Source: Pseudorhizobium pelagicum (GTDB lineage Bacteria; Pseudomonadota; Alphaproteobacteria; Rhizobiales; Rhizobiaceae). Taken from it: a stretch of DNA of 64,000 nucleotides. The stretch is from assembly GCA_000722615.1 (NCBI GenBank), contig JOKI01000002.1, positions 95,114 to 159,113 of the forward strand. Direction: 5' to 3'. The notes beneath the pieces are model-generated. The model saw nothing but the letters and a program-made list of their open reading frames with translations, searched no databases and was not told where the DNA came from. The position numbers and the translations under genes were made by a program. Position 1 is the stretch's first letter. Each line of letters opens with the position of its first letter. Positions 1-64,000 of this stretch are shown here, piece by piece.

Positions 1-280
1 AGGGCAGGCGGTTGAGGTAGGGGGTTGGTGTTTCAGGCGTTCCGCCTGCCCCGGTTGCCGTGTCGGTCGGGACGTTCCCTGCTGTCGCGTCCGTCACTGC
101 AGCCATCACCGGCACCGAGCCTTGTTCGGGCGCCACCCCGGTTCGCGACCCGGTGCTCCCTTCCGATGACGCACCGATTGTCGCGCATCCGGCCGGGACG
201 TGAACGAAGGTGAATGTGAAATGCGGTAAGCCGCTGTGCCGGTTAGCTAAAAAAATACCGGCGTGACGAAAAGTGTCCCC
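1..280. other. Gene-free left edge with an inverted repeat
   Basis: I see no credible gene in this stretch. It opens with a perfect 10-bp inverted repeat, GGGCAGGCGG at 2-11 and CCGCCTGCCC at 42-51, with a 30-nt loop. This could be the transcript end of a gene lying outside the window. A second small repeat, GCCGGT (238-243) and ACCGGC (257-262), flanks an A-rich stretch and sits just downstream of the toxin gene on the minus strand. Its T tract falls in the loop, so it is not a classical terminator. A short open frame at 25-213 has no ribosome binding site and an Arg/Pro/Ser-rich composition typical of random GC-rich DNA. Confidence 0.5.
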
Positions 281-652
281 TCAGGGCGTCTCAGGGGCGG
301 GGTCGATTGCGCTGACGACCCGTGCGACGATCTCGCTCATCGTCGCGGCATTCAGCGTCTCGATGTACTGCGCCGTCTTCTGCTGGAGGCGTGCGGCAAT
401 GTCGAAGCTGCGCACCTGGTTGCAGACGGCGATGCCGGTGGTGTCGTGGCCCGTGACCGGCACTGCCAGGCCGACGTCCCTTGTAAAGGCGCCACCAGTG
501 GTGATGGGGACGGTCATCGCAACGCCGAGGGCATTGATCTCGCGGGGCGTGATGACGACGAAGCGGTGCCGATTCTTCATTTCGCGACCGGCCACGGGAT
601 TGGGGTCGATCCAGAAGACGTCGCCACGCCGCGGCACATTGCTGCGGATCAT
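281..652 (-). CDS. MazF/PemK-type endoribonuclease toxin
   Basis: This 123-residue protein looks like a MazF/PemK/ChpB toxin, a family of ribosome-independent mRNA interferases. The N-terminal segment has the family pattern RRGDVFWIDPNP at residues 8-19, followed by a basic stretch with RFVVITP at 30-36 and a central VPITTGG at 48-54, matching the conserved beta-strand core around the usual PIT motif. Full length (about 110-125 residues) suggests it is intact. The ATG at 650-652 shares one base with the stop of the upstream antitoxin gene (TGATG), so the two are translationally coupled. Cleavage specificity cannot be read from sequence. A longer frame extends upstream but lies inside the antitoxin gene and is not used. 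Confidence 0.85.
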   Translation of the reverse strand: MIRSNVPRRGDVFWIDPNPVAGREMKNRHRFVVITPREINALGVAMTVPITTGGAFTRDVGLAVPVTGHDTTGIAVCNQVRSFDIAARLQQKTAQYIETLNAATMSEIVARVVSAIDPAPETP

Positions 653-918
653 CAGCCGATCTCGCGACCGACGGCATCGCCGTCCAGTGCTCCGGCAGTT
701 TCGGCCGAAAGCCGTTGCATTTCCTCGGCACCCTTCAGGAGTTCGCTCAGCGTATAGCGGCGGCTGGCGCGCTCCACGGGCCGGGCCACCAGCGCGCCGT
801 CGGCGACAGTCAGGGAAAGCTGATCGCCGACCTGTGTCTGCAGCATCTGCAGCATGACGGGCGGGATGGTGACGACGGCTGCGCCGCCCTGCCGCCGGAT
901 CTTCGTGGTGATGGTCAT
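652..918 (-). CDS. MazE/AbrB-type antitoxin
   Basis: An 88-residue protein with a SpoVT/AbrB-type DNA-binding N terminus: IRRQGGAAVVTIPPVML (residues 7-23) matches the swapped-hairpin fold seen in MazE and PemI antitoxins, followed by VGDQLSLTVADGALVARPV. The C-terminal half is acidic and probably unstructured, as expected for the part that wraps around the toxin. It is the first gene of the pair, and its TGA overlaps the toxin ATG by one base. By analogy the antitoxin, alone or with the toxin, should repress its own promoter in the roughly 65 bp upstream of 918. Together with the toxin it forms a complete type II module. Confidence 0.85.
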   Translation of the reverse strand: MTITTKIRRQGGAAVVTIPPVMLQMLQTQVGDQLSLTVADGALVARPVERASRRYTLSELLKGAEEMQRLSAETAGALDGDAVGREIG

Positions 919-984
919 GATCTCGCTCCGATGTGCAACAAATGTAGCACATCGGGCAGCGCTTTCAACGTGCCGTCGCGGTCA

Positions 985-1989
985 CTACAGGCCGGAGCTG
1001 TCCGAAGGGCGCGACTGCAGATCTTCCATCGCCTCCGCATAGGTGACGCAGGCGACGTCGGGGAGGGCGCAGACATCGGTCGCCAGCCGCTCCATGGCTC
1101 GCCAGTAGGCGCCGCCGTTCATCATCACGAAGTGCAGGCCGATCTGGAGCGGGATGCGCTCGCCCTCGTACTGGCGATCGAAGGCAGCCCGGAAGGCGGC
1201 GTAGGCGCGGTCCTCGAATTCGGCGGACCGGCTGGGGTTCTCGACACCGGCGGAATGGCGGATGAAGAGGTTGTAGTCCATGGCGATGATCGGACGCTGC
1301 TTCGGCCCCTCCGGGATCAGCGGCAGGCCGAAGCGGGTGACCCCGTCCGTCTCCGTCGGCATCAGCGGCCCTTTCGTCACGGTGCTGGCGTCATAGACGA
1401 AGCCCGCCTCGCGTTCCGCCGCAAACAGGCTGTCGGGCGCAGACAGATAAGGCGCGCGGAAGCCGCGGATGCCGCCCTTCACCAGGTCGCGCCAGCCCTC
1501 TGGCTCATCGGCGGCGGCGCCATTGGCGACCCAGGCGTCGGCGAGCACGGCGCGAAAGCTCTTCATCTCGGTCTTCCAGTCGCCCACGCTCCAGTCGGCG
1601 CCATCGAAGTGGCCGCAGGTGTGGCTGGCGATTTCGTGGCCTTCCTCATGCGCCTGCCAGACATGGGCGAGGCGGGTGCGGGCCTCCTCCGTGGTCTGGG
1701 CAAAGCCGATGTTGGAGCGGCCGGGCTTGTGGTGCGGACCCTTGTAGGTCGATGCGGCGGGGCGCTCGATCACCAGCGCACAGGAGAGGAAATAGGTGAA
1801 GCGGATGTCGTTGGCCCGGGCGAAATCGCGGCTGCGCTGCCAGAGCGCATTGTCGCCGGCGCCGTCGAAGGAGACGAGCAGCAACTGTTTCGGCTTGAGT
1901 GATTCCGGTTGCTGTTCCGGTTGCCCGGCAAGGGCGGGAAGCGGCAGGCAAAGGCAGAAGGTCATCAAAAATCGGAAAAACATGGGCAC
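985..1989 (-). CDS. Secreted polysaccharide deacetylase-like protein
   Basis: A 334-residue protein with a signal peptide (hydrophobic residues 3-20, AlaLeuAlaGly-like cleavage near 21-22). It resembles the NodB/polysaccharide deacetylase family of carbohydrate esterases: a motif-1-like LLVSFDGAGD around Asp42, the metal-binding HTCGH at 123-127 in the context EIASHTCGHFDG, and FRAPYL at 177-182 as motif 3. Motif 1 lacks the usual TFDDGP form, having a single Asp in SFDGAG, so substrate and even activity are uncertain. The export signal points to periplasmic or cell-surface glycan as substrate. It lies alone between the toxin-antitoxin pair and the divergent TPR gene. The alternative start MFFRF is two codons further in. 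Confidence 0.75.
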   Translation of the reverse strand: MPMFFRFLMTFCLCLPLPALAGQPEQQPESLKPKQLLLVSFDGAGDNALWQRSRDFARANDIRFTYFLSCALVIERPAASTYKGPHHKPGRSNIGFAQTTEEARTRLAHVWQAHEEGHEIASHTCGHFDGADWSVGDWKTEMKSFRAVLADAWVANGAAADEPEGWRDLVKGGIRGFRAPYLSAPDSLFAAEREAGFVYDASTVTKGPLMPTETDGVTRFGLPLIPEGPKQRPIIAMDYNLFIRHSAGVENPSRSAEFEDRAYAAFRAAFDRQYEGERIPLQIGLHFVMMNGGAYWRAMERLATDVCALPDVACVTYAEAMEDLQSRPSDSSGL

Positions 1990-2209
1990 CGTGCAATCAG
2001 AGTGGGTGCGCCCTTCTGTAAGCCGAATGCGGCAAAGCTTGGGACGGCCGGCGGGATGGTGCGAGCGCCGCGCGGGCGCGAAGCGCGATCCGCGGACGGC
2101 GTGCTGCCGCTGCCGATCCGAGAATCACGTCCGATACCCCTTACATGCGCGGGAAAATGCGCTAGAAGGCGCTTTTCCGCATGATGGGCCTCGAGGGCCG
2201 GAGATTGGA

Positions 2210-2881
2210 ATGGCGCAAGACAACGACAGCTTTATCCGCGAAGTGAACGAGGAACTCCGTTCCGACCGGTTCAGGAACGTCTGGAGCCGTTTCGGCAAGA
2301 TCATCATCGCACTCGCAATCCTGATCGTTCTCGCGACAGCCGGCTATCGCGGCTACGAATACTGGCAAAGCCACAATGCATCAGCATCCGGCGACCGGTT
2401 TCTCGCGGCCCTGAATCTCGCCTCGGAAGACAAATACGACGAGGCTCTGGCCGCCTTCCAGGCGCTGGAGCAAGACGGAAGCGGTTCCTACCCGGTGCTG
2501 GCGCAGATGCGCGCGGCGGCGGTGCTGGCCCAGAAGGGCGACGTCCCCGGTGCCATCGCGGCCTATTCCGAGGTCGCCGGCAATACGGCTGCACCCGACG
2601 CCATGCGCGACGTGGCGCGCCTGCGGGCCGCCTGGCTTCTGATCGATACCGGCACCTACGAACAGGTTTCGGCCGAGGCGGAAGTGCTGACGACCGGAAC
2701 CCATGCCTTGCGCAATTCGGCCCGCGAGGCGCTTGGCCTTGCGGCCTACAAGGCCGATGACATGGTGCGCGCGAAGGAATGGTTCCAGGCCATTGCCGAC
2801 GATGCGGCCGCACCGCGCAACGTCGCCAACCGTGCGCAGATCATGCTCGACACAATCGCCGCCTCCGGCAAGGCGGCCTAA
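2210..2881 (+). CDS. TPR membrane protein (YfgM-like) upstream of der
   Basis: A 223-residue protein with a cytoplasmic N-terminal segment, one transmembrane helix at about residues 30-46 (KIIIALAILIVLATAGY) and a long alanine-rich helical domain of tetratricopeptide type. It resembles the TPR_21/YfgM family, whose E. coli member is an ancillary subunit of the SecYEG translocon and sits upstream of bamB and der. Here it directly precedes der with a 36-bp gap, as in many alphaproteobacteria, but no bamB lies between them. The start at 2210 was chosen because residue 1 begins the conserved MAQDNDSFIREVNEEL segment. The longer upstream frame crosses an intergenic region. A role in envelope protein export is inferred from family and synteny. 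Confidence 0.8.
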   Translation: MAQDNDSFIREVNEELRSDRFRNVWSRFGKIIIALAILIVLATAGYRGYEYWQSHNASASGDRFLAALNLASEDKYDEALAAFQALEQDGSGSYPVLAQMRAAAVLAQKGDVPGAIAAYSEVAGNTAAPDAMRDVARLRAAWLLIDTGTYEQVSAEAEVLTTGTHALRNSAREALGLAAYKADDMVRAKEWFQAIADDAAAPRNVANRAQIMLDTIAASGKAA

Positions 2882-2917
2882 CTTCCCGAAGCGGGAAGGA
2901 CCGAAGGAACGAACCTT

Positions 2918-4342
2918 ATGAGCTTCACCGTCGCGATCGTCGGACGCCCGAACGTCGGAAAATCGACGCTGTTCAACCGGCTGGTGGGCAAGAAGCTCGC
3001 TCTGGTGGACGATACGCCGGGCGTGACCCGCGACCGGCGGCCGGGCGATGCCAAGCTCATCGACCTGCGCTTCACCATCATCGATACGGCGGGCCTCGAA
3101 GAGGTCGGTCCCGACACGCTCGAAGGCCGCATGCGTGCCCAGACCGAGATCGCCATCGGCGAGGCGGACCTGACGCTCTTCGTGGTCGATGCCAAATCCG
3201 GCCTGACGCCGCTCGACAAGACCTTCGGCGAGCTTCTGCGCCGCAGCGGCAAGCCGGTGGTGCTGGTTGCCAACAAATCGGAGGCCAAGGGGTCCGACGG
3301 TGGTTTCTACGATGCCTACACGCTGGGGCTCGGCGAGCCGGTGCCGATCTCGGCCGAACACGGCCAGGGCATGATCGACCTGCGGGACGCGATCGTCGAG
3401 GCGATCGGCGGCGAGGACGTGGCGTTTCCGCCGGAGGTGGACGAGCCCGAAACCAACGTCGACCTGCGCGGCGAACTGGAATTCGAGGACGAGGACTACG
3501 AGCCGGAGTATGACGACAGCAAGCCGCTGCGCGTCGCCATCATCGGCCGCCCGAATGCCGGCAAGTCGACGCTGATCAATCGCTTTCTCGGCGAGGACCG
3601 GCTGCTGACGGGGCCGGAAGCCGGCATTACCCGCGACAGCATTTCCGTCGAATGGGACTGGCGCGGCCGCACCATCAAGATGTTCGACACCGCCGGCATG
3701 CGCAAGAAGGCGCGCGTGCAGGAAAAGCTCGAGAAGCTCTCGGTCGCCGACGCGCTGCGCTCGATCCGCTTTGCCGAAACCGTGGTGATCGTGTTCGATT
3801 CGACCATTCCGTTCGAAAAGCAGGACCTGCAGCTGGTCGACCTGGTGATCCGCGAAGGGCGCGCCGCGGTGCTGGCCTTCAACAAGTGGGATCTCGTCGA
3901 ATATCCGCAGGAAGTGCTGGCGGAACTGCGCGAAAAGACCGAGCGACTCTTGCCGCAGGCGCGCGGCATCCGGGCTGTGCCGATGTCTGGCCAGACCGGC
4001 TACGGGCTCGACAAGCTGATGCAGAGCATCATCGAGACCGACATGGTGTGGAACAAGCGCATCTCGACCGCCAAGCTCAACCGCTGGCTCGACGGCGTGC
4101 AGATCCAGCATCCGCCACCGGCCGTCTCGGGTCGCCGCCTGAAGCTCAAGTACATGACGCAGGTGAAGGCCCGCCCGCCGGCGTTCATGATCTCCTGCAC
4201 GCGTCCCGATTCGGTGCCGGAATCCTATATCCGCTACCTGACGAACGGTTTGCGGGCCGACTTCGACATGCCGGGCGTGCCGATCCGAATCCATCTGCGG
4301 GCGGCAGAAAATCCATTCGAATCAAAGAGGAAGCGCCGCTAG
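2918..4342 (+). CDS. der: GTPase Der (EngA), ribosome assembly
   Basis: Der is an essential GTPase with two tandem G domains that helps mature the 50S ribosomal subunit. The 474-residue product has the first P-loop GRPNVGKS at 9-16, DTAG of the first domain near 54-57, an acidic linker around residues 170-205, the second P-loop GRPNAGKS near 209-216, a second DTAG, NKWD for guanine recognition, and a C-terminal KH-like domain (from about 380) ending in a basic KRKRR tail. The length is normal for the family. A purine-rich stretch (GGAAGGACCGAAGGAACG) precedes the ATG. It is probably co-transcribed with the TPR gene 36 bp upstream. Confidence 0.97.
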
Positions 4343-4397
4343 CGCAGGCTTTGATTCAAGCGATCAAGGCGGCGAACCGGTCGTCATAGGAGCCGCC

Positions 4398-5030
4398 ATG
4401 GCCTCGGCAGATGTGCTGATCGCGTTCTTCGTCACGACAGCGATCTTCGCCTATATCCCCGGGCCGGCTATGCTCTACGCCGCGGCGCAGACCGTGGCGC
4501 GCGGACGCCGATCCGGCTTCTCCGCGGTGCTCGGGATCCATCTCGGCTGCTATGTGCATGTGCTGGCGGCGGCGGCCGGGCTGTCGCTCATCTTCCACGC
4601 CGTACCGTTTCTCTACACGGCCGTGAAGCTTGGCGGCGCCGCCTATCTGATCTGGCTCGGCATCGCGCTGTTTCGCAGCCGTGACGGGGATGGCCCGTCT
4701 GGTTCGGCCATCCAGCCGAAGTCTGCCCGGCGGGCGTTCTCAGAAAGCGTCATGGTCGAGGTGCTGAATCCGAAGACGGCGCTGTTCTTCCTCGCCTTCC
4801 TGCCGCAGTTCGTCGAGGCTGGTGCCGGCCTGCCGATCTGGCTGCAGTTCGCGATCCTCGGAACGGTGGTCAACCTGCTGTTTTCCTCGGCCGATATCGT
4901 CTGCGTCGTCTTTGCCGGTGCGCTTACCAATCGGCTGCGCGCCTCGCAGCGCGCGCAGAGGCTCCTGCAGCGGGCCGGCGGCGCGGTTCTGGTCGGGCTC
5001 GGCGCCCATCTTGCCCTGCAGAAAAGCTGA
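4398..5030 (+). CDS. LysE/RhtB-family amino acid exporter
   Basis: A 210-residue inner-membrane protein of the LysE/RhtB translocator family, which export amino acids or related small molecules. The N terminus contains the family signature PGPAMLYAAAQTVARGRRSGF (starting at about residue 21), and hydrophobic segments support five to six transmembrane helices. NPKTALFFLAFLPQFV in the middle is another well-conserved family motif. Substrate cannot be predicted. The gene lies 55 bp after der on the same strand with a weak Shine-Dalgarno sequence (AGGAGCC before ATG), and may be read as the last gene of that transcript. It converges on the glycosyltransferase gene with a 9-bp gap. Confidence 0.88.
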   Translation: MASADVLIAFFVTTAIFAYIPGPAMLYAAAQTVARGRRSGFSAVLGIHLGCYVHVLAAAAGLSLIFHAVPFLYTAVKLGGAAYLIWLGIALFRSRDGDGPSGSAIQPKSARRAFSESVMVEVLNPKTALFFLAFLPQFVEAGAGLPIWLQFAILGTVVNLLFSSADIVCVVFAGALTNRLRASQRAQRLLQRAGGAVLVGLGAHLALQKS

Positions 5031-5039
5031 GGTCTGCGG

Positions 5040-6074
5040 TCACGGAGCCGGCAGGGCGAGGCGCTTCTGCGAGGTGCGGACATTGTCGAGGAACTGGCGC
5101 GAGGCGGCTTCCCAGGTGAACTTGCGGGCAAGCGCCCGGGCGTTGTCGCGGGAGCAGTCGAGGGCTGCCAGGCAGGCCTGCTGCAGGTCCTCGTGCAGCA
5201 CGCCGGCACGGCTGCCGGGCTCGATGATGTCGATCGGGCCGGTCACGGGGTAGGCCGCCACCGGCACGCCGCTCGCCAGCGCTTCCAGGATGGTGTTGCC
5301 GAAGGTGTCGGTGCGCGACGGGAAGACGAAGACGTCTGCCTGGGCATAGATGTCGGCCAGGTCCTTGCCGGTCTGCAGGCCGGTGAAAAGGACGTCCGGG
5401 TAGCGGCGCGCCAGATCGGCCATGGCCGGTCCGTCGCCGACGACCACCTTGGATCCGGGCAGCTTGAGATCGAGGAAGGCGGGCAGGTTCTTTTCTACCG
5501 AGACGCGGCCGACGGTCAGGAAGATCGGGCGCGGCAGGCCGAAGGGCTTTTCCTCCAGGGGCCTCGGATGGAACATGCTCTGGTCGATGCCGCGGCTCCA
5601 GCGCAGGAGGTTGCGCAAGCCGAGCTTGGCCAGTTCGCGCTCGAGGCTGGCGGTCGCGACCATGCAGCCGTTGCCGGCATTGTGGAACCAGCGCACGAAG
5701 GCCTGCATCCAGCGGATCGGGACGGGGAAGCGGGCGGCGACATATTCCGGGAAACGGGTGTGGTAGCTGGTCGAGAAGGGAACCCGGTTCTTGAGGCACC
5801 AGCGCCGTGCCAGAAGCCCGAGCGGCCCTTCGGTGGCGATGTGGACGGCATCCGGCTTGGAGGCCTCGATCTCGCGGGCGACCTGCCAGTAGGTGGCGAC
5901 AGAGAGGCGGATTTCCGGATAGGTGGGGCAGGGAATGTTGCGGAAGGACTGGGGCGTGACCATGGCCACGTCGATCCCCATTCGCTCCAGCTCGCGGTTG
6001 GTGTTCTGGATCGAGCGGACGACGCCATTGACCTGAGGATACCAGGCATCCGTGACGATGGTGATCTTGTTCAT
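5040..6074 (-). CDS. Family 4/1-type glycosyltransferase
   Basis: A 344-residue GT-B glycosyltransferase. The N terminus MNKITIVTDAWYPQVNGVV is characteristic of the MgtA/PimB-like group of GDP-mannose- or UDP-sugar-dependent transferases that glycosylate lipids. The C-terminal nucleotide-sugar-binding domain carries DTFGNTILEALASGVPVAAYP, the E-x7-E type motif. In rhizobia such enzymes can make glycolipids, for example glucuronosyl-diacylglycerol under phosphate limitation, but acceptor and donor here are not determined. The start at 6072-6074 follows a GGGGTGGGACC stretch and begins the conserved domain. A longer in-frame extension has no such support. The gene stands alone, convergent with the exporter. 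Confidence 0.85.
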   Translation of the reverse strand: MNKITIVTDAWYPQVNGVVRSIQNTNRELERMGIDVAMVTPQSFRNIPCPTYPEIRLSVATYWQVAREIEASKPDAVHIATEGPLGLLARRWCLKNRVPFSTSYHTRFPEYVAARFPVPIRWMQAFVRWFHNAGNGCMVATASLERELAKLGLRNLLRWSRGIDQSMFHPRPLEEKPFGLPRPIFLTVGRVSVEKNLPAFLDLKLPGSKVVVGDGPAMADLARRYPDVLFTGLQTGKDLADIYAQADVFVFPSRTDTFGNTILEALASGVPVAAYPVTGPIDIIEPGSRAGVLHEDLQQACLAALDCSRDNARALARKFTWEAASRQFLDNVRTSQKRLALPAP

Positions 6075-6224
6075 GGTCCCACCCCGGCGATCCGGATGCG
6101 AGCGACTCGGTTGTCGGCACCGCGGACGTCGGGAATGGTATCGGAAGATTATGTTACAGGGTGATGTCAGCCGGGGAGAGGCCGGCAAGACCGACGATTT
6201 CCCCTTGCCGGCACCTGCGTCCGG

Positions 6225-7142
6225 TCAGCTGGGCAGCAGCGCCGGGCTGATCAGCGCGCCGTGGTGGCGGATGACGATGGACGCGACGGCGGCGCCGTAT
6301 TCCGCGGCATCCTCCGGCGCGGCGCCGCGCACCAGGCGCGACAGGAAGCCGCCGTTGAAGCTGTCGCCGGCGCTGGTGGTGTCGACCACCTCCGGCGCCT
6401 GCACTGCCGGCACATAGCTTGTGGCGCCGCCAAAGCTCAGGGTGGCGCCGTGCTCGCCGTTCTTGACGACGACGCCCTCGACGCCGAGGCCGTGATATCG
6501 GTTGATGGTGTCGTCCACGGTGCGGTCGCCGAAATGGGTGGTCTCGTCGTCGAAGCTCGGCAGCACCAGCGTGGCGGCGCGGGCGCCGTCGCTGATCGTC
6601 TTCAGCATCGTGTCGCGGTCGGCCCAGAGCCGCGGGCGCACGTTCGGATCGAACGCGACGCGCTTGCCGGCGGCCTTGGCGCGGCGCAGCTCCGACAGCA
6701 GCGTGTCGTTGGCCTCCGGGGTGAGAATGCCGAGCGTGATGCCGGAGAAATAGACGATGTCGGCCGATTCGATCTGCCGGCGCAGGTGATCGGCATCGTC
6801 GGCGAGCCGGCGGGCAGCGGCGGTGTCGCGCCAGTAGCTGAAGGTGCGCTCGCCGTTCCTCAGCGTGATCAGATAGAGGCCCGGCGTCTTGCCGGGGATG
6901 CGGCGGATCGCATCTGTGCCGATCCCGGCATTTTCCATGAAGGTCAGCATTTCCGACGACATCGGATCATCGCCGAGCGCCGTCAGGTAATCGACGTTCC
7001 AGTCGGCGGGAAGGCAGGCGCGGGCATACCAGGCGGTGTTGAAGGTATCGCCGGCAAAACCGGGCCGCAGCAGGCCTTCGCCCGCCTGCGACAGTTCGAC
7101 CATGCATTCTCCGATGGACAGCAACCGACCCGGCACGCGCAT
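6225..7142 (-). CDS. kdgK: PfkB-family sugar kinase, KdgK-like
   Basis: A 305-residue ribokinase/PfkB-family kinase resembling 2-keto-3-deoxygluconate kinase, which makes 2-keto-3-deoxy-6-phosphogluconate for the Entner-Doudoroff route. Seen in the sequence: GECMVELS at 11-18, GGDTFNTA-like AGDTFNTAWYA at 30-40 (sugar lid region), FDPNVRPRLW at 164-173, and the anion-hole/catalytic motif DTTSAGD at 254-260 with Asp260 as the expected base. Ser replaces the more common Gly in DTTGAGD, a tolerated variation. It is divergent from aglA across a 153-bp gap, so a shared carbohydrate-responsive promoter region is possible, although I see no clear operator. Other PfkB sugar kinases cannot be fully excluded. 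Confidence 0.85.
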   Translation of the reverse strand: MRVPGRLLSIGECMVELSQAGEGLLRPGFAGDTFNTAWYARACLPADWNVDYLTALGDDPMSSEMLTFMENAGIGTDAIRRIPGKTPGLYLITLRNGERTFSYWRDTAAARRLADDADHLRRQIESADIVYFSGITLGILTPEANDTLLSELRRAKAAGKRVAFDPNVRPRLWADRDTMLKTISDGARAATLVLPSFDDETTHFGDRTVDDTINRYHGLGVEGVVVKNGEHGATLSFGGATSYVPAVQAPEVVDTTSAGDSFNGGFLSRLVRGAAPEDAAEYGAAVASIVIRHHGALISPALLPS

Positions 7143-7295
7143 TCTCCCTGATCCCGTGTTTCAAGTCGCAATAGGCGGAAGTGCGCGGCAAGGCAAGCTC
7201 GGCCACGCCTGTGCGGTACGCCGCAGCGGAATGCGATTGTCTTTTGGAACGGCGGCTTTAGGTTACGCGTCGCAACGCTTGAACAGGAGACGGAC

Positions 7296-8948
7296 ATGGC
7301 TGTGGAGACGGGCAGGGTGGATGATGCCAACTGGTGGCGTGGGGCGGTCATCTATCAAGTCTATCCGCGCTCGTTCCAGGACACCAATGGCGACGGGATC
7401 GGCGACCTGAAGGGGATCACCGAGCGCTTGCCGCACATCGCCTCGCTCGGCGTCGATGCCATCTGGCTGTCGCCCTTCTTCACCTCGCCGATGGCCGACA
7501 TGGGCTACGACGTCTCCGACTACTGCAACGTCGATCCGATGTTCGGGGCGCTTGCCGATTTCGACGTGATGATGGCGGAGGCGCATCGGCTGGGGCTGAA
7601 GGTGATCATCGACCAGGTGATCAGCCATACCTCCGACAAGCACCCATGGTTCATCGAAAGCCGCACCAGCCGCAGCAACGGGCGCGCCGACTGGTATGTC
7701 TGGGCGGATCCGAAGCCGGACGGGACGGCACCCAACAACTGGCTGTCGATCTTCGGCGGGCCGGGATGGGAATGGGACGGCGTGCGCAAGCAGTACTACA
7801 TGCACAACTTCCTGACCTCGCAGCCGGACCTCAACTTTCACAATCCCGATGTGCAGGCGGCGGTTCTCGATACGGTGCGCTTCTGGCTCGACCGCGGCGT
7901 CGACGGCTTTCGGCTGGATACCGCCAACTACTATTTCCACGACAAGCAGCTGCGCGACAATCCGCCGATCCTCTACGATGCGGAGACTGGGGGGCTGGAG
8001 TCCGACACCAATCCCTATTCGATGCAGAACCACCTCTACGACAAGAGCCAGCCGGAGAACATCGACTTCCTGAAGCGGCTGCGGGCGCTGCTCGACAGCT
8101 ACGACAACCGCGCGACGGTGGGCGAGATCGGCGACGGACCGCGCTCGCTGACGACACTGGCGATCTATACGAGCGGCAACGACAAGCTGCACATGTGCTA
8201 CACCTTCGACCTCCTGGGGCCGGCGTTTTCGGCCGGCTTCATCCGCCGTGTCGTCTCCACCTTCCAGGACACGGTGACGAACGGCTGGGTCTGCTGGGCC
8301 TTTTCCAACCACGACGTGGTGCGGCATGTGACGCGGTTTGCCGAGACGCCGGAGGAGCGCGAACGGGTGGCGAAGCTCTCGATCAGCGTGCTGGCGACCC
8401 TGCGCGGCTCGATCTGCCTCTACCAGGGCGAGGAGCTGGGGCTGACGGAGGCGGAGCTTGCCTTCGAGGATCTGACCGACCCCTATGGCATCCGCTTCTG
8501 GCCGGCCTTCAAGGGACGCGACGGATGCCGCACGCCGATGCCCTGGGACGCCGAGCAGGACCACGCGGGCTTCACCACCGCCGGACGGTCCTGGCTGCCG
8601 GTGCCGCCGGAGCATGCCGCCGCCGCCGTCGATACGCAGGAGCACGACCCGCAGTCGGTGCTGAACCACTACCGGGCGACGCTTGCCTTCCGCAAGGCGC
8701 ATCCGCCGCTCTTCGACGGCGACCTCACCTTCGTCGACACCCACAACCACGACCTGCTCGTCTTCATCCGCGAGAAGGACAACGAACGCCTGCTCTTTGC
8801 CTTCAACCTGACCCGCGAGCCGCAGGATTTCGCCCTGCCGACGACGATGAAATCCTGCCTGCCGATCGCGATGCCGGGCTTCGAGGTCGCGGTGGAGGAG
8901 GGCGTGGTGAAGCTGGCGGGGCTGGATGCGTTTTGCGCAAGGGTGTGA
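7296..8948 (+). CDS. aglA: Alpha-glucosidase, GH13 family (AglA-like)
   Basis: A 550-residue glycoside hydrolase of family 13, acting on alpha-glucosides such as sucrose, maltose or trehalose in rhizobia. The TIM-barrel landmarks are clear: WWRGAVIYQVYPRSF near the N terminus, catalytic nucleophile Asp208 in GFRLDTANYY, general acid Glu277 in VGEIGD, and transition-state Asp340 in FSNHD. No signal peptide is seen, so the enzyme is probably cytoplasmic, cleaving imported disaccharides. Rhizobial aglA usually lies in an aglEFGAK transport operon, but here no transporter is nearby. AGGAGACGGAC precedes the ATG. A decayed duplicate of its 3' end lies 6 kb downstream at 15082-15312, marking a rearrangement right after this gene. 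Confidence 0.92.
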   Translation: MAVETGRVDDANWWRGAVIYQVYPRSFQDTNGDGIGDLKGITERLPHIASLGVDAIWLSPFFTSPMADMGYDVSDYCNVDPMFGALADFDVMMAEAHRLGLKVIIDQVISHTSDKHPWFIESRTSRSNGRADWYVWADPKPDGTAPNNWLSIFGGPGWEWDGVRKQYYMHNFLTSQPDLNFHNPDVQAAVLDTVRFWLDRGVDGFRLDTANYYFHDKQLRDNPPILYDAETGGLESDTNPYSMQNHLYDKSQPENIDFLKRLRALLDSYDNRATVGEIGDGPRSLTTLAIYTSGNDKLHMCYTFDLLGPAFSAGFIRRVVSTFQDTVTNGWVCWAFSNHDVVRHVTRFAETPEERERVAKLSISVLATLRGSICLYQGEELGLTEAELAFEDLTDPYGIRFWPAFKGRDGCRTPMPWDAEQDHAGFTTAGRSWLPVPPEHAAAAVDTQEHDPQSVLNHYRATLAFRKAHPPLFDGDLTFVDTHNHDLLVFIREKDNERLLFAFNLTREPQDFALPTTMKSCLPIAMPGFEVAVEEGVVKLAGLDAFCARV

Positions 8949-9021
8949 GGGGGGCGGGCACAGCGGAGGTGTCCGGTATTGGCCCGGACCGGTCATTCGC
9001 CGGTCGCGGCATTCGTCTTCG

Positions 9022-9492
9022 TTACAAAACGCGTGAATCGCCTAACGCAGCGTCTGCGCTCGAAATTTGATCCAGATTTTCTATCAGCCGGGTCAGTAGA
9101 TCAACAAGCTGTAACGCTTCTGAATCCGTGAAACCGACCAATGCCTCGCGATTGCCTCCGAACAAGGCTGTTATTGCCTCAGGCATGCGTTGCTGTGCAG
9201 CCTTCGTCAACACGATACGGCTGCTGCGACCGTCCGCCGGGTCGCGTGTCCGTTCGATCAAGCCATCCCTCTCCATGCGCGCTAGCATTTGCGCCATGGG
9301 CGGTTGCTCGATCCTGGCGAAGCGGGCGAGGTCGCGTTGCGTGCTCGCTTTGCCATTTTGCAATGCGACCAGTACGGGCAACTGGCCAACACCGAAGCCG
9401 AGCGGTTTCAGGCGTGCCTCGCTCATGCGGACGAACCCCCGCGCTGCCAGACTGATGAGATGTCCCGGCGTCGAAAGTACGTCTTCATCCAT
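9022..9492 (-). CDS. MarR-family transcriptional regulator
   Basis: A 156-residue winged-helix regulator of the MarR family, which usually repress a divergent gene and release DNA on binding a phenolic or electrophilic ligand or on oxidation. Visible are the recognition-helix region STQRDLARFARIEQPPMAQML and the wing with the family signature RDPADGRSSRIVLT. I placed the start at the ATG giving MDEDVLSTPG (9490-9492), because the longer candidate starts lie inside a perfect palindrome (9526-9545) that is the likely operator. The regulator is divergent from an NTF2-like gene, its most likely target. This is the first gene of the accessory stretch after aglA. No cysteine-based sensor is evident. 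Confidence 0.85.
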   Translation of the reverse strand: MDEDVLSTPGHLISLAARGFVRMSEARLKPLGFGVGQLPVLVALQNGKASTQRDLARFARIEQPPMAQMLARMERDGLIERTRDPADGRSSRIVLTKAAQQRMPEAITALFGGNREALVGFTDSEALQLVDLLTRLIENLDQISSADAALGDSRVL

Positions 9493-9525
9493 TCCGCTCG
9501 CCCTTTTCTCACGCTTGACCACGAA

Positions 9526-9545
9526 ATACATATGCACGTATGTAT
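9526..9545. promoter_or_regulatory. Candidate MarR operator, perfect palindrome
   Basis: A perfect inverted repeat, ATACATA-N6-TATGTAT, sits in the 125-bp gap between the divergent MarR gene and the NTF2-like gene. Its length and symmetry fit binding of a MarR dimer. It lies about 34 bp upstream of the chosen MarR start and 73 bp upstream of the divergent ATG, where it could block both promoters. Binding is inferred from position and symmetry only. Confidence 0.65.
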
Positions 9546-9617
9546 AAAGCATGAGCGGTTTTGGCAAGATCGCTTCGGCCCGCCCCAGAAACTCTTTCAA
9601 CACAGATTGAGAACGAT

Positions 9618-9995
9618 ATGTCGAAAAATGACGTTCAAATGATCAAATCTATCTATCAAAGCTTCAATGCTAGAGACATTGATGGTGTCCTCGCCACGCT
9701 TGCAGAGGATGTTGCCTGGGCCAATGGCATGGATGGCGATCATGTTCACGGACGCAAGGGCGTGCGCAACTATTGGACACGTCAGTGGGCTGTGGTCAGT
9801 CCATTTGTCGAGCCGGTCGCATTTGACGATAGCGAGGATGGCGTCGTGGCTGTCGAGGTGATCCAGTCGGTGTTCGACCTCAACGGTCAGCCGCTGGAGG
9901 GACAAATCCATGGCCTAAAGGACAAGACGGTGACACACATCTTCCGCATGGAAGGCGGCAAGATCGTCCGCTTCGATATCCAGGATGCCTTGTAA
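9618..9995 (+). CDS. NTF2-like (SnoaL/ketosteroid-isomerase fold) protein
   Basis: A 125-residue protein with the NTF2-like cone fold typical of SnoaL and ketosteroid isomerase relatives: an N-terminal helix with IYQSFNARDIDGVLATLAEDVAWANGMDG, then HGRKGVRNYWTRQW, and beta-strands ending KTVTHIFRMEGGKIVRFDIQDAL. Such proteins bind hydrophobic ligands, and some are isomerases, cyclases or hydrolases, but no catalytic residue set allows a function to be named. The start at 9618 is the ATG of MSKNDVQMIKSIYQSF. It is divergent from a MarR regulator across a palindromic operator, so induction by a small molecule is likely. Base composition is visibly less GC-rich than neighbouring core genes such as aglA, fitting acquisition. 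Confidence 0.8.
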   Translation: MSKNDVQMIKSIYQSFNARDIDGVLATLAEDVAWANGMDGDHVHGRKGVRNYWTRQWAVVSPFVEPVAFDDSEDGVVAVEVIQSVFDLNGQPLEGQIHGLKDKTVTHIFRMEGGKIVRFDIQDAL

Positions 9996-10084
9996 GCATT
10001 GTGCCAAACTATTCCGAGGGATGTCCGCATTTGGCGCGACGCAGTCATGCCACCTGGATCGCTGAGGATACTGGGTGCGGCCGA

Positions 10085-10750
10085 TTACGCATACGCCACC
10101 CAGCCCCGGAAGCTGAAGGCGTGGTAGAACTGAATGATCCCGGTAAAGCCCGCTTCCTTCAGGTGTGCTTCCTCTTCCTCTGGGAACATAACGACAAGGC
10201 GTTCTTTCATGCCGATCCTGGCGGCTTCTTGCTTATCGGCATCCAGCTCTGCCATGGCCCCGAACTTAATGTGCCTGTTTACCCAGAGCGTGTGATCCGG
10301 TTCGCTCATTGCGAAGCTGAGATGAGCAAGGACGAATGGTGATCCAGGGCGAAGACGTTGGCGAACCCCATTGAGGGTCGCCTTCCTTTCCTCCACCGAA
10401 ATGTGGTGGAACACCAGAAGGCAGACGGCTCCATCGAACGGACCAGCAGGTGCAGCGCCCACGTCACCATGGTGAAGTACGATACGATCTGCGGTGCTGG
10501 CCGCCGTTTCTCTTGCAAGTTCCAGCATGTCGGCTGACGGATCGACACCGTCGAACGACCAATCTGGATGCTGATCCGCCAGCGCTTTCAGCTCAAGGCC
10601 GCCACCTGCTCCAACAACAAGCACCCGTCCATTCGGTGGGACGTGTTCTGCCAGGAGAAGCCCCGTCATCCGGTGAAGGGCGTCCAGACCGGGAACATTC
10701 CGTCTCGCACCGTCGATGTACCCGACCTGCTGTCCGTCGAACTTACCCAT
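10085..10750 (-). CDS. Class I SAM-dependent methyltransferase
   Basis: A 221-residue methyltransferase with the Rossmann-like SAM-binding motif VLVVGAGGGLELKAL (about residues 43-57), an acidic FDGVDPSADMLELA motif II, and GAVCLLVFHHISVEERKATL as the post-motif region. The substrate is unknown; relatives act on small molecules or on thiol and metalloid compounds. Its ATG overlaps the last 8 bases of the upstream flavoprotein gene, so the two are translationally coupled and should work together. The pair is divergent from an Rrf2-type regulator with repeated operator-like motifs. A detoxification role (reduction then methylation) is an inference from this arrangement. Confidence 0.85.
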   Translation of the reverse strand: MGKFDGQQVGYIDGARRNVPGLDALHRMTGLLLAEHVPPNGRVLVVGAGGGLELKALADQHPDWSFDGVDPSADMLELARETAASTADRIVLHHGDVGAAPAGPFDGAVCLLVFHHISVEERKATLNGVRQRLRPGSPFVLAHLSFAMSEPDHTLWVNRHIKFGAMAELDADKQEAARIGMKERLVVMFPEEEEAHLKEAGFTGIIQFYHAFSFRGWVAYA

Positions 10751-11666
10751 GCTGGATGGTCCCGAACATCAACGACCGATGAGCGCTTACGCCTGCGAGG
10801 TTTCCATCGCCGACAGCCAAGGCAACGGACGCCATTGGTCGCGCGGCGTCCCCGCACACGAAGACGCCAGGCATGCTGGTCTCCTTCACTGCATCCGTCT
10901 TGATGGTGGAGCCGAGGGGGCCCTGTTCCATGTCGAGGCCGAGCTGCTCCGGGATTGATGTTGAGACTTCGAAGGGAGCGAGCGCGAACAAACCGGAGAA
11001 GGAGAGCGACCGGCCGTCCGCAAGCTGCACATCGGCATGACCTCTTATAGCCTCCACAGGACTACGGTCGATAACCACGCAACGAGCTTCGAGAGCCGCA
11101 AGTTGATCCGCGTCCGGCTCGAATGCCCGGTTTAGGAGGAGAGTTGTCGGACCCCAATCAGGAAGCATCAGCGCATGATGCATGGAAAGTTCTGAGCCAG
11201 CGATGACGCCGATCCTGCCTTGGTTCAACTCGTAGCCATGGCAGTAGGGGCAGTGGAACACGCTTCTACCCCAGCGCTCCTTCAACCCTTTGATCTCGGG
11301 GAGGACGTCGCGCACGCCCAGGGCTAGGATCAGGCGGCGCGACCTGTAGCGGACGGTTCCAACCATGACGTCGAAGATAGTCGCTCCTGAGGTCGCCTCC
11401 TCGTTCCGCTGTGCCGAATCCACCCGGCCCGAAACCCAGTCCACTGTGCTGTACTTCATCACCTGAGCACGCGCTTCGGCCGCTATAACAGCGGGATCGA
11501 CACCATCCTGAGTGAGAAAGCCATGCGAGTGCGACGCGAACCGGTTGCGCCTGAGGCCTTCGTCTATGACGAGGACCCTGCGACGAGCGCGGCCCAGTTG
11601 AAGCGCCGCCGATAGGCCCGCGTAACTCCCGCCGATGATGATGACGTCGTAGATCGTGTCGCTCAT
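10743..11666 (-). CDS. Thioredoxin reductase-like FAD/NAD(P) oxidoreductase
   Basis: A 307-residue flavoprotein of the thioredoxin-reductase-like class II pyridine nucleotide-disulfide family. FAD-binding GGSYAGLSAA lies at 12-21, the redox-active CPYC at 139-142 within FHCPYCHGYE, and the C-terminal FAD-contacting VFVCGDAARP near 272-281. The NADPH-binding motif is degenerate (IGVIAGSELSMHHAL), so the electron donor is uncertain. The start was chosen at the second Met (MSDTIYD) because AGGAGA sits 8 nt upstream; the MFMSD alternative would overlap the ribosome binding site. It overlaps the methyltransferase by 8 bp and is divergent from an Rrf2 regulator. Confidence 0.88.
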   Translation of the reverse strand: MSDTIYDVIIIGGSYAGLSAALQLGRARRRVLVIDEGLRRNRFASHSHGFLTQDGVDPAVIAAEARAQVMKYSTVDWVSGRVDSAQRNEEATSGATIFDVMVGTVRYRSRRLILALGVRDVLPEIKGLKERWGRSVFHCPYCHGYELNQGRIGVIAGSELSMHHALMLPDWGPTTLLLNRAFEPDADQLAALEARCVVIDRSPVEAIRGHADVQLADGRSLSFSGLFALAPFEVSTSIPEQLGLDMEQGPLGSTIKTDAVKETSMPGVFVCGDAARPMASVALAVGDGNLAGVSAHRSLMFGTIQHG

Positions 11667-11698
11667 GAACATTCTCCTGATTCTCGCAACAACATAAG

Positions 11699-11748
11699 TG
11701 TCATGATTGCGAGGTGTCAACAGTCATGACACCTCGGTTGTGTCATGA
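11699..11748. promoter_or_regulatory. Three TGTCATGA repeats, candidate Rrf2 operator
   Basis: The gap between the flavoprotein gene and the divergent Rrf2 gene holds TGTCATGA at 11699-11706, its reverse complement TCATGACA at 11724-11731, and TGTCATGA again at 11741-11748. The three 8-mers are identical. They form one convergent and one divergent inverted pair, an arrangement that fits one or two regulator dimers covering both promoters. The Rrf2 start is 49 bp downstream of the last copy and the flavoprotein start 33 bp from the first. Assignment to Rrf2 is by position. Confidence 0.7.
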
Positions 11749-11796
11749 TGGCGGATCGTGCTATTGATGTTGGACGAGCGATTGAAGGGACAAGGA

Positions 11797-12246
11797 ATGA
11801 GGCAAGACAGTCGGCTTTCGCGGATGCTGCATGTCTTAATACACATGGGGCGGCACGATGGTGCGATGACATCCGAGATGATCGCGCAGATGCTGGACGC
11901 AAACCCTGTGGTGATCCGGCGCACCATGGCAGGGCTGCGCGACGAAGGCTATGTCACCTCCATAAAAGGACATGGCGGCGGCTGGACACTGGCTCGTCCT
12001 CTTGAGGAACTGACACTACTGGACATCTATCGTGCCGTTGGAGAGCCTTCCATTTTCGCGGTTGGACCAGCCTACGACATGCCGGGATGTCCCATCGAGC
12101 AGGCGGTCAACGGAACGCTGAAGGACGTTTTCGACGAGGCAGAAGAGCTTTTGCGAAAGAGGTTTGCGGGGGTGACGCTCGCCGACGTAGCTACGCCTTT
12201 CCCAAATGTTCAAAAACACGACGGCGACCGAGGGGGCGCTTCATAG
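11797..12246 (+). CDS. Rrf2-family transcriptional regulator
   Basis: A 149-residue Rrf2-type winged-helix regulator. The helix-turn-helix region covers MTSEMIAQMLDANPVVIRRTMAGLRDEGYVTS, followed by the characteristic wing KGHGGGWTLARPLEELTLLDIYRAV. Unlike IscR or NsrR it has a single cysteine (in MPGCPIEQAV, near residue 98), so it cannot bind an iron-sulfur cluster through the usual three-Cys set. It may instead sense an electrophile or oxidant through that Cys, as proposed for YwnA-like members. The start follows AAGGGACAAGGA. It probably represses itself and the divergent flavoprotein-methyltransferase pair through the TGTCATGA repeats. Confidence 0.87.
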   Translation: MRQDSRLSRMLHVLIHMGRHDGAMTSEMIAQMLDANPVVIRRTMAGLRDEGYVTSIKGHGGGWTLARPLEELTLLDIYRAVGEPSIFAVGPAYDMPGCPIEQAVNGTLKDVFDEAEELLRKRFAGVTLADVATPFPNVQKHDGDRGGAS

Positions 12247-12303
12247 ATATCGTGCCCCGGGCTGTGTTCCTTGGACAAGCTAGTCGTCAACGTTCGTGAC
12301 GAC

Positions 12304-12335
12304 TTTCGGCCCGGAGCAGTCGTTCCGGCCCGAAA
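12304..12335. terminator. Hairpin between convergent genes
   Basis: TTTCGGCCCGGA at 12304-12315 pairs with TCCGGCCCGAAA at 12324-12335 apart from one central mismatch, with an 8-nt loop. It lies between the convergent Rrf2 and histidine kinase genes and could end transcription from either side. There is no strong T tract, so factor-independent function is doubtful. Confidence 0.45.
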
Positions 12336-12367
12336 CCCTCACGTCATCTGCGCGCCGCCTACGAGAC

Positions 12368-13501
12368 CTAGAATGTGATCCTGGCGTAGGCACCTCCGCC
12401 AGGGTTGTTTCCGACCTCCAGCCGCGCATTGTGGCCTTCCGCAATAGCCTTGACCACCGTAAGGCCAAGCCCCGAACCGCTGAGACCACGACCGTTAAGC
12501 CCCTCGCTTCGCCAGAACATATCGAAAGAGGAGTGCTGCACAGAGTCCGGTAGTCCTGGACCTTTGTCTTGAACGGACATGAATGACCGCCCGGCTTCAT
12601 CCAAACCGGTATGGACATCGATTGGACCGCAATTGCCCGCGTATCGACGCGCGTTTTCGAGCAGAGCGAGGAGAGCCTGGCGGAAACGGTCGGGATCGAT
12701 CTTCGCCGGTGCGGGCTGAAGGTAGGTTCGGAAATCGACGGCGTCGCCCGCGGAGGTCTGGAACAGGCTCACCGTCTCGGACACATGCAAAGCCAGGTCG
12801 GTTGTGGTGGTTGCCGTGACAAAGTCGATGGTGCCTGCCAATGACAGTGTGTTCAGCTGGTCCACGAGACGGGACATGCCCAGTGTCTGCACCAGCAGAG
12901 CCCGCAATTGTTCTTCGCTGGCAGGAATTACACCGTCGGTCATGCCTTGCAGATTGCCCTGCAGCACGGTCAGGGGCGTACGCAATTCGTGGGCAACCGC
13001 CCGCGTGTTGAATTTCAGGCGGGTCTCCAGGGCGAGCAACTCGCTGGCCATGCGATTGATCGTTATCGCAAGTGTTTCAACTTCCTTGGTTGCACCCGGT
13101 TCTACAGTGACCTGAAAATCGCCTTGCCCGATCTTTTCCGCGGCCGCAGTCAGGCGGGTCAGTGGTGCCACGAGCCGATAGGCCAGGAACACCCCGATTC
13201 CGCTTGTGAAGACGATCAACACAAAGCCGACACCCAATACACCCTCGACAGGTGACGCTTCCGTGGCTTCCTCCAGTTGCGGATAAAGTGGCGCCAGTGC
13301 CGCGAGAGCCTTTGGATCGGGGACCTCGCCGTTATTGATGCTCACCCAAGCGCTTCTCGCATCAGGCGGTAGCGCATCCAGTGCAGCGACTTCAGCATGG
13401 TCGATGTAATAATCAACCAAGACGTAGAGTAACGCGATTGATACGAGTTGAATGACAGATACCAGCGCGGCTGTCATTGTTGAGAGGGCCGGTCTAGACA
13501 C
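12368..13501 (-). CDS. Sensor histidine kinase
   Basis: A 377-residue membrane-bound sensor kinase. Two transmembrane helices (about residues 9-31 and 88-110) flank a short periplasmic sensor domain of about 55 residues. They are followed by a HAMP linker (110-160), the dimerisation box with phosphoacceptor His171 in AVAHELRTPL, and an ATPase domain with N-box ALLENARRYA, G1 DKGPGLPD and G2 GRGLSGSGLGLTVV. Phosphate is expected to pass to the response regulator encoded just upstream, whose gene overlaps this one by 8 bp. The ligand is unknown. Divergence of the pair from an LpxE-like phosphatase suggests envelope or cationic-peptide stress as the signal, which is inference only. Confidence 0.92.
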   Translation of the reverse strand: MSRPALSTMTAALVSVIQLVSIALLYVLVDYYIDHAEVAALDALPPDARSAWVSINNGEVPDPKALAALAPLYPQLEEATEASPVEGVLGVGFVLIVFTSGIGVFLAYRLVAPLTRLTAAAEKIGQGDFQVTVEPGATKEVETLAITINRMASELLALETRLKFNTRAVAHELRTPLTVLQGNLQGMTDGVIPASEEQLRALLVQTLGMSRLVDQLNTLSLAGTIDFVTATTTTDLALHVSETVSLFQTSAGDAVDFRTYLQPAPAKIDPDRFRQALLALLENARRYAGNCGPIDVHTGLDEAGRSFMSVQDKGPGLPDSVQHSSFDMFWRSEGLNGRGLSGSGLGLTVVKAIAEGHNARLEVGNNPGGGAYARITF

Positions 13502-14216
13502 CTGTCGACCTCGCGAAACGATATCCTATACCTCGCACTGCGACGATGTAGCCCTCCTGGCCACCATTCGCCAGCTTTCGCCTCAGATTGGCAATATGCG
13601 TATCAACGGTTCGATCCAGGGCATCACTTTCGGGCATACAGGCGTCCAACAACGATGCTCTTTCGAACGTCTTGAAAGGAGATCGGACAAAACAGACCAG
13701 AAGGCGAAACTCTGTTGCCGTCAGCGGCAGTTCAAGCCGACCTGTCTCCGTTGATGCAATCGCGATGTGGGAATCCAGTTGGACTTCGACCCCGTCGTGT
13801 CGGATAACCTCGCTGGCGGCAACGCCTCTGGTTCGCTTCAGGACGGCCCCCACACGCGCCACGACTTCCTGTGGGTTGAACGGTTTCGTGACGTAGTCGT
13901 CAGCCCCGAGCTTCAGCCCGAGCAATTTGTCGGTACTGTCATCCATCGCCGACAAGAATATCACCGGCACGGTGGAGCTCCCTCGAACCTTCGTCAGAAG
14001 ATCGAAGCCGTCGATATCCGGCAGGCCGATGTCGAGCAGTATCAGGTCCGGCTGCAATCTCTGTACATGGGCGAGAGCCGCAAGGCCTGTCGATGCTTTG
14101 GTCGTCCTGTAGCCAGCTCGTGCGAGATATTTTTCCAAGAGGGAGGCTATCTCCTCGTCGTCCTCGACCACCAGCACGAGAGATGAAATCATAGTCAAAC
14201 CCACTGACCTTGACAT
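13494..14216 (-). CDS. OmpR-family response regulator
   Basis: A 240-residue two-domain response regulator. The receiver domain has the acidic pocket VVEDDEE, phosphoacceptor Asp62 in ILLDIGLPD, FLSAMD with the switch Ser/Thr, and the conserved Lys in DDYVTKPF. The C-terminal OmpR/PhoB winged helix has LPLTATEFRLLVCF and ends DRTVDTHIANLRRKL and VRGIGYRFA. I took the ATG at 14214-14216 because GGAGAAGGGC precedes it; the alternative MISSLVLVVEDD, eight codons later, has a poor ribosome site. The gene precedes and overlaps the kinase gene, forming one operon. Its likely target is itself and the divergent phosphatase gene starting 71 bp away. Confidence 0.93.
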   Translation of the reverse strand: MSRSVGLTMISSLVLVVEDDEEIASLLEKYLARAGYRTTKASTGLAALAHVQRLQPDLILLDIGLPDIDGFDLLTKVRGSSTVPVIFLSAMDDSTDKLLGLKLGADDYVTKPFNPQEVVARVGAVLKRTRGVAASEVIRHDGVEVQLDSHIAIASTETGRLELPLTATEFRLLVCFVRSPFKTFERASLLDACMPESDALDRTVDTHIANLRRKLANGGQEGYIVAVRGIGYRFARSTGV

Positions 14217-14287
14217 GCCCTTCTCCGGGTCTCGGTCAAATCTTGACAATCCGGCGAGAGAACGTGGTCCTCAACGAGGATCCATCG

Positions 14288-15043
14288 ATGAACGTAACTG
14301 ATCTCAACCACGCTCAAAAAGCAATTTCGAAAACCGTGGGGGACGAAGCGCGCCATTTGCTCGCACCGGCGCTTATACTTTTGGGCCTTGTGTCCCTGAT
14401 CTTTGCAGCGGTGCCAGAACTTGACCTCATTGTAAGTCGTTTTTTCTGGGAGCCCGCCGCCGGCTTCGAATTCAAGGAAGACAGTTTCCTCATTGCATTT
14501 CGTGACACCAACAGGTTTCTGCCCTGGGTCGTGATAGGCACCGCGGTTGCGCTGTTAATTCCCAGTCCATTCCTCAGGCACCTGAAATATCCACCTGCAC
14601 CGCACAAACTGCTATTTGCGATCACCTTCCTTGCAGCGGGTCCGGGGCTGGGTGTCCACCTGATCAAGATGCTGGTTGGCAGAGCGCGTCCAAGAGCACT
14701 TGAGGAATTTGGCGGCAGTGCGTTCTTTACGCCTCCTTGGCAGCTCACCGACCAATGCGTCAGGAACTGTTCCTTCATCTCGGGAGAGGCGGCAAGTGCC
14801 TTCGCGCTGCTCACACTTGTTGTGTTTATCAGGCCCAAATACTCGACACTTTATCTCGGTGCGGTTGGCATTGTCGCGGCCGCCTTCTCGTTCAACAGAG
14901 TGGTGTTTGGAGCCCACTTCCTGTCGGATGTGATGATCGCCTGGAATCTGATGTTCGTTTTGGCAGTGCTGCTCTGGCAATGGTTCTCTCGAAGCGCACC
15001 TCAGATCGACGCACTGTTCACCAGGCATTCCCGCCGAACGTAA
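14288..15043 (+). CDS. PAP2-superfamily phosphatase, LpxE-like
   Basis: A 251-residue integral membrane acid phosphatase of the PAP2 superfamily with about six transmembrane helices. The three active-site motifs are present: K127-x6-R134-P135 (KMLVGRARP), SGE at 165-167 inside CSFISGEAAS, and R204-x5-H210-x3-D214 (RVVFGAHFLSD). The SGE form instead of PSGH is typical, as I recall, of LpxE lipid A 1-phosphatases from Rhizobium, which remove the 1-phosphate of lipid A at the periplasmic face and raise resistance to cationic peptides. Phosphatidylglycerophosphate phosphatase activity is an alternative. It is divergent from the two-component system, which may control it. Confidence 0.82.
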   Translation: MNVTDLNHAQKAISKTVGDEARHLLAPALILLGLVSLIFAAVPELDLIVSRFFWEPAAGFEFKEDSFLIAFRDTNRFLPWVVIGTAVALLIPSPFLRHLKYPPAPHKLLFAITFLAAGPGLGVHLIKMLVGRARPRALEEFGGSAFFTPPWQLTDQCVRNCSFISGEAASAFALLTLVVFIRPKYSTLYLGAVGIVAAAFSFNRVVFGAHFLSDVMIAWNLMFVLAVLLWQWFSRSAPQIDALFTRHSRRT

Positions 15044-15081
15044 GTCCTCTCCGAAATCCCTTCGGAGAGTGCGGCTTGGAG

Positions 15082-15312
15082 CTTGCCGAAGCATGCTGCG
15101 TCCGCCGTCGATACCCGGGAGCCACGCCCTGCTCGTCTCCATCCGCGAGAAGGACAACGAGCGACTGCTCTTCGTCTTCAACCTGACCCTCGAGCCACAG
15201 GATTTCGCCTTGCCGGCGAGGATGAGATCCTGCCTGCCGTTTGCGATGCCGGGGTCGAAGTGGAGGAGGGGTGAGGGAGGACCGGCACGGCGGAGATGTC
15301 CGGTATCGGCCC
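15082..15312 (+). pseudogene. Decayed duplicate of the aglA 3' end and flank
   Basis: This segment aligns with the last third of aglA and the 45 bp beyond its stop. First GCCGCCGTCGATAC-type sequence (matching about 8605-8655), then after a gap of about 95 bp the CTGCTCGTC-to-GATGCCGGG block (matching 8750-8880), then after a second gap of about 45 bp the GTGAGG-to-TATCGGCCC block (matching 8944-8983). In the best block the reading frame still encodes SIREKDNERLLFVFNLTLEPQDFALP-like sequence close to aglA, at roughly 84% nucleotide identity by eye. It has no start, two internal deletions and a shifted 3' end, so it is a non-functional remnant. It abuts an inverted remnant of hxlR. Confidence 0.9.
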
Positions 15313-15328
15313 AATGGGGCCTTTTTTT
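15308..15328 (+). terminator. Rho-independent terminator-like hairpin
   Basis: GGCCC (15308-15312), a 4-nt loop AATG, and GGGCC (15317-15321) are followed at once by seven T residues. The short GC-rich stem plus T tract is the classical factor-independent form. It could end read-through from the phosphatase gene. It was created at, or lies exactly on, the junction between the aglA remnant and the inverted hxlR remnant. Confidence 0.65.
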
Positions 15329-15416
15329 GCCAAGCGCGCGATGAGAGAGGGCTCCAGGTCGGTATACTGGTCCATATCTAGGCTATCCAAGGTGCGTAAT
15401 TGATATCAGATATCCA
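15327..15416 (-). repeat. Inverted copy of hxlR promoter and first codons
   Basis: Read on the minus strand, this 90-bp segment repeats 17156-17246 with about seven differences and one missing base, roughly 92% identity. It includes the promoter region and the first codons of hxlR (MDQYTDLE, ATG at 15373-15375). The missing base shifts the frame after codon 8, and similarity stops at about codon 17, where the T tract and aglA remnant begin. The gene copy is therefore dead. The promoter/operator part is intact and points away at the hydrolase gene starting at 15516. That gene would thus carry the same regulatory sequence as the SDR/hxlR pair. Confidence 0.9.
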
Positions 15417-15515
15417 TCGTGTACCTAGTGTCTCATCATCATGAGCAATGTGATGAAGCTGTCGGGAAGAACGAGCGGCACCCGATGCGCACAGAGACAG
15501 TTGAAAGGTAATAGG

Positions 15516-16274
15516 ATGACGATGATGAGACTTCTGGCCAGCGCCCTGTTCGTTCTGTCAGTTTCCGGACCTGCCAGTGCCGATGGGCCTGCCAGTGCCG
15601 GTGCGAGCAATGTTGTGCTGGTGCATGGTGGGTCAACGGACGGCTCGGGATGGAAGGATGTCTTTCATATTCTGCGGGCGAAAGGGTTGGCAGTCACTGT
15701 CGTGGCATTGCCGCATACCAGCCTCGAAGATGATATTGCGGCGACGAGACTGGCTATCGACGTCCAAAGCGGCCCAACCGTTCTGGTTGGCCACAGTTAC
15801 GGTGGCGCCGTTATCACCGAGGCTGGCGTCGCACCCAACGTCAAGGCACTGGTATACGTCGCAGCCCTTCAACCCGATAAGGGCGAAAGTCTGGCTGAGA
15901 TCAGCAGCCGGTTTCCCATGGGCATCGATTCGAAGATGCTCGATGATGAGAGGTTCGTTCCCAGTCCAGCGAGCTATCACGAGATGATCGGCGCGGACCT
16001 TCCGCGCGACATCACCGATTTCATGGCAGCGTCGGCCAAGCCGATGCGGGTGGATACATTCCAGATGCGGTTCCAGAATGCTGCTTGGCATGACAAGCCT
16101 TCGTTCGGCATCGTGACGACCGAAGACAAGGTCCTCTCACCCGACTTTCTGCGGTGGATGTATCAGCGCACAGACACGAAGGTGACGGAAGTGAAGTCGA
16201 GCCATATGGTCTACATGTCTCACCCGCAGGAGACCGCGGATGTCATTCTTGAGGCAGCCAACTCGGTAAAGTGA
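15516..16274 (+). CDS. Secreted alpha/beta hydrolase
   Basis: A 252-residue alpha/beta hydrolase with an N-terminal signal peptide (hydrophobic residues 5-20, cleavage near SADG). The oxyanion-hole motif VVLVHGG (33-39) and nucleophile elbow GHSYGG (92-97, Ser94) are clear, and a C-terminal SSHMVYMSHP segment supplies the probable catalytic His. It resembles the salicylate-esterase/EstA-like group of small hydrolases often seen next to SDR and HxlR genes in soil bacteria. The substrate is unknown. The start is the first ATG of a run (ATGACGATGATG) after AAAGGTAATAGG. The upstream 100 bp contains the duplicated hxlR promoter region, so HxlR control is likely. It converges on the SDR gene. Confidence 0.85.
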   Translation: MTMMRLLASALFVLSVSGPASADGPASAGASNVVLVHGGSTDGSGWKDVFHILRAKGLAVTVVALPHTSLEDDIAATRLAIDVQSGPTVLVGHSYGGAVITEAGVAPNVKALVYVAALQPDKGESLAEISSRFPMGIDSKMLDDERFVPSPASYHEMIGADLPRDITDFMAASAKPMRVDTFQMRFQNAAWHDKPSFGIVTTEDKVLSPDFLRWMYQRTDTKVTEVKSSHMVYMSHPQETADVILEAANSVK

Positions 16275-16336
16275 CGATAGGCGCACGACGGCATTGAACG
16301 GCTTGGATTAGGTCGACCTTTCATCGAGCGCGTGTT

Positions 16337-16373
16337 GCTGTACCCGACCTCCTTGAGATCGGGTACAGCTTTT
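16337..16373. terminator. Terminator between convergent genes
   Basis: GCTGTACCCGA (16337-16347) and TCGGGTACAGC (16359-16369) form a perfect 11-bp stem with an 11-nt loop, followed by TTTT on the plus strand. It lies between the hydrolase gene and the convergent SDR gene and should end the hydrolase transcript. Confidence 0.8.
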
Positions 16374-16383
16374 CGACCGACCC

Positions 16384-17115
16384 TTAGACCTGCCGCAAGC
16401 CGCCGTCGACGCACAGTTCAGCACCGGCGATGTAGCTTGCGTCGTCGCTCAACAAGAACAAGGCGGCCGCAGCCACTTCTGAAGGCCGTGCCATCCGACC
16501 CATCGGAATCGGCGCGACCATCGCCGCGCGCGTGTCTTCCGCGACAGCAGCCATCATGTCCGTATCCGTGGGACCGGGTGCAACGACGTTGACCCGAATA
16601 CCTTTGGGTGCGAGTTCTGCCGTCCAGGTTCTGGCATAGGATCGAACGGCCGCTTTGGTTGCGCAGTAGGTTCCGTAAGCCGGGTAGCCCGCGTTGCCGC
16701 CTATGGACCCGACGAGGACGACCGAACCGCCTTCCGTCATTGCAGGGAGAGCCGCCTGGAGGCCGAACACCATTCCTCGGACGTTGACGTCGAAGTGGCG
16801 GTCGAAATGCTCCGGCGTTATCTCGGCGATCTGCGAAGGTTCCGAAAGACCTGCATTCAGAACGAGCGCGTCGATACGACCGTATGCTCTGCGCACCGTC
16901 TCGACAGCCTCCACCATGTCTTCCGGAGAGCTTGCGTCAGCGGTGATGCCGACCGCGCCATTGCCGATGCCTTTGGCCGCCTGTTCAGCATCTTCACCGC
17001 GACGACTGGTGATGAAGACATTTGCCCCTTCGGCAGAAAGCCGCTCTGCAATCGCCAAGCCGATACCCTTCGCGCCACCGACGACCAAAGCCACTTTGTT
17101 ATTCATGCGAGCCAT
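16384..17115 (-). CDS. Short-chain dehydrogenase/reductase
   Basis: A 243-residue classical SDR oxidoreductase, cytoplasmic, NAD(P)-dependent. The cofactor motif VGGAKGIGLA (12-21) is a variant of TGxxxGxG, NAG is present in VLNAGLS, catalytic Ser lies in LVGSIGG, and the YxxxK pair is in YGTYCATKAA. The C terminus ELCVDGGLRQV is typical of FabG-like members. The substrate is not predictable. The start follows AAAGGATTTACG; MNNKVAL three codons later is an alternative. It is divergent from hxlR over an 81-bp region that belongs to the inverted repeat shared with the hydrolase promoter. Regulator, dehydrogenase and hydrolase therefore look like one HxlR-controlled unit. Confidence 0.88.
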   Translation of the reverse strand: MARMNNKVALVVGGAKGIGLAIAERLSAEGANVFITSRRGEDAEQAAKGIGNGAVGITADASSPEDMVEAVETVRRAYGRIDALVLNAGLSEPSQIAEITPEHFDRHFDVNVRGMVFGLQAALPAMTEGGSVVLVGSIGGNAGYPAYGTYCATKAAVRSYARTWTAELAPKGIRVNVVAPGPTDTDMMAAVAEDTRAAMVAPIPMGRMARPSEVAAAALFLLSDDASYIAGAELCVDGGLRQV

Positions 17116-17155
17116 CGTAAATCCTTTCACTGAATGGTCTCGCCATGATATAACT

Positions 17156-17246
17156 TGGATACCTGATATCAATTACGCACCTGGAATAGCCTAGATATGG
17201 ACCAGTATACTGACCTGGAAGCCCTTTCTCATCGCGCGCTTTGCAA
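17156..17246 (+). repeat. Right copy of the hxlR promoter inverted repeat
   Basis: This 91-bp segment, covering the gap between SDR and hxlR and the first 16 or so codons of hxlR, is repeated in inverse orientation at 15327-15416. It holds palindromic elements such as TTGATATCAG on the opposite strand and GTATAC, plausible HxlR half-sites. The intact copy of the gene is here, so this is the parental or preserved side. Confidence 0.9.
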
Positions 17247-17589
17247 CATGGCGCAGGTTCGCCCGGTGCTCGACAAGATCGCTGACAAATGGACGATCCT
17301 GATACTGACCGTGATCTGTCCGAAACCTGCGCGGTTCAACGAACTGAAGCGGCGTCTCGACGGGATCACGCACAAGGCTCTGGCCGATGCTTTGAAGAGG
17401 CTTGAGCGGAATGGCCTTGTAACGAGAACCGTCCTCCCAACGCAGCCGATCGGCGTGGAATATGCGATAACTCCGCTCGGTCATTCCCTGCGGGAGCCTT
17501 TTGAAGCATTGTGCTTGTGGGCAGCGGCCAACGGCGACAAGGTCGAGGCAGCGGCGCTGCGCTATGACAACACGGACAATCGTCGCTGA
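17197..17589 (+). CDS. HxlR-family transcriptional regulator
   Basis: A 130-residue winged-helix regulator of the HxlR/DUF24 family, many of which sense quinones, aldehydes or disulfide stress through an N-terminal cysteine. The N-terminal Cys16 in RALCNMAQVRPVLDKIADKWT sits where such a sensor Cys is usually found. The core RFNELKRRLDGITHKALADALKRLERNGLVTR and wing PIGVEYAITPLGHSL are family hallmarks. It starts at the ATG in the shared repeat and is divergent from the SDR gene. It probably controls itself, the SDR and, via the second operator copy, the secreted hydrolase. A truncated second copy of its 5' end lies inverted at 15327-15375. Confidence 0.9.
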   Translation: MDQYTDLEALSHRALCNMAQVRPVLDKIADKWTILILTVICPKPARFNELKRRLDGITHKALADALKRLERNGLVTRTVLPTQPIGVEYAITPLGHSLREPFEALCLWAAANGDKVEAAALRYDNTDNRR

Positions 17590-17665
17590 CAGCGTCCCTG
17601 TGTCTCCTCCTGGCGCTTCTGCGCCCTGACGGCAGTCGGACCGAAGCGGACAACCTAGTTTTAGG

Positions 17666-18460
17666 TCAACCTTCAGGATTGGAGACACTCTGGCTGGTCG
17701 TCATGGTCGCCAAATGTGTCGGGCTAGTTCCCGTCTGTCTTCTGAACATGGCAATAAACGCCGACGCGCTGCTGTAGCCCAGTTCGTTCGCGATCGATTG
17801 AACCGATTTACCATCTTCGATGAGCGAAAGTGAAGCGACCAGCTTCAGCCTCTGGCGCCATTCGTTGAACGATATTCCAAGCTGTCCCTGAAACCGCCTC
17901 GACAAGGTTTTTTCCGTCGTGCCGAGAGACCGCGCCCATTCTGCGAGGGACTTCCGATCGCTTGCATTTGCCTGGAGTGCATTGATGACGGGACGGAGCA
18001 GTTCATCGTCCGATATGGGTAGAAAGCTCTCCCGCCTTGGAGCCTTGAGCAACTGGTCGACCAGAACGAAGGCAAGCCGCCGGTCGGCATCAGTCTCGGG
18101 TACCGTAATCCCACGATCGGCGAAGTCGGCGAGGATAGCCTTGATCAAAGGGCTGAGCGCGAGCGTGCAGGGTCTTTCCGGCATATTGGTGCAAAGGGCG
18201 CGGTCGATGTAGATCGACACGAATTTAACGTTCTCGCGAGTATGGCATGCGTGCAAGGCATCGGCAGGAATCCACGTGGCATAGTGCGGCGGACAGAGAA
18301 ATCGCCTGCCCTCCACTTTCGCTTCAACCACGCCCTTCACGGCGTAACCCACCTTGCACCAAGGCTGTCGTCTTTCCTTAAAGACAGATCCGGCCTCGTA
18401 GCTTTCCGTCCTGAATGAGAGGGGCGACGGCGTCTCTCCGGGCGGGATTTCAGTTTTCAT
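17666..18460 (-). CDS. AraC-family regulator with cupin-like N terminus
   Basis: A 264-residue regulator with an N-terminal cupin-like sensing domain (residues 20-110, with CPPHYATWIPADALHACHT typical of NimR/YeaM-like proteins) and a C-terminal double helix-turn-helix AraC domain (about 160-255: LAEWARSLGTTEKTLSRRF and SIANELGYSSASAFIAMFRRQTGTSP). Members of this group typically control a divergent exporter gene. Here the divergent neighbour 97 bp away is an EamA-type transporter, the likely target. The start at 18458-18460 follows AGGACGGTTC. The longer frame upstream crosses the shared promoter region. Confidence 0.88.
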   Translation of the reverse strand: MKTEIPPGETPSPLSFRTESYEAGSVFKERRQPWCKVGYAVKGVVEAKVEGRRFLCPPHYATWIPADALHACHTRENVKFVSIYIDRALCTNMPERPCTLALSPLIKAILADFADRGITVPETDADRRLAFVLVDQLLKAPRRESFLPISDDELLRPVINALQANASDRKSLAEWARSLGTTEKTLSRRFQGQLGISFNEWRQRLKLVASLSLIEDGKSVQSIANELGYSSASAFIAMFRRQTGTSPTHLATMTTSQSVSNPEG

Positions 18461-18557
18461 GAACCGTCCTATCGCAATTGTTGAATGTCCTTTTATCGCT
18501 ATATATCGATGTTCAGACATTTGGTAGCAAAAGCCTTCTCAGCAAAGGAGGCTTCTT

Positions 18558-19460
18558 GTGCCTATCAAATATCTCCTCTTCGCTCTGCTCGCGGTGTTAA
18601 TCTGGGTTGGAAACACGATCGTCAGCAAGCTCGCAGCAGGCGCGATTGCGCCAGGCGCCATCGCCTTCGAGCGCTGGTTTATTGCTCTCGTCATCTTGTC
18701 GCCGATCGTTGGGCGCGACTTTTGGCGTCACCGCAGAACAGTTGCGGCCTACCTTCCGAAACTTATCGTTCTGGGCCTGCTCGGCATGGCCGCATGTCAG
18801 GGGCTCGGCTATTATGCGGCTGCGTTCACCTCGGCAACCAACATAGCGATCATGCTGTCGCTTGTTCCACTGCTGACCCTGATCCTGAGCATCGTCTTCC
18901 TGGGCGACAGACCATCCAGCCTTGCGATGCTTGGCGGCCTTGTTTCCCTTTTCGGAATCTTCGTTGTGCTGGGTCAGGGCGATCCATCGCGCCTCCTATC
19001 GCAAGGCGTGGGCCGTGGAGATGCGATCATGCTGATCGCGGTGCTCGCCTATGCCGGTTATGGGATTCTTCTCAAGCGCTGGGCTGTTCCGTTGGCAATC
19101 TGGACGTCCATCTACGTCCAGATCTGCGTGGCGGTGGTGCTACTCATCCCAGCCTACCTAATGTCAGCACCATCGACTTTTAACATGTCTAACACGGCCA
19201 TGGTCCTTTATGCGGCGATTCCTGGCTCCATTCTTGCCCCATTCGTATGGATGTCAGCGGTCAAGCATCTGGGGGCAGCGCGGACGGCAATCTTCATGAA
19301 CCTGATCCCGATCTTGACCGCCATCTTCGCCGCTGTCTTTCTCGGAGAGACCTTGCATGTCTACCATCTCGTTGGCGGTGGCATGACCATCGTGGGGATC
19401 ATCTTCGTCCAACGGAAAGCGACGAGGACGCAGTTGGGCGTGAAGGCATTGGCTGAATAG
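18558..19460 (+). CDS. EamA-family drug/metabolite transporter
   Basis: A 300-residue inner-membrane transporter of the DMT/EamA superfamily, with ten predicted helices in two five-helix halves. The first half includes AFERWFIALVILSPIVG and the second TAIFMNLIPILTAIFAAVFLGE, both typical EamA signatures. It starts with GTG at 18558, fixed by a strong AAAGGAGG 7 nt upstream. Substrate is unknown; exporters of this group move amino acids, drugs or metabolites. It is divergent from an AraC/NimR-like regulator that probably induces it. An inverted repeat with TTTT at 19482-19525 follows. Confidence 0.9.
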   Translation: MPIKYLLFALLAVLIWVGNTIVSKLAAGAIAPGAIAFERWFIALVILSPIVGRDFWRHRRTVAAYLPKLIVLGLLGMAACQGLGYYAAAFTSATNIAIMLSLVPLLTLILSIVFLGDRPSSLAMLGGLVSLFGIFVVLGQGDPSRLLSQGVGRGDAIMLIAVLAYAGYGILLKRWAVPLAIWTSIYVQICVAVVLLIPAYLMSAPSTFNMSNTAMVLYAAIPGSILAPFVWMSAVKHLGAARTAIFMNLIPILTAIFAAVFLGETLHVYHLVGGGMTIVGIIFVQRKATRTQLGVKALAE

Positions 19461-19481
19461 AGGCCAACCAAGTCTTTCGAT

Positions 19482-19525
19482 GGAGACACGCGGTATCTTC
19501 TCGGCACAAGCGCATGTCTCCTTTT
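19482..19525 (+). terminator. Possible terminator after the EamA gene
   Basis: GGAGACA (19482-19488) and TGTCTCC (19515-19521) form a 7-bp stem with a long 26-nt loop, followed by TTTT. It is placed correctly to end the EamA transcript, but the long loop makes it weak. Confidence 0.4.
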
Positions 19526-19627
19526 GGCGCAAAGCGGCCGCGAGAAGACGCGATCCCGCCGCTGCATCCGTCTGCGACTGGCAAAGGCATTGTTGACCTG
19601 GATGCCTGTCCATCCCATCTAACGCCA

Positions 19628-20257
19628 ATGCCGAAAGCCGCGAAGACCGAGATCGAACTTTTGAGGACATGGACGCTGTCGGCTGCGGCCACGCTCGGCT
19701 CGTTCGTGCGGGCGAAGGGAATTTTGCAGGAAATCCAGGCCAGGCTTCCTGCGACCTCGAAGAAGTCGGTCGTTCTCGAAGGGAGCGACCTGACGCTTGC
19801 GATGCCGGTCAGCGAGAAGGCTGCGTTCACCGCCTCGGTCGCCGTTATCAACAAGGTGATGGCGGAGGTCGAGACGCTGCCCGTCATCCCCCGCGAGATC
19901 CAGGATATCCTGACGATCAAGACGAGCGAGCGCCATCGATGGCTTGCGGACGGACGGCTGCCGAGCGCGGGGACCCGGACTGTGCGGCTAAACGGTCGCG
20001 CCCGCCGGATCACGTTCCATGTCTTCGATCCGAAAGTGGTGGAAGACCTTCTGGACCGGGGCGCCGTCGACGAATGGCGGGAGCAGGACGCCGAGGCGAA
20101 AGCGCAGAAACGGCGAGAGGCGGCCTACAAGGCGAAACTGACGCGGTCGCTGAAGAAGGCCCAGAAGGTTTCGAAAAAGCCCGCCCGTGACCCCGAGGAT
20201 CCGGCTGTCACGCTGCGCGGCTGGGAAGACTTCGATATGGACGGGCTTCTCCGGTAG
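19628..20257 (+). CDS. Conserved hypothetical protein, basic C terminus
   Basis: A 209-residue protein that I do not recognise. The N-terminal part is alanine-rich helical (ELLRTWTLSAAATLGSFVRA), the middle SERHRWLADGRLPSAGTRTV suggests a small nucleic-acid-binding helix, and the C-terminal third (about 140-195) is a highly charged, probably coiled helix (EWREQDAEAKAQKRREAAYKAK) ending in a tail with WEDFDMDGLLR. No membrane segment or signal is seen. Codon choice looks coding (GC-rich third positions). The start MPKAAKTE is tentative because no good ribosome binding site precedes it; an in-frame start exists at 19514 inside the previous gene's terminator region. It might be a DNA-binding protein. 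Confidence 0.6.
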   Translation: MPKAAKTEIELLRTWTLSAAATLGSFVRAKGILQEIQARLPATSKKSVVLEGSDLTLAMPVSEKAAFTASVAVINKVMAEVETLPVIPREIQDILTIKTSERHRWLADGRLPSAGTRTVRLNGRARRITFHVFDPKVVEDLLDRGAVDEWREQDAEAKAQKRREAAYKAKLTRSLKKAQKVSKKPARDPEDPAVTLRGWEDFDMDGLLR

Positions 20258-20400
20258 GAGATCCGCCTTCGGCTCGCGATCCCGGTCTCGGGACGTTGCA
20301 ACGATGGATACCAGGGCTCTTCCACGCGTTAAGCAGGCGTCGGGTCTGAGGTCGATGGTCAGCCGGGCGAGAAGCATTTGTCAGAACAGGGAAATTGGAA

Positions 20401-20901
20401 ATGAGTGTCGCCTTCGTGAAGGAAGAGAGTGCGGAAACGGCTGCAGAAACCCTGCTGCCCGACCGTCCGGTCTCGCCCCATCCCAATCTGGTGACAGAGG
20501 CGGGGCTGGAGGCACTGAAGAGGCAGCTGGAGGAGGCTCGCGAGGCGCATCAGGCTTCCAACGCCATCGAGGACGTGAACGAACGACGGCGGCAGGCGGC
20601 AGGGCCCCTGCGCGATCTGCGCTATTTCACCGAACGGGTCCGCACGGCCCAGGTTGTGCCTGCCCCGGCGGGTGCGGAGATGGTTGCCTTTGGAAGCACC
20701 GTGACGTTTTCACGCGAGGACGGGAGGGTGCAGACCTACCGGATTGTCGGCGAGGATGAGGCCGATCCCAAGGCCGGCACCATTTCCTATGTGTCTCCCG
20801 TCGCAAGACAGCTTTCGGGAAAGCGCGTGGGAGACGTGGTGTCGGTCGGAGGCCAGGAGCTGGAGCTGGTTTCCATCTCCTGTGACGCGCCACGCCGGTA
20901 A
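20401..20901 (+). CDS. GreA/GreB-family transcript cleavage factor homologue
   Basis: A 166-residue protein resembling Gre elongation factors. The N-terminal helix hairpin (LVTEAGLEALKRQLEEAREAH and following) fits the coiled coil inserted into the RNA polymerase secondary channel. The C-terminal part (FGSTVTFSREDGRVQTYRIVGEDEADPKAGTISYVSPVARQLSGKRVGD) matches the FKBP-like GreA C-terminal domain well. The coiled-coil tip reads IEDVNERRRQAAGP rather than the canonical DLxENAEY, so the Mg-binding acidic pair is altered. It could be a regulatory paralogue (like Rnk or Gfh1) rather than a cleavage factor. ATG at 20401 with AGGGAAATTGGAA upstream; a TTG two codons earlier is possible. Confidence 0.8.
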   Translation: MSVAFVKEESAETAAETLLPDRPVSPHPNLVTEAGLEALKRQLEEAREAHQASNAIEDVNERRRQAAGPLRDLRYFTERVRTAQVVPAPAGAEMVAFGSTVTFSREDGRVQTYRIVGEDEADPKAGTISYVSPVARQLSGKRVGDVVSVGGQELELVSISCDAPRR

Positions 20902-20954
20902 TCTACCCCTTTTGGCGAAGCGGAAGACGCCCGTCGGCCTGAGCGGACAGGCTT

Positions 20955-22136
20955 TCAAGGCGCCTCTTGAACCCGGCGAACCAGAAGCAGGGAGCCGATC
21001 GACACGGCGCCGAACAGGGCAAGCGTCGGACCGAGCCCCAGGGCGCTGCCGAGCTGGCCTGCCACCGGTGGGGCAATGACGCTGCCTGCGGCATAGAGCA
21101 TGAGGACGGCCGTGAAGCTTTCGGCGGGAATGTCGGGAAAGAGGCGCTGGCTCCAGAAGGAGTAGATCGCGCTGAGGCACATCACGCAGATCCCCTGCAG
21201 GGCGGCGGAAGCAAGGGTGCCCGCCCAGCTACCCGGCAGGAACCCCAGAAGCAGCAAAGAGGCAGCCGACCCGGAGAACAGGACCAGGAGCACCATCCGC
21301 AGGCCACGCCTTTCGACGACATCGCCCGTGAAGAGACCGAGGCAGCCCGCCAGGCCGAAGGCGATGAACAGCACGGGACCGATCAGCTCGGAAGGGACGC
21401 CGGGGAGGCCGCCGGACTGGCTGATGTGTTCGATCCAGTAGGAGAGATAGGTGCCGTTCGTGGCGCCGAAGGAGAGAGCGAGGCCGTAGAGGGGAACGGC
21501 CTCACGGCGGCGAAGCCGCGAAAACTCCTTGCGGATGTCGACGCGGCGTCCATGCTCGAAGCCATCCTGCTTCGACAGGAGCAGCATCGGAAGGATCACG
21601 GCGATGGGCGCGATGGCGGCGAACGCCGCCCAGGCGATCCGCCACGACAATCCCCCGGCAGCTATGCCCATCGCGAGCACACCGGCGGCGATGATCCCGA
21701 AGGTCGTTCCGGTGCTGACGATCGACAGGACGCGCCTGCGATACTGCTCCGGTACCGCCTGCTGCGTCATGCTGTTGAAAGGCGTCCAGGCAAAGCCGGC
21801 ACTTGCAGAGGCGCAGGCGACCCCGAGGCTCAACACGGCCATTCCAGGAGCGAGCGCGGTGAGAGCAAAGCCGGCGACCGCAAAGCCCCCTCCGATCAAA
21901 AGTGGCAAGCGCGGGCCGAAGCGGGGCGTCAGCGAGCCGGTGACGAACAGGGCCAGAAGAAAGGCTGCGAAGCCCAGGCCCGCGATGGCGCCTGCCGTGC
22001 CGGCGCTGAAGGCGAATTCCTCCTTCAACTGAGGAAGAAACATGCCGTATGCCATGCGTCCAGGGCCGAAGGTGATGGCCGTGGCGACAAAGCCCACAAT
22101 CGCAATCCGGTTTCGCTCGATCACACCATGCTCCAT
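20955..22136 (-). CDS. MFS transporter
   Basis: A 393-residue major facilitator superfamily transporter with twelve predicted helices in two halves. Helix 1 region GFVATAITFGPGRMAYGMFLP and the loop 2-3 region GSLTPRFGPRLPLLIGG are typical of the YbfB/OFA-like group, and FNSMTQQAVPEQYRRRVLSIVSTGTTFG is the central helix 5 motif region. Substrate unknown. It stands convergent to the Gre-like gene and divergent from the small gene at 22281, with a 144-bp gap. No regulator is adjacent, so its control cannot be guessed. Confidence 0.87.
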   Translation of the reverse strand: MEHGVIERNRIAIVGFVATAITFGPGRMAYGMFLPQLKEEFAFSAGTAGAIAGLGFAAFLLALFVTGSLTPRFGPRLPLLIGGGFAVAGFALTALAPGMAVLSLGVACASASAGFAWTPFNSMTQQAVPEQYRRRVLSIVSTGTTFGIIAAGVLAMGIAAGGLSWRIAWAAFAAIAPIAVILPMLLLSKQDGFEHGRRVDIRKEFSRLRRREAVPLYGLALSFGATNGTYLSYWIEHISQSGGLPGVPSELIGPVLFIAFGLAGCLGLFTGDVVERRGLRMVLLVLFSGSAASLLLLGFLPGSWAGTLASAALQGICVMCLSAIYSFWSQRLFPDIPAESFTAVLMLYAAGSVIAPPVAGQLGSALGLGPTLALFGAVSIGSLLLVRRVQEAP

Positions 22137-22280
22137 GAACGCGTCAGATACGAGCCTGAATGGCTGCGAAAGGATCGCGTTCCCTGCAGCAAGCGAGAAG
22201 GCACCCCCGGCCGTTTGCTTCGACAGCGGCGTCAGGTTACATTTCCCAGACCCGAGGAGACGGGTGTGGAGGAGACATCG

Positions 22281-22655
22281 ATGAGACGTGCGTGGCCTGC
22301 GGAACTGCGATCGCTACTGGATGATGCCGAGGAGGTGATGCTGGATGTTCCGGTGTCCGAGCGGGCGGGCCGAGGCCGCCCGGAAGAGACCCATCGGCCC
22401 GCCTTGCGGGTGCGCGTGACGCAGGAGGACTACCAGCGCATCTGGCCGCTGGCCGAGGCCCGCTACCGGCTGGACGGCAAATACGCAGGCAAGGCGGTGA
22501 CCCTGATCACCAACAATCCCCATTACCACGCCTGGCATCCGGCCGATGGTGGCACGGTGGAAGCCACGTCCGACAGCGGTGCGCGCTATACGATCAAATA
22601 TGTCGTGGTGCATCTTCTTCTCGACGACGTGCGCGAGGAAGCGACGGCCGGCTAG
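22281..22655 (+). CDS. Conserved hypothetical small protein
   Basis: A 124-residue cytoplasmic protein that I do not recognise. The centre RPALRVRVTQEDYQRIWPLAEARYRLDGKYAG is basic-acidic mixed, then a beta-rich ending with YTIKYVVVHLLLDD. There is no signal or membrane segment. GGAGGAGACATCG directly before the ATG gives strong support for the start and for expression. It is followed 39 bp later by a DoxX-like membrane gene in the same direction, so the two may form an operon. Confidence 0.65.
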   Translation: MRRAWPAELRSLLDDAEEVMLDVPVSERAGRGRPEETHRPALRVRVTQEDYQRIWPLAEARYRLDGKYAGKAVTLITNNPHYHAWHPADGGTVEATSDSGARYTIKYVVVHLLLDDVREEATAG

Positions 22656-22694
22656 GGATGGCAGTCTGCCGTTGCTGAGAGGAGCCCGGCGGCC

Positions 22695-23156
22695 ATGGCG
22701 GGAACACATAACAAGGTCCTGCCGCGGACGGCCCGCCTGGAACGCTGGCGCGTCCGGTGCCGGTTGGCGCTCGCGGGCTTCTACGGCCTCGCGGGCGTCC
22801 TGCACCTGGCCGTGCCTGAGCCGTTTCTCGGCATCACCCCATCCTGGGTCCCGCAGCCCGAGGCGGTTATTGCCCTGACAGGCGTCAGCGAGATCGCCGG
22901 CGCCATCGGTCTGCTGGTTCCCGCCGTCCGCACCTATGCGGCGGTCGGCCTGGCGCTCTATGCCGTCGGCGTCTTTCCCGCCAACATCAAGCACGCCATC
23001 GACGCGCTAGGCGCCACCTCGGTCTCTCCGTGGCAGTGGCTCTACCATAGCCTGCGCCTGCCGCTGCAGCCGATCCTCGCCTGGCTGCCGCTGTTTGCCG
23101 CCGGACTGGTGTGGAAGGCGGGGAGGGGGAAGGCCCCTCCGCGAAAGTTGCCGTAA
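22695..23156 (+). CDS. DoxX-like small membrane protein
   Basis: A 153-residue membrane protein with four predicted helices, resembling the DoxX/DoxD-like family. The pattern LALAGFYGLAGVLHLAVPEPFLGITPSWVP, then TGVSEIAGAIGLLVPAVR and AVGVFPANIKHAI, is typical of the DoxX_like group of Proteobacteria. The biochemical role of these short members is unknown; larger relatives are subunits of a thiosulfate:quinone oxidoreductase, which should not be assumed here. It follows the hypothetical gene at 22281 closely and is convergent with an AraC regulator. Confidence 0.8.
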   Translation: MAGTHNKVLPRTARLERWRVRCRLALAGFYGLAGVLHLAVPEPFLGITPSWVPQPEAVIALTGVSEIAGAIGLLVPAVRTYAAVGLALYAVGVFPANIKHAIDALGATSVSPWQWLYHSLRLPLQPILAWLPLFAAGLVWKAGRGKAPPRKLP

Positions 23157-23204
23157 TCCGCAGGGAGAAAGCCTGCGACGCGAGGCAACGCCTCCGTTTC
23201 CCCC

Positions 23205-24131
23205 TCACGCCTCGACGTAGCGTCCCGGCTCCTGCTTGAGCCTTGTCACGTCCTGGATGGGCGGGGCGCCGAAGAGGCGGCGGTATTCGCGGCTGAACTG
23301 CGAGGGGCTGTCATAGCCGACGTGCTGGGCGGCGGTTGCGGCGTCATAGGCGTTGGCGAGGATCAGGCGGCGGGCCTCCTGCAGGCGCAGCTGCTTCTGG
23401 TACTGCAGCGGGCTCATCGCCGTCACATCGCGAAAATGCTGGTGCAGCGAGGAGGGGCTCATGCGTGCCTCCGCCGCAAGCTGCTCGATCGAGAAGGGGG
23501 CGGCATAGTGCTGGCGGATCCAGGCGATCGCGCGGTTGACCTGCTGCAGCCGGCTGTCGGGCATCAGCATGCGCCGCACCTTGTGGGCCTGCGGCCCGCG
23601 CAGCAGGCGGTACATCAGCTCCCGCTCGGCCAGTGGCGCCAGATAGGCGATGTCGTCGGGGCTATCGAGCAGGCGCAGCAGGCGCAGCGCCGACTCGAGG
23701 AACTGCGGCGAGGTCTCGGCGAGGCAGATCGCCTTCGAGCAGATGCCGGCGGGCTCGGCTGCCGGCGGTGCGACTTCCATGATCATCGTGCCGAGCGCCG
23801 GCAGGTCGAGGTCGAGGCGGATGCAGAGGTAGGGTTTGTCTGGGCTCGCCTCGATGATCTGGCTGCTCACCGGCAGGTCGACGGAGACCACCAGATGCCG
23901 GGCCGGGCCATAGACATAGATCTCGTCGGCCAGCATCACCTGCTTGGAGCCCTGCACGATGATGCAGAGGGCCGGGTGCTGCAAGGTCTGGAGCGGCTGC
24001 GTGGTCGTGGAGAAACGGATCAGCGACAGGCGCGGAATGTCCGTGTCGAAGATCCCGTCGTCCCTGGTGTTTTGTGCAACGATGGCGGCGAGCTCATCGA
24101 GCTGAGGCAGAGCCGTTGGGGTGGCGAGCAT
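23205..24131 (-). CDS. AraC-family regulator (AraC_N type)
   Basis: A 308-residue regulator with an AraC_N-type sensor domain: HPALCIIVQGSKQVMLADEIYVYGPARHLVVSVDLPV (about residues 52-90) is highly typical of the YqhC-like group, which often senses aldehydes. The C-terminal DNA-binding domain has IEQLAAEARMSPSSLHQHFRDVTAMSPLQYQKQLRLQEAR and ATAAQHVGYDSPSQFSREYRRLFG. It is divergent from a 49-codon gene and an Atu4866-family gene, which start 192 bp away and are its plausible targets. Start ATG at 24129-24131. Confidence 0.9.
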   Translation of the reverse strand: MLATPTALPQLDELAAIVAQNTRDDGIFDTDIPRLSLIRFSTTTQPLQTLQHPALCIIVQGSKQVMLADEIYVYGPARHLVVSVDLPVSSQIIEASPDKPYLCIRLDLDLPALGTMIMEVAPPAAEPAGICSKAICLAETSPQFLESALRLLRLLDSPDDIAYLAPLAERELMYRLLRGPQAHKVRRMLMPDSRLQQVNRAIAWIRQHYAAPFSIEQLAAEARMSPSSLHQHFRDVTAMSPLQYQKQLRLQEARRLILANAYDAATAAQHVGYDSPSQFSREYRRLFGAPPIQDVTRLKQEPGRYVEA

Positions 24132-24323
24132 CTAGATCTCCGAAATTTTCGGGGTATGTGACGTAGGTCTTGTACGCGCGTGCCGGCTTCAGGGAAAGCG
24201 TAATCTTGAACTTCTGGAGGATCGTGCAATCACTTCGGAGCTTCGGTCTACCGCCTGTTGCTGTTGATCGCCCATATACCGTCTCGTCCGAACGAGCCAA
24301 CCCGGACAGAAATGGAGATGGTG

Positions 24324-24473
24324 ATGGACAATTTCCAGCGTTTACTCGAAAGCCCCTTCCGCTGGCTCGCCAGCCTGCCCCTGCGGCTGGCCAGGCGGTT
24401 TGCCGGTGACCTCTGCGGCGCCCTGACCAAGCGGCGCCAGCAGGCGCTGCGCCGGAAGTACATGAATGGCTGA
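24324..24473 (+). CDS. Small basic protein upstream of the Atu4866 gene
   Basis: A 49-residue peptide, amphipathic and strongly basic (SPFRWLASLPLRLARRF, then TKRRQQALRRKYMNG). GGAGATGGTG sits just upstream of the chosen ATG; in-frame ATG codons at 24312 and 24318 are alternatives. Its stop overlaps the start of the next gene by 8 bp, so the two are translationally coupled. Function unknown. The amphipathic helix suggests membrane association. It is below the usual annotation size limit, but the ribosome site and coupling argue for a real gene. Confidence 0.6.
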   Translation: MDNFQRLLESPFRWLASLPLRLARRFAGDLCGALTKRRQQALRRKYMNG

Positions 24474-24813
24474 GCGGGCCGGTTCCAGGCACATCGCGCT
24501 GGTCGCCATCACGGCGGCCTTCGTTTTCATCGTCGCGGTCACGGCCTTTGCCGGCGAGCAACAGCAGGAGATCTCCATGAGCAACCACCCCTATGTCGGC
24601 CTCTGGATCACCAAGGACGAGCACATCCGCCACGAGCTTCTGGCGAACGGCCGCTATATCGAGGCGCGCGGCAACCGGGAGCGGGCCTACACGGGCGAGT
24701 ATCGGGTGAACGGCAACCACATCGACTACAAGGACGACACCGGCTTCCTCGCCGACGGGGAGTTCCGCAAGGACGTGCTTTATCACGCGGGGATGGAGCT
24801 GGTGCGGGGGTGA
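24466..24813 (+). CDS. Atu4866-family protein, exported
   Basis: A 115-residue protein whose C-terminal 80 residues match the Atu4866 family, named from Agrobacterium: SNHPYVGLWITKDEHIRHEL, then RYIEARGN and GEYRVNGNHIDYKDDTGFLADGEFR. A structure of the family exists as a small beta-barrel, but its ligand and function are unknown as far as I recall. Here the domain is preceded by a hydrophobic N-terminal segment (about residues 9-28, VAITAAFVFIVAVTAFAGEQ), so the protein is probably exported. If translation began at the internal MSNHPYV it would be cytoplasmic. It overlaps the upstream small gene and is probably regulated by the divergent AraC protein. Confidence 0.85.
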   Translation: MAERAGSRHIALVAITAAFVFIVAVTAFAGEQQQEISMSNHPYVGLWITKDEHIRHELLANGRYIEARGNRERAYTGEYRVNGNHIDYKDDTGFLADGEFRKDVLYHAGMELVRG

Positions 24814-24861
24814 GTTGGGGCGGATTGATACCCCCCAGGGGATGTATTATCTTCAGCGTCA

Positions 24862-25286
24862 ATGAAGCGCGTTGTGCTTGACACGAATGTTTTGGCGGCT
24901 GGCTTCCGGAGCCGTAAGGTGCGTCCTTCGCGGTTCTTCAAATCGTGGCGAGCCGTCAGATCATGCCAATCGTCACCGTCGCTCTGTATCTCGAGTATGA
25001 GGCTGTGCTCAAGCGCGAGGAACAAGCAGCTGTTCATGGTATGACATCAACGGAAGTGGACAGAGCGTTGGCGGGTTTTCTGACCTTGGCGGAGATGATC
25101 GACGTTCGTTACCGTTGGCGGCCAAAGCTGTCCGATCCGAAGGACGAGCTTGTCTTTGAAGCGGCTGTAAACGGGCGAGCCGATGCTCTGGTGACGCATA
25201 ACGTTCGCGACTTTGCGCAAGCGAAGGACGAGTTTGGACTTCGTGTGATGCGGCCAAGGGAGTTGTTGGAGGAACTGAGGACATGA
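24862..25286 (+). pseudogene. PIN-domain toxin, frameshifted
   Basis: A PIN-family toxin gene split by a single-base loss. The first frame gives MKRVVLDTNVLAAGFRSRK, the typical start with the first catalytic Asp (LDTNVL). After about codon 19 (24916-24920, AAGGTGCG where AAGGGTGCG would keep frame), similarity continues in another frame: MPIVTVALYLEYEAVLKR, then LVFEAAVNGRADALVTHNVRDF with the remaining acidic residues. Together they form a full-length protein of about 140 residues of the putative toxin component, PIN family. Either the toxin is inactivated or this is a sequence error. The stop overlaps the antitoxin start (ATGA), the usual toxin-first order in this subfamily. Confidence 0.85.
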
Positions 25287-25564
25287 GCAGCAATACCTAT
25301 CCCTTGAAGCTTCCTGCTTCCATCAAGGCTGCCGCTACCCGACTGGCCAAGGAGGACGGCGTGTCGCTCAATCAGTGGATCGCCTCAGCCGTTGCCCAGA
25401 AAGTCGGTGCGGTCGAAACCGCTGCCGAATTTCTCGGCAAGCGGACAGCGAATGCCACGCCAGACGACTTCAGCAAGGCACTGGAGAGCGTCCCCGGCAA
25501 TCCGCCCATGAACGGCGACGAATTGCCCGAAGGTTGGACCAAGCCCCAGGGCGACAAGGCGTAG
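25283..25564 (+). CDS. Ribbon-helix-helix antitoxin (HicB/Arc-like)
   Basis: A 93-residue protein with an N-terminal ribbon-helix-helix DNA-binding domain: YPLKLPASIKAAATRLAKEDGVSLNQWIASAVAQKVG. The C-terminal tail, rich in Pro, Asp and Gly, probably wraps around its toxin. This family is usually annotated as a HicB-like antitoxin and accompanies PIN-family toxins. Its ATG overlaps the toxin stop by four bases. With the toxin frameshifted, the antitoxin remains open, which fits loss of selection on the toxin but retention of the harmless partner. It ends 5 bp from the convergent ade gene. Confidence 0.82.
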   Translation: MSSNTYPLKLPASIKAAATRLAKEDGVSLNQWIASAVAQKVGAVETAAEFLGKRTANATPDDFSKALESVPGNPPMNGDELPEGWTKPQGDKA

Positions 25565-25568
25565 CCAT

Positions 25569-27269
25569 TCACCCGATCAACTCGAACCTGTCCACGTCCA
25601 CCATGCCCCTGTCCGAAATCTTCAGGTGCGGGATGACCGGCAACGGCAGGAAAGCGACCTGGAGGAAGGGTTCTTCCAGCGTGGTGCCCAGCGCATAGGC
25701 GCATTGGCGAAGGCCATGGAGGGTGTCCCGCACCACCTCGTAGGGCTCGAGGCTCATCAGGCCCGCCACCGGCAGGGCGATCTCGCCGGTCACCTTGCCA
25801 TCCTCGACGACGACGAAGCCGCCGTTGATCTCGCCGAGGCGGTTGGCGGCGAGCGCCATGTCGTCCTCCGAGACCCCGACGACGCAGATGTTGTGGCTGT
25901 CGTGGCCGACGGTGGAGGCGATCGCGCCCTTCTTCAGCCCGAAACCCTGGACGAAGCCGTTGGCGTGGTTGCCGTTCTTGCCATGGCGCTCGATGACGGC
26001 GACCTTGATGATGTCGCGGTCGAGATCGACGCCGGCTTGGTTGCCGGCGGCCGGCAGGCGAAAGCGGCGGTGCTCGGTGATGATCTTGCCGGGGATGACG
26101 CCCATCACCGGCGTTTCGTTCTCGCTGAAGGGCACGCCGAAGTGCATGGCCTGGACGGGGCGTGCCTTGACGCTGTCGAGCCCGACCGGGGCGACCGGCT
26201 TGCGGGTGGCAAAGAGGTCGTCAGTGACGCGGCGGCCGGCGGAAAAGACCATCTCTGCCTTGCAGTTTTCCAGGCTGTCGAGGACGACGAGATCGGCACG
26301 CCAGCCGGGGGCGACGAGGCCGCGGTCGCGCAGGCCGAAGGCGCGGGCGGCGGAGATGGAGGCGGCCCGGTAGATCGCCAGCGGCTCGACGCCATGGGCG
26401 ATCGCCGTGCGGATCATATAGTCGAGGTGGCCGTGCTCGGCGATGTCGAGCGGGTTGCGGTCATCGGTGCAGAGCGCCAGGAAGGGCGACAGGCGTTCGG
26501 TGATGATCGGCATCAGGGCGTGGAGATCCTTGGAGACGGAGCCTTCGCGCACCAGGATGTGCATGCCCTTGCGGATCTTCTCCATGGCTTCGTCTGCCGT
26601 CGTGCATTCGTGCTCGGTGCGGATGCCCGCCGACAGGTAGCCGTTCAGGTCGTTGCCGCGCAGAAGCGGCGCGTGGCCATCGATGTGGTCGCCGTAGAAG
26701 GCGTCGAGCTTGGCGAGGCAGCCCGGATCCTTGTGGATGACGCCCGGGAAGTTCATGAATTCCGCAAGGCCGATGACCTTCGGATGGTCGCGGAAAGGCA
26801 GAAGCTTTTCGATCGGCAGATCGGCGCCGGCGGTTTCCAGATGGGTCGCCGGCACGCAGGAGGAGAGCTGGACGCGGATGTCCATGATCGTCTGCTCAGC
26901 CGAATCGAGGAAGAAGCGGATGCCCTCTTCGCCCAGCACATTGGCGATCTCGTGCGGATCGCAGATGGCGGTGGTGACGCCATAGGGGAGGACGCAGCGG
27001 TCGAATTCATGCGGCGTGACCAGCGAGCTTTCGATGTGCAGGTGGGTATCGATGAAGCCGGGGACGATGATCCTGCCGGTCACATCGATCTCGGTGTCGC
27101 CCACATAGCTGCCGCCGGTGCCGACGATGCGGTCGCCGCAGATGGCGATGTCGGAGGCGACGAGCTCGCCGGTGACGAGGTCGAAGAAGCGTGCGCCCTT
27201 CAAGACGATGTCGGCCGGGATGCGGCCGGTGCCCTGGTCGATCAGCCGTTCGAGGCGGTTGCTCATCAT
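25569..27269 (-). CDS. ade: Adenine deaminase
   Basis: A 566-residue metal-dependent hydrolase that converts adenine to hypoxanthine in purine salvage. The amidohydrolase metal motif [12 protein letters not shown] is at 71-82, followed by [16 protein letters not shown], conserved in Ade enzymes. The C-terminal third holds [18 protein letters not shown] and [12 protein letters not shown], also specific for adenine deaminases as opposed to other amidohydrolases. The length is normal. Two adjacent ATG codons allow starts at 27269 or 27266. It stands alone on the minus strand between the RHH antitoxin and the SARP-like fusion gene. I see no purine-responsive riboswitch upstream. Confidence 0.95.
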
Positions 27270-27372
27270 CGATCTCCGAATCCATTGCTTCGGGAAACTC
27301 TATCCCTATGAGCAGAGAAGGGGAAACCCTTGTGCCTGCTGCCGTTTGGGGAAGGCGCTATAAGGGCGAGCG

Positions 27373-28914
27373 CTAGATGCTTTTTTCGATCAGGAAGCGG
27401 GCGACGGTTTCAAGCGCCGTTACCCAGGCCGGCTCCTTGTCGACGAGGATGTGATTGCGGCTGTCGATCGGCACGAAATGGGCATCGGGAATGCCCGAGG
27501 CCAGTGCGCGGCCGAGCTCCAGCGGGATGCGCTGGTCGTGCCTGCTGTGAAGAACAATCGTCGGTGCCCGGACTTCGGCCAGCCGATGGCGGACGTCGAT
27601 GTAGCCGAAGGCATCCTGGAAGCGGGCGGCGTTCTTCGGCGAGGTCGTCTGGCGCTGGAATTCGTCGAACCAGTCGAGGTCTTCGGCGCTGGCATCGGGC
27701 ATGAAGGTCTTGGAAAAGATGTGGCGATAGGCGGGATTGTCGGTGCCCCAGCCGAGCTCCGTCAGCGTCAGCACCGCCTCGCGCCGGGCCTGTTCCTCGG
27801 CACTGGCGGTATGACGCCAGCCGGCGGCATAGCCGCTGACCAGGATCAGGCCGCTCACCCTTTCGGGATGGCGCACAGCATATTCGATCGACACGGCGGC
27901 ACCCTGGGAAATGCCGAGCAGCGGGAAGCGTTCGAGCTTTAACTTGTCCGCCACCACCTCCAGATCCTCGACGAAGGCGTCGAAGCTCAGGTCATTCACC
28001 TCCCAGTCGGAAAGGCCGCAGCCGCGCTCGTCATAGCGAATGAAGGTGCGCTGCTGGGCAATGGCGGCAAAGCTGCGGCCCCAGATCGGGCTCGACCAGT
28101 CGAACTCGAGATGGTTGAGCCAGTTGGCGGCCTTCAACAGCGGCGGCCCGGTGCCGATCGTCGCATAGGCGATCTTGGTGCCATCGGGAATGTCGCAAAA
28201 GCCGATGCGCTGGTTGCGAAGCGCCCGGCTTCTGGCGGTGATGCGCGGTGGCCTCTGCTGTCGCTCAGGTGAGGCTTGCGGACTGGCGACAACGGCTGCC
28301 GCGACCCGCGCGGCCTCGGCTGCGGATCGTTCGAAGGCTCCGGCGTTTTCCGGGTCGACCTCGCGCCAGAGCCGTAGCCATTTCTGTGCGGCGGCCGAAG
28401 TCGCATGGGGGAGTTTTGCCAGCCGCTTCAGCACCTCGGCGCGTGCGGCCTCGGCATCCTCGCGTTCGGCGACGAGCCAAGCGTCGAACCGGTCGTCGCC
28501 GGCGCCGTCGAGCCCGTCGAGCAGGACAAGCGAAAGTTCCTGCGCCATCGCTTCCAGCCGCATCGATTCAACCGGTTCGGCATCCGGTCGCAATGCGGCG
28601 TGGATGTCGCGAATATCCACCTGCGTCCCTTCGAGGTCGAAGTGAACCCGCTCGCGGTCGGCGACAATACGGGAGCGGCCCGGCGTATCGACGATCTTTC
28701 GAAGCTTGGTCAGTGCCCAGCGCAGGGCAGCCTTTGGATCGTCCGGCACATCCCACAGCAGTTCGCACAGCCGCTCCCGGCGATGTGGTCGTCCGGTTGC
28801 AACAAGAAACGACAACAGCGCGCGCGCTTTCCTGGACGCCGGAAGTTCAACTTCGCGATCTCCAAGTGTGACGCGTAACTCGCCAAGCAGCGAAATCCGG
28901 ACTTCTTCCGGCAT
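27373..28914 (-). CDS. SARP-like transcription factor fused to alpha/beta hydrolase
   Basis: A 513-residue two-part protein. Residues 1-95 form an OmpR/SARP-type winged helix (RISLLGELRVTLGDREVELPAS, then RERLCELLWDVPDDPKAALRWALTKLRK), and about 100-200 look like a short BTAD-type helical domain. After a linker, residues 235-513 form an alpha/beta hydrolase with FCDIPDGTKIAYATIGTGPPLL, nucleophile Ser336 in LLGISQGAA, a probable acid in HSRHDQRIP and a His in DSRNHILVD. Such fusions occur in rhizobia, but their ligand is unknown. The hydrolase part may act as a sensor, binding or cleaving an ester signal that controls DNA binding. It is divergent from the P450 gene, a possible target. Confidence 0.85.
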   Translation of the reverse strand: MPEEVRISLLGELRVTLGDREVELPASRKARALLSFLVATGRPHRRERLCELLWDVPDDPKAALRWALTKLRKIVDTPGRSRIVADRERVHFDLEGTQVDIRDIHAALRPDAEPVESMRLEAMAQELSLVLLDGLDGAGDDRFDAWLVAEREDAEAARAEVLKRLAKLPHATSAAAQKWLRLWREVDPENAGAFERSAAEAARVAAAVVASPQASPERQQRPPRITARSRALRNQRIGFCDIPDGTKIAYATIGTGPPLLKAANWLNHLEFDWSSPIWGRSFAAIAQQRTFIRYDERGCGLSDWEVNDLSFDAFVEDLEVVADKLKLERFPLLGISQGAAVSIEYAVRHPERVSGLILVSGYAAGWRHTASAEEQARREAVLTLTELGWGTDNPAYRHIFSKTFMPDASAEDLDWFDEFQRQTTSPKNAARFQDAFGYIDVRHRLAEVRAPTIVLHSRHDQRIPLELGRALASGIPDAHFVPIDSRNHILVDKEPAWVTALETVARFLIEKSI

Positions 28915-29105
28915 TAATTAGCCCACTCTGATGTATTGAAATGACGATTCAACGAACTCCGCTATCAATACCACCTGCGTGACAACGGTGACAACAACGG
29001 TAGCCGAAGACATGGGCGTCACTCGAAACAATGCATCGTGGCAATCGGGCAGCTCAGACTGAGCTCCGACTGAAATTCGCTGCGGTCTGCCGATGGAGCA
29101 TGACC

Positions 29106-30323
29106 ATGAACTTACACGCATCGACACCCGCGCAAAGCCCGCTCGTGGTCGATCCATTCCAGCTGATGGACGATCCGCATGCGCGATTTGCAGCACTTCG
29201 CGAAGATCATCCCGTCATCAAGCTGGGCGAGGGCCATTTCATGGCGCTCAGGGCCTCGGATGTGCTCTCATTGCTGAACGATCCACGCACCGTGCAGATT
29301 GAAGGTGCGGATTATGTGCACCTGACCCGTATTCCCGAGGGCTTCACGTCGAGGCTGATGAAAGACACGATGCTGTTCAGCAACAGCGATGCGCATTGTG
29401 CCAAGCGTAGCCTGTTTGCGCGTTCGTTCGCATTCGCCAGCATGCGCTCGGCACAGCCCAAAATTCGTGCGGTTGCGGATGCCATGGTCGCACGACTGCC
29501 GCGCGGTGAAACCGTCGACATCTCGGAGCAGATGGCGGCGCGCCTGCCAGCCCTCATGATCGCCTCGATCCTCGGCCTTCCGGAATCGGAAGTCGATACC
29601 TTCGTTCTTCATGCCAACAATCTGGCCCGTGCCGTCTCGCCAATCTATCCGCTGGCGGATCATGAGCGTATCGAGGCTGCGGCTGAAGGGCTCTATCACT
29701 ATATCGAGGAACACCTTCGTCGCCGCCTGGCACGCCCTCAGCAGGATCTCCTTTCCGCCTTGGCCTCGAGCTGGAAGGTCGATCCGATGATCCCCTTCGA
29801 GAACCTGGTGCATCAGGTGATGACGATCGTCATCGGCGGCACGGATACGACAAGGGTGGCCTTTCCGACGCTGGTTGCGCTTCTGGCCCAGCATCCGCAG
29901 CAATGGGCCGCACTTCGTGCCAATCCGGATCTTGCAGCCGGCGCCGTCGCGGAAGCACTTCGCTACGAGCCGGCAGTGGCGTCGGTGCCGCGCTTCACCC
30001 TCGGGCCGGTCGGAGTGGGCGGCATTGCCGTGCCACCGGGGGTCATGCTGCGCGTCAGCATCATGTCGGCGATGCGCGATCCAGAGCTTTATGCCGATCC
30101 GGATGTCTTCAATATCGAGCGCACAGATCATCCCCGCCTGCACACCGCTTTCGGTCTCGGGCCGCATCGCTGCATCGGCGAAATGCTGGCCCGGCTCGAA
30201 CTGCAGGAAGCGCTGGGTGCGCTCTCGGCCGCTTTCTCCAGCATCGCGCTGGAGGAAAAACCACGGATGACCGGCTTCGGCGGCATCCGGCAGATCACGC
30301 CGGTGCGCGTGACTCTGCATTAA
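29106..30323 (+). CDS. Cytochrome P450
   Basis: A 405-residue soluble bacterial cytochrome P450. The I-helix oxygen-activation motif is GGTDTT at 244-249, ExxR is E283-ALR286, and the haem loop FGLGPHRCIGE places the thiolate ligand at Cys356. Substrate is unknown. No ferredoxin or ferredoxin reductase gene is close, so redox partners must be encoded elsewhere. I took the ATG at 29106, 7 nt after TGGAG; an ATG two codons upstream overlaps that site. It is divergent from the SARP/hydrolase gene across 191 bp and is followed 95 bp later by a STAS-domain gene in the same direction. Confidence 0.93.
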   Translation: MNLHASTPAQSPLVVDPFQLMDDPHARFAALREDHPVIKLGEGHFMALRASDVLSLLNDPRTVQIEGADYVHLTRIPEGFTSRLMKDTMLFSNSDAHCAKRSLFARSFAFASMRSAQPKIRAVADAMVARLPRGETVDISEQMAARLPALMIASILGLPESEVDTFVLHANNLARAVSPIYPLADHERIEAAAEGLYHYIEEHLRRRLARPQQDLLSALASSWKVDPMIPFENLVHQVMTIVIGGTDTTRVAFPTLVALLAQHPQQWAALRANPDLAAGAVAEALRYEPAVASVPRFTLGPVGVGGIAVPPGVMLRVSIMSAMRDPELYADPDVFNIERTDHPRLHTAFGLGPHRCIGEMLARLELQEALGALSAAFSSIALEEKPRMTGFGGIRQITPVRVTLH

Positions 30324-30418
30324 CGAGGAAACGAACGACACGAAGCACCGCCAAGACCCCCACTCCGGTGGCGGATGGATGCGAAAAGCTTCGGCGATCA
30401 GGTGAAGGAAACACAACC

Positions 30419-30769
30419 ATGCATGTCAATTTCAAGAGGCTCCGCGACACCCTCATCATCGAGATTGCCGGCGCCGTCGATCGCTTTGCCGCCGGTCGGC
30501 TCCATGATGCCGTCAATGCGGCGATCCGTTCCGACTGCACGCACCTGTTGGTTGATCTTTCGGGTGCAACGTCGTTGACGCGCGCGGGGATCCGCGGGCT
30601 GGTCGTCGGTGCGCGACTGATGCGAAACCGGCACAGCGAGTTTCTCGTCAACGTCCCGGATCCGGTGATGCGAAGCGTGCTCGAGGCAACCGGGTTTGCT
30701 GATCTTCAGCGCGCCGTTCAGCGGGGCACGGCAGGCTCTGCCGTGTCGCTGCAGCACAAGGCTGCGTAA
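30419..30769 (+). CDS. STAS-domain protein (anti-anti-sigma-like)
   Basis: A 116-residue protein with a STAS fold: beta-strands LRDTLIIEIAGAVDRFAAGRLHDAV, then HLLVDLSGATSLTRAGIRGLVVGARLM and a C-terminal LEATGFADLQRAV. The region around SGATSLTRAGI corresponds to the phosphorylation-site loop of SpoIIAA-like antagonists (DxSxxxxxDSxG), but Asp and Ser are mostly replaced, with Ser/Thr at SLTRAG, so phospho-control may be lost or altered. No anti-sigma kinase is adjacent. It follows the P450 gene and is trailed by two perfect hairpins. The start is the ATG spanning 30419-30421; ribosome site AAGGAAACACAACC. Confidence 0.8.
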   Translation: MHVNFKRLRDTLIIEIAGAVDRFAAGRLHDAVNAAIRSDCTHLLVDLSGATSLTRAGIRGLVVGARLMRNRHSEFLVNVPDPVMRSVLEATGFADLQRAVQRGTAGSAVSLQHKAA

Positions 30770-30772
30770 CGA

Positions 30773-30792
30773 CGGGGTTCGTTCGAACCCCG
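30773..30792. terminator. Perfect hairpin after the STAS gene
   Basis: CGGGGTTCG (30773-30781), loop TT, CGAACCCCG (30784-30792). A perfect 9-bp stem starting 4 bp after the STAS stop codon. There is no T tract, so it may act as a 3'-end stabiliser or a factor-dependent end rather than a classical terminator. Confidence 0.6.
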
Positions 30793-30842
30793 CTTCGAAG
30801 GGCTGGCGGTTCAGCAGGACGCCGTGCTCCAGCGCCGCTTCA

Positions 30843-30878
30843 GACTGCCGGAAGGTTCCTCCAGTCCTTCCGGCAGTC
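30843..30878. terminator. Second perfect hairpin, 13-bp stem
   Basis: GACTGCCGGAAGG (30843-30855) and CCTTCCGGCAGTC (30866-30878) pair perfectly with a 10-nt loop. It lies midway between the STAS and DUF1127 genes. It could end the P450-STAS transcript or be part of a small RNA or of the DUF1127 leader. No T tract follows on either strand. Confidence 0.55.
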
Positions 30879-31002
30879 AAATACCTCCCGTCGCACGAGA
30901 TCCGCCGATGTCGCAGACGCCTCGAAGAGGGCGCCATCGACGCCGGCCGGTGAGGATCATCGTGCCGAAAAGTCGATTCAACGATCCACAAGGACCATAC
31001 CG

Positions 31003-31233
31003 ATGACGATGAGACCCATCACTGCGGAGGGCAGCTTCCGCGAGGCGCAGCATCTCCATCGCTTCGCCAGCCGCACGGCTGCCTTGCCTTACCGGGTACT
31101 CCTGGCGCTTGCGCGGTACATCCGAACCCGACGCGACTATGCAGCGCTGGGTGAAATGCAGGATTATCTCCTGGCGGATATCGGGCTGACACGCCTGGAG
31201 ATCAGCCGTGTTCAGAAACGGCATCGTGGCTAG
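31003..31233 (+). CDS. DUF1127 (YjiS-like) small protein
   Basis: A 76-residue protein ending in a DUF1127 domain: RRDYAALGEMQDYLLADIGLTRLEI (residues 43-67), the short Arg-rich helical motif abundant in Rhizobiales. Small DUF1127 proteins of Agrobacterium have been linked, as I recall, to phosphate and carbon metabolism through RNA turnover. The longer form here has an N-terminal extension of about 40 residues. The start follows ACAAGGACCATACCG with a modest ribosome site. Upstream lies a hairpin-rich 233-bp gap. Confidence 0.85.
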   Translation: MTMRPITAEGSFREAQHLHRFASRTAALPYRVLLALARYIRTRRDYAALGEMQDYLLADIGLTRLEISRVQKRHRG

Positions 31234-31462
31234 GCATGGCGGATCGCGCGCGATATCGTCATGCCTCCGGCGCGCTCTTGAACCACGAGGCCAAGTCGGC
31301 GGACCTGGCCAGTGCCTCCGGCATCTCGTTTGCCAGCTGTCTCGTGTCAGCGATGAGCCGCCGGAGGCCGGAACCACCGGCCAGCTGGGCTGCGGCGCGA
31401 CTGGTCCGGCAGGCCGCGAATTGGGCATAGGATGATGACGGCTGTTCGGCTAAAGTGGCGTC

Positions 31463-31708
31463 ATGAGTCCATCCTGGAAAGATCCCGTCGTCATCTCCAT
31501 CGGAGAGCCGCCTGCCGAAACCGCCATCGTCACGCTGCAGGCTGCCGCCTGGGCGCTGATCGACGACTGGCCCATCGAGGAGGGGCCGGCGCTCGATCTC
31601 GCCGTGACCGCCTGCACCGGCGTGATCGAGGGGAAGCGCAAGCCGGAGGAGGCGCGCCAGGCCTTCGTGGCCGCGGCGACCGAAGCGGGCATTCTCATTC
31701 GCGCCTAA
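31463..31708 (+). CDS. DUF982 small protein
   Basis: An 81-residue protein of the DUF982 family, common in rhizobia and often in many copies per genome. The pattern AAWALIDDWPIEEGPALDLAVTACTGVIEGKRKPEEARQAFVAAATEAGI fits the family, in which a W-P element, a conserved Cys and a C-terminal AA-EAG motif recur. Function is unknown. There is no membrane segment or signal peptide. It is followed 77 bp later by an SDR gene. The ribosome binding site is weak. Confidence 0.82.
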   Translation: MSPSWKDPVVISIGEPPAETAIVTLQAAAWALIDDWPIEEGPALDLAVTACTGVIEGKRKPEEARQAFVAAATEAGILIRA

Positions 31709-31785
31709 GCCCGTGGACGGTGATGTGATCGAAAAGGATCGCATCATCGCTGGACAGATCGGGACACGCTCCTATTTCCGGCCGG

Positions 31786-32463
31786 ATGAAACGCGCGATC
31801 ATCACAGGCGGTGCCGGCCTCATCGGTACAGGGTTGTGCTCGGCTCTTGCGGAGCAGGGTTACGAGGTGGCGTCCTTCGACGTCGAGCAGGGACCGGAAG
31901 GTGTCCGCCAGATCCACTGCGACGCGGGCGACGAGACATCCGTGACCGGCGCCTTCGAGGAGCTCGGCTGGGACAGCCTCGACCTTCTCGTCAACAATGC
32001 CGGGATTGCCGGGCCGTCCAACGGGCCGATTTCCGAGCTTTCGCTGACCGACTGGCGGCGCGTGACCGACAGCCATCTGACCAGTGCCTTCCTGATGACC
32101 CGGTCGGCGGTGCCGCTGATGGGCGAGGGCGCCTCGATCGTCAACATGGCCTCGACGCGGGCCTTCATGTCGGAACCGGAAACGGAAGCCTATGCCGCCT
32201 CCAAGGGCGGGCTGGTGGCACTGACGCATGCGCTGGCGGTCAGCCTCGGGCCGAAGATCCGGGTGAATGCGATCGCGCCGGGCTGGATTTCCGGCGAGGA
32301 GGACCTGCGGCCCATCGATCACGAGCAGCATCCGGCCGGGCGCGTCGGGCGGCCGCGCGACGTGGCCGAGGCCGTGCTCTATCTCGCCTCCGCCGGCTTC
32401 ATGACGGGCCAGGTGCTGACGCTCGACGGCGGCATGAGCCGCAAGATGATCTACGCTGAATAA
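31786..32463 (+). CDS. SDR-family oxidoreductase
   Basis: A 225-residue short-chain dehydrogenase/reductase. The cofactor motif reads TGGAGLIGTGL at about 7-17, followed by an acidic residue after strand 2 (ASFDVE), which suggests NAD rather than NADP preference. NNAG lies in LLVNNAGIAG, the catalytic Ser in VNMASTRAF, and YxxxK in YAASKGG. The C terminus LTLDGGM is typical of FabG-like SDRs. Substrate unknown. It stands just upstream of, and convergent with, the OhrR-like MarR gene (20-bp gap), with no strong ribosome site. Confidence 0.87.
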   Translation: MKRAIITGGAGLIGTGLCSALAEQGYEVASFDVEQGPEGVRQIHCDAGDETSVTGAFEELGWDSLDLLVNNAGIAGPSNGPISELSLTDWRRVTDSHLTSAFLMTRSAVPLMGEGASIVNMASTRAFMSEPETEAYAASKGGLVALTHALAVSLGPKIRVNAIAPGWISGEEDLRPIDHEQHPAGRVGRPRDVAEAVLYLASAGFMTGQVLTLDGGMSRKMIYAE

Positions 32464-32483
32464 ACGGGCTTCCGGACTGCTCG

Positions 32484-32924
32484 TCAGGTTTCCGTGCGTA
32501 CAGCCTCGGTGAAGGTGCGGATCTGTTGATTGAAGGCCGAGAATTCGGCCTTCGTCATGCCGGATCGCTCCATCAGCGAGTCACCGAGACATTTGCTCTC
32601 GCGGATCAATGCCCGGCCCGCCTCTGTCAAAGACACATGGACCTGTCGTTCGTCGACCGTGCCGCGCATTCGCTGGACGAGGCCCGCCTGCTCCAGCCGC
32701 TTGACCGGCGGGGTGATGGTGCTCGATTCCAGCGACAGCCGTTCGGCGATGGCGCCAATGGTGATCCCGTCGTTCTCTCCCAGGGCGGATAGAACGAGAT
32801 ACTGCGGATAGGTGATGCCCATGCGGTCGAGCATCGGCTTGTAGAGCCGGTTGATGGCGATATGCGCGGTGTAGAGCGAGAAGCAGAGTTGGTCATCCAG
32901 TGGGTAGACGGCGTTATCGGGCAT
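32484..32924 (-). CDS. MarR/OhrR-type redox regulator
   Basis: A 146-residue MarR-family regulator close to OhrR. The N-terminal PLDDQLCFSLYTAHIAINRLYKPMLDRMGITYPQYLVLSAL matches the OhrR pattern, including the conserved reactive Cys in DQLCF (about residue 14) and the Tyr residues that lower its pKa. The wing has GTVDERQVHVSLTEAGRAL. The family senses organic hydroperoxides or other oxidants through that Cys. The start MPDNAVYP was chosen over an upstream extension that would run through the operator-like repeats. It is divergent from the haloperoxidase-like hydrolase, with three TATCGCGATA-type sites between them. No ohr gene is adjacent, which is unusual for OhrR itself. Confidence 0.88.
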   Translation of the reverse strand: MPDNAVYPLDDQLCFSLYTAHIAINRLYKPMLDRMGITYPQYLVLSALGENDGITIGAIAERLSLESSTITPPVKRLEQAGLVQRMRGTVDERQVHVSLTEAGRALIRESKCLGDSLMERSGMTKAEFSAFNQQIRTFTEAVRTET

Positions 32925-32984
32925 GCCTTGTTCTTTCAGTTTCAGCCTGGAAGCGGTGTCAGCGTCTCCATAGCACAAAAAAGA

Positions 32985-33063
32985 TATCGCGATAAATAAA
33001 ACTCTGGACAAAGTCTGCGCCACCCGCTAGCTTTTAGTTATCGCGATAAGGAATGTCGCGATA
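32985..33063. promoter_or_regulatory. Three TATCGCGATA palindromes, candidate MarR operators
   Basis: The gap between the OhrR-like regulator and the hydrolase gene contains TATCGCGATA at 32985-32994 and 33039-33048 and the near-copy TGTCGCGATA at 33054-33063. The first two are perfect 10-bp palindromes, each followed by AAA or AAG. The pair at 33039 and 33054 are spaced 15 bp. They most likely bind the MarR-family protein and control both genes. This differs from the classical TACAATT-type OhrR box I recall. Confidence 0.72.
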
Positions 33064-33177
33064 AACAAAAGCCGGAACGTCATCAGGTCGACATCCCGGA
33101 GACAGACACTTCGCGATGCTCCGGGATGGGGCACCGCGCATCGCAGCGACATCTCACTCTTTCAAAGGGACACGCAC

Positions 33178-34017
33178 ATGAGCAGCAATTTCATCACCAC
33201 CCAGGACGGCACGCAGATCTTCTACAAGGACTGGGGCTCGAAGGACGCCCAGCCGATCGTTTTCCATCACGGCTGGCCGCTGAGCGCCGACGACTGGGAC
33301 GTGCAGATGATCTTCTTCCTCGGCCAGGGCTACCGCGTCATCGCCCATGACCGCCGCGGCCATGGACGCTCCAGCCAGACCGACACCGGCAACGAGATGG
33401 ACACCTATGCAGCCGATGTCGCCGCCCTGGCTGCCCATCTCGACCTGAAGAACGCCATCCATGTGGGGCATTCGACCGGTGGTGGAGAAGTTGCCCGCTA
33501 TGTGGCGCAGTACGGCCATGAGGGCCGTGTCGCCAAGGCCGTGCTGATCGGTGCCGTGCCGCCGATCATGGTCAAGACCGAGGCGAACCCGGGCGGTCTG
33601 CCGCTCGAGGTCTTCGACGGCTTCCGTTCGGCACTGGCTGCCAACCGGGCGCAGTTCTTCCTCGACATTCCGACCGGCCCCTTCTTCGGCTTCAACCGCG
33701 AGGGCGCCAATGTCTCGGAAGGGGCAATCCGCAATTGGTGGCGGCAGGGCATGATGGGCGGCGCCAAGGCGCATTACGACTGCATCAAGGCCTTCTCGGA
33801 AACTGATTTCACCGAGGACCTGAAGGCGATCGAGGTGCCGGTGCTGGTCATGCATGGCGACGATGACCAGATCGTGCCGATCGCCGACTCCGCGCATCTG
33901 GCGATCAAGCTCCTGAAGAATGGTACGCTCAAGGTGTACGAAGGGCTGCCGCACGGCATGGCGACGACCCATGCGGAGATCATCAACGCCGATCTGCTGG
34001 CCTTCTTCCAGGCCTAA
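33178..34017 (+). CDS. Cofactor-free haloperoxidase-like alpha/beta hydrolase
   Basis: A 279-residue alpha/beta hydrolase of the non-haem chloroperoxidase/arylesterase group. The pattern [19 protein letters not shown] (residues 26-44) and the nucleophile elbow GHSTGGGE (97-104, Ser99) are signature features, with the probable acid Asp in [10 protein letters not shown] and His in LPHGMATTH. Such enzymes hydrolyse esters or lactones and can form peracids with organic acids and H2O2. No signal peptide is seen, so the protein is cytoplasmic. AAAGGGACACGCAC precedes the ATG. It is divergent from the OhrR-like regulator with three palindromic operators, which suggests induction by organic peroxides or electrophiles. 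Confidence 0.9.
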
Positions 34018-34114
34018 GCGATTCGCGTGATGATGAGGAGGAGGCGGCTTCGGCCGCCTTTTCCGTTTGTCGGTGCCAAGACGGGTGCCAGCGGGACGTG
34101 CCAGCTGCGGCGGA

Positions 34115-35026
34115 TCAGCCCAAGAGATCGTCCGCGACGGCTTTGCCGAGTTCCGCCAGGCGCCGGTAGTGCGCATCCCTGACGCTGTGCCGGCGCCAGA
34201 AGAAGCCGATGGTGCGCACGCCGGGCCAGCCTTCTATGCGCAGGAGATGGACATCCTGATCGCTTCGAAATTCGGAGCGCACATAGAGTTCCGGAAAGAG
34301 CGACAGGCCCATGTCGATGGAGACCATCTGGCGCAGGGCGTCGAGGCTGGTGCCTTCGTAATCATCAACGAGATGGGCTCCGGAGACCCGTGCGAGATCG
34401 CGCACGGTGTCCAGGAGGCGATGGCCGCGGCCGAGCGTCAGCAGTTGTTCACCCGCAAGAGAGGCAAGGTCAACCGTGTCGCGGCCGGCCAGCCGGTGCC
34501 TGCGCGACACGCCGAGAAAGATGCGCTCTTCGCAGATTGCCGAGAACTCGCACGTGTCGCCAGCGGCGGGCGCCGGACCGAGGCCGCAGTGGATGCTGCC
34601 GTCCGCCACCTGCTCCTCGAGCAGGAGGGGACGCTCCTCGCGGATATGCAGCCTGAGACCGGGATAGGCGGCGTGCAGCCGGGGCAGGAGGCGGGGCAGG
34701 AAATAGGGGCCGAAGGTTGGGACGGCTCCCAGGCGTATGAGGCCGCCAAGCGCGCCCTGGCTGACGGAGGCCACGGCAACCATGCCGTCCAACGTATCCA
34801 GCACCGTCCGGGCCGAAGCGATCACCTCCAGTCCGGCAGGCGTCGGCGCCACCAGACCGGGCGTGCGGTCGATCAGCGCGCAGCCGAGGCGCTGTTCGAG
34901 GAGTGCAATCTGAACCGAGAGCGTGGGCTGCGAGACATGGCAGCGTTTCGCCGCTTCGCCGAAGTGGCCGGTCTCGCCAAGCATGACGAGGTATTCGAGC
35001 TGTCTCACGGTGGGTCTGTAAGGCAT
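34115..35026 (-). CDS. OxyR-type LysR regulator lacking the redox cysteines
   Basis: A 303-residue LysR-family regulator most similar to OxyR: TVRQLEYLVMLGETGHFGEAAKRCHVSQPTLSVQIALLEQRLG in the helix-turn-helix, and EGTSLDALRQMVSIDMGLSLFPELYV in the effector domain, aligning with the OxyR segment ATSLETLRNMVAAGSGITLLP. At the place of the peroxide-sensing Cys199 (E. coli GHCL) this protein has GHRL, and the second position (Cys208) is also not Cys. Two cysteines elsewhere (HCGLG and DTCEF) are not in the redox loop. Peroxide sensing as in OxyR is therefore unlikely. It is divergent from a DUF465 gene and the SbtA-like transporter, which it may regulate. The normal length suggests a functional gene. 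Confidence 0.85.
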   Translation of the reverse strand: MPYRPTVRQLEYLVMLGETGHFGEAAKRCHVSQPTLSVQIALLEQRLGCALIDRTPGLVAPTPAGLEVIASARTVLDTLDGMVAVASVSQGALGGLIRLGAVPTFGPYFLPRLLPRLHAAYPGLRLHIREERPLLLEEQVADGSIHCGLGPAPAAGDTCEFSAICEERIFLGVSRRHRLAGRDTVDLASLAGEQLLTLGRGHRLLDTVRDLARVSGAHLVDDYEGTSLDALRQMVSIDMGLSLFPELYVRSEFRSDQDVHLLRIEGWPGVRTIGFFWRRHSVRDAHYRRLAELGKAVADDLLG

Positions 35027-35119
35027 TCGATAGTTTTAAACTATGATGCTGATGCAATCAATGAATTTGATCAATTGCGGAAGTTTTCGCATTTTGAGGT
35101 CGTCAAAGAGGAGAACCAA

Positions 35120-35344
35120 ATGAACCGACTGTTGAAGGCCCTGAAGGCAAGGCATGCGATCGTGGAGGCACGGGTGGTGGAGGAACAGCGCCGTCCGAAG
35201 CCTGATCATGTCAGCGTCAGAGCACTGAAGACGATCAAGCTTCAGCTCCGTGACCAGATCGCTTCGCTCGAGCGCATGCTCGCCGAGAACACGGCGCCGG
35301 TGACCGACCGTCTGCGACACAAGCGCCGTAACGCCACGTCCTGA
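35120..35344 (+). CDS. YdcH/DUF465 family small protein
   Basis: A 74-residue helical protein of the DUF465 (YdcH) group: LLKALKARHAIVEARVVEEQRRPKPDHVSVRALKTIKLQLRDQIASLERML is the typical two-helix hairpin pattern with the basic KTIKLQLRD segment. Function is unknown. The start is fixed by AAAGAGGAGAACCAA before the ATG spanning 35120-35122. It lies between a LysR gene in divergent orientation and the SbtA-like permease gene, 205 bp upstream of the latter, and the three may form one regulated locus. Confidence 0.85.
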   Translation: MNRLLKALKARHAIVEARVVEEQRRPKPDHVSVRALKTIKLQLRDQIASLERMLAENTAPVTDRLRHKRRNATS

Positions 35345-35549
35345 CCTCAGTCCCACCCGTGTCCGACCGCCAGCCGGGATCTGCCCCGGCTGGCGGTCTC
35401 GCCGCGCAGTCATGTTCGCGACCGGCCCGAAGTCGGCTTCCGCCTATGGCGCCCGGTGCCTGTCGTCCTGATCACCCAGCCTCCTGAACAACTGATGCAC
35501 GCGCTGCTGTCCCGGACGCGGCGCTGCGCGACCTCGCACGAGATCATCC

Positions 35550-36542
35550 ATGGAATTCTATCTGTCGCTCGCATCACAGAACCTTCTGTCGGCGCCTGTC
35601 CTCTTCTTCGCGCTCGGCTTCCTCGCCACCCTTGCGGGCGGCCAGATCGCGCTTCCCGGAGGCGTCGGCAAGATGATGGCGCTCTACCTGATGCTGTCCA
35701 TCGGCTTCAAGGGCGGGGCGTCTGTCGGCGCCCACGGGCTGACGGCGGAAGTTGCCATGGCGCTCGCCATCGGCGTCCTCCTGTCTGCCGCCATGCCGCT
35801 GCTCGGCCACGCGCTGCTCGGCGCGATGACAAGGCTCGGACCGCGGGACCGGGCAGCCATCGCCGCCCACTACGGCTCGATCTCGATCGTTACCTTCGTT
35901 GCGGGCAGTGATGCGCTGACCCGGCTCGGGATCGGCTTCGACGGCGGCATGGTGGCCGTGGCGGCCGCGATGGAGGCCCCCGCCATCCTGGCTGCCCTGT
36001 GGCTCCTCCTGCGCCATCCGGCGCCCGACGCCGATCCGGCACTGGCGGAGCATCGCCAGAAAACGGCGCTTCGTGACGTCGTTCTCAACGTCACCATCGT
36101 GATCCTGCTGGGCGCTTTCGCCATCGGCGCCATGACCGGACAACAGGGGCTGCAGGAGCTTTCGGGCTTCGTCATCGATCCCTTCCGTGGCGTGCTCTGC
36201 CTCTTCCTGCTCGACCTCGGCGCCATTGCGGGCGGCGGTATCCGCAGGGACTGGCGGCTGCTTTCGCCGGGCCTTCTCGGCTTTGCGCTGGTCATGCCGC
36301 TGATCGGCGCCGCGCTTGCGCTCGTGCCGGCCCTTGCCGTGGGGCTGTCGGTCGGCAATACGGCGCTGCTTGTCACGCTCGCCGCCAGCGCCTCCTACAT
36401 CGCGGTTCCGGCCGCGATGCGGATCGCCGTGCCCGATGCGCGGCCGGAACTCTATCTCGGCCTGTCGCTCGGACTGACCTTCCCGTTCAACCTGATCGCC
36501 GGCCTGCCGATCTACGTGTATCTCGCCGGTCTTGGTGGCTAG
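35550..36542 (+). CDS. SbtA-type sodium-dependent bicarbonate permease family
   Basis: A 330-residue polytopic membrane protein of the SbtA family (sodium-dependent bicarbonate transport family permease), with about ten predicted helices. Typical segments are LPGGVGKMMALYLMLSIGFKGGASV, SAAMPLLGHALLG and AAIAAHYGSISIVTFVAGSDAL, the last containing the central substrate-site motif region HYGSIS. Cyanobacterial SbtA imports bicarbonate with Na+. Many proteobacterial relatives may carry other anions. No carboxylase, SbtB-like PII protein or carbonic anhydrase gene is nearby. The ATG lies at 35550 after a poorly defined ribosome site. A strong hairpin follows the stop. Confidence 0.85.
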   Translation: MEFYLSLASQNLLSAPVLFFALGFLATLAGGQIALPGGVGKMMALYLMLSIGFKGGASVGAHGLTAEVAMALAIGVLLSAAMPLLGHALLGAMTRLGPRDRAAIAAHYGSISIVTFVAGSDALTRLGIGFDGGMVAVAAAMEAPAILAALWLLLRHPAPDADPALAEHRQKTALRDVVLNVTIVILLGAFAIGAMTGQQGLQELSGFVIDPFRGVLCLFLLDLGAIAGGGIRRDWRLLSPGLLGFALVMPLIGAALALVPALAVGLSVGNTALLVTLAASASYIAVPAAMRIAVPDARPELYLGLSLGLTFPFNLIAGLPIYVYLAGLGG

Positions 36543-36556
36543 AACCGCAAAGAAAG

Positions 36557-36578
36557 GGGCGGTCCCAAGGGACCGCCC
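36557..36578. terminator. Strong hairpin between convergent genes
   Basis: GGGCGGTCCC (36557-36566), loop AA, GGGACCGCCC (36569-36578). A perfect 10-bp stem lies between the SbtA-like gene and the convergent aminotransferase gene, and works in both orientations. No T tract follows. Confidence 0.75.
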
Positions 36579-36601
36579 GCAATGCCTGCGCCGTGCAAGG
36601 C

Positions 36602-37930
36602 TCAGATGTTGCTCTTCAGAATCTCGCGCAGCTTGCCGAAGATCTCGTCGATGTGGTGCTTTTCGACGATCAGCGGTGGCGACATGGCGATGATGTCGCC
36701 GGTGGTGCGGATCAGCAGGCCGTCGTCATAGGCCTTCAGGAAGGCGGAGAAGGCACGCTTGGTCGGCTCGCCGGCGATAGGGTCGAGTTCGATGGCGCCG
36801 ATCAGGCCGATGTTGCGGATGTCGATGACATTCGGCATGTCCTTCAGCGAGTGCAGGGCATCCTCCCAGTAGGAGGCCATCTCGCCGGCGCGGGTCAGCA
36901 GGCCCTCTTCCTTGTAGGTGTCGAGGGTGGCAAGCGCCGCGGCCGCGGCGATCGGGTTGCCGGAATAGGTATAGCCGTGGAAGAACTCGATCATGTGCTC
37001 CGGGCCGCTCATGAAGGCGTCGTGGATCTCGGAGGTCACGAAGACGGCACCCATGGGGATGACACCGTTGGTAAGGCCCTTGGCGGTGACCATGATGTCC
37101 GGCTTGACGTCGAAATACTGGGCGGCGAAGGGCGCGCCGATGCGGCCGAAGCCGGTGATGACCTCGTCGAAGATCAGGAGGATGCCGTGCTTCGTGCAGA
37201 TGTCGCGGAGCTTCTGCAGGTAGCCCTTCGGCGGGATCAGGACGCCGGTGGAGCCGGCGACGGGTTCGACGATGACTGCGGCGACCGTCGAGGCGTCGTG
37301 CAGGGTGACGATCCGCTCCAGTTCGGTGGCCAGATCGCCGCCATGCTCGGGCTCGCCGCGGGTGAAGGCGTTCTGCGCGGGCAGGTGGGTATGCGGCATG
37401 TGGTCGACGCCGGTCAGCAGGGTGCCGAACATCTTGCGGTTGGAGACGATGCCGCCGACGGAAATGCCGCCGAAGTTGACGCCGTGGTAGCCGCGTTCGC
37501 GGCCGATCAGGCGGAAGCGGGAGCCGTTGCTCTTCACCCGGTGATAGGCGAGGGCCACCTTCAGGGCCGTCTCGACCGATTCGGAGCCCGAGTTGGTGTA
37601 GAGCACGTGGTTCATGCCCTCGGGCGCCAGATCCACCAGACGGTTGGCAAGCTCGAAGGCCTTGGGGTGGCCAAGCTGGAAGGCGGGAGCGTAATCCAGT
37701 TCGCCGGCCTGTTCGCGGATCGCCTCGGTGATCTTCGGACGGCAGTGGCCGGCATTGACGCACCACAGGCCGGCCGTGGCGTCGAGCACCTGGCGGCCGT
37801 CGTGGGTGGTGTAGTGCATGTCCTTGGCGCCGACGAAGAGGCGCGGTTCCTGCTTGAACTGGCGGTTGGCCGTGAACGGCATCCAGAAGGCGCGCAGATC
37901 GTTGGGCGTGCTGTTGAGGCGATTGGACAT
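36602..37930 (-). CDS. Class III omega-aminotransferase (beta-alanine/pyruvate type)
   Basis: A 442-residue PLP-dependent class III aminotransferase resembling omega-amino acid:pyruvate transaminase. Visible are LWCVNAGHCRPKITEAI (substrate-binding region), LYTNSGSESVETALKVA (phosphate-binding), LLIFDEVITGFGRIG (Asp contacting the pyridine nitrogen) and VTAKGLTNGVIPMG with the Schiff-base Lys near residue 288. The N terminus NDLRAFWMPFTANRQFK is typical of beta-alanine-pyruvate transaminases. It may act in beta-alanine, taurine or polyamine catabolism. Start MSNRLNSTPND at 37928-37930 follows GGGGAGAATTTC. It stands alone, and its upstream gap to nolR is 188 bp with no clear regulator. Confidence 0.92.
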   Translation of the reverse strand: MSNRLNSTPNDLRAFWMPFTANRQFKQEPRLFVGAKDMHYTTHDGRQVLDATAGLWCVNAGHCRPKITEAIREQAGELDYAPAFQLGHPKAFELANRLVDLAPEGMNHVLYTNSGSESVETALKVALAYHRVKSNGSRFRLIGRERGYHGVNFGGISVGGIVSNRKMFGTLLTGVDHMPHTHLPAQNAFTRGEPEHGGDLATELERIVTLHDASTVAAVIVEPVAGSTGVLIPPKGYLQKLRDICTKHGILLIFDEVITGFGRIGAPFAAQYFDVKPDIMVTAKGLTNGVIPMGAVFVTSEIHDAFMSGPEHMIEFFHGYTYSGNPIAAAAALATLDTYKEEGLLTRAGEMASYWEDALHSLKDMPNVIDIRNIGLIGAIELDPIAGEPTKRAFSAFLKAYDDGLLIRTTGDIIAMSPPLIVEKHHIDEIFGKLREILKSNI

Positions 37931-38118
37931 GAAATTCTCCCCGTCCGGTCATTGCCGGGATTTTGACTGTTCGGTCAAATTATCAGGGGCGGCCCGCGCG
38001 TCAACTGCACTGCAGAGCAGAGACCGCATCTGTCGCGGGACATGCCGGCGCGACCGTTCCCATGACGACACCCAGGGGTGCCAGGAACGGCGTCAGTCCG
38101 CGGATGTCAGCGCTAACA

Positions 38119-38439
38119 TCAGGCAGCAGCGACGGAGGCGCGGACGGGCTCGCAGTAGATTTCCTCAAGCGAGTCGAGGACCTTCAGAACGGCAGGCGAG
38201 GCGCAGGAGTAATAGATCGTCTGCGCATCGCGCCGGGTCTTGACCAGCTTCTGCGCGCGCAGTTTCGACAAATGCTGCGACAAGGCCGACTGGCTGAGAC
38301 CGACGCGTCCTGCCAGGACTCCTACCGCCATTTCCGTTTTCACGAGGCAGCAAAGGATCATGAGGCGCTTCGGATTTGCCATTGCAGACAGCAAGCCAGC
38401 AGCGGCAAGCGAGTGCTCGGAAAGCGGCATCGTATCCAT
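38119..38439 (-). CDS. nolR: ArsR-family regulator, NolR-like
   Basis: A 106-residue winged-helix regulator of the ArsR/SmtB family, very similar to rhizobial NolR: LLSAMANPKRLMILCCLVKTEMAVGVLAGRVGLSQSALSQHLSKLRAQKLVKTRRDAQTIYYS (about 15-77) matches the NolR DNA-binding core almost throughout. NolR represses nodulation genes and core functions in Sinorhizobium and Rhizobium. Metal-binding residues of ArsR are absent, but a CC pair lies in MILCCLV and another Cys in YYSCAS. The start MDTMPLSEHS was chosen because it matches the usual NolR beginning; an earlier ATG exists at 38484. Upstream palindromes at 38484-38530 are plausible auto-regulatory sites. Confidence 0.88.
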   Translation of the reverse strand: MDTMPLSEHSLAAAGLLSAMANPKRLMILCCLVKTEMAVGVLAGRVGLSQSALSQHLSKLRAQKLVKTRRDAQTIYYSCASPAVLKVLDSLEEIYCEPVRASVAAA

Positions 38440-38483
38440 GGTGGTTAGTATCCCCTTGAAGCGGCAGCGCTTCATTAAACCCA

Positions 38484-38530
38484 ACTTTTAAAGTCAAAGA
38501 TTAGCAAGCACCGGATATATTTGTATATCC
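38484..38530. promoter_or_regulatory. Two palindromes upstream of nolR
   Basis: ACTTTTAAAGT at 38484-38494 is an 11-bp palindrome, and GGATATA-N4-TATATCC at 38513-38530 is an 18-bp inverted repeat. Both lie 45-90 bp upstream of the nolR start and could bind NolR for autoregulation. They do not match the (A/T)TTAG-N9-A(T/A) NolR consensus I recall, so another regulator is possible. Confidence 0.5.
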
Positions 38531-38779
38531 CTAAATTTCGGGTGGCGGTATCCACTGAGCATTTCCGACGCAAGCGGCGGAAATGCAGCGAAAAGCATCA
38601 CTTGCGAACATTGCAGCGGTCTTGAACTCGTGGCGGATTCGTCGCTTGCCGCAGATCAGATCATAGCTCCAGGGATCGACGTCTGCAAATCTCCAGCCGC
38701 TTTTCGTGGCATGGTAGAGCCTTTCTGCAACTGCCGATGTCGTTTCCGCCGCCAGACGCAACTCCTGCTGCAGGTCTCG
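38531..38779. other. Gap with one doubtful small reading frame
   Basis: Between nolR and the flavin-binding protein gene there is no clear gene. A minus-strand frame at 38531-38761 could encode about 75 residues with a plausible non-membrane composition (SGWRFADVDPWSYDLICGKRR), but the only in-frame start is TTG, preceded by GCAGCAGGAG, and I recognise no family. I leave it as unproven. Confidence 0.3.
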
Positions 38780-39304
38780 TCATGCGGATGCGTCGACTGA
38801 TTCGTCCGACAGGAGATCGTGGCAGGTGAGCGCATAGGCGCGGCCGAAGCCGGCATTCAGTGCGGCGGACTGCGGAACCAGGCGGAAAAAGCGGAAATCG
38901 GGAAAGTCGACGTAAAGCGCCGCCTTCGGATGGAAATCGAGGAAACGTGTGCGCAGACGGTCATGTGCTTCGCCCGGTCGCTCGACGACGTTTGCCAGGC
39001 ACTGAACCGTGATGCGGGGGTGGGCGAGCGGATCGCCCTTGCCCGGCTCTCCGGCCAACAGCGAGCAGCGCGGATCGGCAAGCAATCCCTTGGTGTGGCC
39101 CGAGAGTGCCGAGGCGAGAATCACCGGGACGCCGTCCAGATCCGTTGCCGTCAGTGCCCGGCTGGCAGAGGGAAAGCCGGTCGCGGGATCGAGGACGGCC
39201 AGCGCCATATAGCGGGCGTCACGCATCAGGGTCCGGGCGAGGCGGCGAGCCTCCTCGTCCGTCTCCCGCAACAGCTGCGGCTTGTCCTGCGCCTTCCCGC
39301 TCAT
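38780..39304 (-). CDS. Pyridoxamine-phosphate-oxidase-like (HugZ-type) flavin/haem protein
   Basis: A 174-residue split-barrel protein of the pyridoxamine 5'-phosphate oxidase-like superfamily. It resembles the N-terminal domain of HugZ: ARTLMRDARYMALAVLDPATGFPSASRALTATDLDGVPVILASALSGHTKGLLADPRCSLLAGEPGKGDPLAHPRITVQC. Relatives bind FMN, F420 or haem, and HugZ degrades haem. Here the C-terminal HugZ extension is missing. The start at 39302-39304 overlaps the stop of the choV gene (ATGA), so it is translated as the last cistron of the choline transporter operon. The functional link to choline uptake is not obvious. Confidence 0.82.
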   Translation of the reverse strand: MSGKAQDKPQLLRETDEEARRLARTLMRDARYMALAVLDPATGFPSASRALTATDLDGVPVILASALSGHTKGLLADPRCSLLAGEPGKGDPLAHPRITVQCLANVVERPGEAHDRLRTRFLDFHPKAALYVDFPDFRFFRLVPQSAALNAGFGRAYALTCHDLLSDESVDASA

Positions 39305-40359
39305 GGCTTGCCGGCGTGCTGCCGGTGGCGCGTCAGGCCGGCAATGATGTCGTCGGCGCTGATGGTGCCGATGACGGTGCCGTTGTCGACGATCCCGATC
39401 GTGCCCGGCTGGCGCGCCAGCGCATCGAGGATGTCGATGAGCGGCGTGTTCCTGTTGGCCGTCGCCGAGACGCCGGAGGCGGGCCCGCCGGTCGCCACGC
39501 CGTTGCGCATCACATCCGCCGCCGTCAGCATGGCAATAGGGTTCATGTTCTGGACGAAGTCGGAGACGTACTGGTCTGCGGGATTGCGGACGATCTCCTG
39601 CGGCGTGCCGCACTGGATGATCCGGCCGCCCTCCATGATGGCGATGCGATTGCCGATGCGGAATGCCTCGTCGAGGTCGTGACTGACGAAGAGGATCGTC
39701 TTCTTCAGCCGGCTCTGGAATTCCATCAGCTCGTCCTGAAGACGCGTGCGGATCAGCGGGTCGAGAGCGGAAAAGGGCTCGTCCATCAGCAGGATCGGGG
39801 CGCCTGTGGCAAAGGCTCGCGCGAGGCCGACGCGCTGCTGCATGCCGCCGGAGAGCTCGCCGACCTTGCGGTCGGCCCACTGGTCGAGGCTGACCAGCTC
39901 GAGTTGTTCGGCGACCCGTGCCTTGCGCTCGGCCTCCGGCACGCCGGCGAGTTCAAGGCCGAAGCCGACGTTCTCGGCAACGGTGCGCCATGGCAGCAGG
40001 CCGAACTGCTGGAAGACCATCGACACGGTGTGCATGCGCAGATCGCGCAGCGTCTTGCGGCTGGCCTTGTAGGGATCGATCGGTCCGTCGGCGGTCATCA
40101 CGGTGACATTGCCGCGGGCGACCGGCGCCAGGCCGTTCACCGCCCGCAGCAGCGTCGACTTGCCGGATCCGGAGAGGCCCATCAGGACGAGGATCTCGCC
40201 CTCGCGGACCTTCAGGGAGGCATCGGCAACGCCGACGACGATGCCCGTCTCGGCGCTGATCTCGTCGCGGCTCTTGCCCTGATCGACGAGGCCCAGCACT
40301 TCCGCATGTTTTTCGCCGAAGACGATATCGATATTTTCGAAGACGACTGCGTCCGTCAT
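39301..40359 (-). CDS. choV: Choline ABC transporter ATP-binding protein ChoV
   Basis: A 352-residue ABC ATPase of the ProV/OpuA type. Walker A GLSGSGKST is at 61-69, the Q-loop in MVFQQFGLLPW, the signature LSGGMQQRVGLARA, Walker B ILLMDEPFSALD and the H-loop FVSHDLDEA. A C-terminal CBS-like segment follows (about 280-345), as in OpuA-type proteins. The N terminus VFENIDIVFGEKHAEVLGLVDQGKSRDEI is typical of rhizobial ChoV. It energises uptake of choline with the permease ChoW and binding protein ChoX encoded upstream in the same operon. It overlaps choW by four bases and the following oxidase-like gene by four bases. Confidence 0.93.
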   Translation of the reverse strand: MTDAVVFENIDIVFGEKHAEVLGLVDQGKSRDEISAETGIVVGVADASLKVREGEILVLMGLSGSGKSTLLRAVNGLAPVARGNVTVMTADGPIDPYKASRKTLRDLRMHTVSMVFQQFGLLPWRTVAENVGFGLELAGVPEAERKARVAEQLELVSLDQWADRKVGELSGGMQQRVGLARAFATGAPILLMDEPFSALDPLIRTRLQDELMEFQSRLKKTILFVSHDLDEAFRIGNRIAIMEGGRIIQCGTPQEIVRNPADQYVSDFVQNMNPIAMLTAADVMRNGVATGGPASGVSATANRNTPLIDILDALARQPGTIGIVDNGTVIGTISADDIIAGLTRHRQHAGKP

Positions 40360-41207
40360 GTGCCGTCTCCCGAGGCTGGGCGGAACATCCGGTCAAGGAT
40401 GATTGCGAGAATGACGATGCAGAGACCCGCTTCGAAACCGCGGGCGATGTTGACGGTGTTGAGCGCCCGCACCACCGGCACGCCGAGGCCATTGGCGCCG
40501 ACCAGCGCGGCAATGACGACCATCGACAGGGACAGCATGATCGTCTGCGTCATGCCGGCCATGATCTGCGGCATCGCATAGGGAAGCTCCACCTTGCGCA
40601 GGATCTGCCGGGGGGTTGCCCCGAAGGCGACGGCGGCTTCCGTCAGCGCCTCGGGCGTCGAGACGATGCCGAGCCGGGTCAGGCGGATCGGCGAGGGGAT
40701 GGCGAAGATGACCGTGGCGATCAGGCCGGGGACCATGCCGAGGCCGAAGAGGATCAGCGCCGGGATGAGATAGACGAACGTGGGGATCGTCTGCATCAGG
40801 TCGAGCGCCGGCCGCATAATCTCGTAGAGCCAGGGGCGGCGGGCAGCGGCAATGCCGAGCGGTATGCCGACCACCATGCTGACGGCCGTTGCCGCGAGCA
40901 CGAGCGCCAGCGTTTCCGTCGTCTCCTCCCAATAGCCCTGGTTGATGATCAGCAGCAGCCCGAGTGCGGTGAAGGTGGCGATGCTGAACGAGCGCCGGAA
41001 CCACCAGGACAGCGCTGTCATCACCGCGACGATGATGAGCGGATGGGGTGTCTGGAGAACATACAGAAGGGCGTCGATGACGGAGGAAAGAACGGTCGAA
41101 AGCCAGTCGAAAAACCAGGCGCCGTTGTCGGTGAGCCAGTCCACGAAAGACTTGGCCGAGGGTCCCATGGGGATCTTGTTATCTGTCAGCCAATCCACTT
41201 GCGGCAT
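40356..41207 (-). CDS. choW: Choline ABC transporter permease ChoW
   Basis: A 283-residue integral membrane permease of the ProW/OpuAB type with about six to seven helices. The N-terminal NKIPMGPSAKSFVDWLTDNGAWFFDWLSTVL resembles ProW-type permeases. The cytoplasmic coupling loop IRLTRLGIVSTPEALTEAAVAFGATPRQILRKVELPYAMPQIMAG contains the EAA motif that contacts the ATPase. Second gene of choXWV, with overlapping junction to choV (ATGA) and a 60-bp gap after choX. It forms the choline-conducting pore in the inner membrane. Confidence 0.92.
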   Translation of the reverse strand: MPQVDWLTDNKIPMGPSAKSFVDWLTDNGAWFFDWLSTVLSSVIDALLYVLQTPHPLIIVAVMTALSWWFRRSFSIATFTALGLLLIINQGYWEETTETLALVLAATAVSMVVGIPLGIAAARRPWLYEIMRPALDLMQTIPTFVYLIPALILFGLGMVPGLIATVIFAIPSPIRLTRLGIVSTPEALTEAAVAFGATPRQILRKVELPYAMPQIMAGMTQTIMLSLSMVVIAALVGANGLGVPVVRALNTVNIARGFEAGLCIVILAIILDRMFRPASGDGT

Positions 41208-41267
41208 TCCCGGTTGGATGGTGAGGGAGGCCGGAGCCGTGAGGCTCCAGCCAAGGGCGGATTGGCC

Positions 41268-42224
41268 TTAGAGGCCGAGTTCGGACTTGACGGCTGCCAT
41301 GGCATCGCCGCCGTCCCTGGTCGTGACGCCTTCGAGCCAGGGGCCGATGGCATCGGGGTTGGCTTTCAGCCATTTGGTCGCGGCGGCTTCCGCCTCCATG
41401 CTGTCGTTGAGGATGCTGCCCATGATCTCGTTTTCCATCGGCAGCGAGAACTCCAGGTTCTTCACAAAGGTTCCGACATTGGGGCATTCCTCGGTGTAGC
41501 CGGCGCGGACGTTGGTATAGACCTCGGCGCCGCCGTAGTTTGCGCCGAAGACCTCGTCGCCGCCGGACAGATAGGTGAGGTCGAAGCTGGCATTCATCGG
41601 ATGCGGCGCCCAGCCGAGGAAGACGATCGGATCACCGGAGCGGTCGGCGCGGGCGACCTGCGCCAGCATGCCCTGCTCGGAGGATTCCACCACATCGAAA
41701 TCCTTGAGGCCGAAGGTGTCGTTTGCGACCATGTCGAGGATCAGGCGGTTGCCGTCGTTGCCGGGCTCGATGCCGTAGATCTGGCCATCCAGCTCCTCGG
41801 CGTGCTCGGCAATATCCTTGAAATCGGTGATGCCGAGTTCGGCGCCCTTGGCGTTGGTGGCGAGCGTGTATTTGGCGCCGGTCAGGTTCGGACCGTAGGA
41901 TTCGACCGACTTGTCCTCGCGGTAGGGCGCCAGATCGGCTTCCATGGTCGGCATCCAGTTGCCGAGGAAGACGTCGATGTCCTTGTTCTTCAACGAGCTG
42001 TAGGTCACCGGAACGGAGAGGACCTTGACGTCGGTCTCGTAGCCCAGGGCCTTCAAGAGGACGGAGGCGGTTGCGGTGGTCGCCGTGATGTCGGTCCAGC
42101 CGACATCGGAGAAGCGGACGGGGCTGCAGGATTCTGGATCGGCTGCCGAGGCGATCTGTCCGAGTGCCAGAAACGAGATGGTTCCGGCCAGCAGGATCTT
42201 GAACGGTTTGGTCATTGGCATCAT
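41268..42224 (-). CDS. choX: Choline-binding periplasmic protein ChoX
   Basis: A 318-residue periplasmic binding protein with signal peptide (hydrophobic residues 8-22, cleavage near ASAAD). The mature part SCSPVRFSDVGWTDITATTATASVLLKALGYE, then DIDVFLGNWMPTMEADLAPY and VFLGWAPHPMNASFDL, matches the OpuAC/ChoX family, where aromatic residues form the cage for the quaternary amine; the Trp residues in GWTD, GNWMP and GWAPH are in the right places. The start (ATGATGCCAATG, first ATG at 42222-42224) follows GGGAGCGCC. First gene of the choline uptake operon; choline would feed glycine betaine synthesis for osmoprotection and carbon supply. Confidence 0.93.
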   Translation of the reverse strand: MMPMTKPFKILLAGTISFLALGQIASAADPESCSPVRFSDVGWTDITATTATASVLLKALGYETDVKVLSVPVTYSSLKNKDIDVFLGNWMPTMEADLAPYREDKSVESYGPNLTGAKYTLATNAKGAELGITDFKDIAEHAEELDGQIYGIEPGNDGNRLILDMVANDTFGLKDFDVVESSEQGMLAQVARADRSGDPIVFLGWAPHPMNASFDLTYLSGGDEVFGANYGGAEVYTNVRAGYTEECPNVGTFVKNLEFSLPMENEIMGSILNDSMEAEAAATKWLKANPDAIGPWLEGVTTRDGGDAMAAVKSELGL

Positions 42225-42411
42225 GGCGCTCCCTGTTCTTATGTTCCCGGTCATTATCAATATATGCGGAGGAGAGGCAAGCTTGCCCGAGGGCGGCAGA
42301 TCGTGTCGGCTTTGCAACGGGGGGCGCCCGATGCACCTTCTGCGGTGTTTTTCTGTGGTTTCAGGTTCCTGTGGACTTTTCCTCAGACGCCGTCGGCAGC
42401 AGAACGGCGGC

Positions 42412-42993
42412 ATGGCCAAGCTTTACTTCAACTACGCGACCATGAACGCGGGAAAATCGACGCTGCTGCTGCAGGCGTCCTACAATTACCATGAGCGCGG
42501 CATGCGCACGGTGATCCTGACCGCCGCGCTCGACAGCCGCGCCGGCGTCGGGCGGGTGGCGTCCCGGATCGGTCTTGGCGCGGATGCCATCCCCTTCCGC
42601 GAGAGCGACGACCTGCATGCGCTCGTCACCAACCTGCATCGCGACGAACCGGTGGCCTGCGTCTTCATCGACGAGGCGCAGTTCCTGGCGCCGGAGCAGG
42701 TGTGGCAGCTGGCGCGTCTCGCCGACCGCTGCGGCATCCCAGTGATGGCCTACGGGTTGCGCACCGACTTCCAGGGCAAGCTGTTTCCGGGCTCGCAGGA
42801 GCTGCTGGCGATTGCCGACGAGCTGCGGGAAGTGCGCACCATCTGCTTCTGCGGTCGCAAGGCGACGATGGTGGCGCGCCTCGACGAGGAGGGCAAGGTC
42901 GTGCTGGAGGGCGCGCAGGTGGATGTCGGCGGCAACGAGAAATACGTCTCCTTCTGCCGGCGCCACTGGGAGGACAAAATCCGCTGTATCTGA
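42412..42993 (+). CDS. tdk: Thymidine kinase
   Basis: A 193-residue type II thymidine kinase that phosphorylates deoxythymidine in salvage. The P-loop is NAGKST (12-17), the Mg-binding DEAQF at 88-92, and the thymidine-binding lasso GLRTDFQGKLFPGS at 115-128. The C-terminal zinc ribbon shows Cys145 and Cys147 in ICFCGRK and FCRRHW with Cys182 and His185. The first pair is spaced CxC rather than the CxxC usual in the family, a small oddity. The ATG spans 42412-42414 and follows GGCGGC only. The gene is divergent from choX across 187 bp. Normal length. Confidence 0.95.
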   Translation: MAKLYFNYATMNAGKSTLLLQASYNYHERGMRTVILTAALDSRAGVGRVASRIGLGADAIPFRESDDLHALVTNLHRDEPVACVFIDEAQFLAPEQVWQLARLADRCGIPVMAYGLRTDFQGKLFPGSQELLAIADELREVRTICFCGRKATMVARLDEEGKVVLEGAQVDVGGNEKYVSFCRRHWEDKIRCI

Positions 42994-43085
42994 GCCGGAC
43001 TTGATTTCGGTCAAAGATGGTGCGGCCGGATGCGCCTATTCCCTTGCCGCGACGCCTCCCAAGGCTCGCGTCAGGAGATATAGAC

Positions 43086-43538
43086 ATGTTCAAGACTGCA
43101 AAGACCGCTTTCATTCTCGCGACAGGCCTCGCATTGTTCTCATTGCCCGCCTTCGGCGCCGAGATCGAGGTGAAGATGCTGAACAAAGGCAGCGACGGCC
43201 AGGCCATGGTCTTCGAGCCGGCGGCGGTCAGGGCCGCGCCCGGCGACGTGATCCGGTTCATGCCCGTCGACAAGGGCCATAATGCCGCTGCCGTGAAGGG
43301 GTTGATCCCCGAAGGCACGGAAGAATTCACCGGCAAGATCAACCAGGAGCTCACCGTCACCGTCGAAGAAGAGGGTGCCTATGTGATCAAGTGCACGCCG
43401 CACTTCGGCATGGGGATGATTGCGCTGGTGGTCGTCGGCGAGGGGACGCCGGCCAATCTCGATGCGGTGAAGAACGCCAAGATGCCGAAGAAGACCAAGG
43501 AACGGCTCGACGCTGCTGTGGCGCAGCTCGGCCTCTAG
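43086..43538 (+). CDS. Pseudoazurin, type 1 copper protein
   Basis: A 150-residue periplasmic blue copper protein with a signal peptide (hydrophobic residues 8-23, cleavage at FGAE). The copper ligands are His65 in DKGHNAA, Cys103 and His106 in [10 protein letters not shown] and Met111, in the pseudoazurin spacing (Cys-x2-His-x4-Met). Pseudoazurin carries electrons from the bc1 complex to copper nitrite reductase, nitrous oxide reductase or other periplasmic acceptors. No denitrification gene is in the window. AGGAGATATAGAC precedes the ATG. An isolated position suggests a general electron carrier. Confidence 0.94.
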
Positions 43539-43627
43539 AACCGACCGAACCAAGTTTCGAGGTCGCCGTGGTAAATTCCTGCGGCGGCCTTATGTTCATG
43601 GCGTTGGAATCGGCTTCGGGGATCGCG

Positions 43628-44527
43628 ATGGGCAGGGGAAAAGGCATTGAAGGCGAGCTGGTGGCCCTCACCGGTGCGCTGGAGGCGCTCGACCAGCAGA
43701 TCGAGCAGGCGGCGCAGGACGTTGCCAGCGCTGCACGCGACAAGACAGGCTTAAGTGAGCCGGCGAAATCCCGGTTCAATACGATCCCGCAGGCATGGAC
43801 GGCCGCCCGGCAGACGCTGGTGAGCCTCGTTGTGGCGGTGGCGGACCGCAATGACGAAGCCGTGGCGCCGCTGGAGGACAAGCCGCAACCGACGAGATCC
43901 GAACGGCTTCGTGCTGCGTTCGCTCAGGTGCTTTCGATGCGCTGGTCGCAGAGGGCCGGGCCGAAGGCGCGATCGCTGGATGAAGCGCTGGCCCTGGCCG
44001 ACCGTCTCTACGGGCTGCTGCTGGCGCGGCGAGAGCGTATCGTCGGCGTGCGCCATGCGGTGGAGTCCGATCTCGTGGAAATGACCGGCCACCGGGCACA
44101 ACTGGCCGAAAACCTGATTGCCGCGGCGGAGCGGGAGGAGCGCGAAACGAGCGCCGTTTCGCTGCAGGTCGAGGACAGCCTGCAGGCGGTTCAGGACCTT
44201 GCGGCGGACTTCAACCGGCAGGTGCGCGAGCTGAATGCGCTGGTCAACAAGCTGACGCTGGAGGCCGAGCGTGCCATCGTGCTGTCCTGCGTCCTCGCGG
44301 ACGAAGGGGCGATGCCCGGCTCCTCGCCGGGCCTCGACAAGGTCCGCCTTGCGCATCTGCGGCCGCTGATCGAACTCCAGGAGAACGACATGCTGTCGAG
44401 CATCGAGATCGAGCGGCGCAGGGGAGGGATCGACGCCCGCTTCCGTGCCGCTTTCGAAAGTGCCGGCGACGGAGCGGCAAGCGGCGAACAGACGATTTCG
44501 GCTACCCCGGAGGTGCAGCATGCTTGA
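43628..44527 (+). CDS. Coiled-coil protein paired with DUF2333 gene
   Basis: A 299-residue, strongly helical protein with long coiled-coil stretches (ELVALTGALEALDQQIEQAAQDV and EDSLQAVQDLAADFNRQVRELNALVNKLTLEAE). No signal or membrane helix is seen. It overlaps the start of the DUF2333 gene by 8 bp, so both are translated together. I recall a coiled-coil family (DUF6384) as a frequent partner of DUF2333, but I cannot confirm that this is it. Starts at 43592 and 43598 are in frame; I chose 43628 because GGGGAT lies about 8 nt upstream. It may link the inner-membrane DUF2333 protein to a cytoplasmic partner. Confidence 0.7.
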   Translation: MGRGKGIEGELVALTGALEALDQQIEQAAQDVASAARDKTGLSEPAKSRFNTIPQAWTAARQTLVSLVVAVADRNDEAVAPLEDKPQPTRSERLRAAFAQVLSMRWSQRAGPKARSLDEALALADRLYGLLLARRERIVGVRHAVESDLVEMTGHRAQLAENLIAAAEREERETSAVSLQVEDSLQAVQDLAADFNRQVRELNALVNKLTLEAERAIVLSCVLADEGAMPGSSPGLDKVRLAHLRPLIELQENDMLSSIEIERRRGGIDARFRAAFESAGDGAASGEQTISATPEVQHA

Positions 44528-45683
44528 CCCCATCGTGCATTTCTTCCAGCGCATCTTCAGCGCGGTCGGTCGCGGCTTTGGCCTGCTGGTGGCATGGCTG
44601 GTGTGGCCCTTCCTCGCCGCCCATGGCTGGTATGCGGGGCGCAGCTGGATCATCAAGGCGCCGCTGGCGGCGATCTTCGTGCTGTTCGTCGGCCTTTACG
44701 GGTACTTCTTTTGGCAGACGCAGGTCTGGACCGCGTTCGATCCCGATTTCGTGGAGGAGTATCGCTGGTCTGAGCGGACGACTGCCGCCGGACAGCAGAT
44801 CCTAGCTCCGGCGCCGGCATCTGCCGATGCTGCCGGTACAGAGACCTCGACGACCGCGACCCCGGCCGGTCAATGCCAGTCGTCGGCCATCGTCGACGTG
44901 ATCGCCGACCTGACCGACGTCAACGTCAACCAGAACGCGTGGATTTCCTCCATGCTGCTCTACCGGCTCGGGCTGTTCGGGATCGACTGGGACCACACGC
45001 CCTTCCTCGACAACAAGGCGTCGTTCCAGCGGGGCGTGAACCAGGCGGTGCGCCGGACCTCGGTCGAACTGGTCGACACGCTGGCGCGCATGCGCGGGAC
45101 GTCGGGCATCAACAGCGAGCTGCAGGACGCTCGCAACAACCTGCAGTTCGACGAATACTCCTGGTATTTCGGGCTGAGCCCGTTCGGCCCGAAGACGCCG
45201 ACGCCGAGCTATTACCGGACCGCCATCGAAGGCTTCCGGGCCTTCAATACGGAGCTCGCCGCCTGCAACGCGACCTTCGACACGCGGGCCGACAATCTCG
45301 TGCAGTTCGTCGACCGGATTGCCAACGACCTCGGCAGCACGTCGGCGATCCTGCGCGAGCGGTCGGAGAACTTCAATTCGGGCTGGTTCGATACGCGGGC
45401 CGACGACCGGTTCTGGTTCGCCTATGGCCAGCTCTACGGCTATTACGCCGTCCTGTCGGCGGCCGGAGCGGACTTCTCGCAGGTCATCCGGGAGCGCAAC
45501 CTCGGGCCGCTCTGGACCGAGACGCTGACGCAGTTCCGCTCGTCGCTGCGCATCCAGCCGGCGATCATCTCCAACGGCCGCGAGGACGGCTGGATCATGC
45601 CGACGCATCTGGCGACGATGGGTTTCTATATCCTGCGGGTGCGCTCCAACCTCGTGGAGGTGCGGTCCGTTCTCGACCGCTGA
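44520..45683 (+). CDS. DUF2333 family inner-membrane protein
   Basis: A 387-residue protein with a membrane-anchoring region at the N terminus (helices about 15-40 and 46-70: GFGLLVAWLVWPFLAAHGW and APLAAIFVLFVGLYGYFFW) and a large periplasmic domain. The latter has DLTDVNVNQNAWISSMLLYRLGLFGIDWDHTPFLDNKASFQRGVNQAVRRT and SEDGWIMPTHL-like segments typical of the DUF2333 family (PF10095). Molecular function is unknown. The ATG overlaps the stop of the coiled-coil gene (ATGCTTGA), so stoichiometric production is likely. A role in envelope maintenance is inferred from topology only. Confidence 0.85.
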   Translation: MLDPIVHFFQRIFSAVGRGFGLLVAWLVWPFLAAHGWYAGRSWIIKAPLAAIFVLFVGLYGYFFWQTQVWTAFDPDFVEEYRWSERTTAAGQQILAPAPASADAAGTETSTTATPAGQCQSSAIVDVIADLTDVNVNQNAWISSMLLYRLGLFGIDWDHTPFLDNKASFQRGVNQAVRRTSVELVDTLARMRGTSGINSELQDARNNLQFDEYSWYFGLSPFGPKTPTPSYYRTAIEGFRAFNTELAACNATFDTRADNLVQFVDRIANDLGSTSAILRERSENFNSGWFDTRADDRFWFAYGQLYGYYAVLSAAGADFSQVIRERNLGPLWTETLTQFRSSLRIQPAIISNGREDGWIMPTHLATMGFYILRVRSNLVEVRSVLDR

Positions 45684-45758
45684 GGCAGGCGGAGGCCCTT
45701 GCTCTTTGTTTGACGCCTTCAGAACGCAAAACCGGTACCCACTTCTGCGGGAATTTCT

Positions 45759-46484
45759 CTAGTTGATCAGGCCGAGGCGGATCGCCTTGGCCACCAGCTG
45801 AGTGCGGTTGACGCAGTCCATCTTCTTGATGGCGTTGGTCATATGGGCGTTGACGGTGTGGTCCGAGAGCGACAGGATCCGGCCGATCTCCACGGAGGTC
45901 TTTCCCTGGGCCGTCCAGCGGACGACCTCGAGCTCGCGGGCCGAGAGGGGGCCCGGCAGGGTGAAACGCTCGGCGCGGCGCAGCTTCTCGAAGACGTCGA
46001 AGGCGTGCAGGGCGATCATGCCGAGCTCGTTGAGTTCCGACTGCCCGACCGGCGGACGCTCCCCATCAAATTGCAGCAGGAAGCGCTCTCCCTCCAGCGA
46101 GTGGAGCGGCATGACGGCGGACGTCTTCATGCCGAAGCGGTTCAACAGCTGAGCCAGGTCTTTCGGGAAGGACTCCCGGTGCAGCATTTCAGCCGATTCC
46201 AGGGTCCAGGTGCGCGGCAGCATCGATGAAATCAGCAAGGGCATGACCGGAGACACCGACAGAAAGCGGCTCTGGTCGAACTCCTGGACGAACTGGGAGG
46301 GCAAGGTGGTCTGGATCAGCAATCGTGCCAGCAGGTCTTCAGGCCTCGTTGGCATCATCAGCAGAGTGACGAAGGAAAAGTCGAAGGCGTGTGCGGTCTG
46401 CTCCAGCGCAGCCAAAACGTCTGCCTGAGAGTTGGCAGTCGAAATAGTTCTGCTGAGGATCGTTTGCCTCTCCGGCTTTTCCAT
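45759..46484 (-). CDS. LuxR-family regulator with autoinducer-binding-like domain
   Basis: A protein of about 241 residues with an N-terminal autoinducer-binding-type domain (FDFSFVTLLMMPTRPEDLL and following) and a C-terminal GerE helix-turn-helix: LSARELEVVRWTAQGKTSVEIGRILSLSDHTVNAHMTNAIKKMDCVNRTQLVAKAIRLGLI. No luxI-type synthase lies nearby, so it is an orphan or solo LuxR. The usual acyl-homoserine lactone contact residues (W-Y-D) are not clearly present, so the ligand may be different. Start uncertain: the ATG at 46482-46484 has AGGA too close, whereas a TTG at 46499 has GAGCAGA upstream. It is divergent from the haem receptor gene. Confidence 0.85.
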   Translation of the reverse strand: MEKPERQTILSRTISTANSQADVLAALEQTAHAFDFSFVTLLMMPTRPEDLLARLLIQTTLPSQFVQEFDQSRFLSVSPVMPLLISSMLPRTWTLESAEMLHRESFPKDLAQLLNRFGMKTSAVMPLHSLEGERFLLQFDGERPPVGQSELNELGMIALHAFDVFEKLRRAERFTLPGPLSARELEVVRWTAQGKTSVEIGRILSLSDHTVNAHMTNAIKKMDCVNRTQLVAKAIRLGLIN

Positions 46485-46696
46485 TCCTGTCGCTGACAAA
46501 TCTGCTCGCTTGCGGCTTCCCGGGGTGTTGCCGCACCACCGCGCATGAGCGGTCCCAGGGCGATTTACGACAAACTGTCAGCTTCACTTAGCTGGGTCCG
46601 GCTGGCGTGGCAATTTCTACTTAGTGCTGAAAGGGGGGCTTAAGGCTCACGACTTCGATTGAGTCTTAACAGCGCGTAAAGCGCTTCGCTAAAAGA

Positions 46697-46738
46697 TGAG
46701 TTTAATTGTCATGATATTTAAGTTGACAAAAGGAATCA
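46697..46738 (+). promoter_or_regulatory. Two TGA-N9-TCA iron-responsive operators
   Basis: Upstream of the haem receptor gene lie TGA-N9-TCA at 46697-46711 (TGAGTTTAATTGTCA) and at 46724-46738 (TGACAAAAGGAATCA). This spacing is the iron-responsive operator bound by RirA in rhizobia. The second overlaps TTGACA, a likely -35 element. RirA binding in iron-replete cells would block transcription of the receptor. The rest of the 381-bp gap (46485-46865) holds no gene. Confidence 0.8.
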
Positions 46739-46865
46739 TGTTTTTTAGATGGCGGAACAAGGGCAAGCCTGCCTGCCGCCACCGCTGAATCATCCGCCGA
46801 CCGCTTCCAGGCGGCGTGCCTTCGCACGCCGACGATGGCGCTCGACCATTCGAGAAAGGAACACC

Positions 46866-49085
46866 ATGACCTCCCGGACCACACGAAACCTGCTCATGAC
46901 CTGCACGGCAATCGTGGCACTCTCGGCTGTACAGAGCAGGGCGCAGGAACCTGCGGCGGCCGAAGCGACCGTGCTGGAAACGATCGTGGTGAAGGGCAAA
47001 CGCGTGGCGGTGCCCGCGGGCGGGGTGGCGGACACGCCGCTTGCCTCGCAGACGACGGCGGAGGAGATCGAAGCCAACCAGATCACCAGCCTGGATGATC
47101 TGGGCCGCAGCCTCGAGCCGGGCGTCTCGTTCAACCGCAACACCCGCAGCGTCAATATCCGCGGTCTGGAGCAGAACCGCGTGGTGACGACGATCGACGG
47201 CATCCCGATCCCCTATCTTCAGGACGGCGCGCGTGAGGCAGACGGCGGCGCGGACAGCTTCTCCTTCAGTTCGCTCTCCACCATCGACATCGTGCGCGGC
47301 GCCGATTCCAGCCGCGCCGGATCCGGTGCGCTGGGCGGCGCCGTGGTGCTGCGGACGCTGGAGCCGGAGGACCTGATCGGCGAGGGCCGCGACTGGGGCG
47401 GGGTGGCCAAGTCCACCTACGACAGCGAGGACAGGAGCTTCGGCGGCTCAGCGGCGGTGGCCAAGCGCATCGAGAACACGTCGGTGCTGTTCCAGGGCGG
47501 CTATCGCCGGGGACACGAACGCGACAACCAGGGCGAGGTGGGCGGCTATTCGACGACGCGCAGCGAGCCCAATCCGGCTGACTTCAACGAGTACAACCTG
47601 CTGTTCAAGCTGCGGCAGTATACGGACAGCGGCCATGTGTTCGGCTTCACCGGCGAGCGCTTCGAGCGGGACGAGGATATCGACAATCGGACCGGGCAGA
47701 GCCTGACCAGCACGTACCGGCCGGGGAACCTGGACGGGAGCGAAGACATCAGGCGCGACCGGCTGTCGCTCGACTACCGCTTCGATGCCGTTGGCGATGA
47801 CGCCTGGATCGATCGGGCGAATGCCGTGTTCTACTGGCAGAACGTGCTGCGCGAGAACGGCGCCGAGGGTTCCCGCGCGACCTCGCCTGCGGGCGCCTAT
47901 TCCCGCAACAATACGTTCGAGGAGCGCAGCATCGGGTTTGCCGGCAATGCCGAGACCTCGTTCGTGACGGGCGACCTGTCCCATCAGATGACAGGCGGCC
48001 TCAACATCGCCTTCTCCAAGGCTTCGCAATATTCGGGGGGTAACGATACGTGCCCGGGCGGACCTTATCCCACCAATCCGCGGCTTCCCTTCTACAGCTG
48101 CAACTTCCTGCACACCAACCAGTCCGACATGCCGGATGTGGACGGCAAGACGCTCGGCGTCTTCATCGAGGACAAGATCGGCCTGCGGGACGGGCCGTTC
48201 TTCCTGACGCCGGGGCTGCGCTACGACTGGTACGACTACGATCCGACCGCAACCGTCGCCTATACCAGCGGCGCGAACTACACCGGCATGCCGGCCGGCC
48301 AGTCGGAAGGACAGTTCTCTCCGAAACTGCGCGCCTCCTATGAGCCCGACCCGGGCGTGGAGCTCTATGCGCAATGGGCAATGGGGTTCCGGGCGCCTGA
48401 CGTCAGCGAACTCTATCTGAACTACGGGGCACCCGGCACCTATCTCACCGTCGGCAACCCGAACCTCGAGCCGGAAACGAGCAATGGCTTCGAGATCGGC
48501 GCGAACCTCGGGGACGATGACTTCGGCGGTCATCTCGGCGCCTTCTACAACCGCTACCGGAACTTCATCGACAGCGAGAGCCGCGTCGATCCCACCGGCA
48601 CCTATCCGATGGGCATCACGGAGTACTTCAACCGCAACAAGGTCCGGATCTACGGCCTGGAGCTTTCGGGCCACAAGCGCTTCAACAACGGCATGCGGGT
48701 TTACGGCGCGCTTTCGCTGGCGGACGGCGAGGATCTGGATTCCGGAGAGAGCATCCGTTCGGTGCCGCCGTTGAAGGTGGTCCTCGGCACCGGCTATGCC
48801 ACGGAAACCTGGGGCGCCGACCTCGTCTTCACCGCCGCCAAGGGTGTCGAGAACGATGCGGACGCCAATACGATCGATGCACCCGGCTACGGCATCTTCG
48901 ACCTGACCGGCTGGTGGGAGCCGGAGCAGACCCAGGGCCTGACCATCCGCGCCGGCATCTACAACATCTTCGACAAGACCTACTATGACGCCGTCAATCT
49001 GGCGACGATCACGACACCGCAGCCCGACGCCTATTATTCCGAGCCGGGCCGGACGTTCAAGGTTTCGCTGACGCAGCGGTTCTAG
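46866..49085 (+). CDS. TonB-dependent haem/haemoglobin receptor
   Basis: A 739-residue outer-membrane receptor. It has a signal peptide (about residues 1-27, cleavage near SRAQE), a TonB box region ETIVVKGKR, an N-terminal plug (ITSLDDLGRSLEPGVSFNRNTRSVNIRGLEQNRVVTTIDG) and a C-terminal 22-strand barrel ending in Phe (FKVSLTQRF). The FRAP box FRAPDVSELY and the NPNL box NPNLEPETSNGFEIG, both hallmarks of haem receptors such as HmuR, HemR and ShmR, are present. It imports haem with energy from TonB-ExbBD, encoded elsewhere. AAAGGAACACC precedes the ATG. Two TGA-N9-TCA operators upstream indicate iron repression through RirA. The haem transporter hmuTUV is not in the window. Confidence 0.92.
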   Translation: MTSRTTRNLLMTCTAIVALSAVQSRAQEPAAAEATVLETIVVKGKRVAVPAGGVADTPLASQTTAEEIEANQITSLDDLGRSLEPGVSFNRNTRSVNIRGLEQNRVVTTIDGIPIPYLQDGAREADGGADSFSFSSLSTIDIVRGADSSRAGSGALGGAVVLRTLEPEDLIGEGRDWGGVAKSTYDSEDRSFGGSAAVAKRIENTSVLFQGGYRRGHERDNQGEVGGYSTTRSEPNPADFNEYNLLFKLRQYTDSGHVFGFTGERFERDEDIDNRTGQSLTSTYRPGNLDGSEDIRRDRLSLDYRFDAVGDDAWIDRANAVFYWQNVLRENGAEGSRATSPAGAYSRNNTFEERSIGFAGNAETSFVTGDLSHQMTGGLNIAFSKASQYSGGNDTCPGGPYPTNPRLPFYSCNFLHTNQSDMPDVDGKTLGVFIEDKIGLRDGPFFLTPGLRYDWYDYDPTATVAYTSGANYTGMPAGQSEGQFSPKLRASYEPDPGVELYAQWAMGFRAPDVSELYLNYGAPGTYLTVGNPNLEPETSNGFEIGANLGDDDFGGHLGAFYNRYRNFIDSESRVDPTGTYPMGITEYFNRNKVRIYGLELSGHKRFNNGMRVYGALSLADGEDLDSGESIRSVPPLKVVLGTGYATETWGADLVFTAAKGVENDADANTIDAPGYGIFDLTGWWEPEQTQGLTIRAGIYNIFDKTYYDAVNLATITTPQPDAYYSEPGRTFKVSLTQRF

Positions 49086-49107
49086 GGCGGCCCGCATCAC
49101 GGAAAGG

Positions 49108-49139
49108 AAGGGCGGTGCGATCGGTCGCGCCGCCCTTTT
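49108..49139 (+). terminator. Rho-independent terminator after haem receptor
   Basis: AAGGGCGGTGCGA (49108-49120), loop TCGG, TCGCGCCGCCCTT (49125-49137), with T residues to 49139. A 13-bp stem with one T-G wobble directly after the receptor gene. It also lies just downstream of the convergent DUF2235 gene. Confidence 0.85.
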
Positions 49140-49151
49140 GCGTTACCTGCC

Positions 49152-50699
49152 TCAGACTTCGGAGATCGTCAGCCGCACGCTGCCGCGGTTGTTGTCATAG
49201 GCCTGCCAGGCGTCGTTGGCGAAGCAGTAGAGATAGCCGGATCCCTCCGGCTTTAGGGTCACGCCCTCGCCGATCCTGAACACCTCGTGCGGCAGGCGCT
49301 CGATCTTCTGGTCCTCGTCGGTGCGCGGCGGCGGCACGTTGTTGGCGATCAGGCCGACGAGGCAGAACCAGTCCATCTTCTCCTCGCGCCGCGTCCACCA
49401 GAAATCGAGCTGCTTGTTGCCGGTGAGTTTCTTCCACAGCGTCTCGACACCGCCCCAGGCCGACGAGGCGATATGGGCGATTTCGGCGGCCTGGAACTTG
49501 CCGTCCTTGGCGCCGCCCGGGCCGCACTTGATGGAGGCGTCGGTCCATTCTCCGGTGGCCTTGAAGCGGTAGGTCTTGCCCTCCTGCAGATAGACGCCCG
49601 TGTCGTTCCATCGCTCGCGGGCGAAGATGTCGATGGTCGCCGGCAGCGTCTTTTCCGGCCGGTAGCGGCCCTGCGCGAGCGGCGGGTTGCGGTGCCGGTC
49701 GACTGCCGAGGCATGGACGTCGGGGGAGGGCGGATCAGACACCCGAGGGGCCGCCCGCGGCCTGGTCTTCAGGGCCTTGAAGAGGCCGGTGACGGAATCG
49801 TGCAGGAGGCCGCGCGGGTTCGGATCGAGCTGGTTGATGGCGCCCTCGGCGAAGCGAAGCCCTAGGTCCTGGGCCTCCTGCATCATCCAGTAGAGCGCAC
49901 CGTCGGAGAGACCGCTCTGGCTATAGCCGCCGCCGACATCGCCATGGGCGCCGGGGAACCAGACCTGCTTCAAAGAGCCCTTCCAGCCTTTCGGCTTTTC
50001 CCACAGCGTCGGCAGAAAGCTTTGCCGGAACTCGTCGAGCGCGACCGCATGACGGGCGTTCTGGACAGCCGGTCCGAGTTGGGTGTCGTGAAAGCGGTGC
50101 TTTTCCGGATTATCCAGGAGGTTCAGGAGCGCCAGATCGTCGGGGATGCCGAGAGCACCGACCGTGTCCCAGACGCCGATGAAGTGCACCGGCGTCATCT
50201 TCGCCGGATGCGCGCCGTCGGCTGTGTTGTGGAAGCGGCGTCCCTTGCTGTCGACGAAGGGGCTCGGATCATCGGCACGATAGGCATCGAAGATCTGCCC
50301 GATCTCGTCCCAGACATTGTTCTCCGCAATCTTCGAGCCCGGCAGGTCGAGGAGGCCGCATTTGGAGATCATGCCGCCGAGGCTGCGCACCGTATAGGCG
50401 CCGCGGCTGAAGCCGAACAGCCAGATCGCGTCGCCCTCGCGATAGTTGCGGGCGAGCCAATGGTAGCCGCTCATGATGTTGCGATCGAGGCCCTTGCCGG
50501 TGCCGCCACCGAGCGCCCGGTCGATCCAGCTGCCGTCCGTGCCGACGCCGGGGTGGTAGTAGAACTTCTGTTCCGCACCGGTGTCGTCCGTCAGGGCGAG
50601 CGCGTTGTAGAGCTTGACGACGTTCGTCGGGCTGGGCAGCCCGTCCTCCACCGCGTCGGGTGTATTCCAGGTGCCATCGCAGCAGACAATGAGATTCAT
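49152..50699 (-). CDS. DUF2235 (Tle1-like) alpha/beta hydrolase
   Basis: A 515-residue protein of the DUF2235 family. The N terminus LIVCCDGTWNTPD (3-15) and the nucleophile elbow GFSRGAYTVRSLGGM (96-110, Ser98) are family signatures, with a second acidic HFIGVWDTVGAL and a His in PGAHGDVGGGYS. Tle1 relatives are type VI secretion phospholipase effectors, but many DUF2235 proteins stand alone. Here I see no VgrG, PAAR, immunity gene or signal peptide. The C-terminal 180 residues form an extra domain (ATIDIFARERWNDTGVYLQEGKTYRFKATGEW), perhaps a beta-sandwich that binds lipid or sugar. Substrate is unknown. Confidence 0.87.
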   Translation of the reverse strand: MNLIVCCDGTWNTPDAVEDGLPSPTNVVKLYNALALTDDTGAEQKFYYHPGVGTDGSWIDRALGGGTGKGLDRNIMSGYHWLARNYREGDAIWLFGFSRGAYTVRSLGGMISKCGLLDLPGSKIAENNVWDEIGQIFDAYRADDPSPFVDSKGRRFHNTADGAHPAKMTPVHFIGVWDTVGALGIPDDLALLNLLDNPEKHRFHDTQLGPAVQNARHAVALDEFRQSFLPTLWEKPKGWKGSLKQVWFPGAHGDVGGGYSQSGLSDGALYWMMQEAQDLGLRFAEGAINQLDPNPRGLLHDSVTGLFKALKTRPRAAPRVSDPPSPDVHASAVDRHRNPPLAQGRYRPEKTLPATIDIFARERWNDTGVYLQEGKTYRFKATGEWTDASIKCGPGGAKDGKFQAAEIAHIASSAWGGVETLWKKLTGNKQLDFWWTRREEKMDWFCLVGLIANNVPPPRTDEDQKIERLPHEVFRIGEGVTLKPEGSGYLYCFANDAWQAYDNNRGSVRLTISEV

Positions 50700-50884
50700 G
50701 ATGTCCTCCCCAGCGTCACGGACAGTATCTACATGCTTAGGTAAATTTCAAGATTAAATACACCTAAAGGTAGAGCTGGCTTCTTTTTTGGCCGGCATAA
50801 TCCGGGCGCCCGGGCGGCAGCGACTTGTTTCCCGGCGTCCCCTGTGGCCAATTCACCACGCGAAAATGCCAAGGGGATGACGAG

Positions 50885-52564
50885 ATGGCGGCGGTGAAGT
50901 CCGATATCGAAATTGCGCGCATGGCGCAGAAGAAGCAGATCATGGAGGTGGGGGCTGCTCTGGGCATTCCGGCCGAGCAGCTTGCGCCCTATGGCCACGA
51001 CAAGGCGAAGGTCAGCGCCGACTTCATCCACGGGCTCTCGGACCGGCCGGACGGCAGGCTGATCCTGGTGACGGCCATCAACCCGACGCCCGCCGGCGAG
51101 GGCAAGACGACCACCACCGTCGGTCTCGGCGACGGGCTGAACCGCATCGGCAAAAAGGCCGTCATCTGCGTGCGCGAACCCTCGCTCGGCCCCTGCTTCG
51201 GGATGAAGGGGGGAGCGGCCGGCGGCGGCCATGCGCAGGTCATCCCGATGGAGGACATCAACCTCCACTTCACCGGCGACTTCCATGCCATCACCTCGGC
51301 GCACAACCTGCTGGCGGCGATGATCGACAATCACCTCTACTGGGGCAATGCGCTCGACATCGACGTGCGGCGCATTACCTGGCGCCGCGCCATGGACATG
51401 AACGACCGGGCGCTGCGGCAGATGGTCGGCGCGCTCGGTGGCGTCGCCAACGGTTTCCCGCGCGAATGCGGCTTCGACATCACGGTCGCCTCCGAGGTGA
51501 TGGCCATTCTCTGCCTGGCGGAGGATTTCGAGGACCTGGAGCAGCGGCTGGGCGGCATCATCGTCGCCTATCGCCGCGACAAGACGCCGGTGTTTGCCCG
51601 CGACCTGAAGGCGGACGGTGCCATGGCGGTGCTGCTGAAGGACGCCATGCAGCCGAACCTGGTGCAGACGCTGGAAAACAATCCGGCCTTCGTGCACGGC
51701 GGCCCCTTCGCCAACATCGCCCACGGCTGCAATTCGGTGATCGCCACCAAGGCGGCGCTGAAGCTTGGTGACTATGTGGTAACGGAAGCCGGCTTCGGGG
51801 CCGATCTCGGAGCGGAAAAATTCTTCGACATCAAGTGCCGCAAGGCCGGGCTGAAGCCTGCGGCGGCGGTGATCGTCGCCACCGTCCGGGCGCTGAAGAT
51901 GAACGGCGGCGTCGCCAAGGAGGCTCTCGGCGCGGAAGACGTGGCGGCGCTGACGCGCGGCTGCGCCAACCTCGGCCGCCACATCGCCAATGTCCGCCGG
52001 TTCGGCGTTCCAGTGGTGGTGGCGATCAACCACTTCACCACGGACACCGATGCCGAGATTGCGGCCGTGCAGGATTATGTCTCCCGCCACGGCGCCGACG
52101 CCATCCTCTGCCGCCACTGGGCGGAAGGGTCTGCCGGCATCACGGAACTCGCCGAGCGGGTGGTGGAGCTTGCCGACGGCGGCCAGGCGGATTTCAAGCC
52201 GCTTTATCCTGACGCCATGCCGCTGATGGAGAAGATCGAGACCGTGGCCTCGAAGATCTACCACGCCGGCGAGGTGACGGCCGACAAGTCGGTGCGCGAC
52301 CAGCTCGCCGCCTGGGAGGCGCAGGGCTACCGCGAGCTGCCGGTCTGCATCGCCAAGACGCAATATTCCTTCTCGACCGACCCGACGCTGCGCGGCGCGC
52401 CGGAGGGCCATGTGGTGCATGTCCGCGAGGTCCGCCTTTCGGCCGGCGCCGGCTTCGTCGTCGCCATCACCGGCGAAATCATGACGATGCCCGGCCTGCC
52501 GAGCTCACCTTCGGCGGAACGGATTTTCCTCAATGATGACGGGCATATAGAGGGGTTGTTCTGA
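50885..52564 (+). CDS. fhs: Formate-tetrahydrofolate ligase
   Basis: A 559-residue ligase that makes 10-formyltetrahydrofolate from formate, THF and ATP in one-carbon metabolism. The ATP-binding loop is [14 protein letters not shown] (68-81), followed by [40 protein letters not shown], a nearly invariant FTHFS signature. The C-terminal part has [19 protein letters not shown] and [15 protein letters not shown], also diagnostic. The full length fits. AAGGGGATGACGAG precedes the ATG. In the 185-bp gap upstream, TTAGGT (50737-50742) and ACCTAA (50762-50767) form an inverted repeat of unknown meaning. Rhizobia often use FTHFS for purine and formate metabolism; no other C1 gene is adjacent. Confidence 0.97.
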
Positions 52565-52772
52565 GGGAGTCATTCAAGCTGACGTGATGGCAGTATGCGG
52601 CCCAATGCGGTCATTGGCGGCCGATGCCAATGTACATCGTTGTACCTTCTGTTCCAGAAGCGGATGAGCGATAAGCTGCTGTTGTCGCAAAACGATGGGT
52701 CATCCGCAGAGGGGTTGCTTCAGAGAGTTGTGGTAGGCAGCGGTCACTTCCCGTGCCGCTGCATGCCCATGT

Positions 52773-53438
52773 TCAACTCCTCCAATGCGGTGGGTAAGCA
52801 GCGTCGTAGCCGCGCATTGTTTCCATCCGCGACAGCCACGCGCCCAATGCCGGCAGACGCGCACCGAGGTCTTCGAGACTGAGAGCCATTTCGATTGCTT
52901 CCGGACGCGCTGCGACCCGACGGAGCATCTGTATGTTCGGCAACGCGATGATGTCCGCTGCAGTGAGATCATCACCCGCCAGATAATGCGCGACTGTTAG
53001 CGCCCGCTCCATCCAGCCAAGCGCATCATACGCCCGAGAAGCGGACGCGCGCATGGCGTCTGGATCGTCTTTCGCATGACCGCGCAATAGCGGGCGGACA
53101 ATCTCCAAGGCAAACAGATCGCGCGTGTAGTTCTCGAACTCGCTTACGCGTTGCCAGATCCGGCCGTGCTCCTGCGCCGTCTGGCCGAAAAGCGGTACGG
53201 CGGGATGGGCGCGATCCAGGAAGGCGATGATCGCCACGGATTCGTAAATCGTACCGTGACCCGTCTTCAACACCGGCACCTTGCCACGCGGATTGAGCTC
53301 AAGAAATGCGGGCGAGCGATCCGCCAACTGGGCCGAGTCCATACGGCGGGAGATATATGGCACGCCCTTGTATCCAAGCGCCAATTGCACCCGCCAGGCG
53401 TAGGGGCTGCCGCTGACCCAGAAGAGTTCGTAATCCAT
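52773..53438 (-). CDS. Glutathione S-transferase family protein
   Basis: A 221-residue GST. The N-terminal thioredoxin-like domain begins YELFWVSGSPYAWRVQLALGYKGV with a Ser/Tyr-containing active-site loop (SGSPYAW), then ELNPRGKVPVLKTGHGTIYESVAIIAFLDR, the glutathione-binding region with cis-Pro (VPVL) and ES. The C-terminal helical domain has LAGDDLTAADIIALP, the N-capping box. It is the last of a minus-strand group with another GST and a peroxiredoxin-like gene, 18 bp after the upstream GST, so they form an operon for detoxifying electrophiles or peroxides. The start follows GGAGAAAGATCGACG. Confidence 0.9.
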   Translation of the reverse strand: MDYELFWVSGSPYAWRVQLALGYKGVPYISRRMDSAQLADRSPAFLELNPRGKVPVLKTGHGTIYESVAIIAFLDRAHPAVPLFGQTAQEHGRIWQRVSEFENYTRDLFALEIVRPLLRGHAKDDPDAMRASASRAYDALGWMERALTVAHYLAGDDLTAADIIALPNIQMLRRVAARPEAIEMALSLEDLGARLPALGAWLSRMETMRGYDAAYPPHWRS

Positions 53439-53455
53439 CGTCGATCTTTCTCCGT

Positions 53456-54127
53456 TCACAGCGTCACGCCGACGCTCGCCAGGAAGCTGTCGATGCGGTG
53501 GTCGACCTCGGCCTTCGTCTGCGCCCATTCCGGCACCGACTGGAGAAGATTGTCGTGCCAGGCCATGAGGTTCGGGTAGTCCCGAAGGGGCGGCCTGGAA
53601 CGATCGATCTGCGAGAAGGGACCGGCGACATCGAAATCAGCAAGGGTCAGAGCTTGGCCGACCATGAACTTGCGGCCTTCCAGATGCTTGTCGAGCACCT
53701 TCGCGGCGGCCCGCATCTTGCCCTCCGCGAACGCGACAACGGCCTCGTCCTGCGGTAATCCCATGACTGTCTTCCCGACCCGCTCGTCGAACAGGGTGGT
53801 TGCGAAGATGCGCCATTGCTCGCCGGACCAGAACATCCACTGAAGCACCTCGAGGCGCTCTTTCTCCGTCGTTCCGAGCAGCGGCGAGTTTACCTTGCCG
53901 GCCAGATACAGGTTGATCGCGGCCGCCTCGTACAGAATGAAGTCGCCGTCTTCCAGGACCGGCGTCAAACCGTGGGGATTGAGGCGCGATCTGAACGCTT
54001 CGGTCTGGCTTTCGCCCTTGAACAGATCGACGTTCACCCGTTCGATCTCGATGCCCATGATCTTGGCGGCAGTGGTCACGCGACGCAGGCTACCCGAGCC
54101 GGCATCGCCGAAAATCTTGATGGTCAT
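53456..54127 (-). CDS. Glutathione S-transferase, second paralogue
   Basis: A 223-residue GST of a different subgroup from its neighbour. The N-terminal domain is TIKIFGDAGSGSLRRVTTAAKIMGIEIERVNVDLFKGE, then NPHGLTPVLEDGDFILYEAAAINLYLAG with the cis-Pro and EA glutathione-contact pattern. The C-terminal domain has VGQALTLADFDVAGPFSQI. The loop SGSLRR offers Ser as the likely catalytic residue, as in theta/phi classes. Probably co-transcribed with the downstream GST and the upstream peroxiredoxin-like gene (87-bp gap). Substrates cannot be told from sequence. Confidence 0.9.
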   Translation of the reverse strand: MTIKIFGDAGSGSLRRVTTAAKIMGIEIERVNVDLFKGESQTEAFRSRLNPHGLTPVLEDGDFILYEAAAINLYLAGKVNSPLLGTTEKERLEVLQWMFWSGEQWRIFATTLFDERVGKTVMGLPQDEAVVAFAEGKMRAAAKVLDKHLEGRKFMVGQALTLADFDVAGPFSQIDRSRPPLRDYPNLMAWHDNLLQSVPEWAQTKAEVDHRIDSFLASVGVTL

Positions 54128-54214
54128 TTGGTGTGCTCCTTTTCATGGTCGATCGGAGCGGCCGGCCTTGTCTTCGACAAGGCGGCAAAGCCGATCATGA
54201 GAATGTTTGCGGGT

Positions 54215-54898
54215 TCAGCCCTTGGAGCCGACACGCAGGTGGTCGAGGATCGGCAACAGGTCGGATGGTTCGGGACGCCGGGTATAGTCGGGATTGACTT
54301 CCGCATAGGCGATGACGCCATCCGTCCCGATCACGTACCGAGCCGGCATCGGCAACACCCAGGCCGGATCGTCGTTGATCCTCGGCAGATCGTTGCCGAA
54401 CTGCCGGTAGACCTCGATCAGATCGTCCGGCAGGCGAAAGCGCAGGCCGAAGGCGGCGGCGACGGTCGTGCCGACGTCGCTCAGGATGGGAAAACCGAGC
54501 TTGTTGTCGCGTTGCGACTTGCGGCTGTTCGCCGGCATCTGGGGCGAGATCGCGACGAGGCTCGCACCCCGCGCTTCGATCTCCGGCCTGAGGTCCTCGA
54601 GCGCCTGGAGATCATAGTTGCAATAGGGGCACCACACACCGCGGTAGAAGGTTGTGATCAGCGGTCCCCGCGCCAGGATAGCCTGTGAACTCACGCTGTT
54701 GCCATCGGCATCCATCAGCGTGAAACCGGGTGCGATGTCACCCGCCTTGAGGGCCCTATCGGCCTGCCCGCTCTCGACCAGTGACCGGGTCGCGCGCTCC
54801 ATCGTGTCGAGCTGGTCACGGGTCGGCACCAGCGGGAAGCGTCCATTCTCGAAGTCCGCACGCATCGCGTCGAGCCTGTCTTGAAGCCTCATTGTCAT
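54215..54898 (-). CDS. Peroxiredoxin-like AhpC/TSA family protein
   Basis: A 227-residue thioredoxin-fold protein of the AhpC/TSA redoxin type. The active-site segment FYRGVWCPYCNYDLQALEDL carries Cys90 and Cys93, a CxxC pair more thioredoxin-like than the PxxxTxxC motif of classic peroxiredoxins; GDIAPGFTLMDADGN before it is typical of the family. An extra helical N-terminal extension (residues 1-50) is common in this subgroup (peroxiredoxin-like family). It may reduce peroxides or disulfides using glutathione or thioredoxin. First gene of the operon with two GSTs and divergent from a LysR regulator. Confidence 0.88.
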   Translation of the reverse strand: MTMRLQDRLDAMRADFENGRFPLVPTRDQLDTMERATRSLVESGQADRALKAGDIAPGFTLMDADGNSVSSQAILARGPLITTFYRGVWCPYCNYDLQALEDLRPEIEARGASLVAISPQMPANSRKSQRDNKLGFPILSDVGTTVAAAFGLRFRLPDDLIEVYRQFGNDLPRINDDPAWVLPMPARYVIGTDGVIAYAEVNPDYTRRPEPSDLLPILDHLRVGSKG

Positions 54899-54996
54899 TC
54901 TCCGTTTCGCTGTGGCGGCGTCGTGAGTTAACAGTTAGGCTATCCGGAGAAATTGGAGTATCCATCCAACATGCAGAACATATATCCGAATTTCGA

Positions 54997-55893
54997 ATGA
55001 GTGATCGCTGGCAGGAAATGGCCGTTTTCATCCGCGTGGCTGAAGGCGGTAGTCTTTCGCGGGCGGCGCGCGAACTGGAAGTCTCGCAGCCCTCGATCTC
55101 GCGTATCCTCGGTAATCTGGAGGCGCGGCTGGGTACGACCTTGCTGCTGAGAACCACCCGCAGCATTTCGCTGACGGAAGCCGGCAGCTTGTATCTGGAG
55201 CGGGCGAAGTACCTGCTCGCAGAGATGGAGGAGGCTGAACAGGCTACCCGTGGCGTGGACTCGCTGCACGGCGTCATTCGCCTCGCCATGCCGGTGCTCT
55301 ATGGGGTGCGCGAGGTCATTCCGGCGCTGGCGACCTTCCTCGCCCGGCATCCGGATCTGCGGGTCGAGATGATCATGAGCGATGCCCGCCAGAACCTGGT
55401 GACAGACGGGGTCGATGTCGCCATTCGCCTCGGTGTCGGACCGCTGGAAGACTCCACTTTCGGCGCCCGAAGGCTTGCGCTGGTCGAGCGACTGGTGGTC
55501 GCGGCCCCATCCTATCTCGCAACACATGGCGCGCCCGCCAATCCGTCCGAACTGACACGACATCATTGTATCGTGCAGCATGGCCTGTTCGGTCGCGAGA
55601 GCTGGCGCTTCACCCACGACCAGACCGTCACCTCCGTCGATGTCCCGGCAAAACTTTGGATCAACTCCGCACCGGGCATTCTGGCGGCCGCCGTAGCAGG
55701 GCTCGGCATAGCACTCGCGACCCGCATCATGGTCAAGGAAGAATTGCGCATGGGACAGCTGACCCAGTTGCTGGATGGCTACCGTCTCGATCCGGCCGAA
55801 GTCTATGCCATTTTCCCGGCAGGGCCCAGGCCGTCGGCGAAAGTTCGGGCGATAGTTGAACACCTTGCAGCTTCGCTCGGCGCCCGGGCCTGA
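54997..55893 (+). CDS. LysR-family regulator of the peroxiredoxin/GST operon
   Basis: A 298-residue LysR-type regulator. The helix-turn-helix is in WQEMAVFIRVAEGGSLSRAARELEVSQPSISRILGNLEARLGTTLLLRTTRSISLTEAG. The effector domain has VDVAIRLGVGPLEDSTFGARRLALVERLVVAAPSYLATHGAP, typical of the CrgA/DsdC-like group. The effector is unknown. It is divergent from the peroxiredoxin-like gene across 98 bp, and that operon is the probable target. The start at 54997 was chosen because it begins the helix-turn-helix; a longer upstream frame is antisense to the peroxiredoxin-like gene. Confidence 0.9.
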   Translation: MSDRWQEMAVFIRVAEGGSLSRAARELEVSQPSISRILGNLEARLGTTLLLRTTRSISLTEAGSLYLERAKYLLAEMEEAEQATRGVDSLHGVIRLAMPVLYGVREVIPALATFLARHPDLRVEMIMSDARQNLVTDGVDVAIRLGVGPLEDSTFGARRLALVERLVVAAPSYLATHGAPANPSELTRHHCIVQHGLFGRESWRFTHDQTVTSVDVPAKLWINSAPGILAAAVAGLGIALATRIMVKEELRMGQLTQLLDGYRLDPAEVYAIFPAGPRPSAKVRAIVEHLAASLGARA

Positions 55894-56268
55894 TCAACGC
55901 TGCGGAGGGCTTGGGTCGAAACCCTGTTTTTCCAAGACAGCGAATATCTGTAATTGCCAAGGGTGATCGCAGATGCCGCCCATTGGTTTCGGATGAGCAG
56001 CGGATCAACCAGCACGCGCTTCGGAGTGCGATATAACGTCCTGGGCTTGTTATGATTTTCATTTCTCGATGCGCTTGCTCCTCTGCCTTCTGATCAGATG
56101 GCGACCAGACACAGAGCCCGATGTACAGCCCGCAATTGGCGCGTTGGTCGACGGGGCTTATATCGCCCTCTAAGGCAGACTGCCTTTGATAAGCCCCGCT
56201 CTAGGGGCCATCGCAGATTTGACGATGTCCCCTATTGGCGCAAAACAGACGCTCCACCCTTGCTCTCA
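55894..56268. other. Gene-free gap with a nested inverted repeat
   Basis: No gene is evident between the LysR gene and the convergent extensin-like gene. At 56153-56197 there is a nested palindrome: outer arms GGGGCTTAT (56153-56161) and ATAAGCCCC (56189-56197), inner arms AAGGCA (56172-56177) and TGCCTT (56181-56186). It could fold into a two-stem hairpin. It may be a terminator, a small RNA element or a relic of a mobile palindromic unit. No T tract follows. Confidence 0.5.
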
Positions 56269-57273
56269 CTACCGGCAATACCGGTAGCCGCTCTCCCGCT
56301 CCAGCACATCGAGATGCAGGTGATCCATGTGGGTGGGATCGCTGCCGGGGGCGAGGACGGTGGTGAAGTGGAGGCAGGCGCCGGCTGAGGCGGTGCGCTG
56401 GAAGGCGCCTTCCAGGGTGCCGTCCTCGGCGCGGGGCTTCATCGTCACCTCCGACCCGTCGTCGAGCCGGAAGGCGGCGATGTCGATGGCGTTGCCCTTC
56501 GCGTGTTCGGACGTCTTGCCGGTCGAGGCGCTGTTGCGCAGCCGGCAGGCGTAGGTGGAGCCTGTGGTCAGCCCGGTGATGCGGCGTGCAGGCATGGCGA
56601 CCCGGAGCGCCGGCTGGACCGTGTCCTTCAGCCAGTGGCCGAGCGCGCGGGCGGTTTCGCAGCGCATCTGGGCGCCGCCGGTATCGATGCCGGGCAGGGC
56701 TTCCGCCACCTCGATCGGCTGGTCGATGCCGCAGCCGTCGCCCTCATCGATGCGTTCCGCCGTCTTGAACTTGGTGCCGAGCGTGGCGAGATCGGCCAGG
56801 CAGGCCTTCAGGGCTGCCTGATCCTCCTTCTCGACCGGTGGCGGGGGCGGTGGCGGCGGCTCCTTCGGCTCCTCCGGCTTCTGGTCGTCGGCTTTCATAT
56901 TATCGGGCTGGCTGGGGCCGGGCTTCGGCTTCGCCGGCGTTTCGCCATCTGGCTTTTCGTCGGCGGCGGGCTCCGTTGGCTCGGTGCCGGTGTCTGGTTT
57001 CGGCTCCGGTGTCGGGATCTCGGAGACCGGTTCCGTGGCCGGGTTTGGCTGCGGGTCCTCGGCGGTGGGCGCTGAGGCCTCGGCGTCCTCCTTCTCAGTT
57101 GCCGGAGAGGCGGCGTCATCGTCGTCCTCCGCGGCGGCTGCCGGTGGGGGCGGGGCATCCGAGGTGGCCGCTTCGGCGGGCTTCGGCTTCGGCACAGGCC
57201 CGTCACTGGGCAAATCGGAGGCGCCGATCATGATCGGCAAGCCGAGCAGAAGAAGAAGGAGGGAACGCTGCAT
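56269..57273 (-). CDS. Extensin-like family protein with Pro/Glu-rich linker
   Basis: A 334-residue exported protein. A signal peptide (QRSLLLLLLGLPIMIGA) is followed by a roughly 130-residue low-complexity linker rich in Pro, Glu, Lys and Ala (PPPPAAAAEDDDDAAS and KEPPPPPPPPVEKED) and a C-terminal extensin-like domain. The latter has cysteines in LKACLADL, GDGCGIDQP, MRCETARALGHW, YACRLRN, GACLHF and YRYCR and the metal-site-like motifs SEHAKGNAIDIAAFRLDDG and HMDHLHLDV, which recall peptidoglycan DD-peptidases of the MepA/LAS type. It may act on the cell wall, although catalysis is not established. The linker should span the periplasm or cell wall. The start MQRSL was preferred over a longer frame. 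Confidence 0.85.
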   Translation of the reverse strand: MQRSLLLLLLGLPIMIGASDLPSDGPVPKPKPAEAATSDAPPPPAAAAEDDDDAASPATEKEDAEASAPTAEDPQPNPATEPVSEIPTPEPKPDTGTEPTEPAADEKPDGETPAKPKPGPSQPDNMKADDQKPEEPKEPPPPPPPPVEKEDQAALKACLADLATLGTKFKTAERIDEGDGCGIDQPIEVAEALPGIDTGGAQMRCETARALGHWLKDTVQPALRVAMPARRITGLTTGSTYACRLRNSASTGKTSEHAKGNAIDIAAFRLDDGSEVTMKPRAEDGTLEGAFQRTASAGACLHFTTVLAPGSDPTHMDHLHLDVLERESGYRYCR

Positions 57274-57393
57274 CAATGGCTGCTCCGTTGGATGTCCGGG
57301 ACCGGACAACGCGGCGGGAGCGGTTTTGGTCGCATCGCCATCGTAGAGGAAATCCACTTGCGGATATCCGAGGTCCGGGTTATCTCTTCGCCC

Positions 57394-57438
57394 ATGATCA
57401 ATTCGATGAACATCGGTAACTGGTGGTGGGCACGCTGA
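57394..57438 (+). CDS. trpL: trp leader peptide TrpL
   Basis: A 14-residue leader peptide, MINSMNIGNWWWAR, with three consecutive Trp codons (57421-57429) and stop TGA at 57436-57438. It is the ribosome-sensing part of the attenuator in front of trpE(G). When charged tRNA-Trp is scarce, ribosomes stall on the Trp codons and allow transcription into trpE(G). In Sinorhizobium meliloti the homologous leader peptide (peTrpL) and the liberated leader RNA (rnTrpL) also act in trans. Whether that holds here cannot be seen. An internal ATG at 57406 in the same frame is an alternative start. Confidence 0.93.
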   Translation: MINSMNIGNWWWAR

Positions 57439-57476
57439 CGCGGCCTTGACCAGTCATGTCCATTCGACAAGACCCC

Positions 57477-57507
57477 AAAGCCGCCCGAGTTTCGAGGCGG
57501 CTTTTTT
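57477..57507 (+). terminator. Transcription attenuator of trpE(G)
   Basis: AAAGCCGCC (57477-57485) pairs with GGCGGCTTT (57496-57504), followed by T residues to 57507. It lies 39 bp after the leader peptide stop and 46 bp before the trpE(G) start, as expected for the attenuator terminator. An alternative pairing involving GCGGCC around 57440-57445 could form the antiterminator. Confidence 0.9.
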
Positions 57508-57552
57508 GTTGTTCGCCGCAGGGTCCCGGGCGACAGATTCGGAGAGCAGGAA

Positions 57553-59742
57553 ATGGTGACGATCATTCGGGACGACGGTTCGGAGACCTACGAGACGAGG
57601 GGCGGCATCGCCGTCAGCCGCGCGCGGCGCCCCACCCCTTACGCGGACGCGGTGGCCAGCTATGTCGACAAGCTCGACGAGCGGCGCGGCGCGGTGTTCT
57701 CCTCCAACTACGAATACCCGGGCCGCTACACCCGCTGGGACACGGCGATCGTCGATCCGCCGCTTGGGATTTCCTCGCATGGCCGCAGCGTCTGGATCGA
57801 GGCCTTCAACGGGCGTGGCGAGGTGCTGCTCGGCTTCATCGTCGAGAAGCTGAAGGGCGTCGACGAGCTGACGCTCGGGACGCTCACCGATCGCCGCCTC
57901 GACCTCACCATCAACGAGCCCTCGCGGGTCTATACCGAGGAAGAGCGGTCGAAGATGCCGACGGTGTTCACCGTGCTGCGCGCCGTGGTCGACCTCTTCT
58001 ATTCCGAGGCGGATTCGGCGATCGGCCTGTTCGGCGCCTTCGGCTATGATCTCGCCTTCCAGTTCGATGCCATCAAGCTGTCGATGCAGCGGCCGGAGGA
58101 CCAGCGCGACATGGTGCTGTTCCTGCCCGACGAGATCCTGGTCGTCGACCACCATGCGGCCAAGGCCTGGATCGACCGCTATGATTTCGCCAAGGACGGC
58201 GTGACAACGGAGGGCAAGGACCAGGAGATCGCGCCCGAACCCTTCCAGCGCACCACCGTGACGCCGCCGAAGGGCGACCACCGCCCGGGCGAATACGCCG
58301 AGCTGGTGACCAAGGCGAAGGAAAGCTTCCGCCGCGGCGACCTCTTCGAGGTGGTGCCGGGGCAGAAGTTCCTGGAGCGCTGCGACAGCAAGCCGTCGGA
58401 GATCTCCAACCGGCTGAAGGCGATCAATCCGTCGCCCTATTCCTTCTTCATCAACCTCGGCCAGCAGGAATATCTGGTCGGGGCGTCGCCGGAAATGTTC
58501 GTGCGGGTTTCGGGCCGGCGCATCGAGACCTGCCCGATTTCCGGCACCATCAAGCGCGGCGAGGATCCGATTGCCGACAGCGAACAGATCCTCAAGCTTC
58601 TCAATTCCAAGAAGGACGAGAGCGAGCTGACGATGTGCTCCGACGTCGACCGCAACGACAAGTCGAGGGTCTGCGAACCGGGCTCGGTCAAGGTCATCGG
58701 GCGGCGGCAGATCGAGATGTATTCGCGCCTCATCCACACGGTGGACCATATCGAGGGCCGGCTTCGCGAAGACATGGATGCCTTCGACGGCTTCCTCTCC
58801 CACGCTTGGGCCGTCACCGTCACCGGTGCGCCAAAACTCTGGGCGATGCGCTTCATCGAGAACCACGAGAAGAGCCCGCGCGCCTGGTACGGCGGGGCGA
58901 TCGGCATGGTCGGCTTCAACGGCGACATGAACACCGGCCTGACGCTGCGCACCATCCGCATCAAGGACGGCATCGCCGAGGTGCGGGCCGGGGCGACGCT
59001 GCTCAACGACAGTGATCCCGCCGAGGAAGAGGCCGAGACGGAACTGAAGGCCTCCGCCATGCTGTCGGCGATCCGCGACGCGCGCGCCGGCAATACGACC
59101 AAGGTGGTGCGGGACGTCGCCCCGGTCGGCAAGGGCGTGCGCATCCTGCTCGTCGACCACGAGGACAGTTTCGTCCACACGCTTGCCAACTATTTCCGGC
59201 AAACCGGGGCGGAGGTCTCGACCGTGCGCACGCCGGTGCCGGAAGAAATCTTCGACCGCATCGATCCGGATCTCGTGGTGCTGTCGCCGGGACCCGGCAA
59301 TCCGAAGGATTTCGACTGCAAGGCGACGATCAAGGCGGCGCGGGCCAAGGGGCTGCCGATCTTCGGCGTCTGCCTCGGGCTGCAGGCGCTGGCGGAAGCC
59401 TATGGCGGCGAACTGCGGCATCTGGCGGTTCCCATGCACGGCAAGCCGTCGCGCATCCGGGTGCTGGAACCGGGCGTCGTCTTCTCCGGCCTCGCGCGCG
59501 AGGTGACGGTTGGCCGCTACCACTCGATCTTCGCCGACCCGCGGTCGCTGCATCCCGACTTCACCATCACCGCGGAAAGCGAGGACGGCACGATCATGGG
59601 CATCGAGCACGTCAAGGAGCCGATTGCGGCGGTGCAGTTCCACCCGGAATCGATCATGACGCTCGGCCATGACGCCGGCATGCGGATGATCGAGAACGTG
59701 GTGGCGAACCTCGCCCGGCGCCGAAAGGTGGAGGCGGCCTGA
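57553..59742 (+). CDS. trpE(G): Fused anthranilate synthase TrpE(G)
   Basis: A 729-residue fusion of the anthranilate synthase component I (about 1-510) and the glutamine amidotransferase component II (about 530-729), the form found in rhizobia. The TrpE part has [27 protein letters not shown] and [19 protein letters not shown], with the chorismate/Mg-binding residues. The TrpG part has the nucleophile Cys607 in [16 protein letters not shown] and the catalytic His697 and Glu699 in QFHPESIM. It makes anthranilate from chorismate and glutamine, the first step to tryptophan. Attenuation by trpL controls it. The start follows AGGAAATG-like purines; the length fits known members. Confidence 0.97.
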
Positions 59743-59819
59743 GGCAGGCGTTCAGGGCGGCAACCTTTTGTGTCTCTTCCAGTTAGGGGCGTGGAAACAC
59801 GAACCGAACGGGAAGAGAC

Positions 59820-59966
59820 ATGAGCAGAAGAGCACTGATCTGGATGGTAGGCGGCCTGGTGGTCGTCGTCATGGCGCTGACCATGTGGCCGGAGACGGAC
59901 GAAAACCTGCAGGCGCCGCCCGTTGCTGGCGACCAGCAGACCAATCCGGCTGAGCCGGCGGATTAG
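59820..59966 (+). CDS. Small single-pass membrane protein
   Basis: A 48-residue protein below common annotation limits. MSRRALIWMVGGLVVVVM starts with two Arg residues and a hydrophobic helix (residues 5-23), followed by a Pro- and acid-rich tail (WPETDENLQAPPVAGDQQ) that should face the periplasm. GGGAAGAGAC directly precedes the ATG. It lies 77 bp after trpE(G) in the same direction and may be read from the same transcript. Function unknown. The 3' end overlaps a 12-bp repeat (59945-59956) found again at 60543-60554. Confidence 0.65.
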   Translation: MSRRALIWMVGGLVVVVMALTMWPETDENLQAPPVAGDQQTNPAEPAD

Positions 59967-60554
59967 CGGGCGAGATATTACTTTTGGTGGTTAGGGGCGC
60001 TAGCTGGCTACGCTCCACGCACTTCCCACCACGATCAAAAATGTACCCAGGCAATACAGGCATCTGAAAACCCAGCGGTTGAGCTGCTCGGTTAAGGTGA
60101 CGCCTCCAAATGATTGAATGTTCCAGCCTTGGAGAGCAAGGGTGGCGTAGAGCAGAATTACCGTTCCAAGAACGACAATAGCGAGAGTTAACCGGGAGTT
60201 TGGTCCGAGCACGACGAGCGCTCCTACACCGACAGCGGTGCCTAGGACGAGAGCGGAAAAGCACCAGAGTAGTGCTTCTGCAAATGCTCGCCTCACAACA
60301 TGCAGATTCGAGATCTCGGGTTCGGGATTCCGCTTGTTTAAAAGTGCATTGTCCAAATCTTCTTCGGCTTCGAATTGTGCGGGATCAACAATTGCCATCC
60401 AGACAAGAGCAATTTTCCGCGCGAGCGAGGAAGGGTTTGGAGTGTTTACGGCCATGACCTGGGTTCCAAGATCGAATCTGAGCAACCCTAGATTATCAAA
60501 GACCGGCAAGTAAGGTTATCGGTGCAGCCTTTGACAAATAGCTCCGGCTGAGCC
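59945..60554. repeat. 12-bp direct repeats flanking an AT-richer gene
   Basis: TCCGGCTGAGCC occurs at 59945-59956 and again at 60543-60554, enclosing the membrane protein gene at 60000-60455 and nothing else. The enclosed DNA is visibly less GC-rich than both flanks. This arrangement looks like insertion with short direct repeats, or expansion by slipped recombination. The mechanism cannot be read from sequence, and no transposase is present. Confidence 0.55.
60000..60455 (-). CDS. Hypothetical membrane protein, probably acquired
   Basis: A 151-residue protein I do not recognise. An N-terminal soluble segment (MAVNTPNPSSLARKIALVWMAIVDPAQFEAEEDLDNALLNKRN) is followed by three predicted membrane helices (AFAEALLWCFSALVLGTAVGVGALVVLG, LTLAIVVLGTVILLYATLALQ, CLYCLGTFLIVVGSAW). 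Lower GC content and the flanking 12-bp direct repeats suggest recent acquisition. A longer start exists at 60509; I chose the ATG at 60455 with GGAACCCAGGTC upstream. It sits on the minus strand between two plus-strand genes. Confidence 0.6.
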   Translation of the reverse strand: MAVNTPNPSSLARKIALVWMAIVDPAQFEAEEDLDNALLNKRNPEPEISNLHVVRRAFAEALLWCFSALVLGTAVGVGALVVLGPNSRLTLAIVVLGTVILLYATLALQGWNIQSFGGVTLTEQLNRWVFRCLYCLGTFLIVVGSAWSVAS

Positions 60555-60570
60555 ATACCGCCGACCATAC

Positions 60571-60601
60571 GAAACCGTCCGGGCCTGGCCCGGGCGGTTT
60601 C
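60571..60601. terminator. Long GC-rich hairpin before the CDF gene
   Basis: GAAACCGTCCGGGC (60571-60584), loop CTG, GCCCGGGCGGTTTC (60588-60601): a 14-bp stem with one T-G mismatch. It lies between a minus-strand gene start and a plus-strand gene start, an odd place for a terminator. If the gene at 60000-60455 was inserted, the hairpin may be the original end of the trpE(G)/small-protein transcript. Confidence 0.6.
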
Positions 60602-60652
60602 GCCGTTCTGGGGCGTTGCTCCTGCAATTCGTTCGCAAAGGCATGACCCGTC

Positions 60653-61573
60653 ATGGTGGGCACGAGAACCGATCCGATCGTCGAAAGGCTTGCCTTCTGG
60701 GGGATTCCGCTCGCCCTCGGGGTGATGGGACTGAAGATGCTCGCCTGGTGGGTGACCGGTTCGGTGGCGCTCTTGTCGGACGGGCTGGAATCGACCGTCA
60801 ACGTGGTGGCGGCCTTCATCGCCTATTTCGTCATCCGCTACGCGCAGCGTCCGGCCGACGAGGACCATCAGTTCGGGCATCACAAGGCCGAATACATGTC
60901 GGCGGTGGTCGAGGGCGCGCTGATCATCGTCGCGGCACTACTGATCGTGCAGGAGGCCTGGGGCGCGCTGTTTTCCCCGACGCTGCCCGAGGCGCCGGTG
61001 CTGGGTCTTGCGATCAACGCGCTTGCCGGGGTGATCAATGCCGTCTGGGCGACAGCGCTGATCCGGGTCGGCGCGAAGCACCGCTCGCCGGCGCTCTCTG
61101 CCGACGGGCATCACATCATGTCCGACGTGGTGACCTCCGCCGGGGTCTTCGTCGGCCTGATCCTCGCCATCCTCACCGGATACGCGATCCTCGATCCGGT
61201 CATGGCCATCCTGGTGGCGCTCAACATCCTCTACCAGGGCTACAAGGTGATCTCGCATTCGCTCGGCGGGCTGATGGACCGGGCGGTGACGCCGGAGGAG
61301 GAGGAGACGATCCGGGCGGCGATCGCCACCCATTCGGCCGGATCGCTCGGGGTCCACGACCTGCGCACCCGGCGTGCCGGATCGGCGGCCTTCATCGATT
61401 TCCATCTGGTGGTGCCGTCGGACATGGCGGTTGCCAGGGCGCATGAGATCTGCGACCGCCTCGAGGATGCCATCAAGCAGGCCATACCGGGCGCCAGCCT
61501 CGCCATTCACGTGGAGCCGGAAAGCGAGCAGGCGCACGGCATCAGAGTCAAACTGGAAGGAACAGACCCATGA
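60653..61573 (+). CDS. Cation diffusion facilitator family transporter
   Basis: A 306-residue divalent metal exporter of the CDF family with about six helices and a C-terminal cytoplasmic ferredoxin-like domain. Helix 2 has [59 protein letters not shown], with Asp/Glu in place of the classical HxxxD. Helix 5 has [22 protein letters not shown]. The cytoplasmic part [21 protein letters not shown] and [12 protein letters not shown] is the zinc/manganese-binding regulatory domain. The metal (Zn, Fe or Mn) is unresolved. It overlaps queF by four bases (ATGA), so the two are co-translated. Confidence 0.9.
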
Positions 61574-62034
61574 GCATGACCGATACCTCGAGCCTTTCGC
61601 AGCTCGGGCAGGCGGTGGAGACGCCGCAGAACCCGGAAGCCGCGGTTCTGGAGAAAGTGCCGAACGGCAACCAGGGTACCGATTATGTGGTGCGTTTCAC
61701 GGCGCCGGAGTTCACCTCGCTCTGCCCGATGACGGGGCAGCCGGATTTCGCGCATATCGTCATCGACTACATCCCGGACGGTTTTCTGGTGGAATCGAAG
61801 TCGCTGAAGCTCTTCCTGCATTCCTTCCGCAACCACGGCGCATTTCACGAGGACTGCTCTGTCTATATCGCCAAGCGGATCGTTGACCTGCTTGCGCCGA
61901 AATGGCTCAGGATCGGCGCCTACTGGTATCCGCGCGGCGGCATTCCGATCGACGTGTTCTGGCAGACCGGGGCGGTGCCGGAAGGCGTATGGCTGCCGGA
62001 TCAGGGCGTGCCGACCTATCGCGGGCGCGGCTAA
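61570..62034 (+). CDS. queF: NADPH-dependent 7-cyano-7-deazaguanine reductase QueF
   Basis: A 154-residue tunnelling-fold enzyme of the type I QueF family, reducing preQ0 to preQ1 in queuosine biosynthesis. The catalytic Cys52 is in [13 protein letters not shown] with Asp59 as general acid, and [22 protein letters not shown] contains the QueF-specific motif and substrate-binding Glu residues. The length of about 150 residues fits the unimodular class. The ATG overlaps the CDF gene stop. A strong terminator follows. No other queuosine gene is close by. Confidence 0.96.
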
Positions 62035-62044
62035 CCACATCTAC

Positions 62045-62076
62045 GAAAAAGGGCGCCCCGCGAGGCGCCCTTTTTT
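62045..62076. terminator. Bidirectional terminator between queF and hupE
   Basis: AAAAAGGGCGCC (62046-62057), loop of six bases, GGCGCCCTTTTTT (62064-62076). Symmetric A and T tracts make it work in both directions between the convergent queF and HupE genes. Confidence 0.92.
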
Positions 62077-62099
62077 CCTGCTTTCCTGGATCGAGCCGC

Positions 62100-62687
62100 T
62101 CAGCCGAAGGCGAGCGAGAGGCCGGCAAGCGCGGTCAGCGCGCCGATGATCCGGGTGGCGACCGGGGCAAAGCGTCCGATGCCGAGGCCAAGGACGATGC
62201 CGCCGGTGTGCAGCAGCGCGGTTGCGACAACGAAGCCGATGCCGAACTGCAGGGCACCGGCGCTGCCCAGTTCGCCGCCATGGGCATGGCCGTGGAAGAG
62301 GGCGAAGATGCCGACGACGGCGGCCGATGCGGCGACCGGAAGGCGCGCCGCCATGGCGACCAGCAGGCCGAGCGCCACGACGGAGGCGAGGATGGCCGGC
62401 TCCACGAAGGGCAGTCCCAAGCCGGCGACGGCGCCAGCATAACCGAGAGCCATGGTGCCGACGAAGGCTGCCGGCACGGCCCAGAGCGCCGAACGGCGGC
62501 CGGCGCCCGAGGCGATCTGGCTGGCCCACAGGCCGACGGCGACCATGGCGAGGATGTGGTCAGCGCCGAAGAGCGGATGCGAGACGCCGGCCATGAAGGA
62601 GCCGTGGGCCTGCGGGTCAAGATGGGCAAGCGCGGGTGCGGCAGTGGCCGCGGACATGATGGCGGCAAGCGAAAGTCGTCTGAACAT
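62100..62687 (-). CDS. HupE/UreJ-family permease (nickel/cobalt)
   Basis: A 195-residue protein with signal-like N terminus (LSLAAIMSAATAAPALAH) and about six membrane helices. HLDPQAHGSFMAGVSHPLFGADHILAMVAVGLWA and ALFHGHAHGGELGSAGALQFGIGF match the HupE/UreJ family, whose His-rich motifs HPLFGADH and HGHAHGGE are thought to bind and carry Ni2+ or Co2+. No hydrogenase or urease gene is in the window, so its metal role is open. Start ATG at 62685-62687. Divergent from clpP across 253 bp. Confidence 0.9.
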   Translation of the reverse strand: MFRRLSLAAIMSAATAAPALAHLDPQAHGSFMAGVSHPLFGADHILAMVAVGLWASQIASGAGRRSALWAVPAAFVGTMALGYAGAVAGLGLPFVEPAILASVVALGLLVAMAARLPVAASAAVVGIFALFHGHAHGGELGSAGALQFGIGFVVATALLHTGGIVLGLGIGRFAPVATRIIGALTALAGLSLAFG

Positions 62688-62940
62688 GGAATCCCCTCAA
62701 TATGTCTCCAAACCGCCGAAGCGTCGGTCCGTTCGTATCCGCCGACGATAAGCAGCTGGGATTTTCCTGTCCATGGCCAAAGCCTGTGGCGGTACCGTTT
62801 CCACTACGTCGAACGACTTAGAGGACAGGCGGCATGGGGAGGCTGCGACGGCGCCCGCACCGGGAAGAAGTTCTTCACCACGCCACGGCGCGACGGAGCT
62901 AACTCGCTTTCGCGCATTGTTTTACGCTGGCGAACGCATT

Positions 62941-63567
62941 ATGTCCGTGGAGACACATTCCATGCTGGAGATGCTGATGCACGACGAAAACGACGACGAC
63001 GACAAGGTCAAGGAATTGCCGCTCGGCAAGGAAACGGAAGCGAACCTCTTCAAGTCGCGTTCGATCTTCATCTATGGCCCGATCAACCAGGAGCTGGCGC
63101 AGAAGGTCTGCACGCAGCTCGTGGCGCTGTCGGCTGCCAGCGATGACGACATCCGCATCTACGTCAACTCGCCCGGCGGTCACGTGGAATCGGGTGACTC
63201 GATCCACGACATGATCAGGTTCATCAAGCCGAAGGTCTGGATGATCGGCACAGGCTGGGTCGCCTCGGCCGGCGCGCTCATCTATGTCTCGGTTCCGAAG
63301 GAACGCCGCATCTGCCTGCCGAACACGCGCTTCCTGCTGCACCAACCGTCCGGCGGCACGCGCGGCATGGCGTCCGACATCGAGATCCAGGCGCGCGAGA
63401 TCATCAAGATGAACGAGCGGCTGATCAAGATCTTCTCCAAGGCCACCGGCCAGACGGAAGAGAAGATCGCCAAGGACATCGACCGTGATTACTGGCTGTC
63501 GGCGGAAGACGGCGTGGCCTACGGCCTCGCGTCCCGCGTGATCACCAACCAGTCCGAGATCCAGTAG
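62941..63567 (+). CDS. clpP: ATP-dependent Clp protease proteolytic subunit (ClpP paralogue)
   Basis: A 208-residue ClpP serine protease with the catalytic triad Ser109 (VASAGAL), His134 (FLLHQPSGG) and Asp179 (AKDIDRDYW), and [17 protein letters not shown] at the oxyanion/handle region. Unlike the main ClpP, it has an unusual N terminus with a very acidic stretch ([14 protein letters not shown], residues 14-27) before the first beta-strand, where canonical ClpP has its propeptide and axial-loop residues. It is probably one of several ClpP paralogues in rhizobia. No clpX or clpA gene is adjacent. The ATG at 62941 was chosen because upstream sequence is of intergenic type; MLEML seven codons later is an alternative. 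Confidence 0.92.
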
Positions 63568-63595
63568 GTTTCTCCGACTGTCGTCCCAGAACAAG

Positions 63596-63626
63596 AGCCC
63601 TGCCGGCAGACGTTGGCGGGGCTTTT
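63596..63626 (+). terminator. Terminator after clpP
   Basis: AGCCCTGCC (63596-63604) pairs with GGCGGGGCT (63615-63623) apart from a T-G wobble, loop of 10 nt, followed by T residues to 63626. It is placed 29 bp after the clpP stop. Confidence 0.85.
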
Positions 63627-63845
63627 GTCATAGGGGGCAGGGGGCACTCCCGCCGTCTGCGGTGGGACCACCTGTTTCGCTGGCCCTGATTGGTGGATCG
63701 CCGGCTTTTCGGACGGGTGTTTTACCCCTATCAGATCCAGCGGTAGCTCTGATCGCTCTGTTCGAGGGCGGCGATCTCTTCCGGCTATCGGACTGCAGTG
63801 CGCGGCTTCCAGGCCCGACGACGTGACGCCATGAAAGCAGGACAG

Positions 63846-64000
63846 ATGACCGACCTCCTTCGCCGATTCGCCGCCTACTATCGTCCGCACCGTCGGCTGT
63901 TCCTGCTGGATTTCTCCTGTGCGGTGGCATCGGGCCTGCTGGAGCTGGCGTTTCCGATGGCCGTGACGCTGTTCATCGACCGGCTGCTGCCGACGCAGCG
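63846..64000 (+). CDS. ABC exporter, N-terminal fragment (runs off the window)
   Basis: The window ends inside this gene. The visible 51 codons, MTDLLRRFAAYYRPHRRLF..., continue with a hydrophobic stretch (LLDFSCAVASGLLELAFPM) and AVTLFIDRLLPTQ. This matches the first transmembrane helix of MsbA/multidrug-type ABC exporters, in which membrane and ATPase domains are fused. I expect the ATPase domain beyond 64000. The ATG at 63846 has AGGACAG upstream; an in-frame ATG at 63831 has no such site. Confidence in the family is moderate because no ATPase motif is visible. Confidence 0.7.
   Translation, partial: MTDLLRRFAAYYRPHRRLFLLDFSCAVASGLLELAFPMAVTLFIDRLLPTQ

Follow-up and report, generated by a model that had tools for sequence, protein, structure and literature searches.

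The HxlR family of winged-helix regulators includes activators as well as repressors, and its known redox-sensing members use an N-terminal cysteine. By sequence, the regulator described here belongs to the same winged-helix family as those with solved structures (YodB, YybR, QsrR, HxlR and YtcD), though a predicted core of some 64 bp in its operator, reaching into its own codons, and invariant cysteines at positions 41 and 106 set it apart. The hydrolase encoded in the same block has its nearest solved relatives in hydroxynitrile lyase, salicylic acid-binding protein 2 (SABP2) and polyneuridine-aldehyde esterase, a weak similarity (best E 1.2e-6), but it is bacterial and has a start that looks, by eye, like a signal peptide.

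The closest described process is horizontal regulatory transfer, or regulatory switching, in which an upstream region is replaced by another, as outlined in PMC5890482, which cites Oren et al. 2014. As described there, a non-homologous upstream region brings a gene under a new regulator while relatives keep other control regions; compared with it, the incoming region here is the regulator's own divergent promoter, predicted to be autoregulated, together with a scrap of the regulator gene, and the gene concerned lies close to the regulator. The locus is a well-marked new case of this known process, and no paper on it was found by title in the open-access literature on HxlR operators or on HxlR with SDR or other oxidoreductases in rhizobia and Agrobacterium.

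We analysed a stretch of 64,000 nucleotides of Pseudorhizobium pelagicum (the window; assembly GCA_000722615.1, contig JOKI01000002.1, forward-strand positions 95,114 to 159,113), and all positions below count from its first letter. We suggest that the block described here (Table 1) probably consists of two HxlR-controlled units joined tail to tail: a divergent SDR<-P->hxlR pair, and a hydrolase gene preceded by an acquired copy (P') of the HxlR operator.

The inverted repeat and the block it encloses

Positions 15327-15416 are an inverse copy of 17156-17246, with 92% identity. When the 62 contigs of the genome (5.13 Mb) were searched with 15327-15420, the query matched two places only, itself and the inverse of 17156-17246 (E = 3.5e-31). 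The repeat holds the core of the SDR-hxlR intergenic region and about 16 hxlR codons; in the left copy one base is missing after codon 8, and an unrelated frame of 65 codons follows. A preliminary description of this DNA had claimed such an inverse copy of about 92% identity with a frameshifted hxlR stub, one arm facing the hydrolase gene and the other the SDR/hxlR pair, and each of these points held, with a similarity far above chance.

Neorhizobium vignae carries the block in the same order and orientation, with 88.6% identity to window positions 15298-17614 over 2339 columns, which rules out an assembly artefact of one genome. Outside this block we detected no similarity between the window and N. 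vignae in the 7 kb compared. The homology reaches about 29 nt beyond the left edge of the repeat, into a flank with a terminator-like hairpin that is no evidence by itself, since the scan count equals that of shuffled sequence. Further left, a frame at 15069-15344, possibly a gene relic, resembles the C-terminus of maltogenic amylase or of a related enzyme (Malt_amylase_C, E 0.0027, below the curated cut-off).

Table 1. Features of the block and its edges, in window positions.
Feature	Positions	Strand	Basis
Flank common to the window and N. vignae, beyond the repeat	15298-15326		homology to L178 starts at 15298
Terminator-like hairpin with T run	15308-15321		scan count 2, shuffled mean 1.9
P', left arm of the repeat: HxlR operator/promoter copy that carries decayed hxlR codons 1 to about 16	15327-15416	-	92% identity to 17156-17246
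Predicted operator core in P', from -50 to +13 (counterpart of the hxlR ATG from 15375)	15362-15425	-	56 of 64 columns invariant in three P'
Proposed hydrolase promoter, TTGATA, 16 nt, TACCTA	15400-15427	+	read by analogy with the SDR promoter; not reported by the scan
Alpha/beta hydrolase (Abhydrolase_6), 252 aa, GHSYGG motif	15516-16274	+	Pfam E 4.9e-23, obtained with the longer frame 15441-16271
Likely joint between hydrolase unit and SDR-hxlR unit	16284-16294		homology ends of L177 and of SDR-hxlR-only loci
Hairpin-type inverted repeat in the gap where the hydrolase and SDR genes converge	16337-16369		inverted-repeat scan
SDR-family oxidoreductase	16384-17115	-	Pfam adh_short_C2, E 9.7e-68
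SDR promoter, TTGATA-16-TATCAT, overlapping the operator core	17145-17172	-	10 of 12 consensus matches
Predicted operator core of P, -50 to +13, common to SDR and hxlR	17147-17210	+	profile of 80 distinct intergenic regions; wobble test
Right arm of the inverted repeat (in P)	17156-17246	+	repeat alignment and genome search
hxlR, intact regulator gene, 130 aa	17197-17589	+	Pfam HxlR, E 1.6e-23

The two units can be told apart by where homology ends: a hydrolase locus with a TetR-type regulator (L177) matches the window up to 16283, and loci that hold the SDR-hxlR pair alone match from 16294 or later, which places the joint. The SDR-hxlR unit alone (about 16294-17616, about 1.33 kb) occurs in differing flanks in many genomes, and in Azospirillum oryzae (L037), a distant alphaproteobacterium, it is 91% identical to window positions 16294-17616. 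Its right end recurs about 25 nt past the hxlR stop. We rejected these ends as those of a mobile element: the flanks do differ, but no clear terminal repeats were seen by eye.

The predicted operator core and its second copy

On the right, P is the promoter that the divergent SDR and hxlR genes share, an arrangement present in 97 of 112 loci (80 distinct sequences), mostly in Alphaproteobacteria (Rhizobiaceae, Methylobacterium, Sphingomonas, Azospirillum and others) and in a few hosts outside them, such as Stenotrophomonas. In a profile of the 80 distinct intergenic regions, the stretch from -50 to about +22, counted from the hxlR ATG, was far more conserved than its surroundings; the hxlR relatives were the best 80 of 244, so this profile and the trees of hxlR and of the control region below do not draw on an even sample. 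Within the gene, the palindrome GTATAC at 17205-17210 falls in hxlR codons 3-5. Codon 4 is TAT, GAT or AAT in 84 distinct hxlR sequences, and all 83 Tyr or Asp codons at this position had T at the wobble position, against 348 of 1061 comparable codons at positions 9-120, a contrast whose p of 3e-38 is overstated because the rows are related. The operator core very likely includes the first hxlR codons, and an operator that runs into the gene has to carry hxlR codons along when it is copied; the hxlR scrap in P' would then be the edge of the acquired piece. The corresponding prediction is that the HxlR site extends into codons 1-5 of its own gene.

We found P' in three independent genomes, namely the window's, N. 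vignae CCBAU 05176 (G054) and Rhizobium sp. Leaf306 (G024), with an intact hxlR nearby in each. The core (-50 to +13) had 56 of 64 columns invariant among the three copies, against 15 of 29 in the part that is hxlR only (+14 to +42; Fisher p = 0.0004), with the boundary of +13 chosen after the copies had been viewed: p was 0.0025 for a boundary at +2 and 0.014 at +16, and at +22, where the conservation of P ends, the contrast was absent (57 of 73 against 14 of 20, p = 0.55). Taking the pairs window-N. vignae, window-Leaf306 and N. vignae-Leaf306 in turn, identity was 88%, 92% and 92% in the core and 79%, 62% and 55% in the scrap, and dS of the adjoining hydrolase was 0.25, 0.37 and 0.29, which suggests that the scrap has been changing roughly as fast as silent sites, or faster, and the core at a lower rate. 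Although no hxlR is left there to be encoded, GTATAC (+8 to +13; window positions 15362-15367) still stands in each of the three P' and in one more copy, a decayed one, in Leaf306. The non-coding gene scrap attached to an acquired operator helps to tell operator positions from coding ones. A hidden short peptide was considered and rejected: the frames that begin at the relic ATG have 65, 24 and 52 residues and are mutually unlike, so a shared peptide does not explain the conservation of P'. A promoter scan reported three sites here, against a mean of 0.9 (sd 0.9) in shuffled sequence, and the -10 element of the proposed hydrolase promoter is weak.

Allowing up to three mismatches, we detected the operator pattern in 18 of 394 genomes of the family and 19 of 57 of the genus (8 genomes are in both sets), and the reversed pattern, used as a control, in none of either set; the pattern misses two diverged sites in Leaf306. 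These hits represent 35 distinct loci, 32 of which are SDR-hxlR pairs. The other three all lie directly upstream of the hydrolase, and among operator sites outside SDR-hxlR pairs this is the only placement. Among plasmids, 34 records match P'; in each of the 33 that are annotated the match falls on a helix-turn-helix gene, and the remaining record is without annotation.

Probable control of the hydrolase, and its relatives

Alignment places the conserved start of the hydrolase at 15516 rather than 15441, and dN/dS among the three P'-linked copies was 0.21-0.26. Its relatives stand beside other regulators. For all nine examined at 58-67% identity the neighbour is a divergently transcribed LysR gene (L023, L144, L145, L146, L147, L172, L173, L174 and L215, the LysR match in L173 being in two pieces), and in both examined at 77-80% (L176, L177) the hydrolase follows an SDR gene as the second gene of an operon, with a TetR gene divergent to it; this classing left out a plasmid relative (H27, 59.6%) and relatives at 39-52%. 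In a hydrolase protein tree built by a quick method from 46 rows, one of them a LysR-type row (G004) without the LysR label, the HxlR-, TetR- and pAt-type hydrolases formed one clade (SH-aLRT 100) with the LysR type outside. The order inside this clade is not resolved, and the three P' hydrolases do not fall on one side of a branch.

Since close relatives adjoin LysR or TetR genes instead, the hydrolase most likely switched regulator by way of an HxlR operator, and its lineage would have passed from a LysR-type neighbour to HxlR. With LysR-, TetR- and HxlR-type neighbours before one hydrolase clade, these loci make up a small natural experiment in regulator change.

We suggest that HxlR would bind P and P' alike, repress the SDR gene, the hydrolase gene and itself, and release on a chemical signal, so that SDR and hydrolase are induced together. 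Shared control of the three genes had been put forward in the preliminary description, and it is, on indirect evidence, the best-supported reading of the sequence: the core of P' is kept, and an intact hxlR lies nearby in 3 of 3 genomes. The sign of HxlR action is uncertain, though the core covers the SDR promoter from -35 to -10 as well as the hxlR start, and this overlap favours repression as the most likely mode. The protein has the winged-helix domain (PF01638, 82.8 bits against a cut-off of 20.8), and its Cys41 (17317-17319) and Cys106 (17512-17514), invariant in 83 of 83 distinct relatives, would fit a thiol-based sensor.

Several hydrolase loci are incomplete. On the pAt plasmids of A. 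tumefaciens (L113, L114) the gene is truncated at its 5' end and is without P', though it is still annotated as an alpha/beta fold hydrolase (4962-5423 in both), and genes around it are annotated as HipA-domain and AbiEii/AbiGii toxin-family. Only the 3' end of the hydrolase is left in L007 and L045. The genome of the window itself contains an apparently decayed fragment of a second hydrolase, about 290 bases with 83% DNA identity (G000 contig C6:98009-98294; L175).

Origin and orientation of the block

The preliminary description had offered two origins for the block, the joining of two HxlR-controlled loci and a partial duplication with inversion, and the first fits better. In a tree of the control region (83 regions but a mere 106 columns; repeated rows from the three focal genomes were omitted, as was the third, decayed copy of Leaf306), the three P' came together on a single branch (bootstrap/SH-aLRT 98/76, not starred) next to the whole group of Rhizobiaceae-type P, and in 200 of 200 bootstrap trees this branch stood apart from their own three P. 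An old origin of P' is thus favoured by the tree. A local partial duplication with inversion, by which P' would have been copied from the window's P as a recent and largely neutral scar, would suit the presence of the same block in inverse orientation at 92% identity. It would also suit the resemblance of the window's P', over -50 to +42, to its own P (88%, against 87% to the P of N. vignae, 85% to the P' of N. vignae and 83% to that of Leaf306) and of its scrap, little changed, to its own hxlR (26 of 29 positions alike, against 23 of 29 for the P' of N. vignae). We nevertheless consider it improbable, because the P' copies group with each other and not with their own P, because at -46 the three P' have C and their P have T, because at -35 the P' agree with the letter prevailing elsewhere, T (0.90), and all three P carry C, and because the P'-hydrolase unit of Leaf306 lies downstream of hxlR, beyond its opposite end compared with the window. 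Partial later exchange between P and P' may have taken place in the window.

The joining of two units could also have begun from an ancestral hxlR<-P'->hydrolase pair, whose redundant hxlR was deleted after it had met the SDR-hxlR unit; this differs from the acquisition of an operator copy only in where the scrap comes from, and we regard it as a real possibility while leaning against it. P' does branch off before the Rhizobiaceae-type P copies diversified, and Leaf306 has a further operator, before a second SDR gene, where hxlR is again reduced to a stub although one intact hxlR lies beside it. Against this, any decayed hxlR beyond the scrap was not detectable, alignments of the flanks of the three P' to the rest of hxlR scoring within dinucleotide shuffles, and an intact hxlR divergent to the hydrolase stood at 0 of 35 operator sites. 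The same count bears on the proposal that the cassette could flip, which was not borne out. Inverted arms about 1.7 kb apart might let the hydrolase-SDR block act as an invertible switch of expression, but the flipped order was seen in 0 of 3 genomes and an hxlR-operator-hydrolase arrangement at none of the 35 sites. Long near-identical arms were not found, the longest identical run measuring 25 nt in the window and, in N. vignae and Leaf306, 22 and 10 nt, nor was a linked recombinase among the six proteins scanned between 14210 and 19457, and both enzyme genes would still have an operator after a flip; we give this reading almost no credence.

Returning to the acquired operator copy, the hxlR tree (56 rows) unites the copies of the window, N. 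vignae, pAt and Azospirillum in a clade whose branch is starred (97/90), and that of Leaf306 goes with L005 in another part of the tree (91/82, not starred). The starred branches force two changes of label, or alternatively one gain and one loss, which is also possible because the Azospirillum locus is without the hydrolase. The hydrolase unit was likely joined to the SDR-hxlR unit twice. We tentatively suggest that the operator-hydrolase unit is portable, the operator and its regulator stub serving as a travelling tag by which a roaming SDR-hxlR cassette gains an accessory enzyme for its regulon, and that it was joined at least two times, on opposite sides, each time within about 1.8 kb of an intact hxlR. 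If so, wherever a captured operator reaches into the coding sequence of its regulator, a stub of that gene at the edge would in general mark the capture.

In Leaf306, three operator copies surround one intact hxlR. The further decayed copy (L067:3165-3235) precedes the second SDR gene and has an hxlR stub with the start codon ATC, and its presence shows that such stubs form more than once. The operator at the intact hxlR differs from the pattern at more than three positions, so regulation there may differ, and the first SDR gene is cut to about 54 codons, its operator having drifted.
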